A DNA stretch of 64,000 bases from Streptomyces sp. RPT161. Its GTDB lineage: Bacteria > Actinomycetota > Actinomycetes > Streptomycetales > Streptomycetaceae. The notes below the pieces were generated by a model that was not told the origin of the DNA, searched no databases, and saw only the letters and a list, made by a program, of their open reading frames with translations. A program made the translations under genes and the position numbers. The stretch covers positions 1 through 64,000 of the forward strand of contig NZ_JAPZVN010000019.1 of the NCBI RefSeq assembly GCF_027533845.1. The letters are read 5' to 3'. Shown piece after piece: positions 1-64,000 of the stretch (the first letter of the stretch is position 1; the number at the start of each line of letters is the position of its first letter).

Positions 1-48
1 CGGGATCAGTGGCCTGTGTCCGTGCAGACGCCTCACCGAACGAGGTGC
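1..48 (-). promoter_or_regulatory. 5' part of a second M-box (Mg2+) riboswitch, cut by the window edge
   Basis: Read on the minus strand from 48 downwards, the sequence begins with the M-box 5' hallmark: a P1-type strand GCACCTCG, then GGTGAGGCGTCTGCACGGA, then ACACAGGCCACTG. The first copy at 839-790 has the same order with only a few substitutions. M-box (ykoK leader) RNAs control magnesium transport genes, so the gene it governs should lie beyond the left edge. The rest of the aptamer is not in the window. Confidence 0.65.
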
Positions 49-146
49 CTTTCAGAAACCTCATCAAATGTAGCCCTGGCGCGCATCCGCTCACGGCCCA
101 ATTGCCATTTCTTGACGAGATCCCGGCGTCGTCCGCTGCGGGCTTT

Positions 147-428
147 TCAGGCCTCCTGGCCCGGCACGTCGCACAGTGCCTTCTGGGCGCGGCGGACGAC
201 GAACGGCAGCGCCAGTTGCGTCAGGGCTCCGGCTCCCGCCGCACCGGCGACGCTGCCCACCACGGGCTCCGCGTAGGCGAGGGCGCCTCGCAGCATGGCG
301 GGCGTGCACGCCCGGCGCACGTGGTGCAGCGCGGGTCGCACCAGATCGGCGGTGCGGATGTCGGGTACGGGGACGGTCAGGGTCCGGTTGGCGGCGTCGG
401 TGCGCGGCCAGGTCAGTTCGATGCGCAT
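147..428 (-). CDS. small hypothetical protein between two M-box elements
   Basis: A 93-residue protein that I do not recognise. It starts at an ATG preceded by AGGGAGC about 8 bases upstream; a longer reading from 506 has no ribosome binding site. The N-terminal 30 residues are polar. Residues about 55-80 form an Ala/Gly-rich, weakly hydrophobic stretch (VVGSVAGAAGAGALTQLAL), followed by a basic end (VVRRAQKAL). It lies 87 bases downstream of the proline-rich leader ORF and is followed by the second M-box, so it could belong to the magnesium-regulated transcript that starts near 840. A link to magnesium is inferred from position only. No catalytic motif is visible. Confidence 0.55.
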   Translation of the reverse strand: MRIELTWPRTDAANRTLTVPVPDIRTADLVRPALHHVRRACTPAMLRGALAYAEPVVGSVAGAAGAGALTQLALPFVVRRAQKALCDVPGQEA

Positions 429-515
429 GGCTGTGCTCCCTCGAAGGAGGGCCTGATCGCGCGGTACAGCGCGTATCGCTTCCTGTGCGCACCGTGCCGA
501 TGACACGAGGTGGAC

Positions 516-596
516 TCAGCGAACGCGCGCGCCGCGATCAAGCGGGGACGGATGAGCTTGCCCAGGCGTGGGCTCTGGACTGGACCAAGGACTCAT
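516..596 (-). CDS. proline-rich 26-aa leader ORF downstream of the M-box
   Basis: A 26-codon ORF starting at ATG 596, preceded by a very strong Shine-Dalgarno (AGGAGGTGAG, 8-base spacing). Six of the first 18 residues are proline, including the acidic/proline motif EPTP, and the peptide ends in a basic RGARVR. Salmonella MgtL, the Mg2+- and proline-sensing leader of mgtA, is likewise a short peptide with an acidic-proline N-terminus and basic C-terminus. That similarity is in composition and place only, not demonstrated homology. The ORF sits directly after the riboswitch expression platform, whose predicted stem would mask its Shine-Dalgarno. It could alternatively be the remnant of a truncated transporter gene. 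Confidence 0.5.
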   Translation of the reverse strand: MSPWSSPEPTPGQAHPSPLDRGARVR

Positions 597-604
597 GTCC
601 CTCA

Positions 605-675
605 CCTCCTCGCGGCCGGACACACGCGGTGTCATCGAACAGGGCCGAGGAGCCCCCGCTGCGGGAGGGCACCTC
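605..675 (-). promoter_or_regulatory. M-box expression platform with mutually exclusive stems
   Basis: The 3' strand of P1 (675-669, GAGGTGC) can instead pair within 675-647 to form GAGG/CCTC plus GCCC/GGGC stems. The segment 650-643 (CCTCGGCC) can pair with 617-608 (GGCC-GC-GAGG, 2-base bulge), which includes the start of the AGGAGG Shine-Dalgarno (610-605). The two structures share 650-647 and exclude one another. A simple prediction is that Mg2+ stabilises P1, so 650-643 masks the ribosome binding site, and low Mg2+ exposes it. The pairings are seen; the regulatory direction is inferred. Confidence 0.55.
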
Positions 676-839
676 TCTCGTCTGAGCTTCGGCACTGCGG
701 GGCGTACTCCCGGCCTGACGGCCGGGGAGCCACTTGGGCCCACCCCTTGTGCCGAGGTGGGCTGTCCTGACCTGGGGCGTCTCTCGACGTTCAAGGTCAG
801 TGGCCTGTGTCCACGCAGAAGCCTCGCCTAACGAGGTGC
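669..839 (-). promoter_or_regulatory. M-box (ykoK-type) Mg2+ riboswitch aptamer
   Basis: On the minus strand the characteristic M-box blocks occur in order: CGTTAGGCGAGGCTTCTG, ACACAGGCCACTG, a GACAGCCCACC / GGGTGGGC hairpin, CAAGTGGCTCC, GGGAGTACGCC, and finally GCAGTGCCGAAGCTCA, equivalent to the CAGUGCUAAAGCUC end of the Bacillus ykoK leader. The ends pair perfectly as P1: GCACCTC (839-833) with GAGGTGC (675-669). The family binds Mg2+ and represses magnesium transporters in many bacteria. A TTGACG -35-like box lies just upstream at 880-875. Confidence 0.85.
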
Positions 840-869
840 TGACAGGTTCAACGGTCACCGCACATGCCG

Positions 870-1300
870 TATTCCGTCAAGGGCGGTAATCGATGGCAGG
901 AGGGTGAGATCGGCGACACCCGCCGTAGCGCACGGCGCACGAAGGGCGCGGCCTTTCCAGGCGCAGGGGGCTATGAGCACCGGCGTGCGGGCGCGGCCAG
1001 GCGACCGGGTCGGCCTCCAGGTGGTTGGTCGGCCAGCAGCAGTGTGCCCTCGTGCCCGGCGAACAGGATCCGGGCCGGCTCGACCGGCGGCGCTGGCCGC
1101 CGGACAGCGAGCCGACCGGCTCGGTCATCAGTCGGTCAGGCCGAGTCCGCTGAGCACTTGGGCGGCCTCGGCCTTCGCGGCGTATCCAGGGCTGGCCTGG
1201 AAGGCGGCGTCCGCGCGGGCGTAGGCGTTCATCGCGTTCCCGAGCCGCTGTTGCACCACCCCGGTGAGCAGGTCCCCGAGGCCTCACCGAACGCGTGACC
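870..1300 (-). pseudogene. ABC-F ATPase pseudogene fragment
   Basis: Minus-strand reading gives recognisable pieces of an ABC-F ATP-binding protein: an AAQVLSGLGLTD-like stretch, the ABC signature SLSGGQRRR at about 1110-1085, and a decayed DEPTNHLEAD/VAW region at about 1035-1010. They are broken by in-frame stops after GLGLTD (about 1125) and by frame changes. Only part of one nucleotide-binding domain remains, so it cannot be functional. ABC-F proteins are soluble ribosome-associated ATPases, some giving antibiotic resistance. The fragment ends about 30 bases before the M-box begins. Confidence 0.7.
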
Positions 1301-1302
1301 CC

Positions 1303-1827
1303 TCACATGATGCGCAACTCGACCTTCCCCGCCGCCCGTTGCAGGCCCTCGGGGGAAAGACACGCGGTCGGTAGCTGCTCGGGAAGCAGTTGGATGGTCC
1401 GAACCGCCTCCCGGCCCTCGCCAGGCCCCTCCTTCACATGTCCCTTGAGGACCACCAGATGGATGCCCGCGGCCCGGACGACGAACGACCGCGTGTAGAC
1501 GATCTCCGACTTGCGGCCATCGCCGTACTCCACGTCCTCCTTCCCTCTCGGCGAGTCCAGCTGTACGCACGAGGAGCCAGGGGACATGGCCTCGATCCGG
1601 CCGCTCGCCTCGAACCGCTTTCCGTGGCCGTCCGCGCACTCGTACTCGGCCCTCGCCCGAACCCACGTCGGCCTTGGCAGCAGCGTCAACCCGGGGCTGT
1701 AGGAGGTGAGTTCCCGACCGGAGCACACGATCGGCGCGTTGGCTTGGGTGGCCGGGGCCCAGGCCAGGGTCGAGCCGAGCAGGGCCAGGGAAGCCGCCGC
1801 CACCGCGATACCGCGCCCACCGAACAT
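1303..1827 (-). CDS. secreted hypothetical protein
   Basis: A 174-residue protein starting at ATG 1827 with AAGGAG 6 bases upstream. The N-terminus is a classical Sec signal peptide: a short basic segment, a hydrophobic core (IAVAAASLALLGSTLAW), and an AxA-type cleavage region near residue 28 (ATQANA). The mature part is polar with two Cys pairs that could form disulfides (CSGRE, EYECADG, SSCVQL, PTACLS). I do not recognise a domain. The preceding gene on the same strand, a muramidase, is separated by a strong hairpin terminator, so this is probably a single-gene unit. Confidence 0.75.
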   Translation of the reverse strand: MFGGRGIAVAAASLALLGSTLAWAPATQANAPIVCSGRELTSYSPGLTLLPRPTWVRARAEYECADGHGKRFEASGRIEAMSPGSSCVQLDSPRGKEDVEYGDGRKSEIVYTRSFVVRAAGIHLVVLKGHVKEGPGEGREAVRTIQLLPEQLPTACLSPEGLQRAAGKVELRIM

Positions 1828-1931
1828 CCGCACTCCTTCTGATCGCTTCACCGCGCCGCCCATGGCGCTCCCCCTGCCTACCCGTCGCGGCACACGGCCA
1901 TCTCCCGGAACAGCAGGGCTCCCGAAGCACG

Positions 1932-1962
1932 AGGAGGGCGCTCGCCGAGCGAGCGCCCTCCT
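1932..1962 (-). terminator. intrinsic terminator hairpin after the GH25 gene
   Basis: A perfect 14-bp stem (AGGAGGGCGCTCGC paired with GCGAGCGCCCTCCT) with a 3-base CGA loop lies 50 bases after the muramidase stop and before the next minus-strand start. There is no clear U-tract, as is usual in Streptomyces. Confidence 0.8.
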
Positions 1963-2012
1963 GTCACAACACCGCGCGGCCGGCTCCTACTCTGTGCTGG
2001 CCACGAGCGAGG

Positions 2013-2897
2013 TCACCAGGTCTCCACGGCGTAGGCGACGCCGGGATCACTGGTCTGGAGGCTGATCTTGACGTCGGCGTTGGTGAGGTCGACGTCGATC
2101 GTGCCGCCCGCGGCACTGACGGTCGCGGTGGACTCGCGCCAGCCGTTGCCGTTGTGGATGGCGACTCGGACGCTGGCCCGCGCGGACGGGTCTCCGACCT
2201 TGTCCATGCCCAGGTGCAGGCACCGGTGCGGTGCCGCCGACCAGGCGTTGCCGTGTGGGACCAGGACGACTGTGGGCTCGGCGGCCGGAGTTACGGAACC
2301 GGCGATCCATTGCGGCATGTCAGTCTCCCAGGGCGGAGGTGTGGGGTTGGAGTTGGTCGCCCAGGCCACGAGGTCCGTGACGGAGCCGAAGTTGCCGACG
2401 TTCCGGTCGATGCCACCGGAGTCGGAGTACTGGTGGAAGGTCCACGGATGCTGGATGCGCGGATGTCCGGCAGTGGTGATGTCCGCTATCCACAGGCCGT
2501 CCGCGCAGTCGTTCGTGGTGTCCAGGGTGGTCCAGAAGTACGTGTTGCAGTACAGGACGAGCCGGTGATCCGGCCGCAGTTGCTTCACCGCGGCGAGGAA
2601 GGCGTCCTTGTCCGCACCGGAGACCGAGGTTTCCTCCCAGTCACAGGCGAGGATGTCACCGGGGACGCTGTCGCACCGCTGCACGAAGTACTCGGCCTGC
2701 GCCTGCATACTGGCGGACGAGTCCAGGTAGTGGTAGAAGCCGACCACGAGTCCGGCGGCACGGCCGTGCGCGGCCTGTCCCGACTGTAACGGGTTGACGT
2801 ACCCGGTGCCCTCCGTGGCTTTGACGAACACGAAGTCGAGGCCTGAAGTGTCGTAGTTGGTGGGCTGGTACGAGCTGACGTCAACGCCCGCGATCAT
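2013..2897 (-). CDS. glycoside hydrolase family 25 muramidase (lysozyme)
   Basis: A 294-residue GH25 protein that would cleave the beta-1,4 bond between N-acetylmuramic acid and N-acetylglucosamine in peptidoglycan. Hallmarks are the N-terminal GVDVSSYQP strand, the VKATEGTGYVNP motif, GFYHYLD, and the catalytic-type ACDWEE segment near residue 85-90. The catalytic domain occupies residues 1-185; residues about 195-294 form a separate beta-rich C-terminal domain of unknown role. There is no signal peptide, unusual for a cell-wall enzyme in this genus and more like a phage endolysin or a non-classically released enzyme, but no holin or other phage gene is nearby. A strong terminator follows. 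Confidence 0.88.
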   Translation of the reverse strand: MIAGVDVSSYQPTNYDTSGLDFVFVKATEGTGYVNPLQSGQAAHGRAAGLVVGFYHYLDSSASMQAQAEYFVQRCDSVPGDILACDWEETSVSGADKDAFLAAVKQLRPDHRLVLYCNTYFWTTLDTTNDCADGLWIADITTAGHPRIQHPWTFHQYSDSGGIDRNVGNFGSVTDLVAWATNSNPTPPPWETDMPQWIAGSVTPAAEPTVVLVPHGNAWSAAPHRCLHLGMDKVGDPSARASVRVAIHNGNGWRESTATVSAAGGTIDVDLTNADVKISLQTSDPGVAYAVETW

Positions 2898-3139
2898 CCG
2901 ATCAACCCCTTCGCGAAGTGGCGGCTCCCAAAGTCGACGCCGAGGCTGTGTGGTGGGCGGCAGGGCCCTACCGATAAAGGGTCGTCCTTGCGCGCCGAAT
3001 GCGCCAGGTAGTGAACCTGATAACAGTGAGGCAACCGCTGTGCTTCAGCAGGACCAGAGTGCTCCCGGTGTACCGTTGCGCACTCCTGCACAGAATGTTT
3101 CAATTCGCGCGATCTGCCCCACCGGCCCCCAACGGCCGC

Positions 3140-4726
3140 TCACTGCCCGGTGAGTTCCGGCGCGCCCATGGCCAGCACCTCACGGGCCGCGTCGAGAGCC
3201 GCCACGCGGTCGGCCGGGACCAGGCCGACGCGGGTACGTCGGTCCAGGAGGTCGGACTCGTCCAGGGCCCCTTCGTGTCGTACCGCCCAGAGGAGTTCGG
3301 CCCGGGTGACCGGTACCCCGTCGGCGACCGGTTCGCGCAGTCGCGGGTCCGACTCACCGAGGGCGTGGATCGCGGCGGCCTCGGTGCCGTAGCGGGCGAT
3401 GAGTCGGCGGGGCGCGGGCACGGCGGCGAGGGATGCCCGCGAGGCCGCGCCGACCAGCGGCAGCCGGGCGGTACGGCAGGGCGCGGCGGTCAGGGCGCGG
3501 GCGGCGAGCGCGGCGTCCACGGCGTCCTGGGCCATCCGCCGGTAGGTGGTGAGCTTGCCTCCGACGATGGTCACGACACCGTCGCCGGAGGTCAGTACGG
3601 CGTGTCGGCGCGAGATGTCGGAGGTGCGGCCGGCGGAGCCGCCGTCGTCGGACGCGTTGTCCAGCAGCGGTCGCAGCCCGGCGAAGGCGCCCACCACGTC
3701 GCCGCGGGAGACCGGCGTGTCCAGGACGGCGCCGAGGACGTCGAGCAGGAAGCCGATGTCGGACTCCGGTACTTCGGGCACGTCCGGCACCGGGCCGTCG
3801 ACTGGTTCGTCGGTCAGCCCCACGTACACCCTGCCGTCTCCTTGGGGCAGGGCCAGTACGAATCGGTTCAGCTCGCCCGGGATGGGGATGTGCAGGCCGG
3901 TGGTCAGTCCCGCGAGGCTGTGCGCGCGCAGGACCAGGTGGGTGCCGCGGGAGGGACGCAGTTTGATGTCGTCGACCAGTTGACCGGCCCACACACCGGT
4001 GGCGTTGATGACCGTGCGGGCCCGGATCCGCGTCTCCCGGCCGGTGAGTTCGTCGCGCAGCAGGGCGCCGGAACCGGTGACGGACAGCGCGCGGGTCCTG
4101 GTCAGGATGCGGGCGCCGTGACCGGCGGCGGTACGGGCGATCGCGGTCACCAGCCTTGCGTCGTCGGCGAGTTGGCCGTCCCAGGACAGCAGTCCGCCGC
4201 GCAGCCCCTGCGGCCGCAGCCCGGGCGCCGCCCGCAGGGTCTCCACCGCCGACAGCCGCCGTGGCGTGGGCAGTGTTCGCCGCGCGGTGCCGGCCGAGAC
4301 GCGCAGCAGGTCACCGGCGTGCAGTCCGGCCTGCGCGAGGGCGGCGTTGCGGCGCGGGGTGAGCTGGGTGAGCGGCATGACGAACGGCTGGGCGCGGACC
4401 AGGTGGGGGGCGGTGCGCTCCATCAACACGCCGCGTTCCACGGCGCTTTCGTGCGCGACGCCTATCTGCCCGCTGGCCAGGTAGCGCAGCCCGCCGTGGA
4501 TCAGTTTGGAACTCCAGCGCGAGGTGCCGAACGCCAGATCGTGCGCGTCGATCGCGGCCACCGACAGGCCACGCGAGGCGGCGTCCAGCGCGGCTCCCGC
4601 GCCGGTGGCGCCGAGCCCGATGACCAGGACGTCGACCGTGGTTCCTGCTGCCAGCTCGGCCAGTTCGCGGGCGCGGCGGCGGGCGTTGAGGGAGAAGTCG
4701 CCTGGGCGGCGGTGGGAGCGGTTCAC
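3140..4726 (-). CDS. glpD: FAD-dependent glycerol-3-phosphate dehydrogenase
   Basis: A 528-residue GlpD-type enzyme oxidising sn-glycerol-3-phosphate to dihydroxyacetone phosphate at the membrane with electrons passed to quinone. The FAD site is the N-terminal VIGLGATGAGAALDAASRG (residues about 33-51), followed by the family segment SSKLIHGGLRYL and a late GGKLTTYR motif. The GTG start overlaps the stop of the upstream TetR gene by four bases (GTGA), which implies translational coupling and common control. The divergent operon encodes an alkyl-DHAP-synthase-like flavoprotein and a lipid kinase, so this copy may feed DHAP into lipid synthesis rather than serve glycerol catabolism alone; no glpF or glpK is adjacent. 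Confidence 0.9.
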   Translation of the reverse strand: MNRSHRRPGDFSLNARRRARELAELAAGTTVDVLVIGLGATGAGAALDAASRGLSVAAIDAHDLAFGTSRWSSKLIHGGLRYLASGQIGVAHESAVERGVLMERTAPHLVRAQPFVMPLTQLTPRRNAALAQAGLHAGDLLRVSAGTARRTLPTPRRLSAVETLRAAPGLRPQGLRGGLLSWDGQLADDARLVTAIARTAAGHGARILTRTRALSVTGSGALLRDELTGRETRIRARTVINATGVWAGQLVDDIKLRPSRGTHLVLRAHSLAGLTTGLHIPIPGELNRFVLALPQGDGRVYVGLTDEPVDGPVPDVPEVPESDIGFLLDVLGAVLDTPVSRGDVVGAFAGLRPLLDNASDDGGSAGRTSDISRRHAVLTSGDGVVTIVGGKLTTYRRMAQDAVDAALAARALTAAPCRTARLPLVGAASRASLAAVPAPRRLIARYGTEAAAIHALGESDPRLREPVADGVPVTRAELLWAVRHEGALDESDLLDRRTRVGLVPADRVAALDAAREVLAMGAPELTGQ

Positions 4727-5322
4727 GGGGCGAGGGTCCTTTCCAGGATGTGCCGAAGCTCGTCGTGGAACGCGGCGTCGCCGAGCTCGGGGTCGGAGTC
4801 GGCGGTCATGGTCTGCATCGACAGAGCGAAGGACTGCATCACCAGCAGCAGCGCCCTGGCCTGCCGTACCGGATGGTCCACCCGGATCGAACCGTCCTGG
4901 TGGCCCTGCCGCAGGGCGTCCTCGATGAACTCCAGCAGGGCGTCCTGGCTGGCTCCGCGCCGGTCGAACAGGTACGGCAGCAGCAGTTCCGGGTCGACGT
5001 CGAGGATCTTGCACAGCAGCGGATGGTCACGGAACGCGCGCAGTCCGGCGACGAGGCCGTCGACCAACTGGCCGCGTTTCGGGCGGGAGTCGTCGGCCTC
5101 CGGCATGGCGCCGAGAGCGACGGCCACCCACTCGCGCGTCATCACATCGCCGACCAGGGTGCGCACATCGGGCCAGCGCCGGTAGATCGTCATGCGGGAC
5201 ACCCCGGCTCTACGGGCGACGTCGGTCAGGGTCGTACGGCGCACCCCAACCGCCAGAACGCATTCGCGTGCCGCGTCGAGCACGGTCTCGTCGTCCCGAC
5301 GGTTGTGACGAATAGGCTTCAT
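4723..5322 (-). CDS. TetR family transcriptional regulator
   Basis: A 199-residue TetR repressor. The N-terminal DNA-binding domain (residues 10-55) contains TTLTDVARRAGVSRMTIYRRW, a canonical helix-turn-helix. The C-terminal part is the variable ligand domain. It starts at ATG 5322 and is co-transcribed with glpD through a 4-base overlap. A palindromic operator candidate (5325-5337) begins three bases upstream of its ATG, in the short gap separating it from the divergent flavoprotein gene, so it probably represses itself and both arms of the locus. The ligand is unknown; a lipid precursor or glycerol derivative would fit. Confidence 0.88.
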   Translation of the reverse strand: MKPIRHNRRDDETVLDAARECVLAVGVRRTTLTDVARRAGVSRMTIYRRWPDVRTLVGDVMTREWVAVALGAMPEADDSRPKRGQLVDGLVAGLRAFRDHPLLCKILDVDPELLLPYLFDRRGASQDALLEFIEDALRQGHQDGSIRVDHPVRQARALLLVMQSFALSMQTMTADSDPELGDAAFHDELRHILERTLAP

Positions 5323-5324
5323 CT

Positions 5325-5337
5325 GTCACAGTGTAAC
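5325..5337. promoter_or_regulatory. candidate TetR operator
   Basis: GTCACAGTGTAAC is a near-perfect odd palindrome (GTnACA-n-TGTnAC) placed in the 89-bp divergent interval. Its position 3 bp before the TetR ATG suggests overlap with a very short-leader or leaderless promoter. Confidence 0.5.
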
Positions 5338-5411
5338 GATCAACGTGTTCGCGGCAACCCGCGACCCGCACCGCGGGTCCGGAAGAACCGCATGACGAAG
5401 CGGGTGATCAG

Positions 5412-7019
5412 GTGGGTTCGGTGGACATGCTGTGGAGCGGCTGGGGCGATCCGGCCAAGGCTGCCCCGCTGCCCGACAAGGTCGTGGGACTGCTGCGCGA
5501 TCTGCTCGGCGTACGGCCGGCGGACGCTCCGCCGGCCGCGCTTTCGGCCGTCAAGCCCCAACCCAGCCGACTGGACGAGCACGTTCGTGCCGCCATGGCG
5601 ACGGTGGTCGGCGACGCGTACCTACGCGACGACGACGAGAGCCGGATCCGCCACACCCGGGGGAAGTCGACGCCCGATCTGCTGCGGATCCGTACCGGGG
5701 CGGTCAGCGACGCGCCCGACGCGGTGGTGCTGCCCGCCGACCACGAGGAGGTGCTCGCCGTACTGCGGGTCTGCGCGCAGCACCGGGTCGCGGTCGTCCC
5801 GTTCGGCGGCGGCACCTGTGTGGTCGGCGGACTCAGCCCACGCGACCACGACTGCTTCATCGCCCTCGACCTGCGGCGGATGAACCAACTGCTCTCCGTC
5901 GACGAGATCTCCCGCACCGCCACCCTGCAACCCGGGCTGCGCGGCCCGCAGGTCGAGGCGCTGCTGGCCCAACGGGGCTACACCCTGGGCCACTTCCCGC
6001 AGTCCTTCGAGTGGGCGTCTCTCGGCGGCTTCGCGGCGGCCCGCTCCAGCGGCCAGGCATCCGCCGGATACGGCCGCTTTGACGACATGGTGATGAAGCT
6101 CCAAGTCGCCACTCCGCAGGGGACCTTGGAACTGGGCCGGGCGCCCCGCTCGGCGGCCGGGCCCGACCTTCGGCAGCTGGTGCTGGGCTCCGAGGGAGCG
6201 TTCGGCGTGATCACCTCCGTAACCGTGCGCGTTCGCCCGAAGCCCCGGACCAAGGTCTACGAGGGCTGGCGCTTCGCCTCGTTCGCGGCGGGCCAGGCGG
6301 CGTTGCGCGCCCTCGCCCAGGACGGGCCGCTGCCCACCGTGCTGCGACTGTCGGACGAGACGGAGACGCTCATCGGCCTGGCCGACCCCGAGGCCATCGG
6401 CGGCGGCCTCGACTCCGCCTCGGGCTGCCTGGCCATCGCGGGCTACGAGGGCACGTCGGCCGAGACCGCCGACCGACGGGATCGCGCGCATGCCGTACTG
6501 AGCGGCGCCGGAGGCGAGTTCCTCGGTGAGGAGCCCGGAGACAAGTGGGCGCACGGCCGGTTCTCCGCGCCCTACCTGCGCGACGCGCTGCTGGATGCCG
6601 GAGCGTTCGCCGAGACGCTGGAGACGGCGGCCTTCTGGTCCGACATCCCCGCGCTCTACGACGCGGTGCGCGACGCGCTCACCCGAACGCTGGCCGACGC
6701 GGGCACCCCGCCCCTGGTGATGTGCCATGTCTCGCACGTATATCCGGCGGGCGCGTCACTCTACTTCACCGTCGTCTCCGCCCAGGGCGAGGACCCGGTG
6801 GCGCACTGGGCGCCGGTCAAGCAGGCGGCCAACGACGCGATCCTCGCCGCGGGCGGCACCATCAGCCACCACCACGGTGTGGGCACCGACCACCGCGAAT
6901 GGTACGCCCGCGAGATAGGCCCGCTCGGCGTGGCGGTGCTGCACGCGGTCAAGAACCAACTCGACCCGGTCGGCATCCTCAACCCCGGAATCCTGCTGCC
7001 TACCCTGCCGTCCGCGTAG
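5412..7019 (+). CDS. FAD-binding alkylglycerone-phosphate-synthase-like enzyme
   Basis: A VAO/PCMH-type flavoprotein of 535 residues. The FAD-binding domain carries VVPFGGGTCVVGG (about 125-137) and a long SLGGFAAARSSGQ region. The C-terminal substrate domain has SLYFTVV and the HHHGVGTD motif that in eukaryotic alkyl-DHAP synthase holds the catalytic histidines. It could therefore exchange the acyl chain of acyl-DHAP for a fatty alcohol, the ether-bond-forming step. The alternative is a D-2-hydroxyacid or glycolate-oxidase-type dehydrogenase. The start is uncertain: GTG 5412, GTG 5421 or ATG 5427; the last has AGGTGGG ten bases upstream. It lies 32 bp before the lipid kinase and divergent from tetR-glpD. 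Confidence 0.85.
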   Translation: MGSVDMLWSGWGDPAKAAPLPDKVVGLLRDLLGVRPADAPPAALSAVKPQPSRLDEHVRAAMATVVGDAYLRDDDESRIRHTRGKSTPDLLRIRTGAVSDAPDAVVLPADHEEVLAVLRVCAQHRVAVVPFGGGTCVVGGLSPRDHDCFIALDLRRMNQLLSVDEISRTATLQPGLRGPQVEALLAQRGYTLGHFPQSFEWASLGGFAAARSSGQASAGYGRFDDMVMKLQVATPQGTLELGRAPRSAAGPDLRQLVLGSEGAFGVITSVTVRVRPKPRTKVYEGWRFASFAAGQAALRALAQDGPLPTVLRLSDETETLIGLADPEAIGGGLDSASGCLAIAGYEGTSAETADRRDRAHAVLSGAGGEFLGEEPGDKWAHGRFSAPYLRDALLDAGAFAETLETAAFWSDIPALYDAVRDALTRTLADAGTPPLVMCHVSHVYPAGASLYFTVVSAQGEDPVAHWAPVKQAANDAILAAGGTISHHHGVGTDHREWYAREIGPLGVAVLHAVKNQLDPVGILNPGILLPTLPSA

Positions 7020-7051
7020 CTCCCGTCCGTCCTGCCCAACGGAGTGCCGTC

Positions 7052-7933
7052 ATGCGACAGTTCACCGCCGTCGTCAATCCCACCGCGGGCGGATCACAGG
7101 GCGCGGCCGCCCTCATCCCGCTCGCCAGGCTCCTGCGCGACGCGGGCGCCACGCTTGAGGTCGAGTACAGCCGCGGCCTGGACCACGCGCGGACGCTGGC
7201 CCACCAGGCCGCCGAGCAGGGCCGCGTCGTGCTCGGTGTAGGCGGCGACGGCATGGCGGGCTGCGTCGCGGGCGCCCTGGCCGGGAGCGACGCCGTCGTC
7301 GGCATCGTCCCGGCCGGCCGCGGCAACGACTTCGCCCGCGCCCTGCGGCTGCCCACCGAGCCCGCGGCACTCGCGGAACTGCTGCTGCACGGCACGCCGA
7401 GGAAGGTCGACGCGATCGAGGTGGAGTCCGCCGTCCACCAACGGCGGGCCGTCCTCGGCAGCGTCTACGCCGGAGTCGACGCGGTGGCCAACCGCCACGC
7501 AAACGCCTCCCGGCTGCTGCACGGCGCCGCCTCCTACTACATGGGAGGACTGCGCGCCATCCTGACCTGGCGCGCCGCCCACTACCGCCTCACGGTCGAC
7601 GGCACACTCCACGAACGCGAGGGGTACACCGTCGTCGCCGCCAACTCGGGCTACTACGGCTTCGGCCGGCGTATCGCACCGGATGCCGCGGTGGACGACG
7701 GGCTGCTCGATGTGGTGGTCATCCGGGACGCTCCCCGCCCGCTGTTCTTCTCCGTCATGAACGAACTCAAGGACGGCAGGCACGTCCACCGTCCGCAGGT
7801 GGAGGTGCTGCGCGGGCGGGAGATACGCATCGAGGCCGACCGTCCTCTCCCCTACGGCGCGGACGGCGAGGTCGAAGCCACCCTGCCGGTCACCGCCCGC
7901 GTCCTACCTGCGGCACTCACCGTGCTGGCCTGA
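7052..7933 (+). CDS. diacylglycerol kinase family lipid kinase
   Basis: A 293-residue DagK/YegS-type lipid kinase (NAD-kinase-like fold) that phosphorylates diacylglycerol or a related lipid alcohol. The start ATG has GGAG 7 bases upstream. Diagnostic motifs are VVNPTAGG at the N-terminus, the GGDGMAGCVAGAL nucleotide-binding loop (about 67-79), VPAGRGNDFAR (about 89-99), and late DDGLLDVVV. It is 32 bp downstream of the alkyl-DHAP-synthase-like gene and surely in its operon. Its stop overlaps the 3' end of the convergent dehydrogenase gene by 17 bp. Confidence 0.9.
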   Translation: MRQFTAVVNPTAGGSQGAAALIPLARLLRDAGATLEVEYSRGLDHARTLAHQAAEQGRVVLGVGGDGMAGCVAGALAGSDAVVGIVPAGRGNDFARALRLPTEPAALAELLLHGTPRKVDAIEVESAVHQRRAVLGSVYAGVDAVANRHANASRLLHGAASYYMGGLRAILTWRAAHYRLTVDGTLHEREGYTVVAANSGYYGFGRRIAPDAAVDDGLLDVVVIRDAPRPLFFSVMNELKDGRHVHRPQVEVLRGREIRIEADRPLPYGADGEVEATLPVTARVLPAALTVLA

Positions 7934-8891
7934 CCTCGTGCGCTGGCCCGCCGCCCGAAAGACCGTCGTCCACCGCGGCGTCCTCCGGCGTGAGCGCGAG
8001 TCCGGAGGCGGCGGCCTGGAGGTCCAGCAGTACGGCGAAGTCCTCGGCGTCCCGGCCGGAGCTGACGCACGCCTGGACGAGTTGGGCGGTCGCCGCGGTC
8101 AGCGGCAGCGGTACGTCGAGGGAGCGCCCGGCGGCCAATCCAAGGTCGAAGTCCTTGCGCAGCAGTGCCGGGGTGAACGTCGGCGTGTAGTCGAGTGTGG
8201 TGAACGCGGGGGTCTTGTAGCGGGTGAACGTCGAACCCATCACGCTGTCGTTGAGGAACTCCAGATAGGCGTGGCGGGACACCCCGCCCTTCTCGACGAG
8301 CACCGCCGTCTCCGCCATCGCCTGGGTGACGATGCCCAGCATCAGGTTGTGCGCGATCTTCACCAGCCGCGCGGCCTCGCCCTCGCCCGCGTACGTCACC
8401 GAACGGCCGATGTGCCGCAGCAGCGGTACGGTCTCGTGGTAGGTATCCTCGGCGCCCGAGGCGACGACGGTGAGCCGCCCCGCCTCCACCACCTTGGCGT
8501 TGCCGCTGACCGGGGCGGCCAGGAAGGCGGTGCCGCGCTCGTCGCAGGCGGTGCGCAACGCGGCGGAGGCATGGGGCGAGATGGTCGAGCAGTCCACCAC
8601 GGTTCCCGGCACCTGACGGGGGTCGGCGAGCAGCCCGTCGTCGCCCAGCAGCAGGTGCTCCAGGTCGCGTTCGGTGGAGACCATGGTGAACACCACGTCG
8701 CGATCGCGTAGTTGGGCCACCGAGTCGGCGAGGGTCGCGCCGTGGTCGGCGAGCGGGGCGGCCTTGGCCGCCGTGCGGTTCCATACGGCCAGGTCCACTC
8801 CCGCGTCGGCGAGGCGGCGGGCCATGGCGAATCCCATGCGTCCGGTGCCGATCCAGCCGACGGCCGGGCGTACTGCCGTGGTGTCACTCAC
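7917..8891 (-). CDS. NAD(P)-dependent beta-hydroxyacid dehydrogenase (HIBADH family)
   Basis: A 324-residue member of the 3-hydroxyisobutyrate / tartronate-semialdehyde reductase family. Seen are the Rossmann GWIGTGRMGFAMARRL, the substrate motif DCSTISP, APVSGNAKV, and the catalytic-lysine segment KIAHNLMLG near residue 180. The start is GTG 8891, with AAGGAG 6 bases upstream, rather than the longer frame that opens at 8930. It is transcribed away from an interval with two LacI-type operators, so it is probably controlled by the LacI protein at 10067. The substrate cannot be told from sequence; the link to a solute-binding-like protein suggests catabolism of a small hydroxy acid. Confidence 0.88.
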   Translation of the reverse strand: MSDTTAVRPAVGWIGTGRMGFAMARRLADAGVDLAVWNRTAAKAAPLADHGATLADSVAQLRDRDVVFTMVSTERDLEHLLLGDDGLLADPRQVPGTVVDCSTISPHASAALRTACDERGTAFLAAPVSGNAKVVEAGRLTVVASGAEDTYHETVPLLRHIGRSVTYAGEGEAARLVKIAHNLMLGIVTQAMAETAVLVEKGGVSRHAYLEFLNDSVMGSTFTRYKTPAFTTLDYTPTFTPALLRKDFDLGLAAGRSLDVPLPLTAATAQLVQACVSSGRDAEDFAVLLDLQAAASGLALTPEDAAVDDGLSGGGPAHEVRPAR

Positions 8892-8938
8892 GTTGCTCTC
8901 CTTGTCGTCACGCCCCATGGGCCGTTGCACCCATCGGA

Positions 8939-8954
8939 CTGCAATCGATTGCAG
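8939..8954. promoter_or_regulatory. LacI-type operator O1
   Basis: CTGCAATCGATTGCAG is a perfect 16-bp palindrome 47 bp upstream of the dehydrogenase start. The same core recurs at 9011-9020. LacI-family proteins bind such even palindromes with a central CG, and a LacI gene lies 1.1 kb away. Confidence 0.75.
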
Positions 8955-9010
8955 CGAGCAGCAGCGTTGTCCGACATCACTGCCTTGTCAAAGACGAGCG
9001 GCGCTCTCCA

Positions 9011-9020
9011 CAATCGATTG
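9011..9020. promoter_or_regulatory. LacI-type operator O2
   Basis: CAATCGATTG, the 10-bp core of O1, lies 64 bp before the solute-binding-like gene. The spacing between the centres of O1 and O2 is about 69 bp, close to 6.5 helical turns, compatible with each controlling one arm or with repression looping. Confidence 0.7.
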
Positions 9021-9083
9021 CCCCCAGCGGAGTTCATCCTTGGACCGGGCATCCCCTGTCCTCATCGCCCGTCAGGAGCGCAC

Positions 9084-10004
9084 ATGTCCCATCGCCCCCT
9101 CAGCGTCGGTGTCTTCAGCCCGTCCGTGCTGCTGCGCGTCGCCCGCTCGGTCGGCCTGCTCCAGGAACACGGCGTCAGCGTCACCGAGGTCCAGGTCGAG
9201 TCCTCACCGGACCTGTTCCGCGACCTGTTGGACGGCACCCTGGACGCCGCCTTCACCAGCCCGGACAACGTGATCGCCTACCGCTTCACTCCGGACAACC
9301 CGCTCGGCCGCACCGGCGACGCCCGTATCCTGGCAGCCCTGGACCACGGTCTCGGCCTCGGCGTGTACGCACGGCCCGGTGTCACCGCCGCCGTCCAACT
9401 GCGCGGCACCACCGTGGGGGTGGACGCTCCCGGCTCCGGCTACGCCTTCGGCCTGTACGCCGTGCTGGAGTCGCTGGGCCTGCGGCCGCCCGGCTCCGGG
9501 CGCCGCGACTACGCGGTACGGACGCTGGGCGGCACGCCCCGGCGGCTGTCGGCACTGCTCGACGGACGGTGCGCGGCGACGGTGCTCGGCGCGGGCAGCG
9601 AACTGCTGGCGGAGGACGCCGGGGCGACCCGACTGGCCGGGCTCGTGGAGGTGTGCGGTCGCTATCTCGGCACCGTGCTCACGGCCGTAGGCCCGCACGG
9701 CGCCCGGGCGGCCAGACCCCTGGCCGAGGCCCTGGCCCGAACCGCCCAGCTGATCGTGCCCGGTGAGCTGGACGCCACGGTCCTGCGGGAGGCCCGCACC
9801 GCCCTCGGACTGACCCCGCAACAGGCCGCCCGTCATGCGACGCGGTTACGCGACCCCGACGAGGGCCTGGTGCCCGACGGCACCGTGGACCTGGCGGCCC
9901 TGCGTACCGTGCTCGCCCTGCGGCTGCGGCACCGCCCCGACGACCGCTCGCTCGCCACCGCCCTGGAGCCGGAGCGCGGGCTGTTGGAGCCGCGGACATG
10001 GTGA
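9084..10004 (+). CDS. ABC-type solute-binding-like protein without signal peptide
   Basis: A 306-residue protein resembling periplasmic-binding proteins of the NMT1/THI5 or SsuA type: it opens with a beta-strand SVGVFSPSVLLRVARSVGLLQEHGV, then TLDAAFTSPDNVIAY, a pattern seen when these proteins bind small sulfonate- or pyrimidine-like ligands. There is no signal peptide or lipobox, and no permease or ATPase next to it. It is therefore either a cytoplasmic ligand sensor, an enzyme built on this fold, or a binding protein that lost its export signal. ATG 9084 has GGAG 6 bases upstream. The promoter carries LacI-type operators, and the LacI gene follows 62 bp downstream. Confidence 0.7.
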   Translation: MSHRPLSVGVFSPSVLLRVARSVGLLQEHGVSVTEVQVESSPDLFRDLLDGTLDAAFTSPDNVIAYRFTPDNPLGRTGDARILAALDHGLGLGVYARPGVTAAVQLRGTTVGVDAPGSGYAFGLYAVLESLGLRPPGSGRRDYAVRTLGGTPRRLSALLDGRCAATVLGAGSELLAEDAGATRLAGLVEVCGRYLGTVLTAVGPHGARAARPLAEALARTAQLIVPGELDATVLREARTALGLTPQQAARHATRLRDPDEGLVPDGTVDLAALRTVLALRLRHRPDDRSLATALEPERGLLEPRTW

Positions 10005-10066
10005 GTCGTACGACGGCCGCACCGTACGATCCCGACCCGAGACGCTGACCCACCCGAGGAGCACCT

Positions 10067-11149
10067 TTGACGCCCCAGGACCACGGCCCCCCGAACACGG
10101 CGCCCCGTCCCCAGCGCCTGCGGGATGTCGCACGCGCCGCTGGCGTACATCCGGCCACCGCGTCCCGAGCGCTGAACCCGGCCACCCGTACCCAGGTCAA
10201 CGCCGACACCGCGCGCCGCGTCCTGCAGGTGGCCAAGGAGTTGGGCTACCGGCCCAACCCGGTGGCCCGCGCCCTGAAGACGGCGCGCTCGCACACCGTG
10301 GGCCTGGTCATCCCCGATCTGACGAACCCCTACTTCCCGCCGATCGTGCGCGGCATCGAGAGCGAACTCGAACCGGCGGGTTACCACGCCTGGATCGTCG
10401 ACACGCACAACGACCCGGAACGCGAGCACTCCCGCGTGGAGTCCCTGCGGGAGCGGCAGGTGGAGGGCCTGATCGTCGCCACCGCCCGGCGCGAACACTC
10501 CTATCTGTCGGCACTGCACGCGCAGGGCGTACCAATGGTGCTGGTGAACCGGCGAGTTGAGGATCTCGCCGTGCCCTGTGTCATACCCGACGACGCATCG
10601 GGCGTCACCCAGGCCGTCCGGCATCTCGCCGAGCTGGGGCACACGCGTATCGCGCACATAGGCGGCCCGGCCACGACCTCGACCGGCGCCATGCGCACCC
10701 GGGCCTTCCGGCACGCCGTGCGCGACCTGTCCCTGGCCGACGATCCCGCCCTGGTCACCGAGGCGGCCGAGTGGAGCGAGGAGGCGGGAGCGCGGGCCAT
10801 GCGCCAACTCCTGGACGCCCGCGCCCGGTTCACGGCCGTGGTCACCGGCAACGACCTGCTGGCGCTCGGCTGCTACGACGTCTTCGCCGAACGCGGCATC
10901 GACTGCCCGGGCCAGGTCAGCGTCGTCGGCTTCAACGACATGCCGTTCCTCGCCCGGCTCCGCCCGGCGCTGACCACCGTGCGGGTGCCGCACCACGCCT
11001 TGGGCGCTGAGGCCGCGCGCATGCTCCTGGACGGCATGGCGACCCCGGCACGCACGGCCCGCTCGCTGCTACTCCCGGTGACGCTGGTGGTACGCGAGTC
11101 CACGGCACCGCCAGGCCGCGCCGACGGCACGGCCCCTCTCACGGCCTGA
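10067..11149 (+). CDS. LacI family transcriptional regulator
   Basis: A 360-residue LacI/GalR repressor. The DNA-binding headpiece (residues 17-70) reads RLRDVARAAGVHPATASRALN with the hinge-helix region YRPNPVARALKT. The rest is a periplasmic-binding-protein-like effector domain (VGLVIPDLTNPYFPPI, VVTGNDLLALGCYDV, VSVVGFNDMPF). It starts at TTG 10067, with GAGGAG 6 bases before. The perfect palindromes at 8939 and 9011 are its likely targets. It is probably co-transcribed with the solute-binding-like gene, giving autoregulation. Confidence 0.9.
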   Translation: MTPQDHGPPNTAPRPQRLRDVARAAGVHPATASRALNPATRTQVNADTARRVLQVAKELGYRPNPVARALKTARSHTVGLVIPDLTNPYFPPIVRGIESELEPAGYHAWIVDTHNDPEREHSRVESLRERQVEGLIVATARREHSYLSALHAQGVPMVLVNRRVEDLAVPCVIPDDASGVTQAVRHLAELGHTRIAHIGGPATTSTGAMRTRAFRHAVRDLSLADDPALVTEAAEWSEEAGARAMRQLLDARARFTAVVTGNDLLALGCYDVFAERGIDCPGQVSVVGFNDMPFLARLRPALTTVRVPHHALGAEAARMLLDGMATPARTARSLLLPVTLVVRESTAPPGRADGTAPLTA

Positions 11150-11178
11150 GTGCCGCCGCCTCGACCTGGGCCGCCCGC

Positions 11179-11967
11179 CTAACGTCCCTTGTTCCCCTGC
11201 CTACGTTCCCTGACCGCCGCCCGCCGGGCCTCCTCCTGCTCCCACAGGCGCTTCAACTCCATGGCGCGCCCGTCCAGTTCGAGGCCCCGGTCGTCCTCCT
11301 CATGCCACAGCCCCTGCGCCTTGAGCTGCTCGACCTGAACCTCGATGGGGGGATCCGGGTCGAAGTCCGAGGGCCGCGGGCCCTCGGGGCCGTCGGGGCC
11401 GATGCGGACCAGGCGTTCGACCCGGGTCACCCGGAACCGGCGCCCGGAGACGCTGACCACGTTGCGGCGCTTGTCGTCGAGACGGTCGGCCGCGGCGGCG
11501 AAATCCGCGCGTTGTTCCTCGTCGAGGTCCAGCGTGAACGGCCCCATCACCCGCAGCCATCCGGCCAAACCGTCCCGTGCGCCCTGCGGTGTCGAGTACG
11601 AGGCTCCCGGAGCGTGCGCCCGCCAGCTGCCGTCCACCCGCTCGGAGACGCTGAAGACCGCGGGCAGCAGCACACCGCCCGGATACCGCTCCGCGCAGCG
11701 CCGCGCGTCCTCGGCCACCTCGGGCGGCGACCCGGGCGCCGACCCGACGAACCGCAGCAGATCCAGCCTGAGGATGCCCTCGCACAACCCCGTACCGGTG
11801 AACGGATCCACCACAAAGCCCTTGGTGCGCGGCGGCAGCCGATACGCCTCGCCGACCTCGGCCGGATCGGGGTCACTGGGACGCGGCGGCTCCGGGCCGC
11901 TGTCGCCCATCCGGATGAAGTGCGACGCACGGACGATCCTGAACCGCTCCCCCAGGACGCGCCTCAT
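11179..11967 (-). CDS. DUF5954 family protein
   Basis: A 262-residue Streptomyces-type protein of unknown function, assigned to DUF5954 from family memory. It contains two related motifs: RRVLGERFRIVRASHFIRMGDSGPEPPRPSDPDP near the N-terminus and a second at about 185-220 (GRRFRVTRVERLVRIG, then PEGPRPSDFDPDP), so it looks like an internal duplication. The C-terminus is a charged, probably helical tail. Its ATG overlaps the stop of the upstream gene (ATGA), so the two are translationally coupled. No catalytic residues are apparent. Confidence 0.7.
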   Translation of the reverse strand: MRRVLGERFRIVRASHFIRMGDSGPEPPRPSDPDPAEVGEAYRLPPRTKGFVVDPFTGTGLCEGILRLDLLRFVGSAPGSPPEVAEDARRCAERYPGGVLLPAVFSVSERVDGSWRAHAPGASYSTPQGARDGLAGWLRVMGPFTLDLDEEQRADFAAAADRLDDKRRNVVSVSGRRFRVTRVERLVRIGPDGPEGPRPSDFDPDPPIEVQVEQLKAQGLWHEEDDRGLELDGRAMELKRLWEQEEARRAAVRERRQGNKGR

Positions 11968-12305
11968 CGACCACCCTCCCGGTCCATGCGCAGCGCCGCG
12001 GCCATCCACTTCTGTCCGGCCTTCGCCTCACCTCCTTCCTCGGCCTTTTTGGCCCGCATCCGGAGGTGCGACCCCAACGAGTCCCGCGCCTGCTGCGGAG
12101 TGTCGCCCCCGTAGTCGGACAACTCCCAGCCGCCCGACTCCCGTTCCCTCGCGTGGAAGAACTCCGGGACCCCCATGCCCATCAGCTTGGGATACCGCTC
12201 CCTGGCCTGCCACGCCTCCTGCTCGCAGAAGGCCGCGATCGGGCCGTCCTGCGGCGTCACCCGGACCATCAGATAGGAGGGGACCTCGTCTTCGTAGCCA
12301 GTCAT
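11964..12305 (-). CDS. small DUF5954-partner protein
   Basis: A 113-residue protein starting at ATG 12305. It has a basic, helical C-terminus (LRMRAKKAEEGGEAKAGQKW). The central part, WELSDYGGDTPQQARDSLGSHLR, parallels the APGASYSTPQGARDGLAGWLR stretch of the following protein, so both seem to share a module (aromatic, then TPQxARDxL). The genes overlap by four bases. Function is unknown. Confidence 0.65.
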   Translation of the reverse strand: MTGYEDEVPSYLMVRVTPQDGPIAAFCEQEAWQARERYPKLMGMGVPEFFHARERESGGWELSDYGGDTPQQARDSLGSHLRMRAKKAEEGGEAKAGQKWMAAALRMDREGGR

Positions 12306-12408
12306 ATCCCGAATGTGCCCGACCCCGGGGCGGTCCCGCCCGAAGAATCGTGGAATCAACGCACTGTGGGGGAAGGGACGTTGCGGCAGGCCGAACGTCC
12401 GTGCACGG

Positions 12409-12612
12409 CTACGGCTGCGGTCCGGTGGCGCTGGTCCACAACCGCACGGCCGTCTCCGCCAGTTGGTACTCGTCGTGTACGAAGGCACCAGGCCGGTTCA
12501 GCGTCATATGCGTGTGCGACACCAGCAGATCGGCGGCCCTTACCGTCGCTCCTTGCGGCAACACCACGGCGAGCCGATCCCGCCACACTGCGAGTGGCGC
12601 GACATCCGGCAT
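12409..12612 (-). CDS. possible small hypothetical protein
   Basis: A 67-residue frame with protein-like composition, including VWRDRLAVVLPQGATVRAADLLVSH and ending in a tryptophan-containing helix. No ribosome binding site is seen before ATG 12612, and the frame is open back to 12762, where it would overlap the divergent membrane-protein gene. It may be a decayed or wrongly started gene. Confidence 0.3.
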   Translation of the reverse strand: MPDVAPLAVWRDRLAVVLPQGATVRAADLLVSHTHMTLNRPGAFVHDEYQLAETAVRLWTSATGPQP

Positions 12613-12734
12613 TCGGCCGCGTACCGCCACGGCCACCGGATGCGCGCCTTCCTCCGCTGCCGCGGGTTCACGACACGCGAACGGCTCCGTCGCCAGGGGC
12701 GGGCGGCCCGGTTGGCGGCGGGCATGATGGCGCA

Positions 12735-13244
12735 ATGCGGATCCGGAAGCGGCTGAAGTCATTGGGGCACGTCCTTCTGCCTCTGGACCACCCCGTTGAG
12801 GGGATCATGGGCACGGTCATCACCGCCGCCCTCATGGCCGCCTACTCCGAGCCACCGGTGCACCTCGGGGCCGTCGTCCTCGGCACCGCCGTGGCGGTGG
12901 TCGTGTACTGGCTCACTCATGTGTATGCCGAGGAGGTCGGGCACGGCCCCGTGGAGGGGCGTGCCTTCGCCAAGCGTCGACTGATGTCCACTCTCCGTAA
13001 ACAGTGGGCGCTGGTGGAGGCTTCGTTCCTGCCGCTGATCGTGCTCCTGGTCGTCTTCGCGTTGGGCGTTAGGCCGTCGCGGGCGCTGTTGGTCGCGGAC
13101 TTGGCCGCTGTGCTGCTGCTGGTCGTATGGGGTTTCGTCACCGCGTGGCGGCACGGCATCCGGGGCCTGCAGCTGTTCCTCGCGGGGCTGGTCGCGGGGG
13201 TGCTCGGGCTGGTCATCGTGGTGCTGCGGGCATTGGTGCACTAG
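12735..13244 (+). CDS. small integral membrane protein
   Basis: A 169-residue protein with about four or five hydrophobic helices: about 24-37, 43-60, 93-112, 118-135 and 142-165. The segment between helices two and three contains HVYAEEVGHGP and an Arg/Lys-rich loop, which would be cytoplasmic by the positive-inside rule. There is no known domain. The ATG at 12735 is the first in frame after a stop and is weakly preceded by GATGG. It appears to be a single-gene unit. Confidence 0.65.
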   Translation: MRIRKRLKSLGHVLLPLDHPVEGIMGTVITAALMAAYSEPPVHLGAVVLGTAVAVVVYWLTHVYAEEVGHGPVEGRAFAKRRLMSTLRKQWALVEASFLPLIVLLVVFALGVRPSRALLVADLAAVLLLVVWGFVTAWRHGIRGLQLFLAGLVAGVLGLVIVVLRALVH

Positions 13245-13369
13245 CACGCGTGGCACCCGCTTCGCCGCAGGTCAGAACCGGTTCGACAGGCTTTCCACGG
13301 TTCCGCGTGCCGTCCCTGGCGGTGCGGGTGCAGGCTGGATACGTACCGGTACCGCAGGAGGTGGGTGTG

Positions 13370-13639
13370 ATGCAGACGATCGCCGGCTGGCACATCGAAA
13401 TGGAGTTCCAAGAGGCGGAGAAGCGGACCCGGGCCGCAGCCATGGTGAGACTTCCGGACGGCACGGAGATGCGGGCGCACGGTCATGCCACCCGGCATCC
13501 CGACGACATGGAGCAGAACCGGGTCGGCGAGGAGATCGCCGCGGCTCGCGCGCTGAACGAGCTCTCCCGTGAGCTGCTGCACAAGGCCGGATCGGAGATC
13601 GAGGAGGTCACCCATCGCGAGACGCACTTGGCGATGTGA
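13370..13639 (+). CDS. DUF1876 family protein (dsRBD-like fold)
   Basis: An 89-residue protein of the actinobacterial DUF1876 family, recognised by GWHIEMEFQE at the start, AAMVRLPDGTEMRAHGHATRHP in the middle, and the C-terminal helix AAARALNELSRELLHKA. Members adopt a small alpha/beta fold likened to a double-stranded-RNA-binding domain; function is unknown. ATG 13370 follows AGGAGG by 8 bases. Confidence 0.8.
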   Translation: MQTIAGWHIEMEFQEAEKRTRAAAMVRLPDGTEMRAHGHATRHPDDMEQNRVGEEIAAARALNELSRELLHKAGSEIEEVTHRETHLAM

Positions 13640-13810
13640 GTCCACCGGACCGCGACACGAAGGGACATCGGCGACTCTTCGGTGCGTCGTTCGGGCTGCC
13701 GGGCTTGTCGGCGTGATAATGAGAGGGGCCACAGCTCCCGTAGGGACCTGAGTCCTGTCACCCCGCCCCTACCACGCCGACGCGTTCGGCCTGGCTTGGA
13801 GGTGCAGCTC

Positions 13811-13993
13811 GTGTCCACTTTCGCGCAACTCCTGCACACCGCCTGTGTAATGGCCGGGACCACCGGCGCTCTGTATGCGGTCACCGTCGCAACGGTCGCC
13901 GGTGTCTGCGTACTCGCCAGGAAACCGCAACGGCGCCGCGACGCCCGCGCGACGCTCGAAGTCCTCCTTCGACAGCAACCGCGCAGTCACTGA
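13811..13993 (+). CDS. small single-pass membrane protein
   Basis: A 60-residue protein starting at GTG 13811 with GGAGG 8 bases upstream. Residues about 7-37 form one long hydrophobic helix (LLHTACVMAGTTGALYAVTV and on), followed by an arginine-rich cytoplasmic tail (RKPQRRRDARATLEVLLRQ). Function is unknown. Confidence 0.6.
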   Translation: MSTFAQLLHTACVMAGTTGALYAVTVATVAGVCVLARKPQRRRDARATLEVLLRQQPRSH

Positions 13994-14254
13994 AGGTGCC
14001 GTGCCGCGTCGACGCGCGGGAAGGAGGCGACGTGCCGACCGCCTCATGGGCGGTGACGCCCCCAACGGCCCCGCGATCCCGGGCAGTTGAGCGCAGTCCC
14101 CGCGAAGGTCCAACGCTGCCCCCGACAGCGTTTGGCCAGATAAGTGATGACGTGGCAACGGGTCCTCCGACGCTGGGGACCCACGCCATGGAACGGGCGT
14201 AGTTCAGCGTCCGTCCGCCGATGCCCCACGGCCGTCGGCACAACGGCCGAGCCG

Positions 14255-15211
14255 CTACGTCGTCCGGTTGCTCTCGCGATACGAAGCCCGGTAACTCTGT
14301 GGTGTGATGCCGGTGACCCGCTTGAACCGTTCACGGAAGGCGGTGGGCGAGCCGAATCCGGCCTGCTGTGCGATCCGGTCGATCCCGTGGTCGGTGTTCT
14401 CCAGCAGGTACTGGGCACGGTGCACCCTCGCGCGCAGCAGCCACTGCAGTGGTGTGGTGCCGGTCTGCTCCCGGAAGCGTCGGCTGAAGGTGCGTTCACT
14501 CATACCGCAGCGCGCCGCCATGGTCTGCAACGCCAGTTCACGGCCGAGGTTGTCCTGGATCCAGGCCAGCACGGGCTCCAGCACCGACCCCCGTGGCACC
14601 GGCGGCAGTTCGTGGACGATGAACTGGGCCTGGCCGCCTTCGCGCTCCAACGGCATCACCGACAGGCGCGCAGCGTGCGCCGCCACCGCTGAGCCGTGGT
14701 CCCGCCGGACCATGTACAGACACAGGTCGATGCCCGCGGCTGCCCCGGCCGAAGTGAGTATCTGCCCGTTGTCCACGTACAGCACGTTGGGCCGCACGTC
14801 GATGGCAGGGTGGAGCCTTGCCAGCAGGTCCGTCGCCAGCCAGTGTGTGGTCGCCCGCAACCCGTCCAGCAGTCCTGCCGCTGCCAGGACGAACGCGCCG
14901 CCGCAGATCGACGCGATGCGTGTGCCGCGTTCGGCGGCGAACCGCAGCGCCTGGAGGATGTCCTCACCGGGCGGTCCGGCCTTCTCCGCACAACCCGGCA
15001 CGATGATGGTGTCCGCCTCGGCGAGTGCGTCCATCCCCCACTCGGCCCTGATCGTGAAGGACTCGCTGTACACCTCGCTACGGGGAGCGCACACCCGGAC
15101 CCGGTAGGCCTCGCGGCCGTCGGGCAGTCGGGCGCGGGAGAACACCTCGAGGGGCGTCGACAGATCGAAGGGCACCACATGGTCGATCGCCAGTACCGCA
15201 ACAGTGTGCAT
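14255..15211 (-). CDS. GlxA family transcriptional regulator (DJ-1/PfpI + AraC)
   Basis: A 318-residue regulator with an N-terminal DJ-1/PfpI-like amidotransferase domain (residues 1-165), including SICGGAFVLAAAGLLDG with the nucleophile-position Cys. The C-terminal AraC-type DNA-binding domain (about 215-305) shows both helix-turn-helix units: LQTMAARCGMSERTFSRRFRE and IDRIAQQAGFGSPTAFRERFK. Such proteins usually sense small metabolites and activate catabolic genes. I placed the start at ATG 15211 because homologues begin MxxVAVLA; its ribosome binding site is weak. No obvious target operon is adjacent. Confidence 0.88.
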   Translation of the reverse strand: MHTVAVLAIDHVVPFDLSTPLEVFSRARLPDGREAYRVRVCAPRSEVYSESFTIRAEWGMDALAEADTIIVPGCAEKAGPPGEDILQALRFAAERGTRIASICGGAFVLAAAGLLDGLRATTHWLATDLLARLHPAIDVRPNVLYVDNGQILTSAGAAAGIDLCLYMVRRDHGSAVAAHAARLSVMPLEREGGQAQFIVHELPPVPRGSVLEPVLAWIQDNLGRELALQTMAARCGMSERTFSRRFREQTGTTPLQWLLRARVHRAQYLLENTDHGIDRIAQQAGFGSPTAFRERFKRVTGITPQSYRASYRESNRTT

Positions 15212-15511
15212 GGGCCCACGATAGGCCGAGGCCAGCCAGCTCCAGCATCTGCCCGAAGCCGATTTCCGACGGTGAACAAGCATGTCAGAGGGGTTGGCGA
15301 GAATCCGTTGACCCCTGTCGTTCCACCCCATGGACCACCGGCGAACCCGGTCCTAGCGTCAAGTGGCGAATGCGGAGGAAGGGCTGGAGGGCGCCGTCGC
15401 GCACGTACTGAAGCAGCGAACGCAGTCGACTGGCTGAGGGGTTGTCAATCCCGGGGAATTTGGGCAGGTGGGGGGCGGCGGCAGCCCGCCGCATCGTCCG
15501 TGCGCCGACCG
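15212..15511. other. intergenic, no gene found
   Basis: About 300 bases separate the lipoprotein stop from the GlxA-type start, both on the minus strand. I find no convincing frame with a ribosome binding site and no clear hairpin. It presumably holds the promoter of the regulator gene. Confidence 0.4.
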
Positions 15512-16060
15512 TCAGCAGGTGTTTGATTCGTTCACGGAGAGCGTCGTGACCTTCCAGGAGCCCTCCTCACGAGTGACCGTCGCGTCGGCCCTGCTACGGC
15601 TTGTAGTGCGGTCGTTCTTCGGCGCACCGGCCTTCGTGAAACGCAACCAACGGGATTCGTCCACACAGTCACCGAGCCTGACGGTATTGCCGTCGGACGC
15701 CATCACCGAAGGATCCACCTCCGGCGCCCCCTTGGTCACGACGTCCTCCGCCTGCGCCTTCTCCAGGCCGTGCCGCAGAAGGCGAAGGGCCTGGTCGTCG
15801 GCGTGGTCGGCGAGATGCGGCCACTCGGGATCGGCGTAGGCCGACGCCACGGCCAGGTCCTTCCACATCGCCCGGTAGGCGGCGACCGCCGGAGCAGGGC
15901 CGCCGTCTTCCCCGTTGGCGTGTCGCCCGCTCGCCGACACGTCAACGGACGGTACGGCGCCAGCCGTTCGGCCCGGCACACCGGCACACCCAACGACCAG
16001 CGCGCCTACTGCTGCGCACAGAGCGGCAGCCAAGGCTGCGGAACGCCTTCCCGGAACCAT
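15512..16060 (-). CDS. putative lipoprotein
   Basis: A 182-residue protein with a lipoprotein signal: basic N-terminus (VPGRRSAA), a hydrophobic core (LAAALCAAVGALV) and a lipobox VVGCAG with the lipidated Cys at residue 25. The mature part contains AVAAYRAMWKDLAVASAYADPEWPHLADHADDQAL, a pattern common in actinobacterial surface lipoproteins with an NTF2-like fold. It ends with a beta-rich domain (GSWKVTTLSV) and a C-terminal Cys. Function is unknown. It is divergent from the MFS transporter. Confidence 0.75.
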   Translation of the reverse strand: MVPGRRSAALAAALCAAVGALVVGCAGVPGRTAGAVPSVDVSASGRHANGEDGGPAPAVAAYRAMWKDLAVASAYADPEWPHLADHADDQALRLLRHGLEKAQAEDVVTKGAPEVDPSVMASDGNTVRLGDCVDESRWLRFTKAGAPKNDRTTSRSRADATVTREEGSWKVTTLSVNESNTC

Positions 16061-16238
16061 GAACGCCCGCCAATCACCGAGCCATTACTACAAGTAACGA
16101 AGATATCACGTTCTGCTACCAACCGGATACCGGTCCCAGGGCCACGACAAATCGATCAACCGGTACCGCCCACCAAGTCGACAGACTCCTGACCTCACCC
16201 TTGCCGTCCGCGACGACCAGTCAACCCGGGCCAAATAC

Positions 16239-16291
16239 CTTGACATCGAGACTTTCGACAGCGAGGCTACCCAAGATCTCTTGACGTCGAG
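16239..16291. promoter_or_regulatory. twin MarR-type operator-like boxes upstream of MFS gene
   Basis: CTTGACATCGAG at 16239-16250 and CTTGACGTCGAG at 16280-16291 are near-identical. The second is a near-palindrome (CTyGACGTCrAG). Their starts are 41 bp apart, almost exactly four helical turns, and the second ends 19 bp before the MFS ATG. Each also contains a TTGAC hexamer that may double as a -35 element. Confidence 0.45.
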
Positions 16292-16310
16292 ATATTTTCG
16301 GGGGCGGGCA

Positions 16311-17678
16311 ATGCGGCGCGGGGCAGCGGGCAGGAAGAACGCGAGCGGCGGACGGGGGCTGACAGCGCAGTTGCGCAATCCGCCGGGTGGCCGCAACGCG
16401 CGGATCATGCTGCTCGCCCTGGCGTTGGACCGGACGGGCTCGGGACTGTGGGCCGCGTCTTCGGTCCTGTACTTCACCTTCGTGACGCATCTGAGCGCTC
16501 AACGGATCGGTGTACTGCTGGGGGTGGCCGGAGTCGCGGGGATCGTCGGCTCTCCGTTGGCCGGGCGTCTGGCCAGCCGTTCGCCAGTCCGCGCGCTACT
16601 GATCGGCTGTCACCTGCTGCGCATGGCAACTCTCAGCCTGCTGTTGGTGTGCACTGATTTCAACGCACTGCTCGCCATCGTCGCCCTCACCTACCTCGCC
16701 GACCGGGCGGCGAAGACTCTGGAAATGCTGTTCGCCACACGGACCGCCGGTGAACGGCGGGCGACCTACCAGGCGCTGTCGCGCAGTGCGTCGAACGCGG
16801 GTTACGGACTCGGCGCGGGAATCGCGGCCGTCAGCCTGGCCGTGGGATCGATCGGCGCCTGCCGGGCACTGATCCTGGGCGACGCGCTGTCGTTCGTCCT
16901 GGCGGCGGCGTTGGTGTGGCGCACTCGGGAGCCAAGGGACAACACCGTTGAGGTGATATCGGCGCACGACACAACCACCGACGGGTGGCCTGCCGTCCGC
17001 CGGAGCAGCCCGTGGCGGGACCGGGGCTATCTGCTGTTCGTGCTGTTGGACATCCCGATGAGCACCGATGACTCCGTGCTCAACGTCGGCCTGCCGCTGT
17101 GGTTGGTGAACCACACCTCGGCACCGCACGCGCTTGTCCCCACCCTCCTCATCATCAACACCGTGATGGTGGTGGTGCTGCAGGTGAGAGTGTCGGCATG
17201 GGCCGAGGGTCCTCGGCTGGCCGCTCGAGCAGTGCTGCTGTACGGGGTGGCGATGTCCGTGTGCTGCGCCGCCGTTGCGGCGGCCACCGGAGGCGGCACC
17301 TGGACGGCTGCGGTCGTCCTGCTCGCCGCCGCGTTGCTTGTCACCCTGGCGGAGCTGATGCGTTCGGTGAGCTCGTGGGAACTGGCCGTCCTGCTCGCGC
17401 CCCATGACGCCCGCGCGCGGTATCTGGGTGTGGCGGGAATGTCCCAGTCCATCCAGAAGTCAGCCGGACCGCCGCTGCTCACTGGCGTTGTGATGGCCGC
17501 GGGACCAGCGGGATGGGTGGTACTGGGTGCGGCCGTCGCGGGACTTTCTGTCGTACAACGGGGCGCTTGCCTGCGCCGACTTCAGATGTTGTCGCCCGCT
17601 GGCGCTTCCCCACTACGTTCGAAGACGGTTCACCATCAGCACTCAGGTGATGCCCCTCGCCCAGCCTGTCCGAAGTAG
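16311..17678 (+). CDS. MFS transporter
   Basis: A 455-residue major facilitator protein with about twelve hydrophobic helices, most similar in layout to small-molecule/drug exporters: helix 1 RIMLLALALDRTGSGLW, helix 2-3 loop GRLASRSPVRALL in the place of the conserved MFS loop motif. The central loop (about 205-235) is hydrophilic. ATG 16311 follows GGGGCGGG by 3-4 bases; an in-frame TTG ten codons earlier is less likely. Two operator-like boxes precede it, so it is probably induced by its substrate through a MarR-type repressor encoded elsewhere. Confidence 0.82.
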   Translation: MRRGAAGRKNASGGRGLTAQLRNPPGGRNARIMLLALALDRTGSGLWAASSVLYFTFVTHLSAQRIGVLLGVAGVAGIVGSPLAGRLASRSPVRALLIGCHLLRMATLSLLLVCTDFNALLAIVALTYLADRAAKTLEMLFATRTAGERRATYQALSRSASNAGYGLGAGIAAVSLAVGSIGACRALILGDALSFVLAAALVWRTREPRDNTVEVISAHDTTTDGWPAVRRSSPWRDRGYLLFVLLDIPMSTDDSVLNVGLPLWLVNHTSAPHALVPTLLIINTVMVVVLQVRVSAWAEGPRLAARAVLLYGVAMSVCCAAVAAATGGGTWTAAVVLLAAALLVTLAELMRSVSSWELAVLLAPHDARARYLGVAGMSQSIQKSAGPPLLTGVVMAAGPAGWVVLGAAVAGLSVVQRGACLRRLQMLSPAGASPLRSKTVHHQHSGDAPRPACPK

Positions 17679-17708
17679 CACAGCACGGCGAAAGTCACCG
17701 CGGCAGCC

Positions 17709-18215
17709 TCATGCGCTCGGCGGCGTCTCGTCATCGACCGCATCGGATGCGGCGACGCTCTGCTGGGTGACCACACGGTCGCTGACGCTCGTCGAGTACA
17801 CGATGGTGGTGGTGATCGAACCGATCCGGGCGATGCGGGCCGTCACCTCTTCCAGATGCGGCATCGACCGGGCGGCCACCTTGGCAATGAAGCAGTCGCT
17901 CCCGGTCACGTGATGGCACTCAAGGATCTCCGAGCACTCGTCGAATATCCGCGCGTAGTCGCGGTAATCGCCCCCGGGATAGCGGATGTTGACGAACGCG
18001 AGGATCGGCAGGCCCAGTTGGCTCAGGTTGATCCGAGCCTTGTAGCCCTCGATTATGCCGCGCTGCTCCAGGCGCCGGACCCGCTCGGCGACAGCCGGTG
18101 GCGTCAAGGCCACCCGACGGCCCAGTTCGCTGAAGCTCACCCGCGCGTCCTGCTGCAACTCCCGCAGGAGGCTCCAGTCCGTCGCGTCCAGCCCGGCTTT
18201 CAATTCGTTAGCCAT
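17709..18215 (-). CDS. Lrp/AsnC family transcriptional regulator
   Basis: A 168-residue Lrp-type regulator. The N-terminal winged HTH (residues 8-60) has LDATDWSLLRELQQDARVSFSELGRRVALTPPAVAERVRRLEQRGII; the C-terminal part is the RAM ligand-binding domain with VTGSDCFIAKVAARSMPHLEEV. It is divergent from an APC-type amino acid transporter, the usual arrangement in which Lrp senses an amino acid and activates its exporter. It starts at ATG 18215 and converges with the MFS gene, with a 30-bp gap. Confidence 0.9.
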   Translation of the reverse strand: MANELKAGLDATDWSLLRELQQDARVSFSELGRRVALTPPAVAERVRRLEQRGIIEGYKARINLSQLGLPILAFVNIRYPGGDYRDYARIFDECSEILECHHVTGSDCFIAKVAARSMPHLEEVTARIARIGSITTTIVYSTSVSDRVVTQQSVAASDAVDDETPPSA

Positions 18216-18338
18216 CCAGCGAGGATAGCTTCAATCAGACGCCGCGCACCGTGACTTGGTTAACTTTGCCCCTGTGTCCCAGGAGAAGACCTTCATACGC
18301 TGTGGAAAGTCGCGGAAGCCACAGCCCGGAGGGTGGGA

Positions 18339-19664
18339 ATGACACAGGCTGACCAGGCCACAACGATCACCGAGGACGGCCCGGGCCCCAACCGGCAAGT
18401 GGGGCTGAACCTCTTGCAGGGAACCGCCGTGTACGTCGGAGCAGTGCTCGGCACCGGCGTGTTGGCCCTGCCCGGCCTTGCTGCCAAACAGGCTGGCCCG
18501 GCCTCGCTGTTGTCCTGGCTCGCCCTCGTCGTGATGTCGATACCGCTCGCCGCGACGTTCGCCGTACTCGCCGCCCGCTACCCCGACTCCGGAGGCGTAT
18601 CGACGTATGTGCGGCGGGCCTTCGGCGAGCGTGCGGCGACCGTGGCCGGGTGGTGGTTCTACCTCGGAACGCCGGCCGGCATCCCTGCCCTGGCACTCTT
18701 CGGTGCCTCGTATCTGAGCCGGACCACGGGCGGTGGCTGGGGTACGACCGTCGGGTACGCCGCCACACTGCTCGTGCTCGGTTTTCTCGCCAATGCCTTC
18801 GGCGTGCGGGTCTCCGGGCGGGTGCAGCTGGCGCTCTCCGGCGCGTTGACGCTGCTGCTCGTGCTGTCGGTGCTGGTGGCTTTGCCGCACGCCCGCGCAG
18901 CCAACCTCCACCCGTTCGCCCCGCACGGTTGGGCAGCGGTCGGGTCGGCGGGAGCGCTGCTGGTGTGGTCGTTCACCGGGTGGGAGACGGTCACCCACCT
19001 GTCCGCCGAATTCGCCCGGCCCGCCCGCGATCTGAAGCTCGCGACCGCTGGCGCCTTGATCGTGGTGGCCGTGCTGTATCTGAGCCTGGCGGCGGTCACC
19101 GTACTCGTGCTGGGAGACGCGGCCGGCAGCACCATGGCCCCGTTGGCCTCGCTGCTGCAGACCGGGCTCGGCCGCTACGGGGCGGACATCGCGGGTGTGG
19201 TCGCGCTGCTGATCACCCTTGGCACCATCAATGCCTATGTGGCGAGCACGGCGAAGCTCGGCGCGGCCCTGGCTCGTGACGGCGCCCTCCCCCATCGCCT
19301 CGCCTCCGGTGCCCAAGCCGGCGGTGTGCCGCGCCGCAGTCTGCTGGTGGTCGCCGCGATATCGGGAAGTGTCTTCACGGTCGCGACAGTTACGCGTATG
19401 GACGTCAAGCTGCTGGTCCTCAGTACGACGGCGTGCCTGAGCGCCGTGTACGCCATCGGCTCGGCGGCCGGAGCGAGACTGCTGTGGCGAACGAGTCGGC
19501 CGGGCGCGGTGGCCGCCCTCTTCGCGCTCGCCATCGTGGCGATCCTCCTCGCCCTCAGCGGATGGTTCTTGGCCTGGCCGTTCCTACTCGCGACCGCCGC
19601 CCTCACTCGATCCCACCTCCAAGGAGGCACCCGGCCACCGGCAGGCCGGGGAGGTCCTCGGTGA
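18339..19664 (+). CDS. APC family amino acid permease/exporter (YjeH-like)
   Basis: A 441-residue transporter with about twelve helices. The first helix contains GTAVYVGAVLGTGVLALPGLAA, the unwound substrate-binding GxG region of the APC superfamily. It has YjeH-like features (short, few loops, WWFYLGTPAGIPALALF). E. coli YjeH exports methionine and branched-chain amino acids, so an export role is plausible given the divergent Lrp gene, but uptake cannot be excluded. ATG 18339 is preceded by GGAGGGTGGGA. Confidence 0.85.
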   Translation: MTQADQATTITEDGPGPNRQVGLNLLQGTAVYVGAVLGTGVLALPGLAAKQAGPASLLSWLALVVMSIPLAATFAVLAARYPDSGGVSTYVRRAFGERAATVAGWWFYLGTPAGIPALALFGASYLSRTTGGGWGTTVGYAATLLVLGFLANAFGVRVSGRVQLALSGALTLLLVLSVLVALPHARAANLHPFAPHGWAAVGSAGALLVWSFTGWETVTHLSAEFARPARDLKLATAGALIVVAVLYLSLAAVTVLVLGDAAGSTMAPLASLLQTGLGRYGADIAGVVALLITLGTINAYVASTAKLGAALARDGALPHRLASGAQAGGVPRRSLLVVAAISGSVFTVATVTRMDVKLLVLSTTACLSAVYAIGSAAGARLLWRTSRPGAVAALFALAIVAILLALSGWFLAWPFLLATAALTRSHLQGGTRPPAGRGGPR

Positions 19665-19978
19665 TCCGCGGACACTGGCCGTTGGGTGCCTGAGTCCGTG
19701 GATCAGCCAACAAGCAGGCGCTGAAGCCCCTCCGAGTCCTCAGCGGGCTCGCGCGCCCCACAACACCCTCGGAGTCTCCGGACCAACGGCGGCTTGCCTG
19801 CTCTCCGCCGCCCGGTGACGTGCCGTCGACTGCGTGTGTCGGTCGTTCGTCAGTGAGGCATCGGTGCCCTGTCAGCGGCCGGTGCCACGCTGACTCTCAC
19901 CGGTACCGACCACAACCGAGCGGGGCACACACATGCCCCTTCACCGCAGCCGATCATGTGAGCCCCAGGAGTTCCATC
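19665..19978. other. intergenic, no gene found
   Basis: About 314 bases between the permease and the SDR gene. Nothing with coding character or a strong hairpin is seen. The SDR promoter should lie here. Confidence 0.4.
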
Positions 19979-20929
19979 ATGCGCCGCACATTTCCGACCC
20001 AAGCGTGGAACGTTCATCGGCTACCGCGCGCCGACGGCAAGAACTTCCTGGTCACCGGCGGCAACGCGGGCATCGGCTACTTCGTCTGCGAGCAACTGGC
20101 CAGCACAGGGGCTCACATCATCCTCGGCAGCCGGAACACGGCAAAGGCCGAAGCCGCGATGGTCTCGATTCGTTCCCGCGTTCCCGGCGCTCATGTGTCG
20201 CACCTGCCGCTCGACCTGGCCGATCTTCGCTCCCTCAAGGCCTCCGTGGACGCCCTGCGGCTCAACCGCCTCGACGCACTGGTCCTGAACGCCGGAGTGC
20301 TACTCGATCAGCCGCAACGCCAGGAGACCCCAGAGGGCCACGAGTTGATGTTCGCGACCAACCACCTCGGGCACTTCGCCCTGGTCCAGTTGTTGGCGCC
20401 GCTGCTGACCACCGCACCCGGCAGCCGGATCATCACCACCGGCAGCTTCGCGGCACGGTCTGAGCGGCTGGATCTCGCTGACCTCCAGTCCGTACGGAAC
20501 TACCGGCCCAAGCGCACCTACGGTAGGTCGAAGCTGGCGCAAATGCTCTCCGGATTCGAGCTCGACCGCCGTTTGCGCGCCGCTGGCGGCACGACGCTGA
20601 GCGTTGTGGCGCACCCAGGAGGTGCGCTCGACTCCCTGACCCCCTCACGCCCGACCGTGCACACCCGGACCACGGGTCAACGCCTACGCGCGCTACCCGC
20701 GGGCCTCCTCCTTCAGGGCAAGGAAGCCGGCGCGTGGCCCACCGTTCGCGCTGTCCTCGATCCTGATGTGATCGGCGGCCAGCTGTGGGGGCCGCAGGCC
20801 TTCGGCTTGCGGGGCATGCCGAGGTCCGAGCAGGCGCCTGCCCACATGACCGACCCGGTGGTCGCCGCGCGGTTGTGGGACATCAGCTGTGAACTGACCG
20901 GCGTCGCGTCGGCTTTCGCTCGCGCTTAG
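19979..20929 (+). CDS. short-chain dehydrogenase/reductase
   Basis: A 316-residue SDR of the retinol-dehydrogenase/WWOX-like group. Seen are the cofactor motif TGGNAGIGYF (residues 24-33), NAG (about 103-105) in LVLNAGVLL, and a YGRSK active-site motif near residue 180 (Tyr-x-x-x-Lys) preceded by a Ser-containing TGSFAARS. The length above 300 and the conserved N-terminus suggest a membrane-associated or lipid substrate. ATG 19979 follows GGAG by 7 bases. The gene stands alone between two intergenic gaps. Confidence 0.87.
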   Translation: MRRTFPTQAWNVHRLPRADGKNFLVTGGNAGIGYFVCEQLASTGAHIILGSRNTAKAEAAMVSIRSRVPGAHVSHLPLDLADLRSLKASVDALRLNRLDALVLNAGVLLDQPQRQETPEGHELMFATNHLGHFALVQLLAPLLTTAPGSRIITTGSFAARSERLDLADLQSVRNYRPKRTYGRSKLAQMLSGFELDRRLRAAGGTTLSVVAHPGGALDSLTPSRPTVHTRTTGQRLRALPAGLLLQGKEAGAWPTVRAVLDPDVIGGQLWGPQAFGLRGMPRSEQAPAHMTDPVVAARLWDISCELTGVASAFARA

Positions 20930-21050
20930 CCCGCCCGGCCGGGAAAACGCGAGAGCGCTCGCCGCTTCCACCCGGCAGTGGTGCACCAGGAGGGCCTGGC
21001 GCGCGGCCTGGGCGCGGCGCCTCTCCCTTACCGAGCGGGATACTGTCGCC

Positions 21051-21851
21051 ATGCGTGAAGCGGACCGCCCTGACGAAATGCCTTTGCCTGCCGGCCGGAT
21101 GACCCAGGGCATCGCCCGGCGTGGTGATCAGTTGCTGAGGCCGATGGGGCCATGGTCCGCGGCGGTGCACGAGTACCTCCTCCACCTGGAATCCGTCGGG
21201 TTCACGGGGGCTCCGCGGCTGCTCGGCGCCGAGAACGGCCAGGAGGTCCTGACGTTCCTCGACGGTGACGTGGCCGCGGATCCGCAGTGGCGGCCCGGAC
21301 GCGGTCACCGGCTGCCCGGCCATGCCAGGTCCGAGGAGTCGCTCACCGGTGCGGCGAAGCTGGTGCGCCAGCTGCACGAAGCGGCGGCCGGATTCGTGCC
21401 GGTCAATGTCGACTACCGCTTCCACCCGCACCCGCCCCTGCCTGGAGAGGTGATCTCCCACGGTGATCTCGGCCCCTGGAACACCGTCTACCGCGACGGT
21501 GTACCGGTGGCGTTCATCGACTGGGACTCCGCCGGCCCGGTGGACCCGGTGGTCGAACTCGCCGCTGCCGCATGGACCTTCGTACCGCTCGCCCCACCCG
21601 GGCAACTACGGCAAGCGGGCTTCGATCCGCTCCCGGACCTGCCCGCCCGGCTCCGGCTGTTCGTTGACGCCTACGGGCTGGCTGACCGGTGCGCGATTCT
21701 GCCCGCACTGCGTCTGTGCAAACTCGTCGCAGTCGACCGCGTCAGATGCGCGCCCGTTGATGCCGCTGGTGCTGCCGACGCCCTGGAGTACCACGCCCGG
21801 GAGCTTCGTTGGCTGCACAGGGTCTCGCTGGACCTTGAGCACGCGCTGTGA
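21051..21851 (+). CDS. phosphotransferase, APH family
   Basis: A 266-residue protein of the aminoglycoside phosphotransferase-like kinase superfamily. The catalytic loop is SHGDLGPWNTVY (HGDxxxxN) and the metal-binding DFG-equivalent is FIDWDSAGPVDP. The N-terminal lobe is short, and the nucleotide-clamping lysine is not obvious. Many family members in Streptomyces act on unknown small molecules, so resistance should not be assumed. Confidence 0.8.
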   Translation: MREADRPDEMPLPAGRMTQGIARRGDQLLRPMGPWSAAVHEYLLHLESVGFTGAPRLLGAENGQEVLTFLDGDVAADPQWRPGRGHRLPGHARSEESLTGAAKLVRQLHEAAAGFVPVNVDYRFHPHPPLPGEVISHGDLGPWNTVYRDGVPVAFIDWDSAGPVDPVVELAAAAWTFVPLAPPGQLRQAGFDPLPDLPARLRLFVDAYGLADRCAILPALRLCKLVAVDRVRCAPVDAAGAADALEYHARELRWLHRVSLDLEHAL

Positions 21852-22166
21852 GACGGCTGGCTGACTCCCGTCAGGCACGAGCCGGTTGACGCATGAGAGC
21901 GAGATGCGGTCTGTCGAAGTGCACCGCGCAGCGGATCGCGTCGTACGTGCCCAACGCACGGTGGGAGGCGGACCAGTGGTTTGCGCCGTTGACGTGTCCG
22001 TACGGTACTGGGCGCGGCGCAAGCCACGGCAGGCACTCGCCGCCCCCAACGCGCGGACACTGGTGGCCGCCTGCGCCATCAGCGTGACGGCAGGCATCTT
22101 CCGGGGTCGGCCGGGAAACGCATAGGAGGTCAGCGCCAGGCATTCATCTGCGACGGAGAAGAACGG
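21852..22166. other. intergenic, no gene found
   Basis: About 315 bases. Several frames are open on both strands, but none has a ribosome binding site and family resemblance together. It probably contains the promoter of the secreted-protein gene. Confidence 0.35.
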
Positions 22167-22487
22167 ATGCGAGTTGGTAAAGCGCTCGGCGGCACTTTGA
22201 TGTCGGTCGCGCTGGCTGCGGGTGGCATCATCGCCACCTCGGGAGCCGCCCACGCCACGTACAGCGCCTGCTTCGACATGTTGGCCGCCGGGGGCGTCAA
22301 CATCTGGGACCACGAGGGATACATCTCCCAGGCGTGCAGCGCGGGGGCGGGTGGCGACGAGGAAGGCTGTGAACGCCAGCTCAGCCACGCCGCCATGCAC
22401 GTGGAGGACGACGACCTCTACCCGAGCGCCTGCAAGGCGGCGGCCGTGAAACCCGCCGCCCCGGCCGTGAAACCCGCCGCCAACTAG
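22167..22487 (+). CDS. small secreted protein with C-terminal AVKPAA repeat
   Basis: A 106-residue protein. A Sec signal peptide covers residues 1-29 (LMSVALAAGGIIATSGAAHA). The mature region has four Cys (YSACFD, SQACS, EGCER, PSACK), consistent with two disulfides. It ends with two tandem copies of AVKPAA(P/N), encoded by a 21-nt repeat. ATG 22167 follows GGAGAA. Function is unknown. Confidence 0.65.
   Translation: MRVGKALGGTLMSVALAAGGIIATSGAAHATYSACFDMLAAGGVNIWDHEGYISQACSAGAGGDEEGCERQLSHAAMHVEDDDLYPSACKAAAVKPAAPAVKPAAN
22441..22482 (+). repeat. two tandem 21-nt units at the 3' end of the secreted-protein gene
   Basis: Units 22441-22461 and 22462-22482 are identical except for the last base; each encodes A-V-K-P-A-A-(P/N). 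Such in-frame tandem units can change number by slippage. Confidence 0.8.
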
Positions 22488-22500
22488 CCGTCCGCAGGCA

Positions 22501-24717
22501 TCACCCCCGCAAGTAGCGTTCCGCCACCACCGTGGGGTACTCCACCGGCCTTCCGTGCTGCACCGACCAGGCAAGGCGCAGGTACTGCGCATGAGTCCAG
22601 GCCAGCGGGGTGGCCGAGGTGGTCGGGGTGCCGGGGCGGACCCTGGGGGCCGGTGGCTGGTCGTCCCAGACCTGTTCGGGGAGCAGCAGCGTCTCCCCGG
22701 CGGTGGCCGCCAGGTCGCGCAGTCTGCCTGCCGCCGCGTGCCGGTCGCCGTCCAGTAGTTCGTACTCGGCGCGCTCGCCGGAGAAGATCGGCCACAGCCG
22801 CCCCGAAGTGTGCCGTACCTCGGGCCGGTTGACGTCCCATGGCGCGCCGTCCGCCTGCTCGCCGTACCCGTCGTGGCTGTAGCGGTGCCAGTGCCGCCCG
22901 GACGGCGTCAGCACCGAAAGGTGCCTGTCGACCACGGCCAGCGAGTTGCGGACCACCGGATCCGCCGCGCTCTTGATGCCAAGGCGGACGAGTTCGAGGA
23001 ACCCGGCGTCCACGACCGCGCGCTGGTCGACCGGAGCGGGGTTGTTGTTGCCGAGGTCGTAGACCGTGCCGGCGTCGGGCCTACCGTCCTTGGTCAGCCG
23101 CAGGTAGTACGGCTTGGACGAGTACGGGCCGGTCCTGGTCACCGTCCAGCCGTTGACGGAGTCGCGCCAAGTGTCGGCCGCCGCAAGGTACTTGGCCGCC
23201 TGGCCGCCCCGTCCGCCCCGGTGCAACAGGTCGGCCAGGCAGACCAGGCCCGCGATCACGGAGGCGATGGTCGACGGTGAGTACCCGCTCTGCTCCTCCC
23301 AACGTTCCTGCTGCGTGTACGGTGCGCGGTGGCCGTCGGTGGCATAGCCGAGGATGAAGTCGGCGCCGCGCGCCAGACGGTCGAGCGTGTGGGCATCGTG
23401 GCGGTCCAGCAGCCAGGCCAGCAGCATCGGCGCGGCCGTCTCGTCCAACTGGACGCCGGTCCAGAAGGGTTTGCCGTTGGCGGTGGTGTTCTGTGCCCAG
23501 TGCCCGTCCGGTTGCTGTGTTCGCAGCAGGTAGTCCAGTGCCCGCTCGGCGGCCCCGTGGTCGCCTGCGGCAAGCAGTCCGGTGGCGATGTGGTAGAGGT
23601 CGCGCGGCCACACCAGGTGGTAGGAGCCGCTGACCGGGGCGAGTTGGTGATCAGTGCCGAACGCCCACGGCATGGTCGGCGAGGCGATGAAGGCACCAGG
23701 GTTGTTCTTGTCCTCGCTGGCGGCCAGCGTCATCACCGAGGCGGTGTACAGCTGCCTCTCGCGGGCTGAGCGCAGACTGGCGGGCGGCTTGGGCAGCGCG
23801 GCGAGGTAGGCGCGCCAGCCGCTGGCGTAGTCGTGTGCCGCCTGCGTGAATCCGGTGCGCAGCGCCCGGCGAGCGGTGCCGACGGCTTCGGTCGCGTCGG
23901 TGCCGTAGCCCAGCACCACGGTCTGCCGGGTGTGTGCGATTCCGTCCAGCCGCAGCCGTCCCAGTTGGACGACGTTGCCGGGCCCGGCGGTCGAGTAGTG
24001 GTGCGGCAACCGCCCCTTGTTCGCCCGCAGTTCGGTCCATCCGTCGTTGACTCCGAAGTAGCCGACCGTGGACTCGGCGAACCCGTCCTCGGCCATCAGC
24101 GCGCTCGCCGACTTCGCGTCCTGGGCGACCAGCGCACCGCCTTGTGGGAGCGCACGATCGTCGTCACCGTTGGCGGACAGCGACGGATCGTGCAGCACGT
24201 AGACCTGGAGCGGACTGCCGTTGGTGGAGCGCACCTCGAAGTCCACCAGGACGGCGGCGCGTTGCGGGTCCGTGGCGTAGCGCGCGACGGCCTGCCAGCC
24301 GTGACCGGTACTGACCTGGCGGTAGACGGGGACTCCGGGTTCCGGCAGTTCGGTGCGGGTCGGCACGTCGCTGGCCCGTTCCACGAAGCTCCTGCCGTCC
24401 GTGACCACCAGTTGCGTCTCGCGGCTGGCCGGGGTGCTCAGGTCCGGGTGGTACGTCTCGCTCATCCGGCCGCCTTCCAGGGTGAACCACACCGGACTGC
24501 GCCTCTCGCGGGCCGTGCCGAAGCCGAGCTTGTCGGCCGGGGCGAAGGCGGACGGCGTGCCCGGCCCACCCGGCGCGGCCCCGGAACCGGTGGCCGTCCG
24601 CGCGTCGGACCGCCCAGCCGCCTGCGCGGTGCCGGCGAACGGAAGGGGCGCCGCGAGCACCGACGCCCCGACCAGCGCCGCGCGCACGAAATCCCGCCGG
24701 GAGGAGTTTCCTTGCAC
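22501..24717 (-). CDS. Tat-exported GH15-type glucan 1,4-alpha-glucosidase / glucodextranase
   Basis: A 738-residue exported glycosidase. I place the start at GTG 24717: GGAGG lies 5 bases upstream and the protein then opens with a twin-arginine signal (NSSRRDFVRAALVGASVLAA, then AGTAQA). A beta-sandwich N-domain (about 45-290) resembles that of bacterial glucoamylases and glucodextranases. The (alpha/alpha)6 catalytic domain follows, with MPWAFGTDHQ, YHLVWPRDLYH (about residue 380) and RWEEQSGYSPSTIA, whose Glu should be the general acid. It would release glucose from starch- or dextran-type oligosaccharides outside the cell. A 106-aa secreted-protein gene converges on it. Confidence 0.87.
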   Translation of the reverse strand: MQGNSSRRDFVRAALVGASVLAAPLPFAGTAQAAGRSDARTATGSGAAPGGPGTPSAFAPADKLGFGTARERRSPVWFTLEGGRMSETYHPDLSTPASRETQLVVTDGRSFVERASDVPTRTELPEPGVPVYRQVSTGHGWQAVARYATDPQRAAVLVDFEVRSTNGSPLQVYVLHDPSLSANGDDDRALPQGGALVAQDAKSASALMAEDGFAESTVGYFGVNDGWTELRANKGRLPHHYSTAGPGNVVQLGRLRLDGIAHTRQTVVLGYGTDATEAVGTARRALRTGFTQAAHDYASGWRAYLAALPKPPASLRSARERQLYTASVMTLAASEDKNNPGAFIASPTMPWAFGTDHQLAPVSGSYHLVWPRDLYHIATGLLAAGDHGAAERALDYLLRTQQPDGHWAQNTTANGKPFWTGVQLDETAAPMLLAWLLDRHDAHTLDRLARGADFILGYATDGHRAPYTQQERWEEQSGYSPSTIASVIAGLVCLADLLHRGGRGGQAAKYLAAADTWRDSVNGWTVTRTGPYSSKPYYLRLTKDGRPDAGTVYDLGNNNPAPVDQRAVVDAGFLELVRLGIKSAADPVVRNSLAVVDRHLSVLTPSGRHWHRYSHDGYGEQADGAPWDVNRPEVRHTSGRLWPIFSGERAEYELLDGDRHAAAGRLRDLAATAGETLLLPEQVWDDQPPAPRVRPGTPTTSATPLAWTHAQYLRLAWSVQHGRPVEYPTVVAERYLRG

Positions 24718-25091
24718 CGTGACCTCCAGTACATCCATTGTCGACATTCGGGCGGCGGTCCACTCATAAATGTTCAGCTTGTGAAGCCATTCGCACGCCC
24801 TGATGACTCTGACGTGCAGAATGAGGCTCCCTGGGGTTACCGAGCGCGTCAAGGGGTCGCACATGACTTCAAGAAGTGACTCCATCGCTCGTCGCGGGCT
24901 GGCGGGTCCGAGCGGTCGTACCGCCGGGCTCCGAGTGAGTCCGCGTGAACGACACATCAATCGTCGGGTGGATGCCGTCAACGTCGCGTCAGGGCCGGGC
25001 GCACTCCCGGGAGCAGCGGCAATAGCGTCGTTGGTGCGCCTCGGATCACTCCCAGGACCGGGGCCACCACCTTCCGTGAGGAGTACATCCC
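24718..25091. other. divergent intergenic region
   Basis: About 374 bases between the glucosidase (minus) and the SAV_915 gene (plus). I see no gene. A 12-bp inverted repeat ACTTCAAGAAGT at 24866-24877 could be an operator, but no regulator is adjacent. Confidence 0.4.
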
Positions 25092-25493
25092 ATGGCTGAA
25101 TTCGTGCGCGGGGACGACCACGAGCCTCCGGATCGCATCCCGGCCGGACTGCTGTACGTTCCCGTCCGGTCGGGTCCCGCAGGGTGTGCGACCCGCCTGT
25201 TCCGCACGCCCCTGGGCGGCCGTACGGCCGTAGGATTCACCACTCAGCTGCGGCTGACCGACACCCTCGGCGCCGAGCAGGCATGGATCAGAATCTCCGA
25301 ACCCGCGCTGCGCGCCCTCACCGAGCCGCTGGGGGCCACGACCCTCACCGTGGATCCCCAGCTCGCCGCCCCCGCCACCACCCGCACCAGCCGCGCCTCG
25401 CTGTGGCGGGAGTGGGATCCGCAGACCATCGGCGTCCTGCGGGTGACGGGGGCGGTGGCCCTGGTCGATGCCGTCAGCATGTGGATCGGTTGA
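25092..25493 (+). CDS. SAV_915 family protein
   Basis: A 133-residue Streptomyces-restricted protein, recognised by the segments CATRLFRTPLGGRTAVGFTT and RISEPALRALTEPLGATTLTVDP. Function is unknown. In many actinobacteria such genes sit beside lysA-like or regulatory genes. It is 13 bp upstream of lysA and probably in the same operon. ATG 25092 follows GAGGAG. Confidence 0.75.
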   Translation: MAEFVRGDDHEPPDRIPAGLLYVPVRSGPAGCATRLFRTPLGGRTAVGFTTQLRLTDTLGAEQAWIRISEPALRALTEPLGATTLTVDPQLAAPATTRTSRASLWREWDPQTIGVLRVTGAVALVDAVSMWIG

Positions 25494-25506
25494 GGAGTCC
25501 TTCGAC

Positions 25507-26850
25507 ATGACACTGACCGTCGTACCCGACCAGGCCGAACGGCCGACCGCACGCGATGAGTTGTCCATCTGGCCCGCCTCGACCCGCCGTGCCCCGCGCG
25601 ACGAGTTGACCGTGGGTGGGGTCGCCCTCACCGAGATCGCCGAACGCTTCGGCACCCCGGTCTACGTCCTGGACGAGGACGAGGTCCGCGACCGCTGCCG
25701 CGCCTACCGGGATGCCTTCCCAGACGCCGACATCCTCTACGCGGCCAAGGCGTTCCTGTGCCGGGCCATGGCCAACTGGGTCCAGGAGGAGGGGCTCGGC
25801 CTCGACGTCAGCTCCGCCGGTGAGCTGGAACTCGCCGTCACCACCGGCTTCCCGCCCGAGCGCATGGTGATGCACGGCAACGCCAAGAGCCCGGAGGACC
25901 TGCGGGCGGCGATCCGGCTCGGCGTCGGACGCGTCGTCATCGACAGCAGCGGCGAGATCGCCCGGCTGGCCGCCGAAGTGCCCTCGGGCACCCGGCAGAA
26001 GGTCCTGGTCCGGGTCATTCCCGGCATCGCCGCCGGTGGGCACACCGCGATCCGTACCGGCACCGAGGACCAGAAGTTCGGGCTGTCACTGGTGGACGGC
26101 TCCGCCCAGCACGCCATCGCCCGCATCCTGGACCAGCCCGGGCTCGAACTCGTGGGTCTGCACTGCCACTTGGGCTCGCAGATCGCAACGGTCAAGCCCT
26201 ATATGCTGGCCGTCCGCCGGATGGTGGGACTGCTCTCCCGGATCCGCCGGCAACACGGCGTCAGCCTGCCCGAGTTGGACCTCGGCGGCGGGCACGCGGT
26301 CGCCTACCGGCCCGGCGAGAGCCTGCTCGACATCGCCGCGCTCGGCACCCGGGTACGCTCCGAACTGGACGCCAGCTGCGCAGCCGCCGACCTGCCCGTG
26401 CCCCGGCTGACCATCGAGCCCGGCCGCGCCATCGCGGGACCGGCCGGGGTCGCCCTCTACCGGGTGCTGTCCGTCAAGCGCACCGGTGACCGCACGTTCG
26501 TCGCCGTCGACGGCGGCATGAGCGACAATCCACGGCCCGCGCTGTACGGGGTGCGCTACGCCCCTCGACTGCTGGGCCGCCGCTCCCCCGCCGGCTTCCG
26601 CCCCGCGACGGTCGTCGGTCGCCACTGCGAGGCGGGTGACGTCCTGGCATCGGACGTCCAACTGCCCGACGACACCAGGCCGGGCGACCTGATCGCCATC
26701 CCGGTGGCGGGCGCGTACCACCTGTCAATGGCCTCCGGCTACAACATGGTCGGCCGCCCGCCTGTGGTCGCGGTCACCGGTGGCCGGGCCCGGCTGCTGG
26801 TGCGCCGCGAGTCCTTCGACGACATCCGCAGCCGGGACGTGGGACTGTAG
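25507..26850 (+). CDS. lysA: diaminopimelate decarboxylase (type III PLP fold)
   Basis: A 447-residue LysA-type enzyme converting meso-diaminopimelate to L-lysine with PLP. Seen are the PLP-lysine segment ILYAAKAFLCRA, VMHGNAKS, the HCHLGSQI motif, LDLGGGHAVAY, TIEPGRAI and the C-terminal substrate-binding ASGYNM. ATG 25507 follows GAGGAG. It is not in a biosynthetic lys operon, so it may be a second, accessory copy or a decarboxylase for a related amino acid. Confidence 0.87.
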   Translation: MTLTVVPDQAERPTARDELSIWPASTRRAPRDELTVGGVALTEIAERFGTPVYVLDEDEVRDRCRAYRDAFPDADILYAAKAFLCRAMANWVQEEGLGLDVSSAGELELAVTTGFPPERMVMHGNAKSPEDLRAAIRLGVGRVVIDSSGEIARLAAEVPSGTRQKVLVRVIPGIAAGGHTAIRTGTEDQKFGLSLVDGSAQHAIARILDQPGLELVGLHCHLGSQIATVKPYMLAVRRMVGLLSRIRRQHGVSLPELDLGGGHAVAYRPGESLLDIAALGTRVRSELDASCAAADLPVPRLTIEPGRAIAGPAGVALYRVLSVKRTGDRTFVAVDGGMSDNPRPALYGVRYAPRLLGRRSPAGFRPATVVGRHCEAGDVLASDVQLPDDTRPGDLIAIPVAGAYHLSMASGYNMVGRPPVVAVTGGRARLLVRRESFDDIRSRDVGL

Positions 26851-27399
26851 GCGCGTTGGTGGCACCTGGCCGTCTCGGCTCCGATCGCGTGGCGGTCGCC
26901 GACCGCCACGGCTGATCTGGCCGCGGTTCCGGCTGGCGGTCCAGGCATCGGCGGCACGGCGGAGGCGGTCGCCGGCGCGGGCTTCGACCGCCTCCGGCCG
27001 GTCGCACACGACGAGGCCGGCTCCCTTGACTGCGCCGGGCATGTGCCGAACACCTTGCCGCCTGTGAGCCGGGCTGGTCCGCGCTGGTGTGCGCGCTGCC
27101 GCGGCCACTGCCGGTCTCCCGCCGCCGACAACGTTCACCCGTTCGGCGGTATGCGTGTCGTGCCTGGTGCGCGCGGTGCGCGGTGAGGCGTCGGGCTTCC
27201 GTGGCGGGTACGTGTCGGGGCGGCCCGCGACCGGGAGGGAAGTGGCGCCCTGGCTCGCGTTGCGGGTCAGGCTGGGGCCCGCAGGATGGCTTGGGGACGC
27301 GTCGCTGGGTCTCCCGTTCCGCCACCGCCACCGGTGGCCCTCCCGTGCGGCGGACGGCAGGACCACCGGCTGGCCGGTACTCCCGAGAGGACGACGGCC
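26851..27399. other. long intergenic region without a supported gene
   Basis: About 549 bases. Frames on both strands are open because of high GC, but none gives a recognisable domain or a ribosome binding site. The minus-strand stretch around 27060-26870 looks mildly protein-like (MPGAVKGAGLVVCDRPEAVE) and may be a remnant. The chloroperoxidase promoter should lie at the right end. Confidence 0.35.
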
Positions 27400-28227
27400 A
27401 TGCCTACTGTGACCACGCGTGATGGTGTCGAGATCTACTACAAGGACTGGGGCAGCGGGCCGCCCGTCCTCTTCATGCACGGCTGGCCGCTGAACGCGGA
27501 CGCCTGGGATGACCAGATGAAGTGCGTCGCCGACAACGGCTTCCGCGGCATCGCCCACGACCGCCGCGGACACGGCCGGTCGAGCCAGCCCTGGGGCGGC
27601 TATGACTTCGACACCTTCGCCGACGACCTCAACGATCTGATCACGGCGCTCGACCTGCGGGACGTGGCCCTGGTCGCCCACTCCATGGGCGGCGGCGAAC
27701 TCGCCCGCTACATCGGCCGCCACGGCACGGAACGGGTCAGCAAGGCGGTACTGCTCTCGGCGATCCCACCACTGATGATGAAGTCCGACGGCAACCCCGA
27801 GGGGGTGCCCGCGGAAGTCTTCGACGACCTCCGCAACGGCATCCTCCGGGAACGGTCCCAGTTCTGGAAGGACACCGCCGAAGGCTTCTTCGGCGCCAAC
27901 CGGCCCGGGAACAAGGTCACTCAGGGCAACAAGGACGCGTTCTGGTTCATGGCCATGCACGAGAACATCGAAGCGGGCGTGGCGTGTGTGACCGCCTTCG
28001 CGGAGACGGACTTCACCCAGGACCTGAAGAGGTTCGACATTCCCACTCTCGTGGTACACGGCGACGACGACCAGGTGGTGCCCATCGACGCCACGGCGCG
28101 CAAAGCCGCGCGGATCATCCCCGACGCCACCCTCAAGGTCTACGAGGGCGGCTCTCACGGCATCGCCCTCGTGCCGGGCGACAAGGAGAGGTTCAACCGG
28201 GACCTGCTGGACTTCCTGCGGAGTTGA
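27400..28227 (+). CDS. alpha/beta hydrolase, non-heme chloroperoxidase type
   Basis: A 275-residue alpha/beta hydrolase of the cofactor-free haloperoxidase/arylesterase family. Seen are the oxyanion-hole HGWPLNADAW, the nucleophile elbow AHSMGGGE (Ser near residue 97), the acid in HGDDDQVVP and the catalytic His in GGSHGIAL. Family members hydrolyse esters and can perhydrolyse acetate to peracetic acid, which halogenates nonspecifically. ATG 27400 follows GAGAGGA. Confidence 0.9.
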   Translation: MPTVTTRDGVEIYYKDWGSGPPVLFMHGWPLNADAWDDQMKCVADNGFRGIAHDRRGHGRSSQPWGGYDFDTFADDLNDLITALDLRDVALVAHSMGGGELARYIGRHGTERVSKAVLLSAIPPLMMKSDGNPEGVPAEVFDDLRNGILRERSQFWKDTAEGFFGANRPGNKVTQGNKDAFWFMAMHENIEAGVACVTAFAETDFTQDLKRFDIPTLVVHGDDDQVVPIDATARKAARIIPDATLKVYEGGSHGIALVPGDKERFNRDLLDFLRS

Positions 28228-28502
28228 CGCACGTCGGCCTTGCGGTGGTGTGGTGCCGTAGCGCGCGAGCTGTTCCCCAGCAGGCACGACGGCAGGGCCC
28301 CGGCACGAAGACGGCCCCGAGTACGCAGGCACCGGCCCACCGCGCGCGCTCCACTGCACGGCCGCGGTGAGCGCGGAGCCGCTGACATCGCCCCCGAGGG
28401 CGCGGTCGTGTATGCGGAGTTGAGCCGACTGCGTGTAATAGATCCCGCTCGGCCGACCGCCCCGCTACCGACGCCACGCCGGACCCCGCGGCACCGGTTC
28501 GA

Positions 28503-29225
28503 CTACGAACTGGCCTGAGCGGCGCAGGCGGTGTTGACCGCGCTCTCCAACCGGGCCGTCGCCTCGTCGATGGCAGCCGTCAGAACCTCCGGTCGCGGAG
28601 TCAGGTTGCCGAGCAGGTTGTCGATGTCCCGGATGCCCGCGCGGTCCAGCAGCGTCTTCTCGTTGGTGACCCACCAGCCGCCGGCCGCCAGCACCGCGTG
28701 AGCGGCCTGGCAGGCGGCGGTGGCGATCGCGCCGGCGCAGTCGCTGAGGTGCCCGCGTTCGGCGTGGGCGGCGCGAGCGTAGCCGAGGGTGTGCCTGGCG
28801 TCGCCCCACCAGCGTTCCGGTGCTTGGCGCCGCAGCGCCTCGGGGTATTCGGGTCGCGGCAGTTCTCCGTGCAGAACCTTGTTGACGGCGAGTTCGGCCA
28901 CGACGACGTAGGTGGGGACCCCGGCCAGGTGGAACAGCAGCCTCTCGACTTCGAACCGGCCTTCGCGTGCTTCGGCGAGCTGATTCTCGACGTCGCCAAG
29001 ATCTCGGTAGTGCACATCGACATGTCGGCCGTCAACGCGTAGCCATGCTCCACCGTTGAACACACCACCGCCCCACTCACCGATTCCGGAGATCTCGCCC
29101 GGCCATCCGAGGGCGCGAAGGCTCTCCGGAGAGAAGCCGCCGCGGTAGTAGACGGCGAAGTCCCAGTCGCTGTCCGGTCGATGACCACCAGTGGCGCGCG
29201 AGCCCCCCAGCGCGACGGCCCGCAC
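28503..29225 (-). CDS. nucleotidyltransferase-domain protein, probably 5'-truncated
   Basis: A 240-residue reading of a Pol-beta-type nucleotidyltransferase: VALGGSRATGGHRPDSDWDF has the GGS / DxD signature, with a C-terminal all-alpha region containing GDARHTLGYARAAHAERGH. Homologues carry roughly 20 more residues before GGS; here the only in-frame start candidates are GTG 29225 (no ribosome binding site) or a frame reaching GTG 29393 with unlike sequence. The upstream plus-strand frame also looks cut at its 5' side, so a rearrangement near 29230 probably removed both starts. Confidence 0.65.
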   Translation of the reverse strand: MRAVALGGSRATGGHRPDSDWDFAVYYRGGFSPESLRALGWPGEISGIGEWGGGVFNGGAWLRVDGRHVDVHYRDLGDVENQLAEAREGRFEVERLLFHLAGVPTYVVVAELAVNKVLHGELPRPEYPEALRRQAPERWWGDARHTLGYARAAHAERGHLSDCAGAIATAACQAAHAVLAAGGWWVTNEKTLLDRAGIRDIDNLLGNLTPRPEVLTAAIDEATARLESAVNTACAAQASS

Positions 29226-29540
29226 GCACCGGAAGCGGTGCGGCAGGCTTACGCCGTCTACGCGCTGCTGGAAGCGCTGGTCGACGCGCCGCTCGACGAC
29301 CCACGCATCGCTCGGGCCGCGCAGGCGGTGGCGGAATGCGTACCGGGCGAAGTGGTCGCGGCGCTCTCCTTGCCCTCTGCCACCGACACACACGGATCAG
29401 CCGTCACCGAGATGCTGTTCGCCGACCTCGCGCCCGCGCAGTCGGCAGCCATCCAGCAGGCGGCCGATCCGCGAGCGGCCGTTGCCGCGATGGCCCCACG
29501 AATGCGTCGGCGTCTGCCTGGCGGCCATCCCCAGCCGTGA
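29181..29540 (+). CDS. hypothetical protein, perhaps 5'-truncated
   Basis: A 119-residue frame with high G/C at third positions and plausible helices (VYALLEALVDAPLDDPRIARAAQAVAECV). It overlaps the nucleotidyltransferase N-terminal codons on the other strand and has no ribosome binding site before ATG 29181 or GTG 29238. It resembles no domain I know. It is followed at 84 bp by the CPT-like kinase. Confidence 0.4.
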   Translation: MTTSGARAPQRDGPHAPEAVRQAYAVYALLEALVDAPLDDPRIARAAQAVAECVPGEVVAALSLPSATDTHGSAVTEMLFADLAPAQSAAIQQAADPRAAVAAMAPRMRRRLPGGHPQP

Positions 29541-29623
29541 GGGAAGCGGGGCGAGTGGTTTCCCGGTCGTGTCGTAACAGGCATCATGATCGGACCATCG
29601 GCAACGCACGAGACGGGGGACGT

Positions 29624-30268
29624 ATGGTGGGCATTCCCTTCCAACGGGCCGACTTCGACCAATCCGGCAGCACGACCCAGTCCGCGCAGGCATCACACGG
29701 GTTGATCATTTTCCTTAACGGCACATCGAGTTCCGGGAAGTCGAGCATTGCGAGGGAACTGCTCCGCGTCCTGGACGAACCGTACTTCCACTTTCCGGTG
29801 GACGCGTTCCACGCCATGCGGACGGATCGGGAGTTTCCGCCGGAGCGGCTGCGAACGATGCTCAGACAAACCTGGATGGGTTTCCACCGGTCAGTGGCCG
29901 GAATGGCCGCTGCGGGCAACAACGTCGTGGTGGATCATCTCCCGAGCGAGCCGTGGCGGCTCGATGACTGCCTTGACCTGTTCGCTCCCGAGAACGTTGT
30001 CCTCGTCGGTGTGCGCTGTCCCCTCCCGGAACTCGAACGGCGCGAGCAGGCGCGCGGTGATCGTCCGCTGGGGCTGGCCGCGCGTCAGATCGGCCAGGTG
30101 CACGCGCACGGCGTGTACGACATCGAGTGCGACACCAGTCTCGCCAGTCCCCTCGACTGCGCACGGCGGATCAAGGGCTTCCTGCCGCGCCGGTCGTTCC
30201 CCACCACGTTTCAGCAGCTTGCGGCCACCCGCCGACGCGCCCGCGAGGCGCCGGTCCCCTCGTTGTGA
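29624..30268 (+). CDS. chloramphenicol-phosphotransferase-like P-loop kinase
   Basis: A 214-residue P-loop kinase. The Walker A motif FLNGTSSSGKSSIAREL (residues 29-45), FHAMRTDR and VVVDHL, and the LID-type QARGDRPLGLA near residue 147 match the CPT family, which in S. venezuelae phosphorylates chloramphenicol for self-resistance. Most homologues have other or unknown substrates. It has an unusual 25-residue polar N-extension. The start is ATG 29624 (GGGGGA upstream). Confidence 0.8.
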   Translation: MVGIPFQRADFDQSGSTTQSAQASHGLIIFLNGTSSSGKSSIARELLRVLDEPYFHFPVDAFHAMRTDREFPPERLRTMLRQTWMGFHRSVAGMAAAGNNVVVDHLPSEPWRLDDCLDLFAPENVVLVGVRCPLPELERREQARGDRPLGLAARQIGQVHAHGVYDIECDTSLASPLDCARRIKGFLPRRSFPTTFQQLAATRRRAREAPVPSL

Positions 30269-30408
30269 CCGCGAAGCCAGTACCGCCCCAGGTGGCCGGA
30301 AGTCGCGGTCGACGTCGGCGCCCGGGAAATTCGGTGTCCATGCCTCGCCATGATGTGTGTCAGGGGGCATCCCCGAGACAGCCGGCACCGAGACGCGTTG
30401 GGGGAGAC

Positions 30409-31113
30409 ATGCGGCGCTGGAAGGAACTTCCCGCCCCGCTCGATCAGCGAGTGCGGCAACTCGCCGTACCTCCGCGAAGACCCGAAGACCACGACGGGCC
30501 CAGCCTTCCGACGATGGCACGGACGAGCGCCGCGCGGGACCGCACGAGAGGGGGCAGCGACGCGAACGGGACCATGATGCCGGTCAACCGGTCCACGGGC
30601 GGCCGGACTTGGGTGACCCTCGGAGCCGTGTCGATACTGTCCGCCGCCCTGGTCGCCGTGCTGCTGACCACCCGGCCATGGCGCTACGAGGAGACGGGGA
30701 CGGCCACGGTGTATGTGAGCGCTCGACCGGCGTTCGTCTTCCAGCGGGGGCAGTGCCACCGGTGCCTTGTGGCGCGCCAGGCAGGCGAGTTGCGCGCCGG
30801 TTACAGCACGACGCGCACCGCGATCGTGGACGTCAACAGCAGGGGCTGGGAGACCATCGAGGCGCAGTGCCTGTTGCGTTACCACGGCTACGATCCCGGT
30901 GTGCCCGATGGGGAGTACGACGAGCGGTCAAGGGACGCCACCAAGCTCTTCCAGCGCAACCACGGTCTGGTGGCCGACGGCATCGTGGGGCCGACCACCT
31001 GGAGGGAACTACGGCAGGACGACGAGCGCGGAAGGCACGGGTTCCACACCGGTCACGATCACCGGTTCCACCGAACGGGCACGGAACCACCGGACCGGGA
31101 CCACGACGGGTGA
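30409..31113 (+). CDS. peptidoglycan-binding membrane protein with eroded N-terminal HTH region
   Basis: A 234-residue protein. The N-terminus (MRRWKELPAPLDQRVRQL) matches the start of a Streptomyces family that has an XRE-type helix-turn-helix, a transmembrane helix and a peptidoglycan-binding domain. After it the HTH core is missing: the next 40 residues are proline- and charge-rich. One transmembrane helix follows (about 66-84, VTLGAVSILSAALVAVLL) and then a PG_binding_1 domain (about 145-202) with LLRYHGYDPGVPDGEYDERS and FQRNHGLVADGIVGPTTW. ATG 30409 follows GGGGGAG. Confidence 0.75.
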   Translation: MRRWKELPAPLDQRVRQLAVPPRRPEDHDGPSLPTMARTSAARDRTRGGSDANGTMMPVNRSTGGRTWVTLGAVSILSAALVAVLLTTRPWRYEETGTATVYVSARPAFVFQRGQCHRCLVARQAGELRAGYSTTRTAIVDVNSRGWETIEAQCLLRYHGYDPGVPDGEYDERSRDATKLFQRNHGLVADGIVGPTTWRELRQDDERGRHGFHTGHDHRFHRTGTEPPDRDHDG

Positions 31114-31127
31114 CGAGCGCGATCCCG

Positions 31128-31934
31128 TCAACCTGAACCGTTCCCTTTCTCCTCCTCCGGCGCCCACACCTGCCCCAGCAACGCTCCGCCGTACACCACG
31201 AAGCCCACTCCGATCAGCCACGACTGCACGACCAGTACGGTGCCCAGCGCCCCATAGCTCACCGCATTGCTGACGATCAGTGGCGCGAACACCAGGACCG
31301 AGAAGCCGCGCAGCCCCACCAGACCCGCCATCGTCGCCGCCGCGCCCGGGAGCAGGGCGCGCCAGTGCACCCGGCCGCCGATCAGGAACCACTGCCCCCA
31401 CCAGAAGAAGAGCACGCCGAACAGCAAGGTCAACGTCAACCGGATCGTCGACTCCCACCAGCGGTGTTGTAGCACCAGACCGCTCTGCACCTCGGCGTAC
31501 AGGTAGGCGGTCAAGGCGGCCAACCACACCGTCTGCCGCCAGACCTTGTGCCATGGTCCGCTGGGCAGGCCCCAGATCTTCTCGTAGCCGGTCTGCACAC
31601 TCGCGGCGAAGGTCAGACCGAACACCACCAGAGCCGGAACACTGAACGCGCTGGTCGCGCTCAGCACCCGGGACGGTGCGGCGAACAGGCGCTGCACCGA
31701 GTGTGCCGGGCTGCCCGACAGTCCCATCCCGTCCACCACCCACAGTGCGAACCCCCGCTGTTTGAAGGGGTTGGCCGCCGCCACCAGGATCAGCAGGGGA
31801 GCCAGTGTCACCACGGCCAGGGCGGCGAAGCCCATGGCCCGGTGCATGAGTTCCAGTTCCTTGCCGCTGCGCCACAACTGCTCGGCCCTGGACAGCCGCC
31901 AGGCGGTGTGCAGTCGCTCCCGCGCCGTGGTCAT
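31128..31934 (-). CDS. YihY/BrkB family membrane protein
   Basis: A 268-residue integral membrane protein with about six helices, of the YihY/virulence factor BrkB family. Seen are [23 protein letters not shown] at the first helix, [27 protein letters not shown], and [23 protein letters not shown]. The N-terminal 28 residues of the long frame are not typical, and ATG 31934 has GGGAGG upstream. Family members are thought to maintain the envelope; the role here is unknown. It converges with the peptidoglycan-binding gene. Confidence 0.8.
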
Positions 31935-32154
31935 CACCTGGGGCCTCCCGGCGCGGTCGCGGGTGGAGTGTCGGTGGCCACGGCGCCTCCTCCTAGTCGA
32001 CGGACCCTGGAACGCCATTTCGGCGAGCCCTTCATCCCACCTTCGCGATCATTTCGCTGATAGCATCCGGCAGCGATTGCCGAGGGAGACAGATACGTTC
32101 TACTGGCGCGCGGCACCGTTTTCAACACGCTCACCGCTGCCGAATGGAGCGCTG

Positions 32155-33861
32155 ATGGTCCGGGTTGACCAGGAAGCAGCCGACCAAACAATCCGAACGC
32201 GGCCCATCCGTACCGGTGTGACGGTACGCAAGTGGTTCACCACGACCGATCATAAGGTCATCGGAAACCTCTACATGGTCACCGCGTTCGGATTCTTTCT
32301 GGTGGCCGGACTGTTGGCGATGATGATGCGTGCCGAGTTGGCGCGCCCCGGCCTGCAGTTCTTCACCACCGCCCAGTACAACCAGTTGTTCACCATCCAC
32401 GGTACGATCATGATGCTGCTGTTCGCGACTCCGATGTTCGCCGGATTCGCGAACGCGGTCATGCCATTGCAGATCGGTGCCCCCGACGTCGCGTTCCCCC
32501 GGCTGAATGCGTTCACCTACTGGCTGTTCCTCTTCGGTGGGTTGATGGTGTTGTCGGGATTCCTCACCCCTCAAGGGGCAGCGCAGTTCGGCTGGTTCGC
32601 GTACGCACCGCTCAACAATGCGGTCCGCTCCCCGGGGGCCGGTGGCGACCTGTGGGCCATGGGCCTGGTGGTGGCGGGGTTGAGCACCACTTTGGGTTCC
32701 GTCAACTTCATCTCCACCATTGTCTGTCTACGCGCTCCGGGCATGACGATGTTCCGGATGCCGATCTTCACCTGGAACATCCTGTTCACCTCGATCCTGG
32801 CGCTGCTCGCCTTTCCGGTGCTCACCGCCGCACTGCTGGCCCTGGAGGCGGACCGGAAGTTCGGCACCCATGTCTTCGATCCGGCCAACGGCGGGGCCAT
32901 CCTCTGGCAGCACCTGTTCTGGTTCTTCGGGCACCCCGAGGTGTACATCGTCGCGCTGCCCTTCTTCGGTGTGATCAGCGAGATCATCCCGGCCTTCAGC
33001 AGAAAGCCGACCTTCGGCTACGTGGGGATGATCGGCGCGACGATCGCAATCACCATGCTGTCGGCCTCCGTGTGGGCCCACCACATGTTTGCCACGGGTT
33101 CGGTGCTGCTGCCGTTCTTCTCGCTCATGTCGTTCTTCATCGCGGTGCCAACCGGAGTGAAGTTCTTCAACTGGATCGGCACTATGTGGAACGCCAGCCT
33201 TTCGTTCGAGACTCCGATGCTCTGGGCGATCGGGTTCCTGGTGAGCTTTCTCGTCGGCGGGCTCAGCGGGGTGCTGATCGCGTCCCCGCCGCTCGATTTC
33301 CACGTAACCGACAGTTATTTCATCGTGGCTCACCTGCACTATGTGCTGTTCGGTACCGTGGTCTTCGCGATGTTCGGTGGCTTCTACTTCTGGTGGCCCA
33401 AGTGGACCGGCCGGATGCTCAACGAGAAACTGGGCAAAATCCATTTCTGGACACTCTTCGTGGGTTTTCAGGGCACCTTTCTCGTGCAGCACTGGCTGGG
33501 TGCGATGGGCATGCCCCGTCGCTATGCCGACTACCTCGCCGTGGACGGGTTCACGACGCTCAACACGATCTCGTCCACGTCGTCCTTCCTCCTCGGCCTG
33601 TCGACGCTGCCGTTCCTGTACAACATCTGGCACACGGCGCGTTACGCGCCCAAGGTCGAGGTCGACGACCCCTGGGGCTTCGGCCGTTCCCTGGAATGGG
33701 CCACCTCGTGCCCGCCACCGCGGCACAACTTCAACTCCCTGCCAAGGGTGCGCTCGGACTCCCCGGCCTTCGATCTCCATCACCCGGAGGTCATGGCCAG
33801 CCATGGGACGACGGGAAAGATCAAGCCCACGCCCGACACCTTGGGAGAGCAGAGCACATGA
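32155..33861 (+). CDS. ctaD: cytochrome c oxidase subunit I
   Basis: A 568-residue heme-copper oxidase subunit with about twelve helices. Ligand residues are all present: His82 (IHGTIMM) and His395 for the low-spin heme, His260 and Tyr264 (GHPEVY) for CuB and the cross-linked Tyr, His309-His310 (WAHHMF) for CuB, and His393 for heme a3 (AHLHYVLFG). It reduces O2 to water and pumps protons. The gene overlaps ctaF by four bases. Subunits II and III are not adjacent, so it is presumably a second copy that uses the main set's partners. ATG 32155 follows GGAG. Confidence 0.93.
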
Positions 33862-34244
33862 AGGTCGAAGCCTTCCTCTTCTGCGGAGTGTCGTTCTTCT
33901 TCTTCGTCACGGACCTCGTCTACGCGTCGCTGTCCGGGGAGCCGGCGGGCACCGCGGCGTTGACGATCGCCTTCGTCATGTCCGCCCTCATCGCCTTCTT
34001 CTGCGCGATGAACTACCACAGAAAGGGAATCCGCCCGGAGGACCGGGGCGATGGCGAGGTACAGGACCGTGCGGGACTGCTCGACTTCTTTCCGCCGCAC
34101 AGCGCGTACCCTCCGCTGACCGCTCTGGGATTCACGCTCAGCGCCGCGGGTGTGGTGTTCGGGCTGTGGCTGTTCCTGCTGGGGTTCGGACTGCTCGGTG
34201 CCGGCATCTGCGGTTTCGCCTTCGAGTTCGTCAACCGCGAGTAG
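33858..34244 (+). CDS. ctaF: cytochrome c oxidase subunit IV, actinobacterial type
   Basis: A 128-residue membrane protein of the actinobacterial CtaF family, with hydrophobic helices near 5-24, 34-50, 87-105 and 107-122. Seen are [22 protein letters not shown] and the [18 protein letters not shown] linker typical of the family. It stabilises the bcc-aa3 supercomplex. It overlaps ctaD by four bases (ATGA). Confidence 0.88.
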
Positions 34245-34283
34245 GCCGCCGAACTCCGCGGCGCCGTCCGGCCGTTGCCACCG

Positions 34284-35939
34284 CTACTCGCTCGCCTCCA
34301 GTTCCGGCGGCGCGGTCCTGGCGGCGATCTGGGTGCGCTGTTCAGTGGTGATCGGCATCTCCACCCGGTCCCGGTAGTACCAGGAACTCAGTGCGCTGCG
34401 CAGCCTCGCGGCCCGGGAGGCTTCCCCCTTTGCCCGCAGCGGCTTCGGAATGTCACGTACCAGGATCCGGTAGCGGTCGCCTGCGGGCAACGAGCGTTTG
34501 TTCTCAAGGAACTTGCCGTAGATCTCCTGTCGGATCAGCCCGGTTTCCCTCCCCTCCGTCAACAGCTCCCGGTCACGAGCCTGCAAGGCCAGGCAGATCC
34601 GCTTGGTGATGAAGAACGCGATGAGTGGCGCCACGATCACCGCCACCCGTAGCACCCACGTCAGGCCGTTGACCGAGATCCGGAAGGTATAGGCGATCAC
34701 GTCGTTGCCGCCTGCCAGCAACAGCACGCCGTAGCAGACGATGGCGGCAACGCCGAATCCCGTTCTGGTCGGCCGGTCACGCGGCCGGTCACACAGATGG
34801 TGCTCCGACCGTTCGTTGGAGACCCACTTCTCGAAGAAGGGGTACGTGAACAGCAGCAGGAACAGGACTCCGGGCAGCACGACGGCCGGCAGCAGCACGT
34901 TCCACATGAACGTGTGGCCCGCGACATTGGTCTCCGCCGGTGGCATCAGGCGCAGCGCGCCCTCCAGGAACCCGACGTACCAGTCGGGTTGGGCGTCCGT
35001 GGTCACCTGGTCGGCACGGTACGGCCCGTACGCCCAGATCGGGTTGATCTGGGCCAGTGCGCCGAGTGCGCCCAGCACGCCGAAGACCATGAAGAAGAAG
35101 CCCGACGACTTGGTCGTGAACTGGGGGAACATCGGCTTTCCGACCACATTGCGGTTCGTTCGACCCGGCGTGCTCCACTGGGTGTGTTTCAGGTACACGA
35201 TCAGGAAAAGGTGCGCGGTGACCAATGCCACCAGCAGACCGGGGACCAGCAGCACGTGCACGATGTACAGCCGGGGAATCAGCGCGTGGCCGGGAAACTG
35301 GCCGCGGAAGACGAAGAAGCTCAGGTAGGTCCCCACCAACGGCAGGGAGCTGATGATGGTGTCCGCGGTGCGCAGACCGGTGCCGGACAGCAGGTCGTCG
35401 GGCAGGGAGTAGCCGCAGAAGCCCTCAAGCAGTCCGAGGAGGAAGAGCGTCACCCCCACGATCCAGTTGACCTCCCGTGGCCGGCGGAAGGCCCCGGTGA
35501 AGAAGATCCGCAGCATATGGACTCCGATGGCGGCGATGAACAGCAGGGCCGCCCAGTGATGTACCTGACGCATCAACAGGCCGCCCCTGACATCGAAGCT
35601 GATGTCCAGGGTCGACGAGTACGCCTGCGTCATCCGTAGGCCGCGTAGCGGCGCGTAGGCACCGTGGTACGCGGCCTCGGTCATGCTGGGATCGAAGAAC
35701 AGGGTCAGGTAGACGCCGGTGAGAACCAGCACAACGAAGCTGTAGAGGGCGATCTCGCCGAGCAGGAAGGACCAGTGATCCGGGAACGCCTTGCGCAGCA
35801 GTTGCCTGCCCATGAACGTTGCCGGAAGCCGCCGGTCCAGCGCCACGAAGCCGCTTTCCGCCACTTCCCCGGCCTTCGCTCTCAGCAACACCTTGCGCTG
35901 CTGAAGTTGCTGGAGCATCTGGGGCTTCGGGAGCCGCAT
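34284..35939 (-). CDS. qcrB: cytochrome b subunit of a bcc complex
   Basis: A 551-residue QcrB, the quinol-oxidising b-type cytochrome of the actinobacterial bcc complex. It has the heme-ligand pairs in HHWAALLFIAAIGVHMLRI and in IVHVLLVPGLLVALVTAHLF, and the actinobacterial PDWY version of the PEWY motif in QPDWYVGFLEGALRLMP. I chose ATG 35939 because AAGGAG lies 9 bases upstream. The usual partners qcrC and qcrA are missing, and the gene converges on ctaDF. Confidence 0.92.
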   Translation of the reverse strand: MRLPKPQMLQQLQQRKVLLRAKAGEVAESGFVALDRRLPATFMGRQLLRKAFPDHWSFLLGEIALYSFVVLVLTGVYLTLFFDPSMTEAAYHGAYAPLRGLRMTQAYSSTLDISFDVRGGLLMRQVHHWAALLFIAAIGVHMLRIFFTGAFRRPREVNWIVGVTLFLLGLLEGFCGYSLPDDLLSGTGLRTADTIISSLPLVGTYLSFFVFRGQFPGHALIPRLYIVHVLLVPGLLVALVTAHLFLIVYLKHTQWSTPGRTNRNVVGKPMFPQFTTKSSGFFFMVFGVLGALGALAQINPIWAYGPYRADQVTTDAQPDWYVGFLEGALRLMPPAETNVAGHTFMWNVLLPAVVLPGVLFLLLFTYPFFEKWVSNERSEHHLCDRPRDRPTRTGFGVAAIVCYGVLLLAGGNDVIAYTFRISVNGLTWVLRVAVIVAPLIAFFITKRICLALQARDRELLTEGRETGLIRQEIYGKFLENKRSLPAGDRYRILVRDIPKPLRAKGEASRAARLRSALSSWYYRDRVEMPITTEQRTQIAARTAPPELEASE

Positions 35940-36128
35940 ACCCGCCGATCTCCTTACGCCCATGAGCGGGCCACGCGGTCAGGACGCGGCTGATGGCTAA
36001 CCGGTATCCGCGTGCGCCAATCAAATGTGGGGATCGGATTGGGCGATCCGGGTGACAAGCGGTGATCCGCGAGTGTGCTGTGGACACTGATCTTGGAGGA
36101 ACTCCGACGCCCGGGAGGTGATCCGTCG

Positions 36129-37217
36129 GTGAAAGAGCCGGGCGAAGACGCAGGCGCCGGTGAGGATCGGCGGTTCGGTCGTCCAGGGCGACCGATGGAT
36201 CGGCGGTCGCCGTTCTTCGTCGGAATGTCGGGGGCGGCCGGAGTGGCGGTGACGGTCGCGGTCGCCGAGACGGTGCTCGCCGTCCGCGCGGTGCTGGTGC
36301 TGATCGGACTGGCGCTTTTCCTGGCCCTCGGCCTGGATCCAGCGGTGCGCTGGTTCGGCCGCCACAGACTGCCCCGCGGGGTGGCGGTGCTGGTCATCGC
36401 ACTAGCGGGAGTCGGTGTGCTGACGGGCTTCCTGTCGTTGGCCATCCCTCCGCTGGCCCAGCAGGCCGAGCAGTTCGCCCACAAACTGCCTGCTTATCTG
36501 CATGAACTGCAACACACCAATTCGTTCCTGGGACATTTGAACCGCCAGTTCCGTATCCAGCAGGCACTTCAGAGCCTGCTCACCAGCGGAGGCGCGTCGC
36601 TGGCGGGTGGGCTGTTCGGGGCGGGCAAGCTGGTGCTCGGCACACTCGCCTCGGTGGTGCTCGCCGCCGTACTCACCGTGTACTTCCTGCTGGGGCTGCC
36701 CGCGCTCAAACGGACGTTCCTCCAACTGGTCCCGGCCTCACGACGGACCCGGGTCAAGCTCCTCACCGAGGAGGTGATCATCAAGGTCGGCCGGTATCTG
36801 GTCGGCCAGGTGCTGCTCGCACTCATCGCGGCGGTGGGTACGCTCGCCTGGCTGGAGATCTTCAACGTGCCCTACGCCCTGCTGCTGGCCTTCTTCGTGG
36901 CCCTGTTGGACCTCGTGCCCATGGTGGGTTCCACCATCGCGGGGATCATCGTGTCGTTGGTGGCGCTCACCGTCTCCCTGCCCGTCGCCGGGGCCACCGC
37001 GGGCTTCTACACCGCCTACCGGCTCGCCGAGGACTATCTGCTGTCGCCGAAGATCATGGGCAAGCAGGTCGAAGTGCCAGCGATGGTCGCGATCGTCGCC
37101 GTACTGATCGGCGGCAGCCTGCTGGGCATTCCCGGCGCCCTCATCGGCATTCCACTGGCCGCGGCGATCCGCCTCGTCCTCAAGGAAGTGGTCTTCCCAC
37201 GCCTTGACGAGTCGTAA
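36129..37217 (+). CDS. AI-2E family (PerM/YhhQ-type) transporter
   Basis: A 362-residue membrane protein of the AI-2E/TqsA superfamily, with about seven to eight helices. Seen are GLALFLALGLDPAVRWF, a hydrophilic helical domain near residues 105-165, the late YRLAEDYLLSPKIMGKQVEVPAM and GIPGALIGIPLAA. The start is GTG 36129, with GGGAGG 9 bases upstream. Substrates vary (autoinducers, Na+/H+) and cannot be assigned. Confidence 0.85.
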   Translation: MKEPGEDAGAGEDRRFGRPGRPMDRRSPFFVGMSGAAGVAVTVAVAETVLAVRAVLVLIGLALFLALGLDPAVRWFGRHRLPRGVAVLVIALAGVGVLTGFLSLAIPPLAQQAEQFAHKLPAYLHELQHTNSFLGHLNRQFRIQQALQSLLTSGGASLAGGLFGAGKLVLGTLASVVLAAVLTVYFLLGLPALKRTFLQLVPASRRTRVKLLTEEVIIKVGRYLVGQVLLALIAAVGTLAWLEIFNVPYALLLAFFVALLDLVPMVGSTIAGIIVSLVALTVSLPVAGATAGFYTAYRLAEDYLLSPKIMGKQVEVPAMVAIVAVLIGGSLLGIPGALIGIPLAAAIRLVLKEVVFPRLDES

Positions 37218-37228
37218 GGCGTGCCTTT

Positions 37229-37411
37229 CCCCAACGGACCACTTGCTGTGACCGTTCCGCGGCGATCGTCGCGCGGTTCTTCCGCCGGGGCCAACTCGTC
37301 GTCCAGCCGGATGCCGGTCACTATCGATGGGTTGACGACCCGATCCGCTTCTCCCGGACCGTCGCGACGTTCCTCGCCCGAGTCGATGACACGACCATCG
37401 AAAGCATGTGA
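37229..37411 (+). pseudogene. C-terminal fragment of an alpha/beta hydrolase
   Basis: Immediately after the AI-2E gene the plus strand encodes about 54 residues with the C-terminal features of an alpha/beta hydrolase: QLVVQPDAGHYRWVDDP (catalytic-His region) and RFSRTVATFLARVDD, ending at TGA 37409-37411. No start or other part of the enzyme is present, so it is a decayed remnant. Confidence 0.55.
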
Positions 37412-37422
37412 CGCACGTCACA
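37407..37422. promoter_or_regulatory. CRP-like palindrome upstream of a secreted-protein gene
   Basis: TGTGACGCACGTCACA is a perfect match to the CRP consensus TGTGA-N6-TCACA; the palindrome extends three further bases on each side (37404-37425, arms GCATGTGACG). It lies 113 bp before the secreted-protein ATG at 37535. Streptomyces has a Crp regulator binding similar sites; alternatively the hairpin could terminate transcription. Confidence 0.55.
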
Positions 37423-37534
37423 TGCACCCCTGTCATACGGATGCGACTGTCAACTCGTATGCGAAGTGAAGGCGTTGCGACGTCAACAGCGCCGCCTTCG
37501 TCTCTGCGACTGAATCCCAACACGGGGAGGACCC

Positions 37535-37972
37535 ATGAGGTTCCGTTCGACGAAGAGGATCGGCGCCGCGGCCGTCGCCGCCGCCGCGCTGGTCGGCACC
37601 ATCGCCATGGGTACGGCGGCCGCCGTACCCGGCCACTACCAGGCGACCGGCCCCAACCCCACCTACAAGCCGGTCACGGGAAGGGTCACGGTCGTTGAGC
37701 CCGGGCAGCCGCAGCCGCATGTGACGCTGCACCCGGTGTACAAGCGCGGCGCCGCCGTGCCCATGCACGTCGCGCACTGGAAGACGACCTACGACGACGG
37801 CGTCTCGTGGAACGCCGACGTGTTCGTGGACTACGGCCAGAGCGGGGCGTACACCAAGTGCTCCGACGGGAGCGTCCACTACGGCCCCGCTGTCGGCCAG
37901 GGCTACTGGGCCTGGGGCGGCAACTGCAACGGCTACGGCACGATCACCGAGTTCGGCAACTACGACCAGTAG
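37535..37972 (+). CDS. secreted hypothetical protein
   Basis: A 145-residue protein. A signal peptide covers residues 1-30 (basic MRFRSTKRIG, then VAAAALVGTIAMGTAAA). The mature part has two Cys (about 109 and 130), is rich in Gly/Tyr/Trp near the end (YGPAVGQGYWAWGGNCNGYG), and resembles small actinobacterial exported proteins of unknown role. ATG 37535 follows GGGAGG. A CRP-like site is upstream. Confidence 0.75.
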   Translation: MRFRSTKRIGAAAVAAAALVGTIAMGTAAAVPGHYQATGPNPTYKPVTGRVTVVEPGQPQPHVTLHPVYKRGAAVPMHVAHWKTTYDDGVSWNADVFVDYGQSGAYTKCSDGSVHYGPAVGQGYWAWGGNCNGYGTITEFGNYDQ

Positions 37973-37996
37973 CCGTTCCGCGCGGTAACTCCGCTG

Positions 37997-39067
37997 TCAC
38001 GTGCGCCGGTCCTGCCACAGCGTGGTCGGCGCTTCCCTGCGGACCACCGGCGCGATCTCCTCCGCGAAGCGCTGCAACTGCTCGATCTGCTCCGTGGTGC
38101 TCAGCCCGAAGCCGTCAACGGTCAGGGACTGCAGGTCGTGCCGGTAGGCCTGGTGGAATCCGAGGATCTTGTCGATGATCTGCTGTGGGCTGCCGATGAG
38201 TTGGGGTCCGTTCTCGATGGCGTCCTCGATGGTGCGGAACGGGGTGTTGTAGCCGGTCCGCCCCGCCAGGTGTGGCTTGTACGTCTGACGGACCCGCGCC
38301 TCGTAGTAGTCCTTGAGCCGGGTGATGGCCTGTTGGGTGGTGTTCGCGATGAACAACCCTCCGGAGCCCGCGCCCACGTAGGCGTTGCGCGGGTCGTGGC
38401 CGTATACCGCGAAGCGCTCGCGGTAGTGGCTGATCAGCCGTGCGTATGCGTCCCGGGGCTGGATGGCGTTGGCGCTGAACAGCGGATCGCCGTGCCGGGC
38501 GGCGAGTTCGGTGGAGTGCAGGCTGGTGGCGGAGCCGTGCCAGACGGGCGGCGCGGCGACGTACGGTCGGGGCACGGTGGTGACCTCGTGCAACGGCGGG
38601 CGGAACTTCCCCTCCCAGGTGACCTTCTCCTCCCGCCACAGCCTTCGCAGGAGTTCGTACTTCTCGGCCTGGTACTCCCACTGCAGGCCCTCGTCCAGGC
38701 CGAACAGGTCGAAGTGACCGGCCTCCGCGCCCTTGCCGATGACCAACTCCAGGCGGCCTCGGGCGAGTTGGTCGACGGTGGCGTAGTCCTCCGCGACGCG
38801 GACGGGGTCGAGGATGGCCAGCACCGTGACACCGGTGAGCAGTCTGATCCGGGAGGTTCGCGCGGCCAGCGCGCCGAGCAGGACCGTGGGGCTGGACGAC
38901 AGGAACGGTCCGGCGTGCCGCTCGCCGACGGCGTACGCGTCGAAGCCGAGCCGTTCGGCGGCGGTCCCGGTCTCGATGACCTCGGCCAACCGGTCGGCGG
39001 CGGTGCCTAGTTCACCGGTGAGCGGGTTCGGTGCGTGGCCGATGATGGTGAGGACGGAGAATCTCAT
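37997..39067 (-). CDS. LLM class flavin-dependent monooxygenase (CmoO/YtmO-like)
   Basis: A 356-residue luciferase-like monooxygenase using reduced FMN to oxidise a small substrate. Seen are FDAYAVGERHAGPFLSSSP, TSRIRLLTGVTVLAILDP and GRLELVIGKGAEAGHFDLFG. It is the last gene of the sulfur-type operon, 18 bp after the solute-binding protein gene. The Bacillus ytmI operon likewise contains YtmO (CmoO), an LLM enzyme that acts in breaking down alkylated cysteine derivatives. The exact substrate is not seen. Confidence 0.85.
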   Translation of the reverse strand: MRFSVLTIIGHAPNPLTGELGTAADRLAEVIETGTAAERLGFDAYAVGERHAGPFLSSSPTVLLGALAARTSRIRLLTGVTVLAILDPVRVAEDYATVDQLARGRLELVIGKGAEAGHFDLFGLDEGLQWEYQAEKYELLRRLWREEKVTWEGKFRPPLHEVTTVPRPYVAAPPVWHGSATSLHSTELAARHGDPLFSANAIQPRDAYARLISHYRERFAVYGHDPRNAYVGAGSGGLFIANTTQQAITRLKDYYEARVRQTYKPHLAGRTGYNTPFRTIEDAIENGPQLIGSPQQIIDKILGFHQAYRHDLQSLTVDGFGLSTTEQIEQLQRFAEEIAPVVRREAPTTLWQDRRT

Positions 39068-39085
39068 GACTGTCTCTCCTGACGG

Positions 39086-40078
39086 CTACTGGTTTGTCCT
39101 GGGCAGGCCGGGCGGGTTGACCAGGGATGTGGCGACGGCCTCACTGGACAGGCCCCAACGCTTCAGTACCTGGCCGTACGTGCCGTTCTTGATGACATCG
39201 TTGAGTGCGTCGGCGAGTGGCTTGGCCAGTCCGTCGTCCTTCTTGGTGGTGGCGCCTATCAGGCCCTGGAGGGTGGCTCCCGCGCCCGAGTAGCTGCCGG
39301 CGATCTCGGTCTGGCCCGCCGAGGCGACGTGGTAGGCGGCGGTCGGATGGGGGCCGAGGTAGAGGTCGATGCGTCCGGAGGAGAGGGCGAGGTAGGCGTC
39401 GCCGGCGCTCTGGTAGTACTTGACGTTCACCGGCCTCAGGCCAGCGTGAACGTCCTGGTCGCTCCACTCCAGCAGCAGCTTCTCCTGGTTGGTTCCGGAC
39501 TGCACGGCCACGGTCCGGCCTGCGACGTCCCTGGGGCCGGTGACTTTCAGGCCGTTGCCCTTCTTGGCCTCGAAGGCGAGGTTGTCCTTGCGGTAGGTGG
39601 CGAAGTCGTACTTGTTCTTGCGTTCTTCGGTGTCGGTGATGTTGCTGAATCCGACGTCGTACTTGCCGCTGTCCAGGCCGACGAAGATGTTCTCCCAGGA
39701 GACCGTGTTCAGCCGCGGTTTGAGACCCAGGACGTCGGCGACCAGGTAGGCGATGTCGGGCTCTACGCCGATAACCGTCTTGTTGTCGGTCGCGTAGCAG
39801 CTCAACGGCGGTTCGCTGGAGGTGGATCCGACGATCTGCAGGGTGCCTCGCCTGCGTATGGCCTCGGGGACCTCGGCGGCGATGGAGTCGACCTTGGGTG
39901 TGGTGACGCGGTGCTGGTCGGCGCCGAGGTTGTAGCTGGTACCGGAGACCTCGACGGCGGGCGACGCCCCGGAACTGGCTGTTCCACCGCTGCTGGGGTT
40001 GGCGCATCCGGCGAGGGCCAGGACGGAGGCGAGCCCGAGCACCATGGCGGCGGTGTCGCGGGGGTGGCGGGTGAGCAC
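39086..40078 (-). CDS. polar amino acid ABC transporter, substrate-binding lipoprotein (first)
   Basis: A 330-residue SBP_bac_3 family lipoprotein with lipobox LAGCAN (Cys near residue 25). Binding-fold signatures are VEPDIAYLVADVLG, FVGLDSGKYDVGFSNIT and the second-lobe DLYLGPHPTA. Ligands in the family are polar amino acids such as cystine. GTG 40078 has AAGGAG upstream. It lies directly after the ATPase gene and before the YtmO-like gene. Confidence 0.87.
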   Translation of the reverse strand: MLTRHPRDTAAMVLGLASVLALAGCANPSSGGTASSGASPAVEVSGTSYNLGADQHRVTTPKVDSIAAEVPEAIRRRGTLQIVGSTSSEPPLSCYATDNKTVIGVEPDIAYLVADVLGLKPRLNTVSWENIFVGLDSGKYDVGFSNITDTEERKNKYDFATYRKDNLAFEAKKGNGLKVTGPRDVAGRTVAVQSGTNQEKLLLEWSDQDVHAGLRPVNVKYYQSAGDAYLALSSGRIDLYLGPHPTAAYHVASAGQTEIAGSYSGAGATLQGLIGATTKKDDGLAKPLADALNDVIKNGTYGQVLKRWGLSSEAVATSLVNPPGLPRTNQ

Positions 40079-40129
40079 GTGCGGTCTCCTTGCGTACGCG
40101 GGTGGGGGGGGCGGCGAACGCCGCGCGGT

Positions 40130-40894
40130 TTACAGGACCTTGGAGAGGAAGGCGCGGGTGCGTTCGTGCCGTGGTTGATCCAGTACGGCGTCGGGCGGAC
40201 CCTGTTCGAGGACGACACCGCCGTCCATGAACACCACCGTGTCGGCCACCTCGCGGGCGAAGCCGATCTCATGGGTAACGATGATCATGGTGGTGCCGGT
40301 GCGTGCCAGGTCCTGGATGACGTCGAGTACCTCACCGACGAGTTCCGGGTCGAGCGCGGAGGTGGGTTCGTCGAAGAGCAGCACCTTGGGTTCGAGCGCG
40401 AGCGCGCGGGCGATGGCCACCCGCTGCTGCTGGCCGCCGGACAGCTGCCTGGGGTGGGCGTCCGCCTTGTCGGCGAGTCCCACCCGGGCCAGCAGTCGCT
40501 CCGCCGCCCGTACGGCCTCCCTGCGCGGGCGGCGCAGTACGGAGACGGGGGCTTCGATGATGTTCTCGATCACCGTCAGGTGCGGGAAGAGGTTGAAGTT
40601 CTGGAAGACGAACCCGATGTGGGTGCGCTGACGGAGGATGTCCTTCTCCTTCAGCTCGTACAGCTTTCCGCCGGAGCGGCGATAGCCGATCAGTTCGCCG
40701 TCGATGCTGATCCAGCCGCGGTTGACCTTCTCCAGGTGGTTGATGCTGCGCAGCAGCGTTGACTTCCCTGAGCCGGACGGCCCAAGCACGACTGTGACCT
40801 CACCGGCGCGTACCCGCAGGTCGACACCGCGCAGCACCTGCGTGGGGCCATAGCTCTTGTGGACACCGCGGACGTCCACCATCACATCGCTCAC
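40130..40894 (-). CDS. polar amino acid ABC transporter, ATPase
   Basis: A 254-residue ABC ATPase of the glutamine/cystine group. Walker A GPSGSGKST, Q-loop FVFQNFNLFPH, signature LSGGQQQR, Walker B VLLFDEPTSALDPE, and the H-loop VTHEIGF are present. It starts at GTG 40894, which overlaps the stop of the permease gene by four bases (GTGA), and so is translationally coupled. Confidence 0.92.
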   Translation of the reverse strand: MSDVMVDVRGVHKSYGPTQVLRGVDLRVRAGEVTVVLGPSGSGKSTLLRSINHLEKVNRGWISIDGELIGYRRSGGKLYELKEKDILRQRTHIGFVFQNFNLFPHLTVIENIIEAPVSVLRRPRREAVRAAERLLARVGLADKADAHPRQLSGGQQQRVAIARALALEPKVLLFDEPTSALDPELVGEVLDVIQDLARTGTTMIIVTHEIGFAREVADTVVFMDGGVVLEQGPPDAVLDQPRHERTRAFLSKVL

Positions 40895-41868
40895 TTGCCG
40901 TCTCCCGTGGTCAGCGCCGTCTGGCGCACGTCTCGTACGAGGCGCCGCACGCGTTGCGCCGGGGTGGGTGGGGGCGTACGGTCGGCGCCCCGGGCGAAAC
41001 GGCGCTCCACGTAGTGCTGGACGATGGACAGCGCCGAGGTGAGGAGCACGTACCACGCGGTGGCCACCATCAGCAGTGGGATGACCTGGCCGGTGCGTCC
41101 GTAGACAACCTGCACCTGGTAGAAGAGTTCGCCGATCGCCATCACGTAGACCACGGAAGTGCCCTTGAGCAGGCCGATGATCTCGTTGCCCGCCGTCGGC
41201 AGGATCGCGCGCATGGCCTGCGGCAGAACGATTCGCCGGATCTGCCGCGCCCGGGGGATGCCCAGTGCGGCGGCGGCCTCCAGCTGACCGTGGTCGACGG
41301 CCAGCAAGCCGGAGCGCACCACCTCGGCTGCGTAGGCGGCCTGGTGCAGCGACAGTCCGATCAGCGCCGCGCCGATGCTGCCGACCAGCCCGTTGGTGGC
41401 GAACGACCAGAACACCGGGCCGAACGGTATGCCCAGCCCCAACTGTCTGTAGAGCGCGCCGAGATTGAACCAGAAAACCAGCTGCACGATCATCGGGATG
41501 GACCGGAAGACCCAGACATAGGCCCAGGCCACGGTCCGCAACACCGGGCTGCGCGACAGCCGCATGAAGGCCAGCACGGTACCGAGCAGGAACCCGGCCA
41601 TCTGGGCGCAGACGGTGAGTTCAAGGGTCACGCCGACCGCGTGGACGATCGTCTGGGACAGTACGTACTGGCTGAAGACGTTCCACTCCCAGACCGGATT
41701 GGTCACCAGCCCGTGTGCGAACTGGGCGACCACGACGAGTACGGCGAGGGCGGCGATCCAGCGCGCGGGGTGGCGGGCGGGAACGACCTTAGGGGTTGCG
41801 GATGCGTCCGGTGGGTCGGCGTGCGCGGTCGCCGGTAGGGGCGTCGCGGTGCCGGTGGTGAGTTCCAT
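40891..41868 (-). CDS. polar amino acid ABC transporter, permease
   Basis: A 325-residue HisM/GlnP-type permease. About five helices carry VGVTLELTVCAQMAGFLLGTVLAF, the conserved YVWVFRSIPMIVQLVFWFN, and the EAA loop EAAAALGIPRARQIRRIVLPQAMR. A 40-residue polar N-extension precedes the first helix. ATG 41868 follows GGAG. It lies 17 bp after the second SBP gene. A second, homologous permease is encoded divergently at 45152. Confidence 0.9.
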   Translation of the reverse strand: MELTTGTATPLPATAHADPPDASATPKVVPARHPARWIAALAVLVVVAQFAHGLVTNPVWEWNVFSQYVLSQTIVHAVGVTLELTVCAQMAGFLLGTVLAFMRLSRSPVLRTVAWAYVWVFRSIPMIVQLVFWFNLGALYRQLGLGIPFGPVFWSFATNGLVGSIGAALIGLSLHQAAYAAEVVRSGLLAVDHGQLEAAAALGIPRARQIRRIVLPQAMRAILPTAGNEIIGLLKGTSVVYVMAIGELFYQVQVVYGRTGQVIPLLMVATAWYVLLTSALSIVQHYVERRFARGADRTPPPTPAQRVRRLVRDVRQTALTTGDGK

Positions 41869-41885
41869 GGTTGGGCTCCCGCAGC

Positions 41886-42836
41886 CTACTTGTGCTCGGG
41901 CGGATCGATCCGCGACTCGGGGATGGCGGAAGCGGAGACGCCCCACTTCCGCAGGATCCGCAGGTAAGTACCGTCGCTGATCAGCCTGTTGACCGCAGCC
42001 TGGAAGGCACGGGTGAGCGGCGAACCCTTCTTGAAGGCGAAGCCGACGTCCAGCCGGTGGAACTCGCCGAGGAAGGTGGTTCGCGCCGCGGGCTGGGACG
42101 CCTGGTAGCGAAGGCCGTTGATGGTGGACATCTCCACGTCGATCCGGCCCTGTTGCAGGGCGGTCACCAGTGCCCCGGACTCCGCGAACACCTTCACCTG
42201 GTACGGCTTCCTGCCCGCCTTGGCGCACACGTCCCGTTGCGCGTTCAGCGTGGCTTCGAAGGTGGTTCCGGCACCGGTTCCGATGGTCAGCCCGCACAGT
42301 TGGCCGAGGTTGGAGACCTGGCTGCCCAGGGAGGTGTTGCCGGTCCTGACCGCGAAGCCCTGGCCGTCATCGATGTAGGTGACGAAGTCTACGCTGCGCA
42401 GGCGTTCGCTGGTGACGCCGAAGTTGCCTGTTCCTACGCCGTACTTACCGCTGCCGAGGGCGGGCAGGATCGTCTCGAAGGAGGCCGCCTGGCGGTTCAG
42501 GGTGATCCCGAGGACCTTCGCCACGGCGTTGGAGATGTCGATGTCCAGGCCGACGGGTTGTGCGTCCGATCCGCCCGGCAGGTACGCGGACGGCGGTGCT
42601 CCGATCGAGCTGCCGATCCGCAGGATGCCTGCCTTCCGTATGTCGGCGGGCAGCAGGGCGGCAACGGTATCCACCTTGCGCACCGCCGCGACCGGGTTGT
42701 CGGTCGGCGCCGGGGAAGACTGGCCGACCGTGGTGGTGGCGTCGCCGGAACCACAGGCGGCCACGGCCAGCAGCGGGAGCAGCGCGCCGATGGCGGTCGC
42801 GGCGCGGAACCGGGTTCTGGGGCCTGGCGTTCTCAC
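41886..42836 (-). CDS. polar amino acid ABC transporter, substrate-binding lipoprotein (second)
   Basis: A 316-residue SBP_bac_3 lipoprotein: lipobox VAACGSG (Cys near residue 28), GLDIDISNAVAKVLGI, and the second lobe GLTIGTGAGTTFEATL. It shares little identity with the first SBP of the operon beyond the fold, so the two may bind different ligands, as TcyJ/TcyK do in Bacillus. It starts at GTG 42836, overlapping the acetyltransferase stop by four bases. Confidence 0.87.
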   Translation of the reverse strand: MRTPGPRTRFRAATAIGALLPLLAVAACGSGDATTTVGQSSPAPTDNPVAAVRKVDTVAALLPADIRKAGILRIGSSIGAPPSAYLPGGSDAQPVGLDIDISNAVAKVLGITLNRQAASFETILPALGSGKYGVGTGNFGVTSERLRSVDFVTYIDDGQGFAVRTGNTSLGSQVSNLGQLCGLTIGTGAGTTFEATLNAQRDVCAKAGRKPYQVKVFAESGALVTALQQGRIDVEMSTINGLRYQASQPAARTTFLGEFHRLDVGFAFKKGSPLTRAFQAAVNRLISDGTYLRILRKWGVSASAIPESRIDPPEHK

Positions 42837-43375
42837 GGTTTCGGGGCCTTTCCGGGGTGAGGCGGGCCGGGGGTGTGCGACGGGACAGCGCTGAGGTGCT
42901 TTTCGAAGGGGAGCGGGCCGATGGTCTCGGGGTCGGCGGTGGTGTCGAACAACGGCGTGTAGCCGGTGGCCAGATACAGTCCGCGGGCTTCGGGCTGCCG
43001 CGGTCCGGTGGTCAGATAGACGCGGCGGTAGCCGCGGGCCACCGCCTCCCGCTCCAACTCGGCGATCACCCGGCGGGCAAGGCCGCGTCTGCGGTGCGCG
43101 GAGTGGGTCCAGATCCGCTTCAGCTCGGCGGTGGCCTCGTCGTACCGCCGGAAGGCACCTCCGGCGACCGGTTCGCCGTCCTCCAGCAGCAGGAGCAGCA
43201 CCCCGTGCGGTGGCGCGAACTCGTCGGCGGGATAACGGGCCAGTTCGGTGTGGGCGTCCTTCCCGTAGCGGGCCGAGTACTCGTCGCCGAGTTCCCGTAG
43301 CAGCGGTTCCACCAGCGGGTCGGACACCGCGACCCGAGTGGTGGTCAGCCGCGGCGGCCGTACGCTCGACGTCAT
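42833..43375 (-). CDS. GNAT family N-acetyltransferase
   Basis: A 180-residue GNAT enzyme transferring acetyl from acetyl-CoA. The acetyl-CoA site is WTHSAHRRRGLARRVIAELE (motif A R/QxxGxG/A type) and the terminal beta-strand region LYLATGYTPL. It lies between the LLM and SBP genes with 4-base overlaps on both sides. In Bacillus, YtmI/SnaB-type acetyltransferases acetylate S-alkylcysteines so the monooxygenase can act; I infer the same here. Confidence 0.88.
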   Translation of the reverse strand: MTSSVRPPRLTTTRVAVSDPLVEPLLRELGDEYSARYGKDAHTELARYPADEFAPPHGVLLLLLEDGEPVAGGAFRRYDEATAELKRIWTHSAHRRRGLARRVIAELEREAVARGYRRVYLTTGPRQPEARGLYLATGYTPLFDTTADPETIGPLPFEKHLSAVPSHTPGPPHPGKAPKP

Positions 43376-44502
43376 GCGCCCGCCGCCGCGAGCGTGTTGG
43401 TGCCGAGGGCGGCCCGCTCGGCGTCACGCTTTGCGACCTCCTCGCGGACGATCGGGATGACGTACCGGCCGAAGTCGATCGCGTCGTCGAGCAGGTGGTA
43501 TCCGCGGGCGGAGAGGATGTCGACGCCGAGGTCGTAGTAGTCCAGCAGTGCCTGCGCGACCGTCTCGGGGGTGCCGACCAGCGCGTTGGAGTTGCCCGCG
43601 CCGCCGGTCGCGGCGGCCGTCGGTGTCCACAGGGCACGGTCGTAGCGCTCCCCCGCCTCGGCGATCGCGATCAGCCGCTGTGAGCCGGTGTTCTCCGGGC
43701 TGCCCGGGACACGGCGGTGCGGCTGCGTACCGGCCTCCCTGCGGGCGCGGATGGCGTCCACCGTGCGGTGGGCCTTCTCCCATGCCAGTTCCTCGGTGGG
43801 GGCGATGATCGGGCGGAAAGCCACCTGGATGCGGGGCACGTCGGTGCGGCCCTCCGCCGCGGCGGCTGCCTTCACCGCCTCGATCTGCTCGGCGGTGCGG
43901 TGGAGGGGTTCGCCCCACAGGCAGTAGATGTCCGCCTCGGCGCCGCCCGCGGTGTATGCGGCCGGTGAGGAGCCGCCGAACGACACGTTGGGACGCGGCT
44001 GTTGGGCCGGGAAGACATCGCTGACGAAGTCGTGGAACTGGTAGTGCTCCCCTTCGTGGTCGAAGGGCTCGTGGGTGGTCCAGATCCTTTTGACGATCTC
44101 GATGTACTCCCGTGTCCGGGCGTAACGCTGGTCCTTGGTGAGCGTGTCGCCCTCGCGCCGCTGCTCGCGGTCGTTACCGCCGGTGATGAAGTGGACGGTG
44201 AGCCGGCCCTCGCTGATCTGGTCGAGGGTGGCGAAGGTCTTGGCCGCGAAGGTGGGGTACGAGACGTTGGGGCGGTGTGCCAGCAGGATCTGCAACCTGT
44301 CCAGACGGCTGGCGATGAACGCGGCGGCCGGCGCGGGGTCCGGGGAACCGGAGCCGTAGGCGAACAGGACACGGTCCCAGCCGTGCTCCTCGTGTGCCCG
44401 GGCCAGCTTGAGTGTGTACTCCTTGTCGAAGGCCGCGCCTGAGCGCTGGCTCGTCTCCGAACCGTCATGAGTGGCCGCGATACCGAGGAACTCCACGGGC
44501 AT
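43372..44502 (-). CDS. LLM class flavin-dependent monooxygenase (SsuD/CmoJ-like)
   Basis: A 376-residue member of the alkanesulfonate-monooxygenase-like LLM group. Seen are HGWDRVLFAYGSGSPDP, RPNVSYPTFAAKTFATLDQIS, GRLTVHFITGGNDREQRREG (FMN phosphate region) and a C-terminal YHLLDDAIDFG. It is the first gene of the operon. ATG 44502 follows GGAAAGG. The presence of two different LLM enzymes in one operon is the pattern of CmoO and CmoJ. Confidence 0.87.
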   Translation of the reverse strand: MPVEFLGIAATHDGSETSQRSGAAFDKEYTLKLARAHEEHGWDRVLFAYGSGSPDPAPAAAFIASRLDRLQILLAHRPNVSYPTFAAKTFATLDQISEGRLTVHFITGGNDREQRREGDTLTKDQRYARTREYIEIVKRIWTTHEPFDHEGEHYQFHDFVSDVFPAQQPRPNVSFGGSSPAAYTAGGAEADIYCLWGEPLHRTAEQIEAVKAAAAAEGRTDVPRIQVAFRPIIAPTEELAWEKAHRTVDAIRARREAGTQPHRRVPGSPENTGSQRLIAIAEAGERYDRALWTPTAAATGGAGNSNALVGTPETVAQALLDYYDLGVDILSARGYHLLDDAIDFGRYVIPIVREEVAKRDAERAALGTNTLAAAGA

Positions 44503-44853
44503 GGGAAGGCCTTTCCGGAAGAGGCGAACACACCGCGCCCATAAGGGAGTTACGGCTACGTGCGCGGCGTGGGACGTGAACGGAAGTGGTGCGGAAACGC
44601 GGTGGGAGCCGGACGACATGCGTGAGGACGCTTCAGGTCAGTGATTTCCGGCGGCGTGCACCCGGGCTCGTACCGTCCAGGCCGCACGGCCGTTGGCCTG
44701 CGCGGTGGCGTACGAGGGTAGGACTCGGCCCGCGACGGATCGCCGAACGGGTCGCCGAGGGGTTACCGAGGGAGGGAAGGGCCGGTCAGGAGGCCCGCTG
44801 CCGGATCAGTCGGTACACGCCGCGGACCACACCCGACCGAAGTCGATGTGGTC

Positions 44854-44866
44854 TCTGGTGACCAGA
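44854..44866. promoter_or_regulatory. 13-bp perfect palindrome, candidate operator
   Basis: TCTGGTGACCAGA lies in the middle of the divergent region between the flavin-monooxygenase operon and the second permease. It could bind a LysR- or GntR-type regulator encoded elsewhere. Confidence 0.4.
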
Positions 44867-44970
44867 CGCTGATGGGCATTCACGGGACCAATTGAGCAGT
44901 ACACCTCGGGTTCACGTCAACCGTTGCCCGTATGCCGGACCTGTGAGCCACGATGCGGACGCCCAGTGTC

Positions 44971-45001
44971 TTGACAGGGCTGCGCCGAGTGCCCTTACGA
45001 T
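44971..45001 (+). promoter_or_regulatory. promoter candidate for the second permease
   Basis: TTGACA at 44971-44976 and TACGAT at 44996-45001 are close to the vegetative consensus, with a 19-base spacer that is a little long. Confidence 0.4.
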
Positions 45002-45151
45002 CGGCGGCGGAGCGGCTCCGCCACCGTACGGCAGCCGCCTCCGGTCGCGTTGAGGGACGAGGCCAGCGTGATGACGCGGGCCCGGCACCCCGCATGGGAG
45101 TAGCCGGGCGAGCACTGGTGCCCGCGATCCCTCCCCCGGAGTGTCTTCCTG

Positions 45152-46138
45152 ATGGTCACGCCGTCCGATGTCACCACCACTCCCGCCGCCAGACGCGACG
45201 GACCCCCGCCAGCCGATGACGGCGCGCCGCGCATCGTGCCCCGGCGCCACTTCGGCCGTTGGCTGGCCGCGGGCGCCGCGCTGCTGGTCTTCGCGATGGT
45301 GCTCAACTCGCTCGCCCGCAACGGTGCCTTCCAGTGGGCCGTGGTGGGCGACTACTTCACCACCCGTGCCGTGTTCGACGGACTGCTGCTGACGCTGTGG
45401 TTGACGGGTGCGGTGATGCTGCTGGGGTTCGTACTCGGCACAGCGCTCGCCGTGATGCGACTGTCCGCCAACCCGGTGCTGCGCATGCTGAGTTGGACCC
45501 ATGTGTGGATCTTCCGGTCCACACCGCTGCTGGTCCAACTGTTGTTCTGGTTCAACATCGGCGCCCTCTACCCGACATTGGGCGTCGGCATCCCGTTCGG
45601 CCCGCAGTTCGTCACCGTCAGGACGGTCAACCTCCTCGGCCCCACTCTCACCGCCGTCATCGGACTGACCCTGCACGAGAGTGCGTTCGCGGCGGAGACG
45701 GTGCGCGGCGGGATCCTCTCGGTGGACTCCGGTCAGACCGAGGCCGCCCAGGCGCTCGGGCTGGGCAGATGGCGGGTGCTGCGCCGGATCGTGGCGCCAC
45801 AGGCGATGCGTTCGATCGTCCCCACCGCGGGCAACATGCTGATCGGCACGCTGAAGGGGACCAGCATCGTCAGCGTGCTCGCCGTGCACGACCTGCTGTA
45901 CTCGGTGCAGTTGGTGTACAACCGCACCTACCAGGTCATCCCGCTGCTGATGGTGGCCACCGTCTGGTACGTGGTGGTCACCACCGTCCTCGGCGTCGGC
46001 CAGTTCTACCTGGAGCGGCACTACGCCCGCGGCGCCACCCGAGAGCTGCCACCCACACCACTACAGCGGCTGCGTCGGCATGTGGCGGCGCTGCGCACCA
46101 GGCTGCGTGAGGCGGTCGCGGCTGGCGCTACCCGCTGA
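45152..46138 (+). CDS. polar amino acid ABC transporter, permease (second)
   Basis: A 328-residue HisM/GlnP-type permease closely parallel to the one at 40891: FDGLLLTLWLTGAVMLLGFVLGTALAV, HVWIFRSTPLLVQLLFWFNIGALYP, EAAQALGLGRWRVLRRIVAPQAMR. Two related permeases would form a heterodimer served by the single ATPase, as TcyL/TcyM do. ATG 45152 is the first start. Its 3' end overlaps the truncated hydrolase by 11 bp. Confidence 0.9.
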   Translation: MVTPSDVTTTPAARRDGPPPADDGAPRIVPRRHFGRWLAAGAALLVFAMVLNSLARNGAFQWAVVGDYFTTRAVFDGLLLTLWLTGAVMLLGFVLGTALAVMRLSANPVLRMLSWTHVWIFRSTPLLVQLLFWFNIGALYPTLGVGIPFGPQFVTVRTVNLLGPTLTAVIGLTLHESAFAAETVRGGILSVDSGQTEAAQALGLGRWRVLRRIVAPQAMRSIVPTAGNMLIGTLKGTSIVSVLAVHDLLYSVQLVYNRTYQVIPLLMVATVWYVVVTTVLGVGQFYLERHYARGATRELPPTPLQRLRRHVAALRTRLREAVAAGATR

Positions 46139-46330
46139 CCGCCTCGATGATCGCCGCCGCGAACCGGTCCGGATACTCGACGGGCGCGAAATGGCCGACG
46201 CCGTCGATAAGTCGCAACGTGACGTCGCTGAAGAAGTCAGCCAGCCGGTCCGACCAGTCCCGGGGAAAGAGCGGGTCGTGCTCGGGCCACAGCACGGTGG
46301 TCGGAACACTGGTTCGGTCCTGCCGGGCGG
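46128..46330 (-). pseudogene. 3' fragment of an alpha/beta hydrolase
   Basis: The last about 61 residues of an alpha/beta hydrolase are intact: VPTTVLWPEHDPLF (acid strand), RLIDGVGHFAPVEYPDRF (catalytic His), stop TAG at 46128-46130. Upstream of about 46330 the similarity ends at the point where, on the other strand, the TROVE fragment starts. No nucleophile elbow is left. Confidence 0.7.
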
Positions 46331-46352
46331 AACCGAGGCTGGTCGAGTTCGC

Positions 46353-46758
46353 ATGCGCAGAAATACGGTTCCGGTCTCGAAGGGCGGCTCGGTGCTGCGT
46401 CTGATCGAGAAGTTCGGGCAGATCGATGGCACGGACATCCCGTATGCGGTGAAGCAGCACTTCGCGGGGCATGACCGGGTGATGGATGATCGTGGCGGAC
46501 GAGCAGACCCGGCCTGGCTGGCTGCCGTCGAACGCGTGGGGGCACGGCGGGATGCGCGAGACGCAGATCGACGACCTGGTCCCGAAGACTGTGCCGGTGT
46601 ACATGTGGAACATGGCCGGGTACCGGCCGGGCGCGATGCCGTCCGGGAGCGGGAGTCGGCACGCGTTCGGCAGCCTGACCGATCAGGCGTTCTGGCTGAT
46701 TCCGCTGATGGATTCGAGGATGAGCGCCACGGCGTGGCCGTGGGAGGCCCGCGGTTGA
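46353..46758 (+). pseudogene. C-terminal vWA part of a TROVE (Ro60-type) protein, frameshifted
   Basis: Two consecutive frames together give the end of a TROVE-domain protein: first VSKGGSVLRLIEKFGQIDGTDIPYAV to about 46480, then IVADEQTRPGWLP, VPVYMWNMAGYRPGAMPSG and AFGSLTDQAFWLIPLM. The frame change coincides with GATGGATG (46481-46488), a 4-base tandem duplication; removing one copy restores a single frame. The N-terminal RNA-binding HEAT-like ring is missing entirely. TROVE proteins bind Y RNAs and misfolded small RNA. Confidence 0.7.
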
Positions 46759-46849
46759 TCTCGGCGGTGCGCCCCCGCTTGCTGCGGCAGGCCGGGCCCT
46801 GTCGTAGCGGCCCACGAGCACCACATCGGGTCATTTGCACAGTTGCCGT

Positions 46850-47041
46850 ATGGCTGCTGACGGCATCTATGCGGGCGCCGGGCCGTGGGCCCGCGTGCAG
46901 TTGCCGCGCGGCCAAGACCTACGGGTGATCGTGACCGGCCGCCGCCGGGTGAAAGACGGCTTGTGGTACGAGGTCGAGGTGTTCGTCCATGGCCGCATCG
47001 TTACGCCTGCCGCTGACAACCACGGCGTCAAGCCGCCGTGA
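46850..47041 (+). CDS. small hypothetical accessory protein
   Basis: A 63-residue protein with a beta-rich layout (PWARVQLPRGQDLRVIVTGRR, GLWYEVEVFVHGRIV) like short conserved proteins found near Streptomyces mobile elements. No ribosome binding site is obvious before ATG 46850, and its 3' end overlaps the gene on the other strand by 14 bp. Confidence 0.5.
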   Translation: MAADGIYAGAGPWARVQLPRGQDLRVIVTGRRRVKDGLWYEVEVFVHGRIVTPAADNHGVKPP

Positions 47042-47213
47042 CGTACTCGGTCTCCCGCCAGGCGGCCCCCCATTCCCGCTGCCAGGCGGCCAAGTCCAGC
47101 CGCTCGGCGCCGGACAGTACGCCCCGTGCCACGAGCGCACGAATCTTCGACTGCGCACGGGCCAGCCGGTCAGACGCACGCGGGCAGCGACACCGTTCGA
47201 GAGTCGGCGGCAT
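47028..47213 (-). CDS. small hypothetical helical protein
   Basis: A 61-residue protein: RLARAQSKIRALVARGVLSGAERLDLAAWQREWGAAWRE, mostly helical and charged. It starts at ATG 47213 (TTG 47219 is an alternative). Similar small proteins occur beside XRE regulators in Streptomyces accessory regions. Function is unknown. Confidence 0.5.
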   Translation of the reverse strand: MPPTLERCRCPRASDRLARAQSKIRALVARGVLSGAERLDLAAWQREWGAAWRETEYVTAA

Positions 47214-47365
47214 GCCCAAAGTCTAGGAGTGGCCACCGCCTAGACGTCGGCATTTCGCCATGACGAAAGCGCGTTGGCCCCCACCGAAGCGAGGGCCAAC
47301 GCGTCGTTCCCCCAGAGCCGACTGGGGGTACCGTTCTGGGTGTCGACGCCAGAACTGGAGCCAGC

Positions 47366-48565
47366 ATGCCACAGCCAGCTGACGAGCACACCGGCGCAAG
47401 GATCGCGCACGAGCGCAAGAATCGCGGGCTCACGCAACAGGGTCTAGCGATGCGCGCCAATGTCTCCCTGAGTCTCCTAGCGAAGGTGGAGGCGGGTGCC
47501 AAGCCAGCGTCGCCCAGCCTCATCGCGGCCTGCGAACGCGCGATGAAACTCCCCAGCGACGTGCTAACAGGAGCGGCGAGCCCCAACTCCCTTGAGGATG
47601 ACCATCTGCGGACACGGATCGAAGCGATCCGCAGCACACTCGATCTGTACGACCTGCCGCCCGAAGAAGAGGTCGGCCCGCGCCCTCTACGGCAACTGCG
47701 CGCAGCCGTACGCACCATCAACACGCTGGCGCAAGCCGCCAAGTACAGGCCCATGACCGAGCAGCTCCCCGGACTCCTGATCGAGCTTCACACCGCCGCT
47801 CACGTGTGGACGGGAGCCGACCAGATCGCCGCATGGGGCCTGCTCTCTGAGGCCTACAGGTGCGGGCACAGCGTCGGCATCGCCATGGGGATGACGGACC
47901 TGTCCACAGTGGCTCTCAACCGCATGGACTGGGCCGCCCAACGCGCCGGAGCCCGCGGGCCCGCGCTGCGGGCCGCGCGTGAGTACCTTCGCGTCACTGC
48001 CTACCTTCGGCGCAAGGACTACACTGCCTGCCAGCGCCTCAACGCCTCCGGCCAGTCGCTTCTGGCGGGAGCCGAAGCCGACGACCCGGGGGCGGACGCG
48101 GCTCGTGGTCAACTCCACCTTGGTGCGGCCGTCATCGCCGCGCGGGTGGGAGACGAGGGCGCCAGGGAAGGGCACTTGGAGGAGGCCGAGCGGTACGCGC
48201 AGCGCACTGGGGAGGTGTCGACGTTCTGGTTCGGGTTCGGGCCGACCAACGTGCGGGTTCACCGGGCGATGACGCTGGTCGAACTCGGTGAGTACGACAA
48301 AGCGGTGGACGCGGGCGCCCAACTGCGTTTTCCGACGGGCTGGTTGCCAACGCGCATTGGGCATCATTACTTCGACCTGGCGCGGGCCTACCACTGGATG
48401 AACCGGCCCGCCCAGGCCATGCGGCAGCTGGAGCGCGCTAAGCGGGTGGCACCGCAGCAAGCAAGGCGGCATCCGGAGGTGCGCAAGACCGTGCAGCTCA
48501 TGCTGGACGCGCCGGGTCGGACCCCGGCCGGCCTGCCGCAGTACGCCAAGTGGATTGGCCTGTAG
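47366..48565 (+). CDS. XRE family transcriptional regulator with C-terminal helical repeat domain
   Basis: A 399-residue regulator. The N-terminal HTH (residues 10-64) reads RIAHERKNRGLTQQGLAMRANVSLSLLAKVEAGAKPASPSLIAACERAM. The C-terminal 300 residues are helical and TPR-like (YKCxxLN-type motifs, GEYDKAVDAGAQL, YHWMNRPAQAMRQLERAKRV). Such proteins in Streptomyces pair with small downstream genes that they control. ATG 47366 follows GGAG by 6 bases. It is the main intact regulator of the scarred accessory segment. Confidence 0.85.
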   Translation: MPQPADEHTGARIAHERKNRGLTQQGLAMRANVSLSLLAKVEAGAKPASPSLIAACERAMKLPSDVLTGAASPNSLEDDHLRTRIEAIRSTLDLYDLPPEEEVGPRPLRQLRAAVRTINTLAQAAKYRPMTEQLPGLLIELHTAAHVWTGADQIAAWGLLSEAYRCGHSVGIAMGMTDLSTVALNRMDWAAQRAGARGPALRAAREYLRVTAYLRRKDYTACQRLNASGQSLLAGAEADDPGADAARGQLHLGAAVIAARVGDEGAREGHLEEAERYAQRTGEVSTFWFGFGPTNVRVHRAMTLVELGEYDKAVDAGAQLRFPTGWLPTRIGHHYFDLARAYHWMNRPAQAMRQLERAKRVAPQQARRHPEVRKTVQLMLDAPGRTPAGLPQYAKWIGL

Positions 48566-48581
48566 CACGGTTCCTGTAGCG

Positions 48582-48607
48582 GAAGTTGCACCAAACGATG
48601 CAAGTTC
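48582..48607. promoter_or_regulatory. inverted repeat, candidate XRE operator
   Basis: GAAGTTGCA (48582-48590) and TGCAAGTTC (48599-48607) form an imperfect inverted repeat with perfect TTGCA/TGCAA inner arms and an 8-base spacer. It lies between the XRE gene and the recombinase-like gene. A related TTGCAA palindrome CGTTGCAACG occurs at 50210-50219. Confidence 0.4.
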
Positions 48608-48671
48608 GGCTGGCGCCCAGGCGACACGATGTGAGGGCAATCACTCCCAAGTGCCGTCCATGGAGCCGACC

Positions 48672-49079
48672 ATGACTGGCAATCAGCCAACGCTGGCGTT
48701 CATCTATGACCGCTGCGCGACGAAAAACACAACAGAGCTGGAACGCCGCCTCACAGTGTGCGCTGACTACGTCAGCAGCCACGGCTGGGGATTCGGGGGG
48801 TGGTGGCGCGACGACGGCGACTACGCCTTGACGAACGACCACCGCCCAGCCTTCGACACGCTACTGCGGGCGATGCGGGCCACTGCAGACGGCCCCCGGC
48901 GAGTGTGCCTCATCCATGACTGGGATCGCCTCAGCCGAGACCAGGCAGCCCGCGGGGTGATGACGCGGCGCGTCCTCCTCGAGGGCGGATGGGTTGAGAC
49001 CTGCACTGGCGAGAAGTGCACCCCCGACGGGCGGTACACACAGGTCGGCCGACTGACGTCCGGGCCCATCACGGCATGA
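48672..49079 (+). CDS. serine-recombinase-like N-terminal domain protein, nucleophile lost
   Basis: A 135-residue protein with the fold pattern of a resolvase catalytic domain: FIYDRCATKNTTELERRLTVC at the start, then LLRAMRATADGPRRVCLIHDWDRLSRD (equivalent to the Exxx-DRLxRN/D active-site helix). Where active enzymes have YxRxS with the nucleophilic Ser, this one has Y-D-R-C-A. No DNA-binding domain follows. It is probably a regulator or remnant rather than an active recombinase. ATG 48672 follows GGAG. Confidence 0.65.
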   Translation: MTGNQPTLAFIYDRCATKNTTELERRLTVCADYVSSHGWGFGGWWRDDGDYALTNDHRPAFDTLLRAMRATADGPRRVCLIHDWDRLSRDQAARGVMTRRVLLEGGWVETCTGEKCTPDGRYTQVGRLTSGPITA

Positions 49080-49282
49080 GCACCGGCGTCCAGTGGACTC
49101 CCGGACGCTGCTGGCTGTGGTGCCGACAACCCGACGTCCTCGTCACCTGGATCGGCCCAGTGCAGGTATGGGGCATGCACGTCCCCATGTACGCCTGCAG
49201 CACGTGCCTGGACGAGCTGGAGGCCATGGCCTGGCGCCAGGTCATGCGCCAGGACTCGGCGCGCCAGCACCCCACCCCATGA
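49076..49282 (+). CDS. small zinc-finger-like hypothetical protein
   Basis: A 68-residue protein overlapping the preceding gene by four bases (ATGA), so translationally coupled. It has four Cys in two pairs (CWLWC and CSTC), separated by about 25 residues, a spacing compatible with a zinc ribbon. Function is unknown. Confidence 0.6.
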   Translation: MSTGVQWTPGRCWLWCRQPDVLVTWIGPVQVWGMHVPMYACSTCLDELEAMAWRQVMRQDSARQHPTP

Positions 49283-49367
49283 ACCCCCGCCCCAGCCGCT
49301 TCACTTTGGACGGTTGAACGGCCAGGGCGGGTTCACTCAATCCCGAAGGATCAGGAGGACCATACCC

Positions 49368-50030
49368 ATGAACGATGCCCGCGATCTGCTCACCCCCACG
49401 GAGTTTGCGGGGGTAGCCGCTACCGTGCTGCGAAACAACCGCGACATGGATCCGGTAGTCGCCGAGCGCATCACCGCGGAGGCCCTCAAGTTCTTGGCCG
49501 CCGCCGCCCATTCGCCCGGACAAGGGCTGCGGCCCAGCCGGATCGTCGACGAGGGATGGCACGCCCTCATCCTGCACACGAAGGTGTACGCCAATCTGTG
49601 CACCCAGCTCGGCGGGTTCATCCATCACGTGCCCGAGCCGCCGGACTCGACCCGCTACAACCCTGGAGCCCTGGAGCGCACTCAGGGTGCCATCAGCGAG
49701 GCCGGGTTCGAGCCGGGTCCGATGCTCTGGCTGGCGCCCGGCGACCCGTCCATCCTGGTAGCCGCGTCCTGCCAGCACTCGCCGGGCGGCCCTGGGGTCG
49801 TGCACCGAGAGCTGCGCTCCCAGCGGCGCGAACTGATCGGTTCTCCGGCGGCCACTCCCCCTTGGGCCGTAGCGTCGTTCACAGGACGGAGGAGAGCGGC
49901 ATGGGCGAGTGGACTGATCCGAAGCAGGCGGTGGTGCGGGGCGCCTACGGTGAGGTCCGGGAACAGCATGGCCACTACCGCACGTTCGGTCGCTGGCAGC
50001 GGCGCGAGCGGTGGTACGACGGCTTCGTGA
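49368..50030 (+). CDS. glycine-rich-domain-like protein, C-terminus probably frameshifted
   Basis: A 220-residue frame. Residues 1-140 belong to a Streptomyces family: LLTPTEFAGVAATVLRNNRDMDPVVAERITAEALKFL, then RIVDEGWHALILHTKVYA and FIHHVPEPPDSTRYNP (the GRDP-like WHAH motif). After CQHSPGG (about residue 145) the sequence becomes Arg/Ser-rich, and the frame runs 130 bases into the next gene. A frameshift near 49780 is likely; the native protein would end sooner. ATG 49368 follows AGGAGG by 9 bases. Confidence 0.65.
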   Translation: MNDARDLLTPTEFAGVAATVLRNNRDMDPVVAERITAEALKFLAAAAHSPGQGLRPSRIVDEGWHALILHTKVYANLCTQLGGFIHHVPEPPDSTRYNPGALERTQGAISEAGFEPGPMLWLAPGDPSILVAASCQHSPGGPGVVHRELRSQRRELIGSPAATPPWAVASFTGRRRAAWASGLIRSRRWCGAPTVRSGNSMATTARSVAGSGASGGTTAS

Positions 50031-50104
50031 TGGTAGCGGCGCCGAACGGCGAGGTGTTCACCGCCGCTTACGGGCGGTCGTCGGAGGAACCCGAGCAGGG
50101 TTGA
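49901..50104 (+). CDS. small hypothetical protein
   Basis: A 67-residue protein with good initiation (GGAGGAG 6 bases before ATG 49901). It is rich in aromatic and charged residues (YGEVREQHGHYRTFGRWQRRERWYDGF) and has a beta-rich look. It lies inside the extended reading frame of the previous gene, supporting that gene's frameshift. Function is unknown. Confidence 0.55.
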   Translation: MGEWTDPKQAVVRGAYGEVREQHGHYRTFGRWQRRERWYDGFVMVAAPNGEVFTAAYGRSSEEPEQG

Positions 50105-50269
50105 GGCGGCGAGGCGAACAGACTCCCCCGCCGCCCGCACCGAACCGCACCGTCCGTGCGCCGTACCCCCGTGCCGCATGGGCGGGGCTTGCCACATGGG
50201 CAAATTACGCGTTGCAACGTCTTGCACCCCTTCCCGTCGACCATGCACACGATGATGCGCGCGTAGCGA

Positions 50270-50510
50270 TCATGGGTCCTGGAGCGGTGCTTCGGGCGGG
50301 ACCCCTAGCTGGTCGGCGATCAAAAGCAGGTGATCCAGCAGCGGGGAAGTGAGGCCGCCTTCGATGCGATTGACGGTCTTACGGTCCAGGCCCGCACCGC
50401 TCGGCCAGGGTCTCCTGAGTCAGATTCCGGTGTAGCCGCGCGTCGCGGATCCGGCTGCCGATGGCCCGGCGGCGGTGGAGCACCCAGTCGGGCAGTGGAT
50501 CGGACGGCAC
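50270..50510 (-). pseudogene. XRE-type HTH gene disrupted by a one-base insertion
   Basis: Minus-strand translation gives PSDPLPDWVLHRRRAIGSR, IRDARLHRNLTQETLAER and, after a change of frame, LDRKTVNRIEGGLTSPLLDHLLLIADQLGV. This is a complete small XRE helix-turn-helix protein except for one extra base in the C-run at 50389-50393. Removing one base restores the frame from GTG 50510 to the TGA at 50272-50270. Confidence 0.65.
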
Positions 50511-50832
50511 CCGTCCACGCTGGTCACTTCAAGATCGAAAGTCAGTACCATGCACTTCGCGCGTGCTGACGAGCCGGTGAAGGGCGGTCTGCATCTGCGG
50601 GGTTGTTGCTGGACGGGCGGCGGAAGTCGAGTCAACCGCTGCGCCGCGGGGCATCCGCACCTCCCGACGTTGCCGGGGCCAACCTACAGCCAAACCCGGC
50701 GGAGCCCCGAAGATCGCGTGACCGCTGACGCGCTGTAGAGACGTCGGCCTGCGGCCGGGGCCCAGATACCGTCCGGCCGGGCCCCGTTTCGAGTCCTGAC
50801 GACGTGGCGGGTTCGCAGACTTCAAGCAGTCC
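50511..50832. other. intergenic, no gene found
   Basis: About 322 bases between the XRE pseudogene and the minus-strand gene ending at 50833. No supported gene or RNA. Confidence 0.35.
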
Positions 50833-51375
50833 CTAGAGCCAACTGACCCTCGCCTCGGTGAGCTTGTCCTCATTGTGTGGCGGTTGGCCGAGTTCTCCGG
50901 ACCACACACCGTTCAGCAGGCGATCGATCACTTCCAGGATCCGCGGTGCGGCCTCTCGAAGTCGTTCGGCATCGGTCGGGGCCACTTCCTCTTCGGCCAC
51001 TCCGGCATCCGCCAGCACACCCGGCAGGTCGGAGAGCCGCTGCCCGACCCACTTCAACGGGTCGGCGGACAGCTCCTTGACGAACACCCGCCGTCCGGGC
51101 TCCCAGCCGTCGAACCTCGGGTGATGGTGCGTCCTGTTCATGCTTCCGGTGGGTCCGTCCACGGACTCCAGCAGGTCAACTCTCCACAGTGGGCGATCGA
51201 TCGAGATCGGGCGTGCGGAGTAGATGGAACCCTTCAGCGCTCCTTCCTGGAGCATTCGCAGCTCAAGGCGCACGCCGTGCTCGGCGCCTTCCTGCCCTGC
51301 TTCGGGATCCGGATCGATGAAGTAGAGATCGCTCACCACGACGCCGATCCGCTCAAATCCAAAGGCGTACAACAC
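50833..51375 (-). CDS. hypothetical protein
   Basis: A 180-residue protein that I do not recognise. Composition and codon use fit a real gene. N-terminal strands YAFGFERIGVVVSDLYFIDPDPEAGQ and the central RTHHHPRFDGWEPGRRVF suggest a beta-rich fold, followed by a C-terminal helix (LREAAPRILEVIDRLLNG). The start GTG 51375 has only a weak GGGCGG upstream. No operon partner is seen. Confidence 0.6.
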   Translation of the reverse strand: MLYAFGFERIGVVVSDLYFIDPDPEAGQEGAEHGVRLELRMLQEGALKGSIYSARPISIDRPLWRVDLLESVDGPTGSMNRTHHHPRFDGWEPGRRVFVKELSADPLKWVGQRLSDLPGVLADAGVAEEEVAPTDAERLREAAPRILEVIDRLLNGVWSGELGQPPHNEDKLTEARVSWL

Positions 51376-51701
51376 GAGAGACCGCCCTTCGGCTGCCTGC
51401 CCTGCCTGGCTGACTTTGACTGAAGCCTCATGGTAGACGCGAACGGCGGACAGGACGCAAGGACGCGGACGTCGGTCCCGCTTCCCGGCGCCGACCGTCG
51501 AAGCAGGACCGGGCGATCAGCGAGTGACGCCGACCGCCCCGCGTCGTCAGGACTTCAACGGGCTTTCACCGGCGGAGGGTTGGCGTCGCCATGACCGCGT
51601 GCGACGGCTCCCCTCCGGATGGCCGCATGGCGGTCCGGGACCCGGGTAGGCGAAGCCCACGCACATGAGAGCCGCACCAGTCCCAAGGAGGGATCATCAC
51701 C
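51376..51701. other. intergenic, no gene found
   Basis: About 326 bases between the divergent genes. No coding frame is convincing. A GGGTAG motif at about 51644 could be a SigB-type -10 for the downstream membrane protein, but no matching -35 is clear. Confidence 0.35.
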
Positions 51702-51923
51702 ATGGGCATCGGAGGATGCATAGGCCTGATCGGCTTGGGGGCGATCCTCACCTTCGCTGTCGACTGGCACATCAAGGGAGTCAACACCGCCCTGGTCGGC
51801 CTGATCATGATGGCTGTCGGCATCATCGGACTGGCCGCCTACGTCAGCATCTTCAAGCGGCGCCGCGTCCAGCCGCCCAGCCCCGCCGCCCCCGTCATCG
51901 ATGTCGAGGAGCACCGCTTCTGA
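51702..51923 (+). CDS. DUF6458 family small membrane protein
   Basis: A 73-residue protein with two hydrophobic helices (residues 2-21, containing GGCIGLIGLGAILTFAV, and 29-50), and a basic, then acidic tail (KRRRVQPPSP, DVEEHRF). This matches the actinobacterial DUF6458 family. ATG 51702 follows AAGGAGGGA. Function is unknown. Confidence 0.75.
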   Translation: MGIGGCIGLIGLGAILTFAVDWHIKGVNTALVGLIMMAVGIIGLAAYVSIFKRRRVQPPSPAAPVIDVEEHRF

Positions 51924-52051
51924 CGTCTGACCCGGCCCTCCGTCGGTGCCGAGGTCGCGATGAACTGGCGCTGCGGACGGGTTGGCCGTCGTCGGGACGC
52001 CGGTGGGCGACGCGGCGGTGGTACGCGAGGTGGTGCTTCGCGTGCCCGCAC

Positions 52052-52108
52052 TTGCATGGAGAACCGTCGTTCTCTAGTGTTGGGCCCAAGCGGAGAACGT
52101 GCGTTCTC
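52052..52108 (+). promoter_or_regulatory. promoter with two embedded TetR-type operators
   Basis: TTGCAT (52052-52057) and TAGTGT (52075-52080) are spaced exactly 17 bases. The whole spacer is nearly filled by GAGAACCGTCGTTCTC (52059-52074), an inverted repeat with GAGAAC/GTTCTC arms. A second, GAGAACGTGCGTTCTC (52093-52108), overlaps the expected transcription start. Binding at the first would block RNA polymerase directly. Confidence 0.7.
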
Positions 52109-52127
52109 TGCCAGAGAGGAGCGCGTC

Positions 52128-52565
52128 ATGACCGCGCAGCGGCCCCCCGTACCGCCGTTCACCGAGGAGACCGCCCGAGCCAAGGTTCAGGCCGCCAAGG
52201 ACGCCTGGAACACCAAGGACCCGGAGAAGGTGTCCCTCGCCTACACCGAGGACTCCGAATGGCGAAACCGCGATGTCTTCCTCAGGGGCCGCGAGGAGAT
52301 CGTCGCGTTCCTCACCGCCAAGTGGCGCAAGGAGCTTGACTACCGCCTCCGCAAGGAGCTGTGGGCCTACACGGGAAACAGGATCGCGGTCCGCTTCGAG
52401 TACGAGTTCCACGACGCCGACGGCCAGTGGTTCCGCGCCTACGGCAACGAGAACTGGGAGTTCGACGAGAACGGCCTGATGCGCAAGCGCTTCGCCAGCA
52501 TCAATGACCTACCCATCACCGCCGACCAGCGCCGCATCGCGGTTGACCCCACGGGCACACGATAG
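52128..52565 (+). CDS. DUF1348 / NTF2-like protein
   Basis: A 145-residue SnoaL/NTF2-like-fold protein of the DUF1348 family, recognised by [50 protein letters not shown] and [18 protein letters not shown]. Members are small cytoplasmic proteins of unknown reaction, often induced by electrophiles or oxidants. ATG 52128 follows GAGAGGAG. It is controlled by the embedded operators and followed by a TetR gene carrying the same operator. Confidence 0.85.
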
Positions 52566-52570
52566 AGTGC

Positions 52571-52586
52571 GAGAACGTCAGTTCTC
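52571..52586. promoter_or_regulatory. third copy of the TetR-type operator
   Basis: GAGAACGTCAGTTCTC has the same GAGAAC/GTTCTC arms as the two boxes upstream of DUF1348, and lies 3 bp before the ATG of the TetR gene, the expected place for autoregulation. Confidence 0.7.
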
Positions 52587-52589
52587 TGG

Positions 52590-53204
52590 ATGGGAGTGAT
52601 CGAGGTGGAGGGCGAAGACGCGGAGCAGCGGGTACTGGCCGCCGCCGAGGTGCTGTTCTACGGCCAGGGCATACAGGCCGTGGGCATGGACGCCATCCGC
52701 ACCGCCTCCGCCGTTCCCCTCAAACGGCTCTACCAGATCTTCCCGTCCAAGGACTCCCTGGTCGAGGCATATCTGCGGCGCCGGGACGCGAGATGGCTCA
52801 GCGAGCTGGGCGAATACGTGGCCAGCCACGACTCCCCCACCCAGCGCGTGCTCGCGGTCTTCGACTGGCTGTTCCAGTGGTTCAACGAGCCGGACTTCCG
52901 AGGCTGCGGATTCATCAATTCCTACGGGGAGTTGGGGGCGAGGTCCCAGCCCGTCGCGGAGATCGCCAGAGCACACAAGCAGGCGTTCCGGCACTACGTC
53001 GCCGATCTCGTGGCCGCCGCGGAGGCACCCTCCTGGTTGGCCGACCATCTCGTGCTGCTCGCCGAGGGCGCGATGAGCACCGCCGCCATCACCGGTTCCG
53101 CCGAACCGGCCCGCCAGGCCAAGGACGCCGCCCGCATCCTGCTACGCACCGCCCGTGCGGAGTTCGGAACGGCCCAGCCCGACCAAGGGTCGCGTGAAAA
53201 GTAG
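52590..53204 (+). CDS. TetR family transcriptional regulator
   Basis: A 204-residue TetR protein. HTH: GIQAVGMDAIRTASAVPLKRLYQIFPSKDSLVEAYL (residues 30-65). C-terminal domain has RGCGFINSYGELG, the pattern of the subgroup with a conserved Cys region that reacts with electrophiles. The start is ATG 52590 immediately after the operator, with no ribosome binding site (possibly leaderless); GTG 52605, preceded by GGGAG, is an alternative. It presumably represses the DUF1348 gene and itself. Confidence 0.87.
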   Translation: MGVIEVEGEDAEQRVLAAAEVLFYGQGIQAVGMDAIRTASAVPLKRLYQIFPSKDSLVEAYLRRRDARWLSELGEYVASHDSPTQRVLAVFDWLFQWFNEPDFRGCGFINSYGELGARSQPVAEIARAHKQAFRHYVADLVAAAEAPSWLADHLVLLAEGAMSTAAITGSAEPARQAKDAARILLRTARAEFGTAQPDQGSREK

Positions 53205-53252
53205 GTTGCGGGCAATCTAACAGTGGACAATCGAGACGCTACGATGGATGTC

Positions 53253-53720
53253 ATGACGAACTCCGCGCCAGCCGGGACGCCGAAGCCGCCACGCCTCGAT
53301 GACCAGCTGTGTTTCGCGCTGCATGCCGCCTCGCGGGCGTTCGACAGCCTGTACCGGGTGCTGCTGCGGGAGTCCGGCCTCACCTACCCGCAGTACCTGG
53401 TACTGCTGGTGCTGTGGGAGCACGGCGAGGTGACCGTCAAGAGCCTCGGCAAGCGGCTGCGGCTCGACTCCGGAACGCTGTCCCCGCTGCTCAAGCGCTT
53501 GGAGGCGGCCGGGTTCGTGGAACGCCGCCGCAGCAACGAAGACGAGCGCTCCGTGATCGTACGTACCACCGAGGCGGGCGACGCGCTGCGCGGCCGGGCC
53601 TGCGACGTGTCGGCGGGGGTCGCCTCGGGCACCGGGCTGAGCCTGGCCAAGGCGATCGCGCTGCGCGACAGTCTCAACGAACTCACCGAGGCGCTCGACC
53701 AGGCCGCCAAGACCGCCTGA
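53253..53720 (+). CDS. MarR family regulator, OhrR-like
   Basis: A 155-residue MarR regulator of the OhrR type. It has the segment [41 protein letters not shown]; the Cys in LCFAL is the peroxide-sensing Cys of OhrR. The winged HTH is [44 protein letters not shown]. No ohr gene is adjacent, so it may regulate one elsewhere. The initiation codon is uncertain (ATG 53253, ATG 53244 or GTG 53223); none has a clear ribosome binding site. Confidence 0.87.
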
Positions 53721-53729
53721 CCGTTGCCA

Positions 53730-54938
53730 CTAGAGGTCGTCCGGTGACCGCGGCGCGGTGAGCCGTTGGATGTCCTGCTCCCCGTAGCCGAGTGCGCTGA
53801 GCACCTCCTGGTTGTGTTGGCCGAGGGTGGGCGGCGCCGTACGCACCGTCGGGCGGACGCCGCGGAAGTTCACCGGGAAGGCGACCTGCTCCAGCGGCCC
53901 TACGACGGGGTGGTCCACGCTCTGCACCATGCCGAGCGCGGCGGTCTGCTCCGAACCGTAGACCTCGTCAAGGCTCCGGATCGGTGTGACCGGGATTCCC
54001 CCTGCCTTCAGCACGGCACACCAGTTCTCGACGGTGTCGGCTCGAAGTGCCTTCTCCAGTTCGGAGTTGAGTTCCGTGCGGTGGGCGACCCGGTCGCGGT
54101 TGGTGTGGAACCTGGGGTCGGCTGCCAGGTCGGGACGGCCGATGAGGTCGCACAGCCGCCGCCACAGGGCGTCGTTGCCGACCGCGATCACGAAGTGCCC
54201 GTCGGACGCCGGATATGCCTGGTACGGAACGAGACTGGGATGCCCGGAGCCCAGACGCTGTGGTGTGTCGCCGGTCGCGAAGTAGCTCGTGGCCCAGTTG
54301 ATGTGCAGCGCGAGCTGCGATTCGTAGAGCGAGGTGGTGAGGTACTGGCCGACGCCGGTGCGGGCGCGTTCGACCAGCGCCGAGACGATGCCGATGGTCC
54401 CGAACAGCGCCGCGCCCAGGTCCCCCATGGCGTACCCGGCCTTGACCGGCGGGCCGTCCGGCTCGCCGGTCAGTGACATCAGTCCGGCCGCCGCCTGCGC
54501 GACCATGTCGTAGCCGGGTTCCGAGCGCAGCGGGCCGGTCTCGCCGAACGCCGATATGTGCAGCACCACCAGGCGGGGGTAGGCGGCGCTGAGCCTGTCG
54601 TATCTGAACGCCTCCTGGAGTGTGCTTCCGGGCCGGAAGTTCTCCACGACCACATCCGCCTCGGCGATCAGCCGGTGGGCGGCCTCCTGCCCTTCGCAGG
54701 ACTTCAGGTCCAGGGTCACCGAGCGTTTGTTGCGGTTCGCGGCCAGGTAGTACGCGGCGTCGGGGCCGTTGAACGGCGGTCCCCAGCGGCGGGTCGGGTC
54801 GCCGCCGTCGGGGTGCTCGACCTTGATCACATCAGCGCCCAGGTCGGCCAGCGACATGGTCACGTACGGTCCGGCGAGGATCTTGGAGAGGTCGACAACC
54901 CGAATTCCCTCAAGTGGGTTCGCGCCTGGTGCGGTCAT
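53730..54938 (-). CDS. CaiB/BaiF family CoA-transferase
   Basis: A 402-residue type III CoA-transferase. N-terminal [57 protein letters not shown], and the catalytic Asp in [13 protein letters not shown] (about residue 143) are typical. It moves CoA between carboxylic acids, for example succinyl-CoA and a dicarboxylate. The acceptor is unknown, as no acyl-CoA pathway gene lies beside it. ATG 54938 follows AGGGCC. It converges with the MarR gene. Confidence 0.88.
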
Positions 54939-55063
54939 CTGGCCCTGCTTTCGGTTGACGAATCATCGGTCGGCGAGCTTTTGGTCTGACCCGGCGAGAT
55001 GATCAAGCGGGTGGCCATATTCTCGCCAGGATCCACGTCCCGGAAAACATCGGTGCCGACCGG

Positions 55064-56686
55064 CTAGTTCGTCGTGCGGAAGCCCTCCCGTACGGTGTCG
55101 AAGACAGGGCGGTACCGGTTCCAGTCGGCGCTGGGGGCCGAGAGGTAGATGGCGTGCTCGGAGCCGCCCTTGCGGCCGAAGCCGAGGTCGATGGCCTGGA
55201 ACTGGCGGGCCCGGCCCTGGAAGGTGAACTCCCACAGAGCGGCGGGCTGCCCCAGGTAGCTGGTGTTCTGCATGCTGAGCCGCTGGTAGTCGGAGACCTT
55301 GGCCTTGACCTGCGGCTCTATCTGCTGCCAGTGCTGAAGCGGGGTGGAGCTGGTGGAGTCGATGACGTCGATGGTCAGACCGACGAGGCCGGTCGGATCG
55401 AGGTACTGGATCTCGGTGCCGGACTTGACCTGGCGCTGCCAGCCGTCGGGTATCGGGAACGAGGCGCCGAGCTGGTCCTCCTTGACCAGGTGGTAGCCGC
55501 GCGGCACCGGCGGCGGCGCGGGTGTGCCCTGCCCGGTGGTCGGTGCGGACCGCGTCGGCTCGGGGCCGGAGTCGGATGGGCTGGGGCCGGCGCTGTGCTG
55601 GGTGGCCCCACCGGCCCCGGGGCCCGCCAGGAAGTAGTAGCCGCAGCCCGCCGCCACCGCGATGGCGAGGGTGACCCCGGTCAGCAGCAAGGTACGGCGG
55701 CCGCCCTTCTTGGCGTCCGCGCGACGCCTCCCGGTCCGCTCCGGAGCCTCCGGCGTGCCCGCGGGCACGGCCTTGGTCGTGCGGGTCGCCGAGGAGGGCG
55801 GCGACTGCGGCGTGGTGTGCGGTTCCGCCGCTTCGTCCGTCGGTGCCTGCGCCGCCAGCTCGCGCAAGGTCCGCTCGACTGCCTCGGCCGAGGGCCGGTC
55901 CTCCGGCTCCTTGGCCAGCAGCCTCTCGATGAGGTCGGTCAGCGGGCCGGCCTTTCGCGGTAGTTCGAGCGGGTCCACGGCGATGGCGTACGCCGTCTCG
56001 ACCGGTGTGTCCTTGCGGAACGGAGGCCGCCCTTCGAGGACTTGGTAGAGGGTGGCGCCCAGCGCCCACAGATCCGATGCCGGGCTGGGGCTGCCGCCCC
56101 TGACCCGCTCGGGCGGCAGGTAGTCGATGGAGCCGATCAGCTCTCCGGTCCTGGTCAGCGTGGAGGTACCGACGGCCTGGGCGACACCGAAGTCGGTGAG
56201 GACGACCCGGCCGTCTGCGCCCAGCAGGACGTTGGCGGGCTTGACGTCGCGGTGCAGCACTCCGGCCGCGTGGGCCGCGCGCAGCGCGGCGATCATGCGG
56301 CAGCCTATCCAGGCCGCCTCGCCGGGCTCGATGCTGCCGTTCCGCTTGACCAGTTCGCCGAGGGTGGACGAGGGCACGTACTCCATGACGATGCACGGCG
56401 CACCGGCGTCCTCAACGACATCGTGGATGGTGACGACGTCAGGGTGGGTGATCCGGGCCGCGCTGCGCGCCTCGCGCCGGGTGCGCTCGTGCAGCGTCGC
56501 GATCTCCTCGTCGGACAGGTGCAGCGGGGCGTGTACGCGCTTCACGGCTACCTGCCGACCGAGAAGTTCGTCCTCGGCGCGCCAGACCGTGCCCATGCCG
56601 CCGCGGCCGATCCGTTCGAGCAGCCGGTACCGTCCGGCGACCAGCCGACCTATGTCCACCTCCGGTTCCGCCACCGAATCCGACAC
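55064..56686 (-). CDS. serine/threonine protein kinase, membrane-anchored
   Basis: A 540-residue Hanks-type kinase of the actinobacterial Pkn group. Gly-rich loop GRGGMGTVW, VAVKR lysine, catalytic HRDVKPANVLL, and DFG are present (residues 20-270). A proline- and charge-rich linker leads to one transmembrane helix (about 337-358). The extracellular part (about 395-540) has no PASTA repeats but a beta-rich domain (GYHLVKEDQLGASFPIPDGW) like those found in other Streptomyces kinases. GTG 56686 follows GAGGA by 7 bases. Confidence 0.92.
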   Translation of the reverse strand: MSDSVAEPEVDIGRLVAGRYRLLERIGRGGMGTVWRAEDELLGRQVAVKRVHAPLHLSDEEIATLHERTRREARSAARITHPDVVTIHDVVEDAGAPCIVMEYVPSSTLGELVKRNGSIEPGEAAWIGCRMIAALRAAHAAGVLHRDVKPANVLLGADGRVVLTDFGVAQAVGTSTLTRTGELIGSIDYLPPERVRGGSPSPASDLWALGATLYQVLEGRPPFRKDTPVETAYAIAVDPLELPRKAGPLTDLIERLLAKEPEDRPSAEAVERTLRELAAQAPTDEAAEPHTTPQSPPSSATRTTKAVPAGTPEAPERTGRRRADAKKGGRRTLLLTGVTLAIAVAAGCGYYFLAGPGAGGATQHSAGPSPSDSGPEPTRSAPTTGQGTPAPPPVPRGYHLVKEDQLGASFPIPDGWQRQVKSGTEIQYLDPTGLVGLTIDVIDSTSSTPLQHWQQIEPQVKAKVSDYQRLSMQNTSYLGQPAALWEFTFQGRARQFQAIDLGFGRKGGSEHAIYLSAPSADWNRYRPVFDTVREGFRTTN

Positions 56687-57059
56687 CGCCCTGTCCTCCA
56701 GCTTTCATTCCGCTTTGACGCACCACACTAGTCACTGCCGTCGCGGGAGGATTCCGCGCCCACGATGCGGGCGGCCCAGGGGCGGGTCCGGGCCCCGACG
56801 CGGACCGGGCGCGGGCGCCGATCACCGACGCGACGGCCCCGGCGGGCGGACGTGCGGCGTGGTCATCGTCGTGGCGTCCGACCCGCGACACGGTCGGCTG
56901 ATCACCAACCCGACGGTTCCGGTTTGCATTCCGCTTCTACCCGTCGTCGGTCTGCACGGCCACGCCGGTCGGCGGGACGGCGCCCAAGCCGTGGGCTCAT
57001 GCTCCCGATCGGGTGTGGGCGCCGCAACGGCGGTGGTCACGGCAGTCGGCTCGGAAGCG
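56687..57059. other. intergenic, no gene found
   Basis: About 370 bases upstream of the kinase. Open frames exist on both strands but show no coding features. The kinase promoter should lie here. Confidence 0.35.
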
Positions 57060-57245
57060 GGGGCAGGTCACCGCCGTGCGAGGCGAACGCGGCGGAACCG
57101 ACGACCACCACAGCGGTCAGTCCAGCTTTGGGCCACGTCGTGCGGACGAGTTCGCACTGCGGTTGTGAGTGCGCCGCAGACGTTGGTGGTGGCGTGCAGG
57201 CACGCGGCGGACAGAACGCTTCCGGAACGCACGTACAGCCGGACG
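57060..57245 (-). pseudogene. possible CPBP intramembrane-metalloprotease remnant
   Basis: The minus-strand frame from 57245 reads LYVRSGSVLSAACLHATTNVCGAL, matching the third CPBP motif (RTGSxxxAxxxHxxxN). A second frame then gives a hydrophobic stretch, WPKAGLTAVVVVGSAAFAS. The start, the EExxxR motif and a continuous frame are missing. Confidence 0.35.
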
Positions 57246-57342
57246 ATGAATGAAAGCCCAGGCGCGGCCCGCGAATCCTACTCGCCCCTCGGCATGGCGG
57301 ACATCACCGCTTGCAGGCCCCTCAATTTCCGGCCTGCAATGC

Positions 57343-57762
57343 CTAATCGGCCGTTGACCGCGAACTGGGCGCCTCGACGCAGTCGTCGTACTGTGCCAGC
57401 CCGTAACCCAACGACCAGTCGATCGACTCGTTCTCGGTCACGGTGACGAACATGTTCCGCGGCTCGGTTCCCGCGTACTCCTCGGCGAGTTCGGCGATCC
57501 GCCGGTACAGCGCCCGCTTCTGCGCGGGCGTGCGGCCCGAGCGCATCGTGATCGCGACGTACACGATGCCCTCGTCGCGGGGCACCCCGAGGTAATCGTC
57601 GTAGCGAAGCGTGCTGTTGGTGCCGTCATGGCCGACCAGGATCTGGAAACGGTCGTCCGGTGGAAAACCGATCGTCTCGACCAGGGCCTCGTGTACGGCG
57701 CGGCCGAGTGCGTCGAGCCGATCGCCGTCGGCTCCCAACACGTCGATACGAACCAATGGCAT
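57343..57762 (-). CDS. tautomerase family protein
   Basis: A 139-residue member of the 4-oxalocrotonate tautomerase superfamily. Pro1-starting MPLVRIDVLG follows the initiator, with later RTPAQKRALYRRIAELAEEYAG and ENMFVTVTENESIDWSLG-like text of the cis-CaaD/MSAD-like group. The N-terminal proline would act as general base in keto-enol conversion or dehalogenation. It follows the P450 pair after a 132-bp gap holding an operator-like palindrome, so it may be separately regulated. Confidence 0.85.
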   Translation of the reverse strand: MPLVRIDVLGADGDRLDALGRAVHEALVETIGFPPDDRFQILVGHDGTNSTLRYDDYLGVPRDEGIVYVAITMRSGRTPAQKRALYRRIAELAEEYAGTEPRNMFVTVTENESIDWSLGYGLAQYDDCVEAPSSRSTAD

Positions 57763-57813
57763 GTCAGCGGTTTCCTCTCAGAACGACGCCGGGCGCTCCC
57801 AGGGGCATGATCG

Positions 57814-57829
57814 TACATACTAGTAGGTA
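57814..57829. promoter_or_regulatory. TetR-type operator candidate upstream of tautomerase
   Basis: TACATACTAGTAGGTA matches its own reverse complement in 14 of 16 positions around a central ACTAGT. No TetR gene is adjacent in the window. Confidence 0.5.
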
Positions 57830-57894
57830 CAGACGTCGAGGACTCCATGCGCACCGTGGCATACGTGCCTCACCCCCGGGGCCAGGCCGGGCGG

Positions 57895-59109
57895 CTACCA
57901 GTCGACCGGCAGGAGCAGTGGTGACTTGCTGGGGGATTCGTCGTCCCAGGTGGGGAGTTGGCCTTCGGCGATGCGTAGGTTCGGGAATCGGTCCAGCAAC
58001 GCGCCGAGTCCTACGACGAGTTCGGTGCGGGCAAGGTGGGAGCCAATGCAGTTGTGCGGGCCACGGCCGAAGACGATGTGGGGGTTGTCCGCCCGGCACA
58101 GGTCGAGTCGGTCCGCGTCGGGGAACACGCTCTCGTCGCGGTTGGCGGCGGCGAGTACGGGCAGGACGGCGTCCCCCGCGTGGATGGTGCGACCGTGCAA
58201 CACGATGTCCTCCACTGCCTGGAGGACGACTACGCCGTTCATCACCGGTACGTAGCGCAGGAGTTCCTCGACCGCTCCGGGCATCAGGCCGCGGTCGTCA
58301 CGCAGTCGGGCGTACTGGGCGGGTTCGGTGAGCAGGGCCAGAACCGCGTTGCCCAGGAACATGGTGCTGGTGCGGTATCCCGCGATGAGCATGGAGAGCC
58401 CGAAGTTCAGCGCGCTCTCCTCGTCGAGGGTGCAGCGTGCGCAGTCACGAACGAGTTCGGTGAGCATGTCGTCCGCCGGCTCGTGCCGCTTGCGGTCCAG
58501 CAGCGTGTGGATGTACTCGCGCAGCAGGCGGGTGACTTCGCGGCCCTCGTCCAGGGTGACCAGTGCGCCGAGGGCGGCGTCCGCCATGGGCAGGAAGTAC
58601 TCGCTGTCCTCGTACGGGATGCCCACCAGCTCGCACATCACCATCAGCGGGAACGGTTCGAGGAACCCCGCGACCAGGTCGCCGGGCCGGCCGCGCTCGG
58701 CGAACTCGTCCAGCAGACGGTCGGCGCAGCGCTGGACGCGGGGCAGTCGGCGCCGGATGGCACGCACGCTGAACGGTTCGGCCAGTGCCCTGCGCAGTGC
58801 GGCGTGCCGTGGGCCGTTCAGTTCCATCATGGTGATCAGACCCGGCTCGTCGTCGGCGACGGCCTGCCCCGCGCTGGGCGGCCAGTCGTTGATGGTCGGC
58901 CTGACCAGCCGGGGATCCGCGATGAGATCGCGTACGTCGTCGTAGCGGGTGACGTACCAGGCGGTGGCACCGATCGGCAGCCGTACCCTGGCCAGTGGGC
59001 ATTCCCTGCGCAGTCGCGGGTATTCCGTGGGCGGCCCCATGGTGCCGGGCGGTGGGATGGGCATGTCGATGTCGGGTACTGGTGGTGCCGCCTGTGGTGT
59101 GCCGCTCAC
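57895..59109 (-). CDS. cytochrome P450 (first)
   Basis: A 404-residue soluble bacterial P450. The heme thiolate is Cys354 in FGRGPHNCIGSHLAR. The ExxR pair is Glu282/Arg285. The I-helix has AGYRTS at residues 243-248: the conserved Thr247 is present, but the acidic residue that usually precedes it is Arg. The DRLDLCR segment replaces the common DRFDPDR. GTG 59109 follows GGGAGG by 7 bases. It is paralogous to the P450 31 bp upstream, and both are in the A-T-R NRPS operon. Confidence 0.92.
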   Translation of the reverse strand: MSGTPQAAPPVPDIDMPIPPPGTMGPPTEYPRLRRECPLARVRLPIGATAWYVTRYDDVRDLIADPRLVRPTINDWPPSAGQAVADDEPGLITMMELNGPRHAALRRALAEPFSVRAIRRRLPRVQRCADRLLDEFAERGRPGDLVAGFLEPFPLMVMCELVGIPYEDSEYFLPMADAALGALVTLDEGREVTRLLREYIHTLLDRKRHEPADDMLTELVRDCARCTLDEESALNFGLSMLIAGYRTSTMFLGNAVLALLTEPAQYARLRDDRGLMPGAVEELLRYVPVMNGVVVLQAVEDIVLHGRTIHAGDAVLPVLAAANRDESVFPDADRLDLCRADNPHIVFGRGPHNCIGSHLARTELVVGLGALLDRFPNLRIAEGQLPTWDDESPSKSPLLLPVDW

Positions 59110-59139
59110 GGGTGGTCCTCCCTAGCTCGTCGGCGGCCG

Positions 59140-60351
59140 TCACCAGCTGACCGGCAGTGTCAGTGGTGACTTCGTCAGGGACTGGTCGTCCCAGGTGGGT
59201 GCGTCGGCCAGGCGCAGCCGCGGGAAGCGGTCGAACAACGCCTCAAGCCCCACGGTGAGTTCGGCGCGCGCCAGATGGGAACCGAGGCAGTAGTGGACTC
59301 CCCGTCCGAAGGCGAGGTGGTTGTTTGCGGTCCGGCACAGGTCGAGCCGGTCGGCGTCGGGGAACACGCTCTCGTCGCGGTTGGCGGCGGCCAGTACCGG
59401 CAGCAGGGCTTCGCCCTTACGGATCGTCTGCCCGTGCACCTCAAGGTCCTCGGTGGCGAGCAGGATGACGACGCCGTTCATCACCGGCATGTAGCGCAGC
59501 AGTTCCTCGACCGTGTCGGGCATGAGGTGCCGGGCGTCGCGCAGTCTGGTGTACCGGTCGGGCCGTCGCAGCAGTGTGTGCACCGAGTTGCCCAGGAAGA
59601 TGCCGCTGATGCCGAATCCCACGGTGAGCATGGAGAGCCCGAACACGAGGACGTCCTCATCGGTCAACTCCTCGGCGTCGCACTGGCGGATGAGCTGGGT
59701 CAGTACATCGTCGCCGGGCGATCGCCGTTTGCGCGCGATCAGTTCCGCCGTGTACTCGCGCAGCAGATCGGTGACCCGGCGGCTCTCCGCCGCGTTCACC
59801 ATCCCGCTGAACCCGTCGTCCAGTACGGGCAGAAACCGGTCGCGTTCCTCATAGGGGATGCCCACCAGGTCGCACATCGCCAGCAGTGGGAACGGCTGGG
59901 TGAATCCGGCGACCAGGTCACCGGGGCTTCCGCCGTCCTGGAAGTCGGCCAACAGCCCTTCGGCAAGCTCCCGCAGCCGCGGCACGCGGTCCCGGATGGC
60001 CCTGGCGCTGAACGCCGGGCCGACGGCCCTGCGCAGTGCGGCGTGCCGTGGACCGTCCAGTTCGGCCATCGTGGTCAGCGTGGGGCCCTGGTCGGCGGGT
60101 TCGTCGGGGCGGGTCGGCCATTCGTTGATGGTGGGTCTGATCAGCCGGGGGTCGGCGATTAGTTCGCGCACGTCGTCGTAGCGGGTGACGTACCAGGCGG
60201 TGGCGCCAAGCGGCATGCCGACCCTGGCCAGCGGGCAGTCGGCACGCAGCCTGGCGTACTCCTCGGGTGGGCCCATGGTGCCCGGCGGCGGGAGCGGGAA
60301 GTCCAGCACCTCGGGGTCGCGGTCGGGCGCTTGGGGTGGCGGTGCGGTCAT
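59140..60351 (-). CDS. cytochrome P450 (second) lacking the I-helix threonine
   Basis: A 403-residue P450, heme Cys355 in FGRGVHYCLGSHLAR, ExxR at Glu283/Arg286. The I-helix stretch aligned with AGYRTS of the first P450 reads VGFGIS (residues 244-249): Thr is replaced by Ile and the acid by Gly, and the usual Ala by Val. Such enzymes often perform reactions other than simple hydroxylation, for example C-C or C-O coupling. ATG 60351 is preceded by GGAAGG. It lies 41 bp downstream of the NRPS gene. Confidence 0.92.
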   Translation of the reverse strand: MTAPPPQAPDRDPEVLDFPLPPPGTMGPPEEYARLRADCPLARVGMPLGATAWYVTRYDDVRELIADPRLIRPTINEWPTRPDEPADQGPTLTTMAELDGPRHAALRRAVGPAFSARAIRDRVPRLRELAEGLLADFQDGGSPGDLVAGFTQPFPLLAMCDLVGIPYEERDRFLPVLDDGFSGMVNAAESRRVTDLLREYTAELIARKRRSPGDDVLTQLIRQCDAEELTDEDVLVFGLSMLTVGFGISGIFLGNSVHTLLRRPDRYTRLRDARHLMPDTVEELLRYMPVMNGVVILLATEDLEVHGQTIRKGEALLPVLAAANRDESVFPDADRLDLCRTANNHLAFGRGVHYCLGSHLARAELTVGLEALFDRFPRLRLADAPTWDDQSLTKSPLTLPVSW

Positions 60352-60392
60352 TGCTCGGTGGCCTTCCGGGTTGTCTTCCTGGGGAAGTGCCG

Positions 60393-63300
60393 CTATTTCG
60401 TGGGGCGTTCGATGTAGCCGGTCGCGTAGAAGTACTCCAGGTAGCGGTCCAGCAGGTCCGCGTCGACCGGCGGGCACGGCAGGTCGCCGACCGCGCGCTC
60501 GACGTTGGTGCGTCCCAGGGTCGGGAAGGTGCCTTCGAAGTACATCTCCTTGACGGACATGTCCGCCTTGTGGCTGCGGTCCACGCACAGCGACACGAAA
60601 GGCGCTGTGGGGCTGGTGGGATTGCCTGCGACGTGCCGGACCAGCTCGTCGACCCATTCCCGGTACGGGAGTTGACGGATCTGGTGGCCCGCGGCGCGCA
60701 TTCGGTCGAGCATGGCGTGCAGGGTCGCCGGGTGGGGGTTGGTGAGGTGGTACGTCAGGTTGGTCGCGGGCCGCTCGGTGGCGATGCGGACGACGGCTTC
60801 GGCGAGGTAGTCGGCGGGTACGAAGTCCAACGGCAGGGGGATGTCGGGGGCGAGGCCGGTCTCGGCGATGGTCTTGAACAGTGAGCAGATGGCGGTTTCG
60901 GTGTTGCAGGCACCGGTGTAGCGGTCACCGGTGATCTCGTACGGGCGGTAGACAGCCACCGGCAGGCCCTGCCGTGCTGCCTCCTGAAGTGACTGTTCCG
61001 CCACCCACTTGCTCTCGGCGTAGCCCATGGTGAGCCGGTCGGCGTGGTCCAGCGGCAGGTCCTCCGGCACCTGGCGTACGCCAGCGGTGCCGAAGCCCGC
61101 CACCACCGCGATGGTGGACAGGAAGTGCACGGGCACACCGCGTTCACCCGCCAGCCGCACCAGTTGTTTGGTGGCATCCACATTGGCCCGGCGCAACGCG
61201 TCATAGGGATAGAGGAAGTTGACCTGTGCCGCGGCGTGCACCACGAGATCGAGGAGGTCGGCGAGTTCGTCGGCATGGCCGGTCGACAGGCCCAGGCCTT
61301 CTTCGACGAGGTCGGCGGGGAAGCAGTCAAGCCGGTCGGCCGCTGGTGGGGCGAGGCCGTAGCGGGCCAGGTTGGCCGTCACGCGGTGCTCGGCGTGCGT
61401 ACGGTCCCGGCTGCGCACCGGGCAGTGGATCCGGGCGCCGGTGCCGCGCAGCAGTCGGTCGAGGAGGAAGGCGCCTACGAATCCGGAAGCGCCGGTGAGC
61501 AGTACGTTCCGGGGCCGCCGCCAGTCGGGGGCGGGCTGCCGGGGCGTCGTCAGTGTGAAGCCGAGCCGGGCTTCGGCCCGGTAGTCCACCGGGGACGACG
61601 CGTGCGGTGGCTTGCTGTCCTGGACGGCGGTGACGGCGGCGGTGTAGCCGCGCAGGGTGGGGTACCGGAGCAGGCTGTGCACCAGTGTGCTGCCGTGCCG
61701 CGCGTCGATGTCCAGTGCGGTGAGGGTGCGGTTGACGACCTCGGCGGCCAGTAGTGAGTCACCGCCCAGGTCGAAGAAGTCGTCGTCGTCGCCGGGTTGG
61801 GCGCGCAGCACCGTCTGCCACACGTCGGCCAGCGGGCCGTGCGTGCTCCCGTCCTCGCTCGGCACCGGCCGGTCGGCCGCCTGCCCCACCATCTCAAGCA
61901 GTCGGCGCCGGTCGACCTTGCCCGCCGCGGTGACCGGGAACCGCGCGACCTCCACCAGCCGCGCCGGGACCGCCGCCAGCGGCAGCCATGCGGCCAGTTC
62001 CTCGCGCACCCGGTCGAGGGGCACCGCCTCTCCCCGGTGGGCCGCGGTGACGTAGCCGGTCAGGACGTCGCCGTCCAGTTCCACGACAGCCTCGCCGACC
62101 GCGTCGTCCGCCCGTAGCCGCGCCTCGATCTCGTCCAGCTCGATGCGGTGGCCGCGCAGCTTGATCTGGCGGTCCGCCCGGCCGCGGTACTCCAGCTCGC
62201 CGTCCTCGCGCCAGACGGCGCGGTCGCCGGTGCGGTACAGCAGGGTGCCGGGGGCGACCGGGCGCTCCACGAAGCGGGCGGCGGTCAGCTCCGGGTCACC
62301 GAGGTAGCCCAGGGCCAGGCCGTCGCCACCGACGAACAGTTCGCCCTCCTCCTCCGCTCGTGCGGGGGTGCCGTCCTCCCGTAGGACATGGCAGACGCAG
62401 TGTTCCAGGGGGCGGCCGATCGGCACGGTCTGCTGCCCGCCGGGCAGGTCGCGCACCGCGTAGGCGGTGGACACCACACTGTTCTCGGTCGGGCCGTAGA
62501 AGTTGACGAGGGTGGTGTCCGGACAGGCTGCCAGCACGGCGCGGGTCAGGTCCGGGTCCATCGCCTCGCCGCCCGCGGAGGCGAACCGCAGGGTCCGCAG
62601 CGCCTGCGGCCGGGTGCGCGCGACATGGTGGAATACGCCCGTCGTCAGATAGGCGATCGCCACCCGTTCCGCGACCAGCCGCTCCTCCAGCGCGGCGGGC
62701 GAGAGCAGTTCCTCCCGGTCGACCAGGACGAGGCAGCCGCCGCCCAGCAGGGCCGACCAGATCTCGATGGTGGAGGCGTCCGAGGACAGTCCGTATGCGT
62801 GCAGCACCCGATCGCCCGGGCGCGGTCGCTGTGCGACCAGGTCCGACATGGCCAACCGCACGACGCCCCGGTGGGGAACGGCCACCGGTTTGGGCCGGCC
62901 GGTCGATCCGGAGGTGAACATCACGTAGGCGCAGTCCGTCGGGGTGGTCCGCGGCCGCGGTGCCTCGGCGGGGCTGGCGGGCGCCGGGGCGGTCAGGTCG
63001 ACATGGGTCCGTACCCGACGGAGGCGGCAGGCACTGCCGGGCAGCGTCACGACGGTCTGCGCCCCGGACTCGTCGGCCATCGCCTGGAGGCGGTGGGGCG
63101 GCGTGGTGTCCTCCAGGGGGACGTAGGCGGCGCCCGTCTTGAGGATGCCCACGAACGCGATCAGCGCTTCCAGTGACCGGTTGCCGAAGACGCCGACCGC
63201 GTCGCCGTGCCGTACTCCGGCGCCGAACAGCCGGGCGGCCAACTGGTCGGAACGTGCCTGGAGTTCGCCGTAGGTCAGGGCGCGGCCGTGGTGCACGCCG

Positions 63301-63416
63301 ACGTGCGCACGCGGACGGAGTGCCGCCTGCGCGTCGAACAGCTCATGAAGACAGCTGTCCCGCGCGCTGTCGACATTCCGGGCCGCAGCGGATCCGGTCG
63401 CGCCACCGAGCGTCAT
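60393..63416 (-). CDS. single-module A-T-R NRPS-like carboxylate reductase
   Basis: A 1007-residue protein with three domains. Adenylation (about 25-510): FTSGSTGRPK (A3), YGPTE (307), YRTGD (394), RGRADRQIKLRGHRIE (411) and Lys500. Thiolation (about 525-600): LGGDSL with the phosphopantetheine Ser554. Thioester reductase (about 635-1007): NADPH site TGASGFVG (641-648) and Tyr799-x-x-x-Lys803 (YAESK). It would activate an amino acid, load it on the carrier and release it as aldehyde (or alcohol). By-eye specificity residues D213, A214, I217, T258, A279, A281, F306, V314, V315, K500 point to a hydrophobic alpha-amino acid. There is no condensation domain. Confidence 0.93.
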   Translation of the reverse strand: MTLGGATGSAAARNVDSARDSCLHELFDAQAALRPRAHVGVHHGRALTYGELQARSDQLAARLFGAGVRHGDAVGVFGNRSLEALIAFVGILKTGAAYVPLEDTTPPHRLQAMADESGAQTVVTLPGSACRLRRVRTHVDLTAPAPASPAEAPRPRTTPTDCAYVMFTSGSTGRPKPVAVPHRGVVRLAMSDLVAQRPRPGDRVLHAYGLSSDASTIEIWSALLGGGCLVLVDREELLSPAALEERLVAERVAIAYLTTGVFHHVARTRPQALRTLRFASAGGEAMDPDLTRAVLAACPDTTLVNFYGPTENSVVSTAYAVRDLPGGQQTVPIGRPLEHCVCHVLREDGTPARAEEEGELFVGGDGLALGYLGDPELTAARFVERPVAPGTLLYRTGDRAVWREDGELEYRGRADRQIKLRGHRIELDEIEARLRADDAVGEAVVELDGDVLTGYVTAAHRGEAVPLDRVREELAAWLPLAAVPARLVEVARFPVTAAGKVDRRRLLEMVGQAADRPVPSEDGSTHGPLADVWQTVLRAQPGDDDDFFDLGGDSLLAAEVVNRTLTALDIDARHGSTLVHSLLRYPTLRGYTAAVTAVQDSKPPHASSPVDYRAEARLGFTLTTPRQPAPDWRRPRNVLLTGASGFVGAFLLDRLLRGTGARIHCPVRSRDRTHAEHRVTANLARYGLAPPAADRLDCFPADLVEEGLGLSTGHADELADLLDLVVHAAAQVNFLYPYDALRRANVDATKQLVRLAGERGVPVHFLSTIAVVAGFGTAGVRQVPEDLPLDHADRLTMGYAESKWVAEQSLQEAARQGLPVAVYRPYEITGDRYTGACNTETAICSLFKTIAETGLAPDIPLPLDFVPADYLAEAVVRIATERPATNLTYHLTNPHPATLHAMLDRMRAAGHQIRQLPYREWVDELVRHVAGNPTSPTAPFVSLCVDRSHKADMSVKEMYFEGTFPTLGRTNVERAVGDLPCPPVDADLLDRYLEYFYATGYIERPTK

Positions 63417-63442
63417 GGAGACATCCCTTCGCCCCTCGCCGG

Positions 63443-63895
63443 CTAACTGAATTCCGCGGCGAAGGCGGAGAAGTCGGCAGTGCGCCAGCGCTGCGGACGC
63501 ATATGGAAAAGGACGTCCTCACTGAGCTGACGCTCATTGGCCTTCAGATACGCCGAGGCGGCTTTCGGATCCAGATAGCGGTGTGCCAGTGCCTCGTGTT
63601 GGGCGGCCGGCACCGGATCGTCAACGGCCACGACCGGGCCTTCCACGCTGACGTACTGGTAGGGGGCGGTTTCCTTCTGTGCGCACAGGCTGAAACGCCC
63701 TGACGCACGTACCAGTTGGGCCTTCACCGATTCCCGTGCGGTCTGCACCAGTACTTCACCACCGGGTTCGTAGGCGTACCAGACCGGAACCAGCAGCGGC
63801 GCGCTCGCACCGCGCGGATCGTGCACTCCCAGCATCCCCACGTGCACGTCGGCGAGGAACTTCTCCCGGTTTTCGACGGACATCGCCAAATCCAC
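63443..63895 (-). CDS. pyridoxamine-5'-phosphate-oxidase-like (PPOX) family protein
   Basis: A 150-residue split-barrel flavoprotein-type protein: EKFLADVHVGMLGVHDPRGASAPLLVPVWYAYEPGGEVLVQT and RFSLCAQKETAPYQYVSVEGPV are typical of the F420/FMN-binding PPOX class. The start is probably GTG 63895 (AAAGG upstream); the frame opens at 63976. It lies 26 bp upstream of the A-T-R gene and in the same operon, so it may oxidise or reduce the released product or its dimer. Confidence 0.82.
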   Translation of the reverse strand: MDLAMSVENREKFLADVHVGMLGVHDPRGASAPLLVPVWYAYEPGGEVLVQTARESVKAQLVRASGRFSLCAQKETAPYQYVSVEGPVVAVDDPVPAAQHEALAHRYLDPKAASAYLKANERQLSEDVLFHMRPQRWRTADFSAFAAEFS

Positions 63896-64000
63896 TGTCG
63901 ATATGCCTTTCAGTGCGGGTGGGCTGATGAAAAGGGAGCGTGACAAGCCGAGAGTCGCATGTTCGGCGCCCGACACAACGCCATCACCACCAACATGCCG

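Follow-up and report, generated by a model that had tools for sequence, protein, structure and literature searches.

A predicted guanipiperazine-type piperazine-alkaloid cluster with twin P450s in Streptomyces sp. RPT161

The locus lies in the final part of the window, the 64,000-nucleotide stretch of Streptomyces sp. RPT161 analysed in this work (contig C51; host genome 7.7 Mb). Five intact genes, all on the minus strand and all inside the range given in the first-pass annotation, encode a PPOX-fold protein of ~146 aa (63443-63883), a single-module NRPS-like adenylation-thiolation-reductase (A-T-R) enzyme of 1007 aa (60393-63416), two cytochromes P450, here P450 A (59140-60351) and P450 B (57895-59109), and a Tautomerase_2 family protein (57343-57762; PF14552, 1.1e-23). 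Intergenic gaps are 26 bp (PPOX to A-T-R), 42 bp (A-T-R to P450 A), 30 bp (P450 A to P450 B) and 132 bp (P450 B to tautomerase). The order PPOX, A-T-R, P450 was seen again in dozens of actinomycete genomes, and the arrangement is therefore far from chance. The start of the PPOX gene is favoured to be the ATG at 63883, because in the closest relative, from S. rubrisoli, the equivalent Met is closely preceded by an in-frame stop; a GTG at 63895 is a possible alternative. The start of P450 A was placed at 60351 from homologues and sequence, with the stop at 59140. The start listed for this open reading frame, at 60657, would make it run into the A-T-R gene and is probably incorrect. Sequence past position 64000, where the first-pass annotation had suggested looking for further genes, holds divergent neighbours only (a PAP2-like ORF, a DeoR regulator, a PfkB kinase and a fructose-type PTS protein), so the end of the cluster lies inside the window. 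The operon of DeoR regulator, PfkB kinase and fructose-type PTS protein beside the cluster occupies L089:9729-13604, which is 65729-69604 of the window contig, and this pfkB has no close copy in either of the two congeners that were examined.

The gene set corresponds to that of the gup cluster of Streptomyces chrestomyceticus and the rms cluster of S. rimosus (Shi et al. 2021, Chem Sci 12:2925, as reported in PMC8498797 and PMC9045324), and the first-pass view that the combination did not match a described cluster was thus mistaken. In these clusters two L-tyrosines are turned into a dihydropyrazine by the A-T-R enzyme, GupA reduces it and the P450s couple the aryl rings; GupA of S. chrestomyceticus is summarised in the review as an F420H2-dependent FDOR-B enzyme that converts this dihydropyrazine to a piperazine (PMC8498797). 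Guanipiperazines A and B have been isolated from S. rimosus ATCC 10970, and the locus of that strain to which they were matched spans 6,254 bp and encodes a non-canonical NRPS, two P450s and a PPOX-like reductase that depends on F420H2 (PMC9045324). The S. rimosus genome used for comparison here (L040) belongs to a different strain of that subspecies, in which the same four genes span ~6.4 kb. A homologous locus of Streptomonospora nanhaiensis (L066; 4,421,103-4,444,144) lies inside a published guanipiperazine A/B-like region (PMC12842786).

Domain profile searches of the A-T-R enzyme returned AMP-binding (E = 2e-72), PP-binding (2.6e-7) and NAD_binding_4 (1.7e-55), the reductase domain also matching the thioester reductase model TIGR01746 (5.8e-82); no condensation domain was found by these searches, as the first-pass annotation had proposed. 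The adenylation motifs, the GGDS phosphopantetheine site and the TGxxGxxG and YxxxK motifs of the reductase domain are retained. Identity to the S. rimosus L040 enzyme is 62% overall and 62%, 49% and 68% for the A, T and R domains, respectively. Nine specificity positions were taken from an alignment of 69 A-T-R sequences and a GrsA segment (verified against PDB 1AMU), and the resulting code, DAIYSGFVV, is the same in the window enzyme, in L040 of S. rimosus and in a further 52 homologues. L-tyrosine, in place of the unspecified hydrophobic amino acid suggested at first pass, is the best prediction for the substrate, because the nine-residue code is identical to that of the enzyme from the S. 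rimosus guanipiperazine locus. Two Pseudonocardiaceae homologues (L029:9770-12970 and L047:9461-13096), neither with a neighbouring PPOX or P450 gene, carry the code DGHHSGFVV and may use another amino acid; the code is therefore not simply frozen across the family.

The gene for the PPOX-fold protein lies next to that for the A-T-R enzyme, and the protein shares 63% identity with its PPOX counterpart in the S. rimosus guanipiperazine locus. It matched Pfam Pyridox_ox_2 (5.9e-8) and TIGR03618 (Rv1155_F420; 9.4e-17, under the curated cut-off), and a PDB search with it gave chance matches only. Capacity for F420 biosynthesis was tested with TIGR03551, PF01933 being dropped as too unspecific (it also has matches in E. 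coli). The cofH/fbiC gene of the host scored 542.8 bits against a cut-off of 374.1, so F420 should be available to the PPOX enzyme. These observations agree with the F420-type partner anticipated at first pass and point to a GupA-type, FDOR-B-like enzyme, a predicted F420H2-dependent dihydropyrazine reductase.

A scan of 84,980 species for A-T-R homologues returned ~70 close homologues in actinomycetes; most have a PPOX gene immediately before the A-T-R gene, and P450 genes frequently follow it, gene content being determined from tblastn matches. The A-T-R enzyme of the window belongs to a clade of 18 members that is separate from the S. rimosus (gup) clade (SH-aLRT 100; 100/99 for bootstrap/SH-aLRT in a smaller tree built with more care), with members in Streptantibioticus, Streptomyces, Kitasatospora, Nocardia and Pseudonocardiales. 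A pair of A-type and B-type P450s is present in 13/18 of these loci, two B-like copies in 2/18, one P450 in 2/18 and none in 1/18, the relatives lacking one or both being L010, L012 and L015. Across the wider set of homologues, PPOX and A-T-R pairs with no adjacent co-directional P450 were seen at L010, L021, L031, L056, L057 and L059; a bare piperazine is the expected product of such pairs, and could be that of L010. In four members of the window clade, from Pseudonocardiales and Nocardia, the gene that directly follows A-T-R encodes a class I methyltransferase (L014:13007-13885, L015:13049-14317, L018:5404-6222 and L074:13032-13952), which suggests a methylated product at those loci. In a small sub-clade the A-T-R gene is closely followed by a convergent gene on the other strand, for a P450 with kinship to the gup P450-2 group (L035:10541-13555, L036:13463-14803 and L045:13299-14660). 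Plasmid spread was rejected as a general rule, since just one homologue, of 42% identity, was on a plasmid.

Both window P450s have intact FGxGxHxCxG and ExxR motifs. In P450 trees they group with gup P450-1, with gup P450-2 and other P450s outside, and P450-1 and the window twins form one exclusive group with support of 100 when 17 other P450s from homologous loci serve as outgroup. The twins are 41-44% identical to gup P450-1, to which they are a sister clade and not one-to-one orthologues, and only ~31% identical to gup P450-2. The 31 gup-side loci combine P450-1 with the very different P450-2; no gup P450-2 was found at the window locus, and the best match elsewhere in the same genome is 34% identical. 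Because the window clade has only relatives of P450-1, in an exclusive group with it, the twins look like the outcome of a tandem duplication within this clade, P450 B being the less derived copy. The I-helix is nearly fixed within each group, reading AGYKT in gup P450-1 and SGYED in gup P450-2, VGFGI in 12/13 members of the P450 A group (VGFGIS in the window) and AGYRT in P450 B (AGYRTS in the window). Canonical monooxygenase P450s carry an acid-Thr pair at that site; in P450 A both the acid and the Thr are replaced, and in P450 B the acid is replaced by Arg and the Thr is kept. The altered I-helices would suit phenol-coupling enzymes better than hydroxylases, and, together with homology, they underlie the putative coupling role of the pair; coupling or decoration by the P450s had also been proposed at first pass. 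A literature search for the acid/alcohol residues of the I-helix in coupling P450s yielded no text that decides the matter, and one for the roles of the individual gup P450s or for an account of the window clade gave nothing usable. One of the gup P450s reportedly forms a strained intramolecular C-O bond and the other carries out an intermolecular coupling.

On the genes, domains, motifs, codes, phylogeny and gene content described above, the cluster probably encodes a four-gene gup-type pathway for a piperazine alkaloid, the likely product being a dityrosine piperazine that is cross-linked but distinct from guanipiperazine. By analogy with characterised relatives, the A-T-R enzyme would activate L-tyrosine, hold it as a thioester and release L-tyrosinal by NADPH-dependent reduction, and two tyrosinals would condense to a dihydropyrazine, in keeping with the amino aldehyde release and self-condensation foreseen in the first-pass annotation. 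The F420H2-dependent PPOX enzyme would then reduce the dihydropyrazine to 2,5-bis(4-hydroxybenzyl)piperazine, the phenols of which the twin P450s would cross-link, either intramolecularly or to a partner. The product should differ from guanipiperazine, since two P450-1 paralogues stand in place of gup P450-2; substrate and product may also be shifted relative to the producer, because the A-T-R and PPOX enzymes are only ~62% identical to those of the producer. A more specific proposal, offered tentatively and with somewhat less than even odds, is a dityrosine piperazine with two cross-links, the bacterial equivalent of a herquline-like cyclophane, for which each twin would catalyse one phenol coupling with neither the gup-type P450 nor its coupling partner.

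Three other readings of the locus were weighed. That the cluster makes guanipiperazine itself, one of the twins standing in for gup P450-2, would fit the shared core enzymes and A-domain code and the presence of two P450s in both systems, but is unlikely given that both twins are paralogues of P450-1, that gup P450-2 has a different I-helix from either of them, and that the window A-T-R enzyme belongs to a separate clade. A fifth pathway enzyme, with the tautomerase (and perhaps other neighbours) acting on the aldehyde or imine, is a slightly weaker candidate still: the gene is on the same strand just downstream of P450 B and is kept beside the cluster in S. rubrisoli, yet it is missing from all other homologous clusters, and a congener that lacks an A-T-R gene (G001) has a 76% identical tautomerase in a different gene neighbourhood. 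The tautomerase, which the first-pass annotation had placed within the cluster, is thus probably a neighbour and not a pathway gene.

Least likely is a pyrazine pathway, in which the PPOX enzyme (or air) would oxidise the dihydropyrazine to an aromatic pyrazine for decoration by the P450s. Dihydropyrazines aromatise readily, and there are oxidases among PPOX-fold enzymes. Against this stand the identity of the PPOX protein to the guanipiperazine-locus enzyme, a reductase giving a piperazine, the single Tyr-type code shared by the partner A-T-R enzymes and the F420 biosynthesis gene of the host. The PPOX step is accordingly taken as probably a reduction to the piperazine, not the oxidation to a pyrazine put forward at first pass, because GupA, a characterised relative, acts on the dihydropyrazine as an F420H2-dependent reductase (PMC8498797). 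Taken as a whole, the first-pass interpretation kept its A-T-R enzyme, aldehyde, dihydropyrazine and P450s and lost its undescribed gene combination, pyrazine oxidation and unspecified substrate; the distinct branch with a duplicated P450 had been missed.

The preferred gup-type pathway has a core that is already known from guanipiperazine and involves no new kind of chemistry. The locus is an uncharacterised sister branch of that pathway, its core predictable and its last step not. Possibly new is the branch itself, which is widespread, lacks the second tailoring P450 and carries duplicated and diverged copies of the first. The branch is in effect a natural experiment on change in P450 coupling chemistry. 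Its four small genes can be expressed together, and the division of labour between the twins is directly testable, the acid and alcohol residues being altered differently in each and fixed across species.

Fungal pathways provide functional parallels. In herquline biosynthesis (HqlA, an A-T-R enzyme; HqlB, a reductase; HqlC, a P450), two tyrosines give a piperazine, as proposed for the window, and P450 cross-linking afterwards yields a strained cyclophane (PMC12790562); other fungal pathways that pair an A-T-R enzyme with an NmrA reductase likewise reduce two amino acids and join them to a piperazine, a likeness of function (PMC13047030). The fungal systems use an NADPH-dependent SDR or NmrA reductase, whereas the window has a predicted F420-dependent PPOX enzyme. 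Aureusimine synthetase AusA is a reductive-release NRPS giving pyrazinones. Its A domain is related to that of the window enzyme, but AusA is dimodular (A-T-C-A-T-R), and the window A-T-R enzyme scores 556 against a cut-off of 2500 for the corresponding model (NF047350). The closest system is gup/rms, which shares with the window the PPOX-fold F420 reductase (63% identity), the A-T-R enzyme with an identical code (62% identity), two downstream P450s, gene order and a size of ~6.3 kb, and from which the window differs in lacking gup P450-2, in having two P450-1 paralogues and in the separate clade of its A-T-R enzyme.
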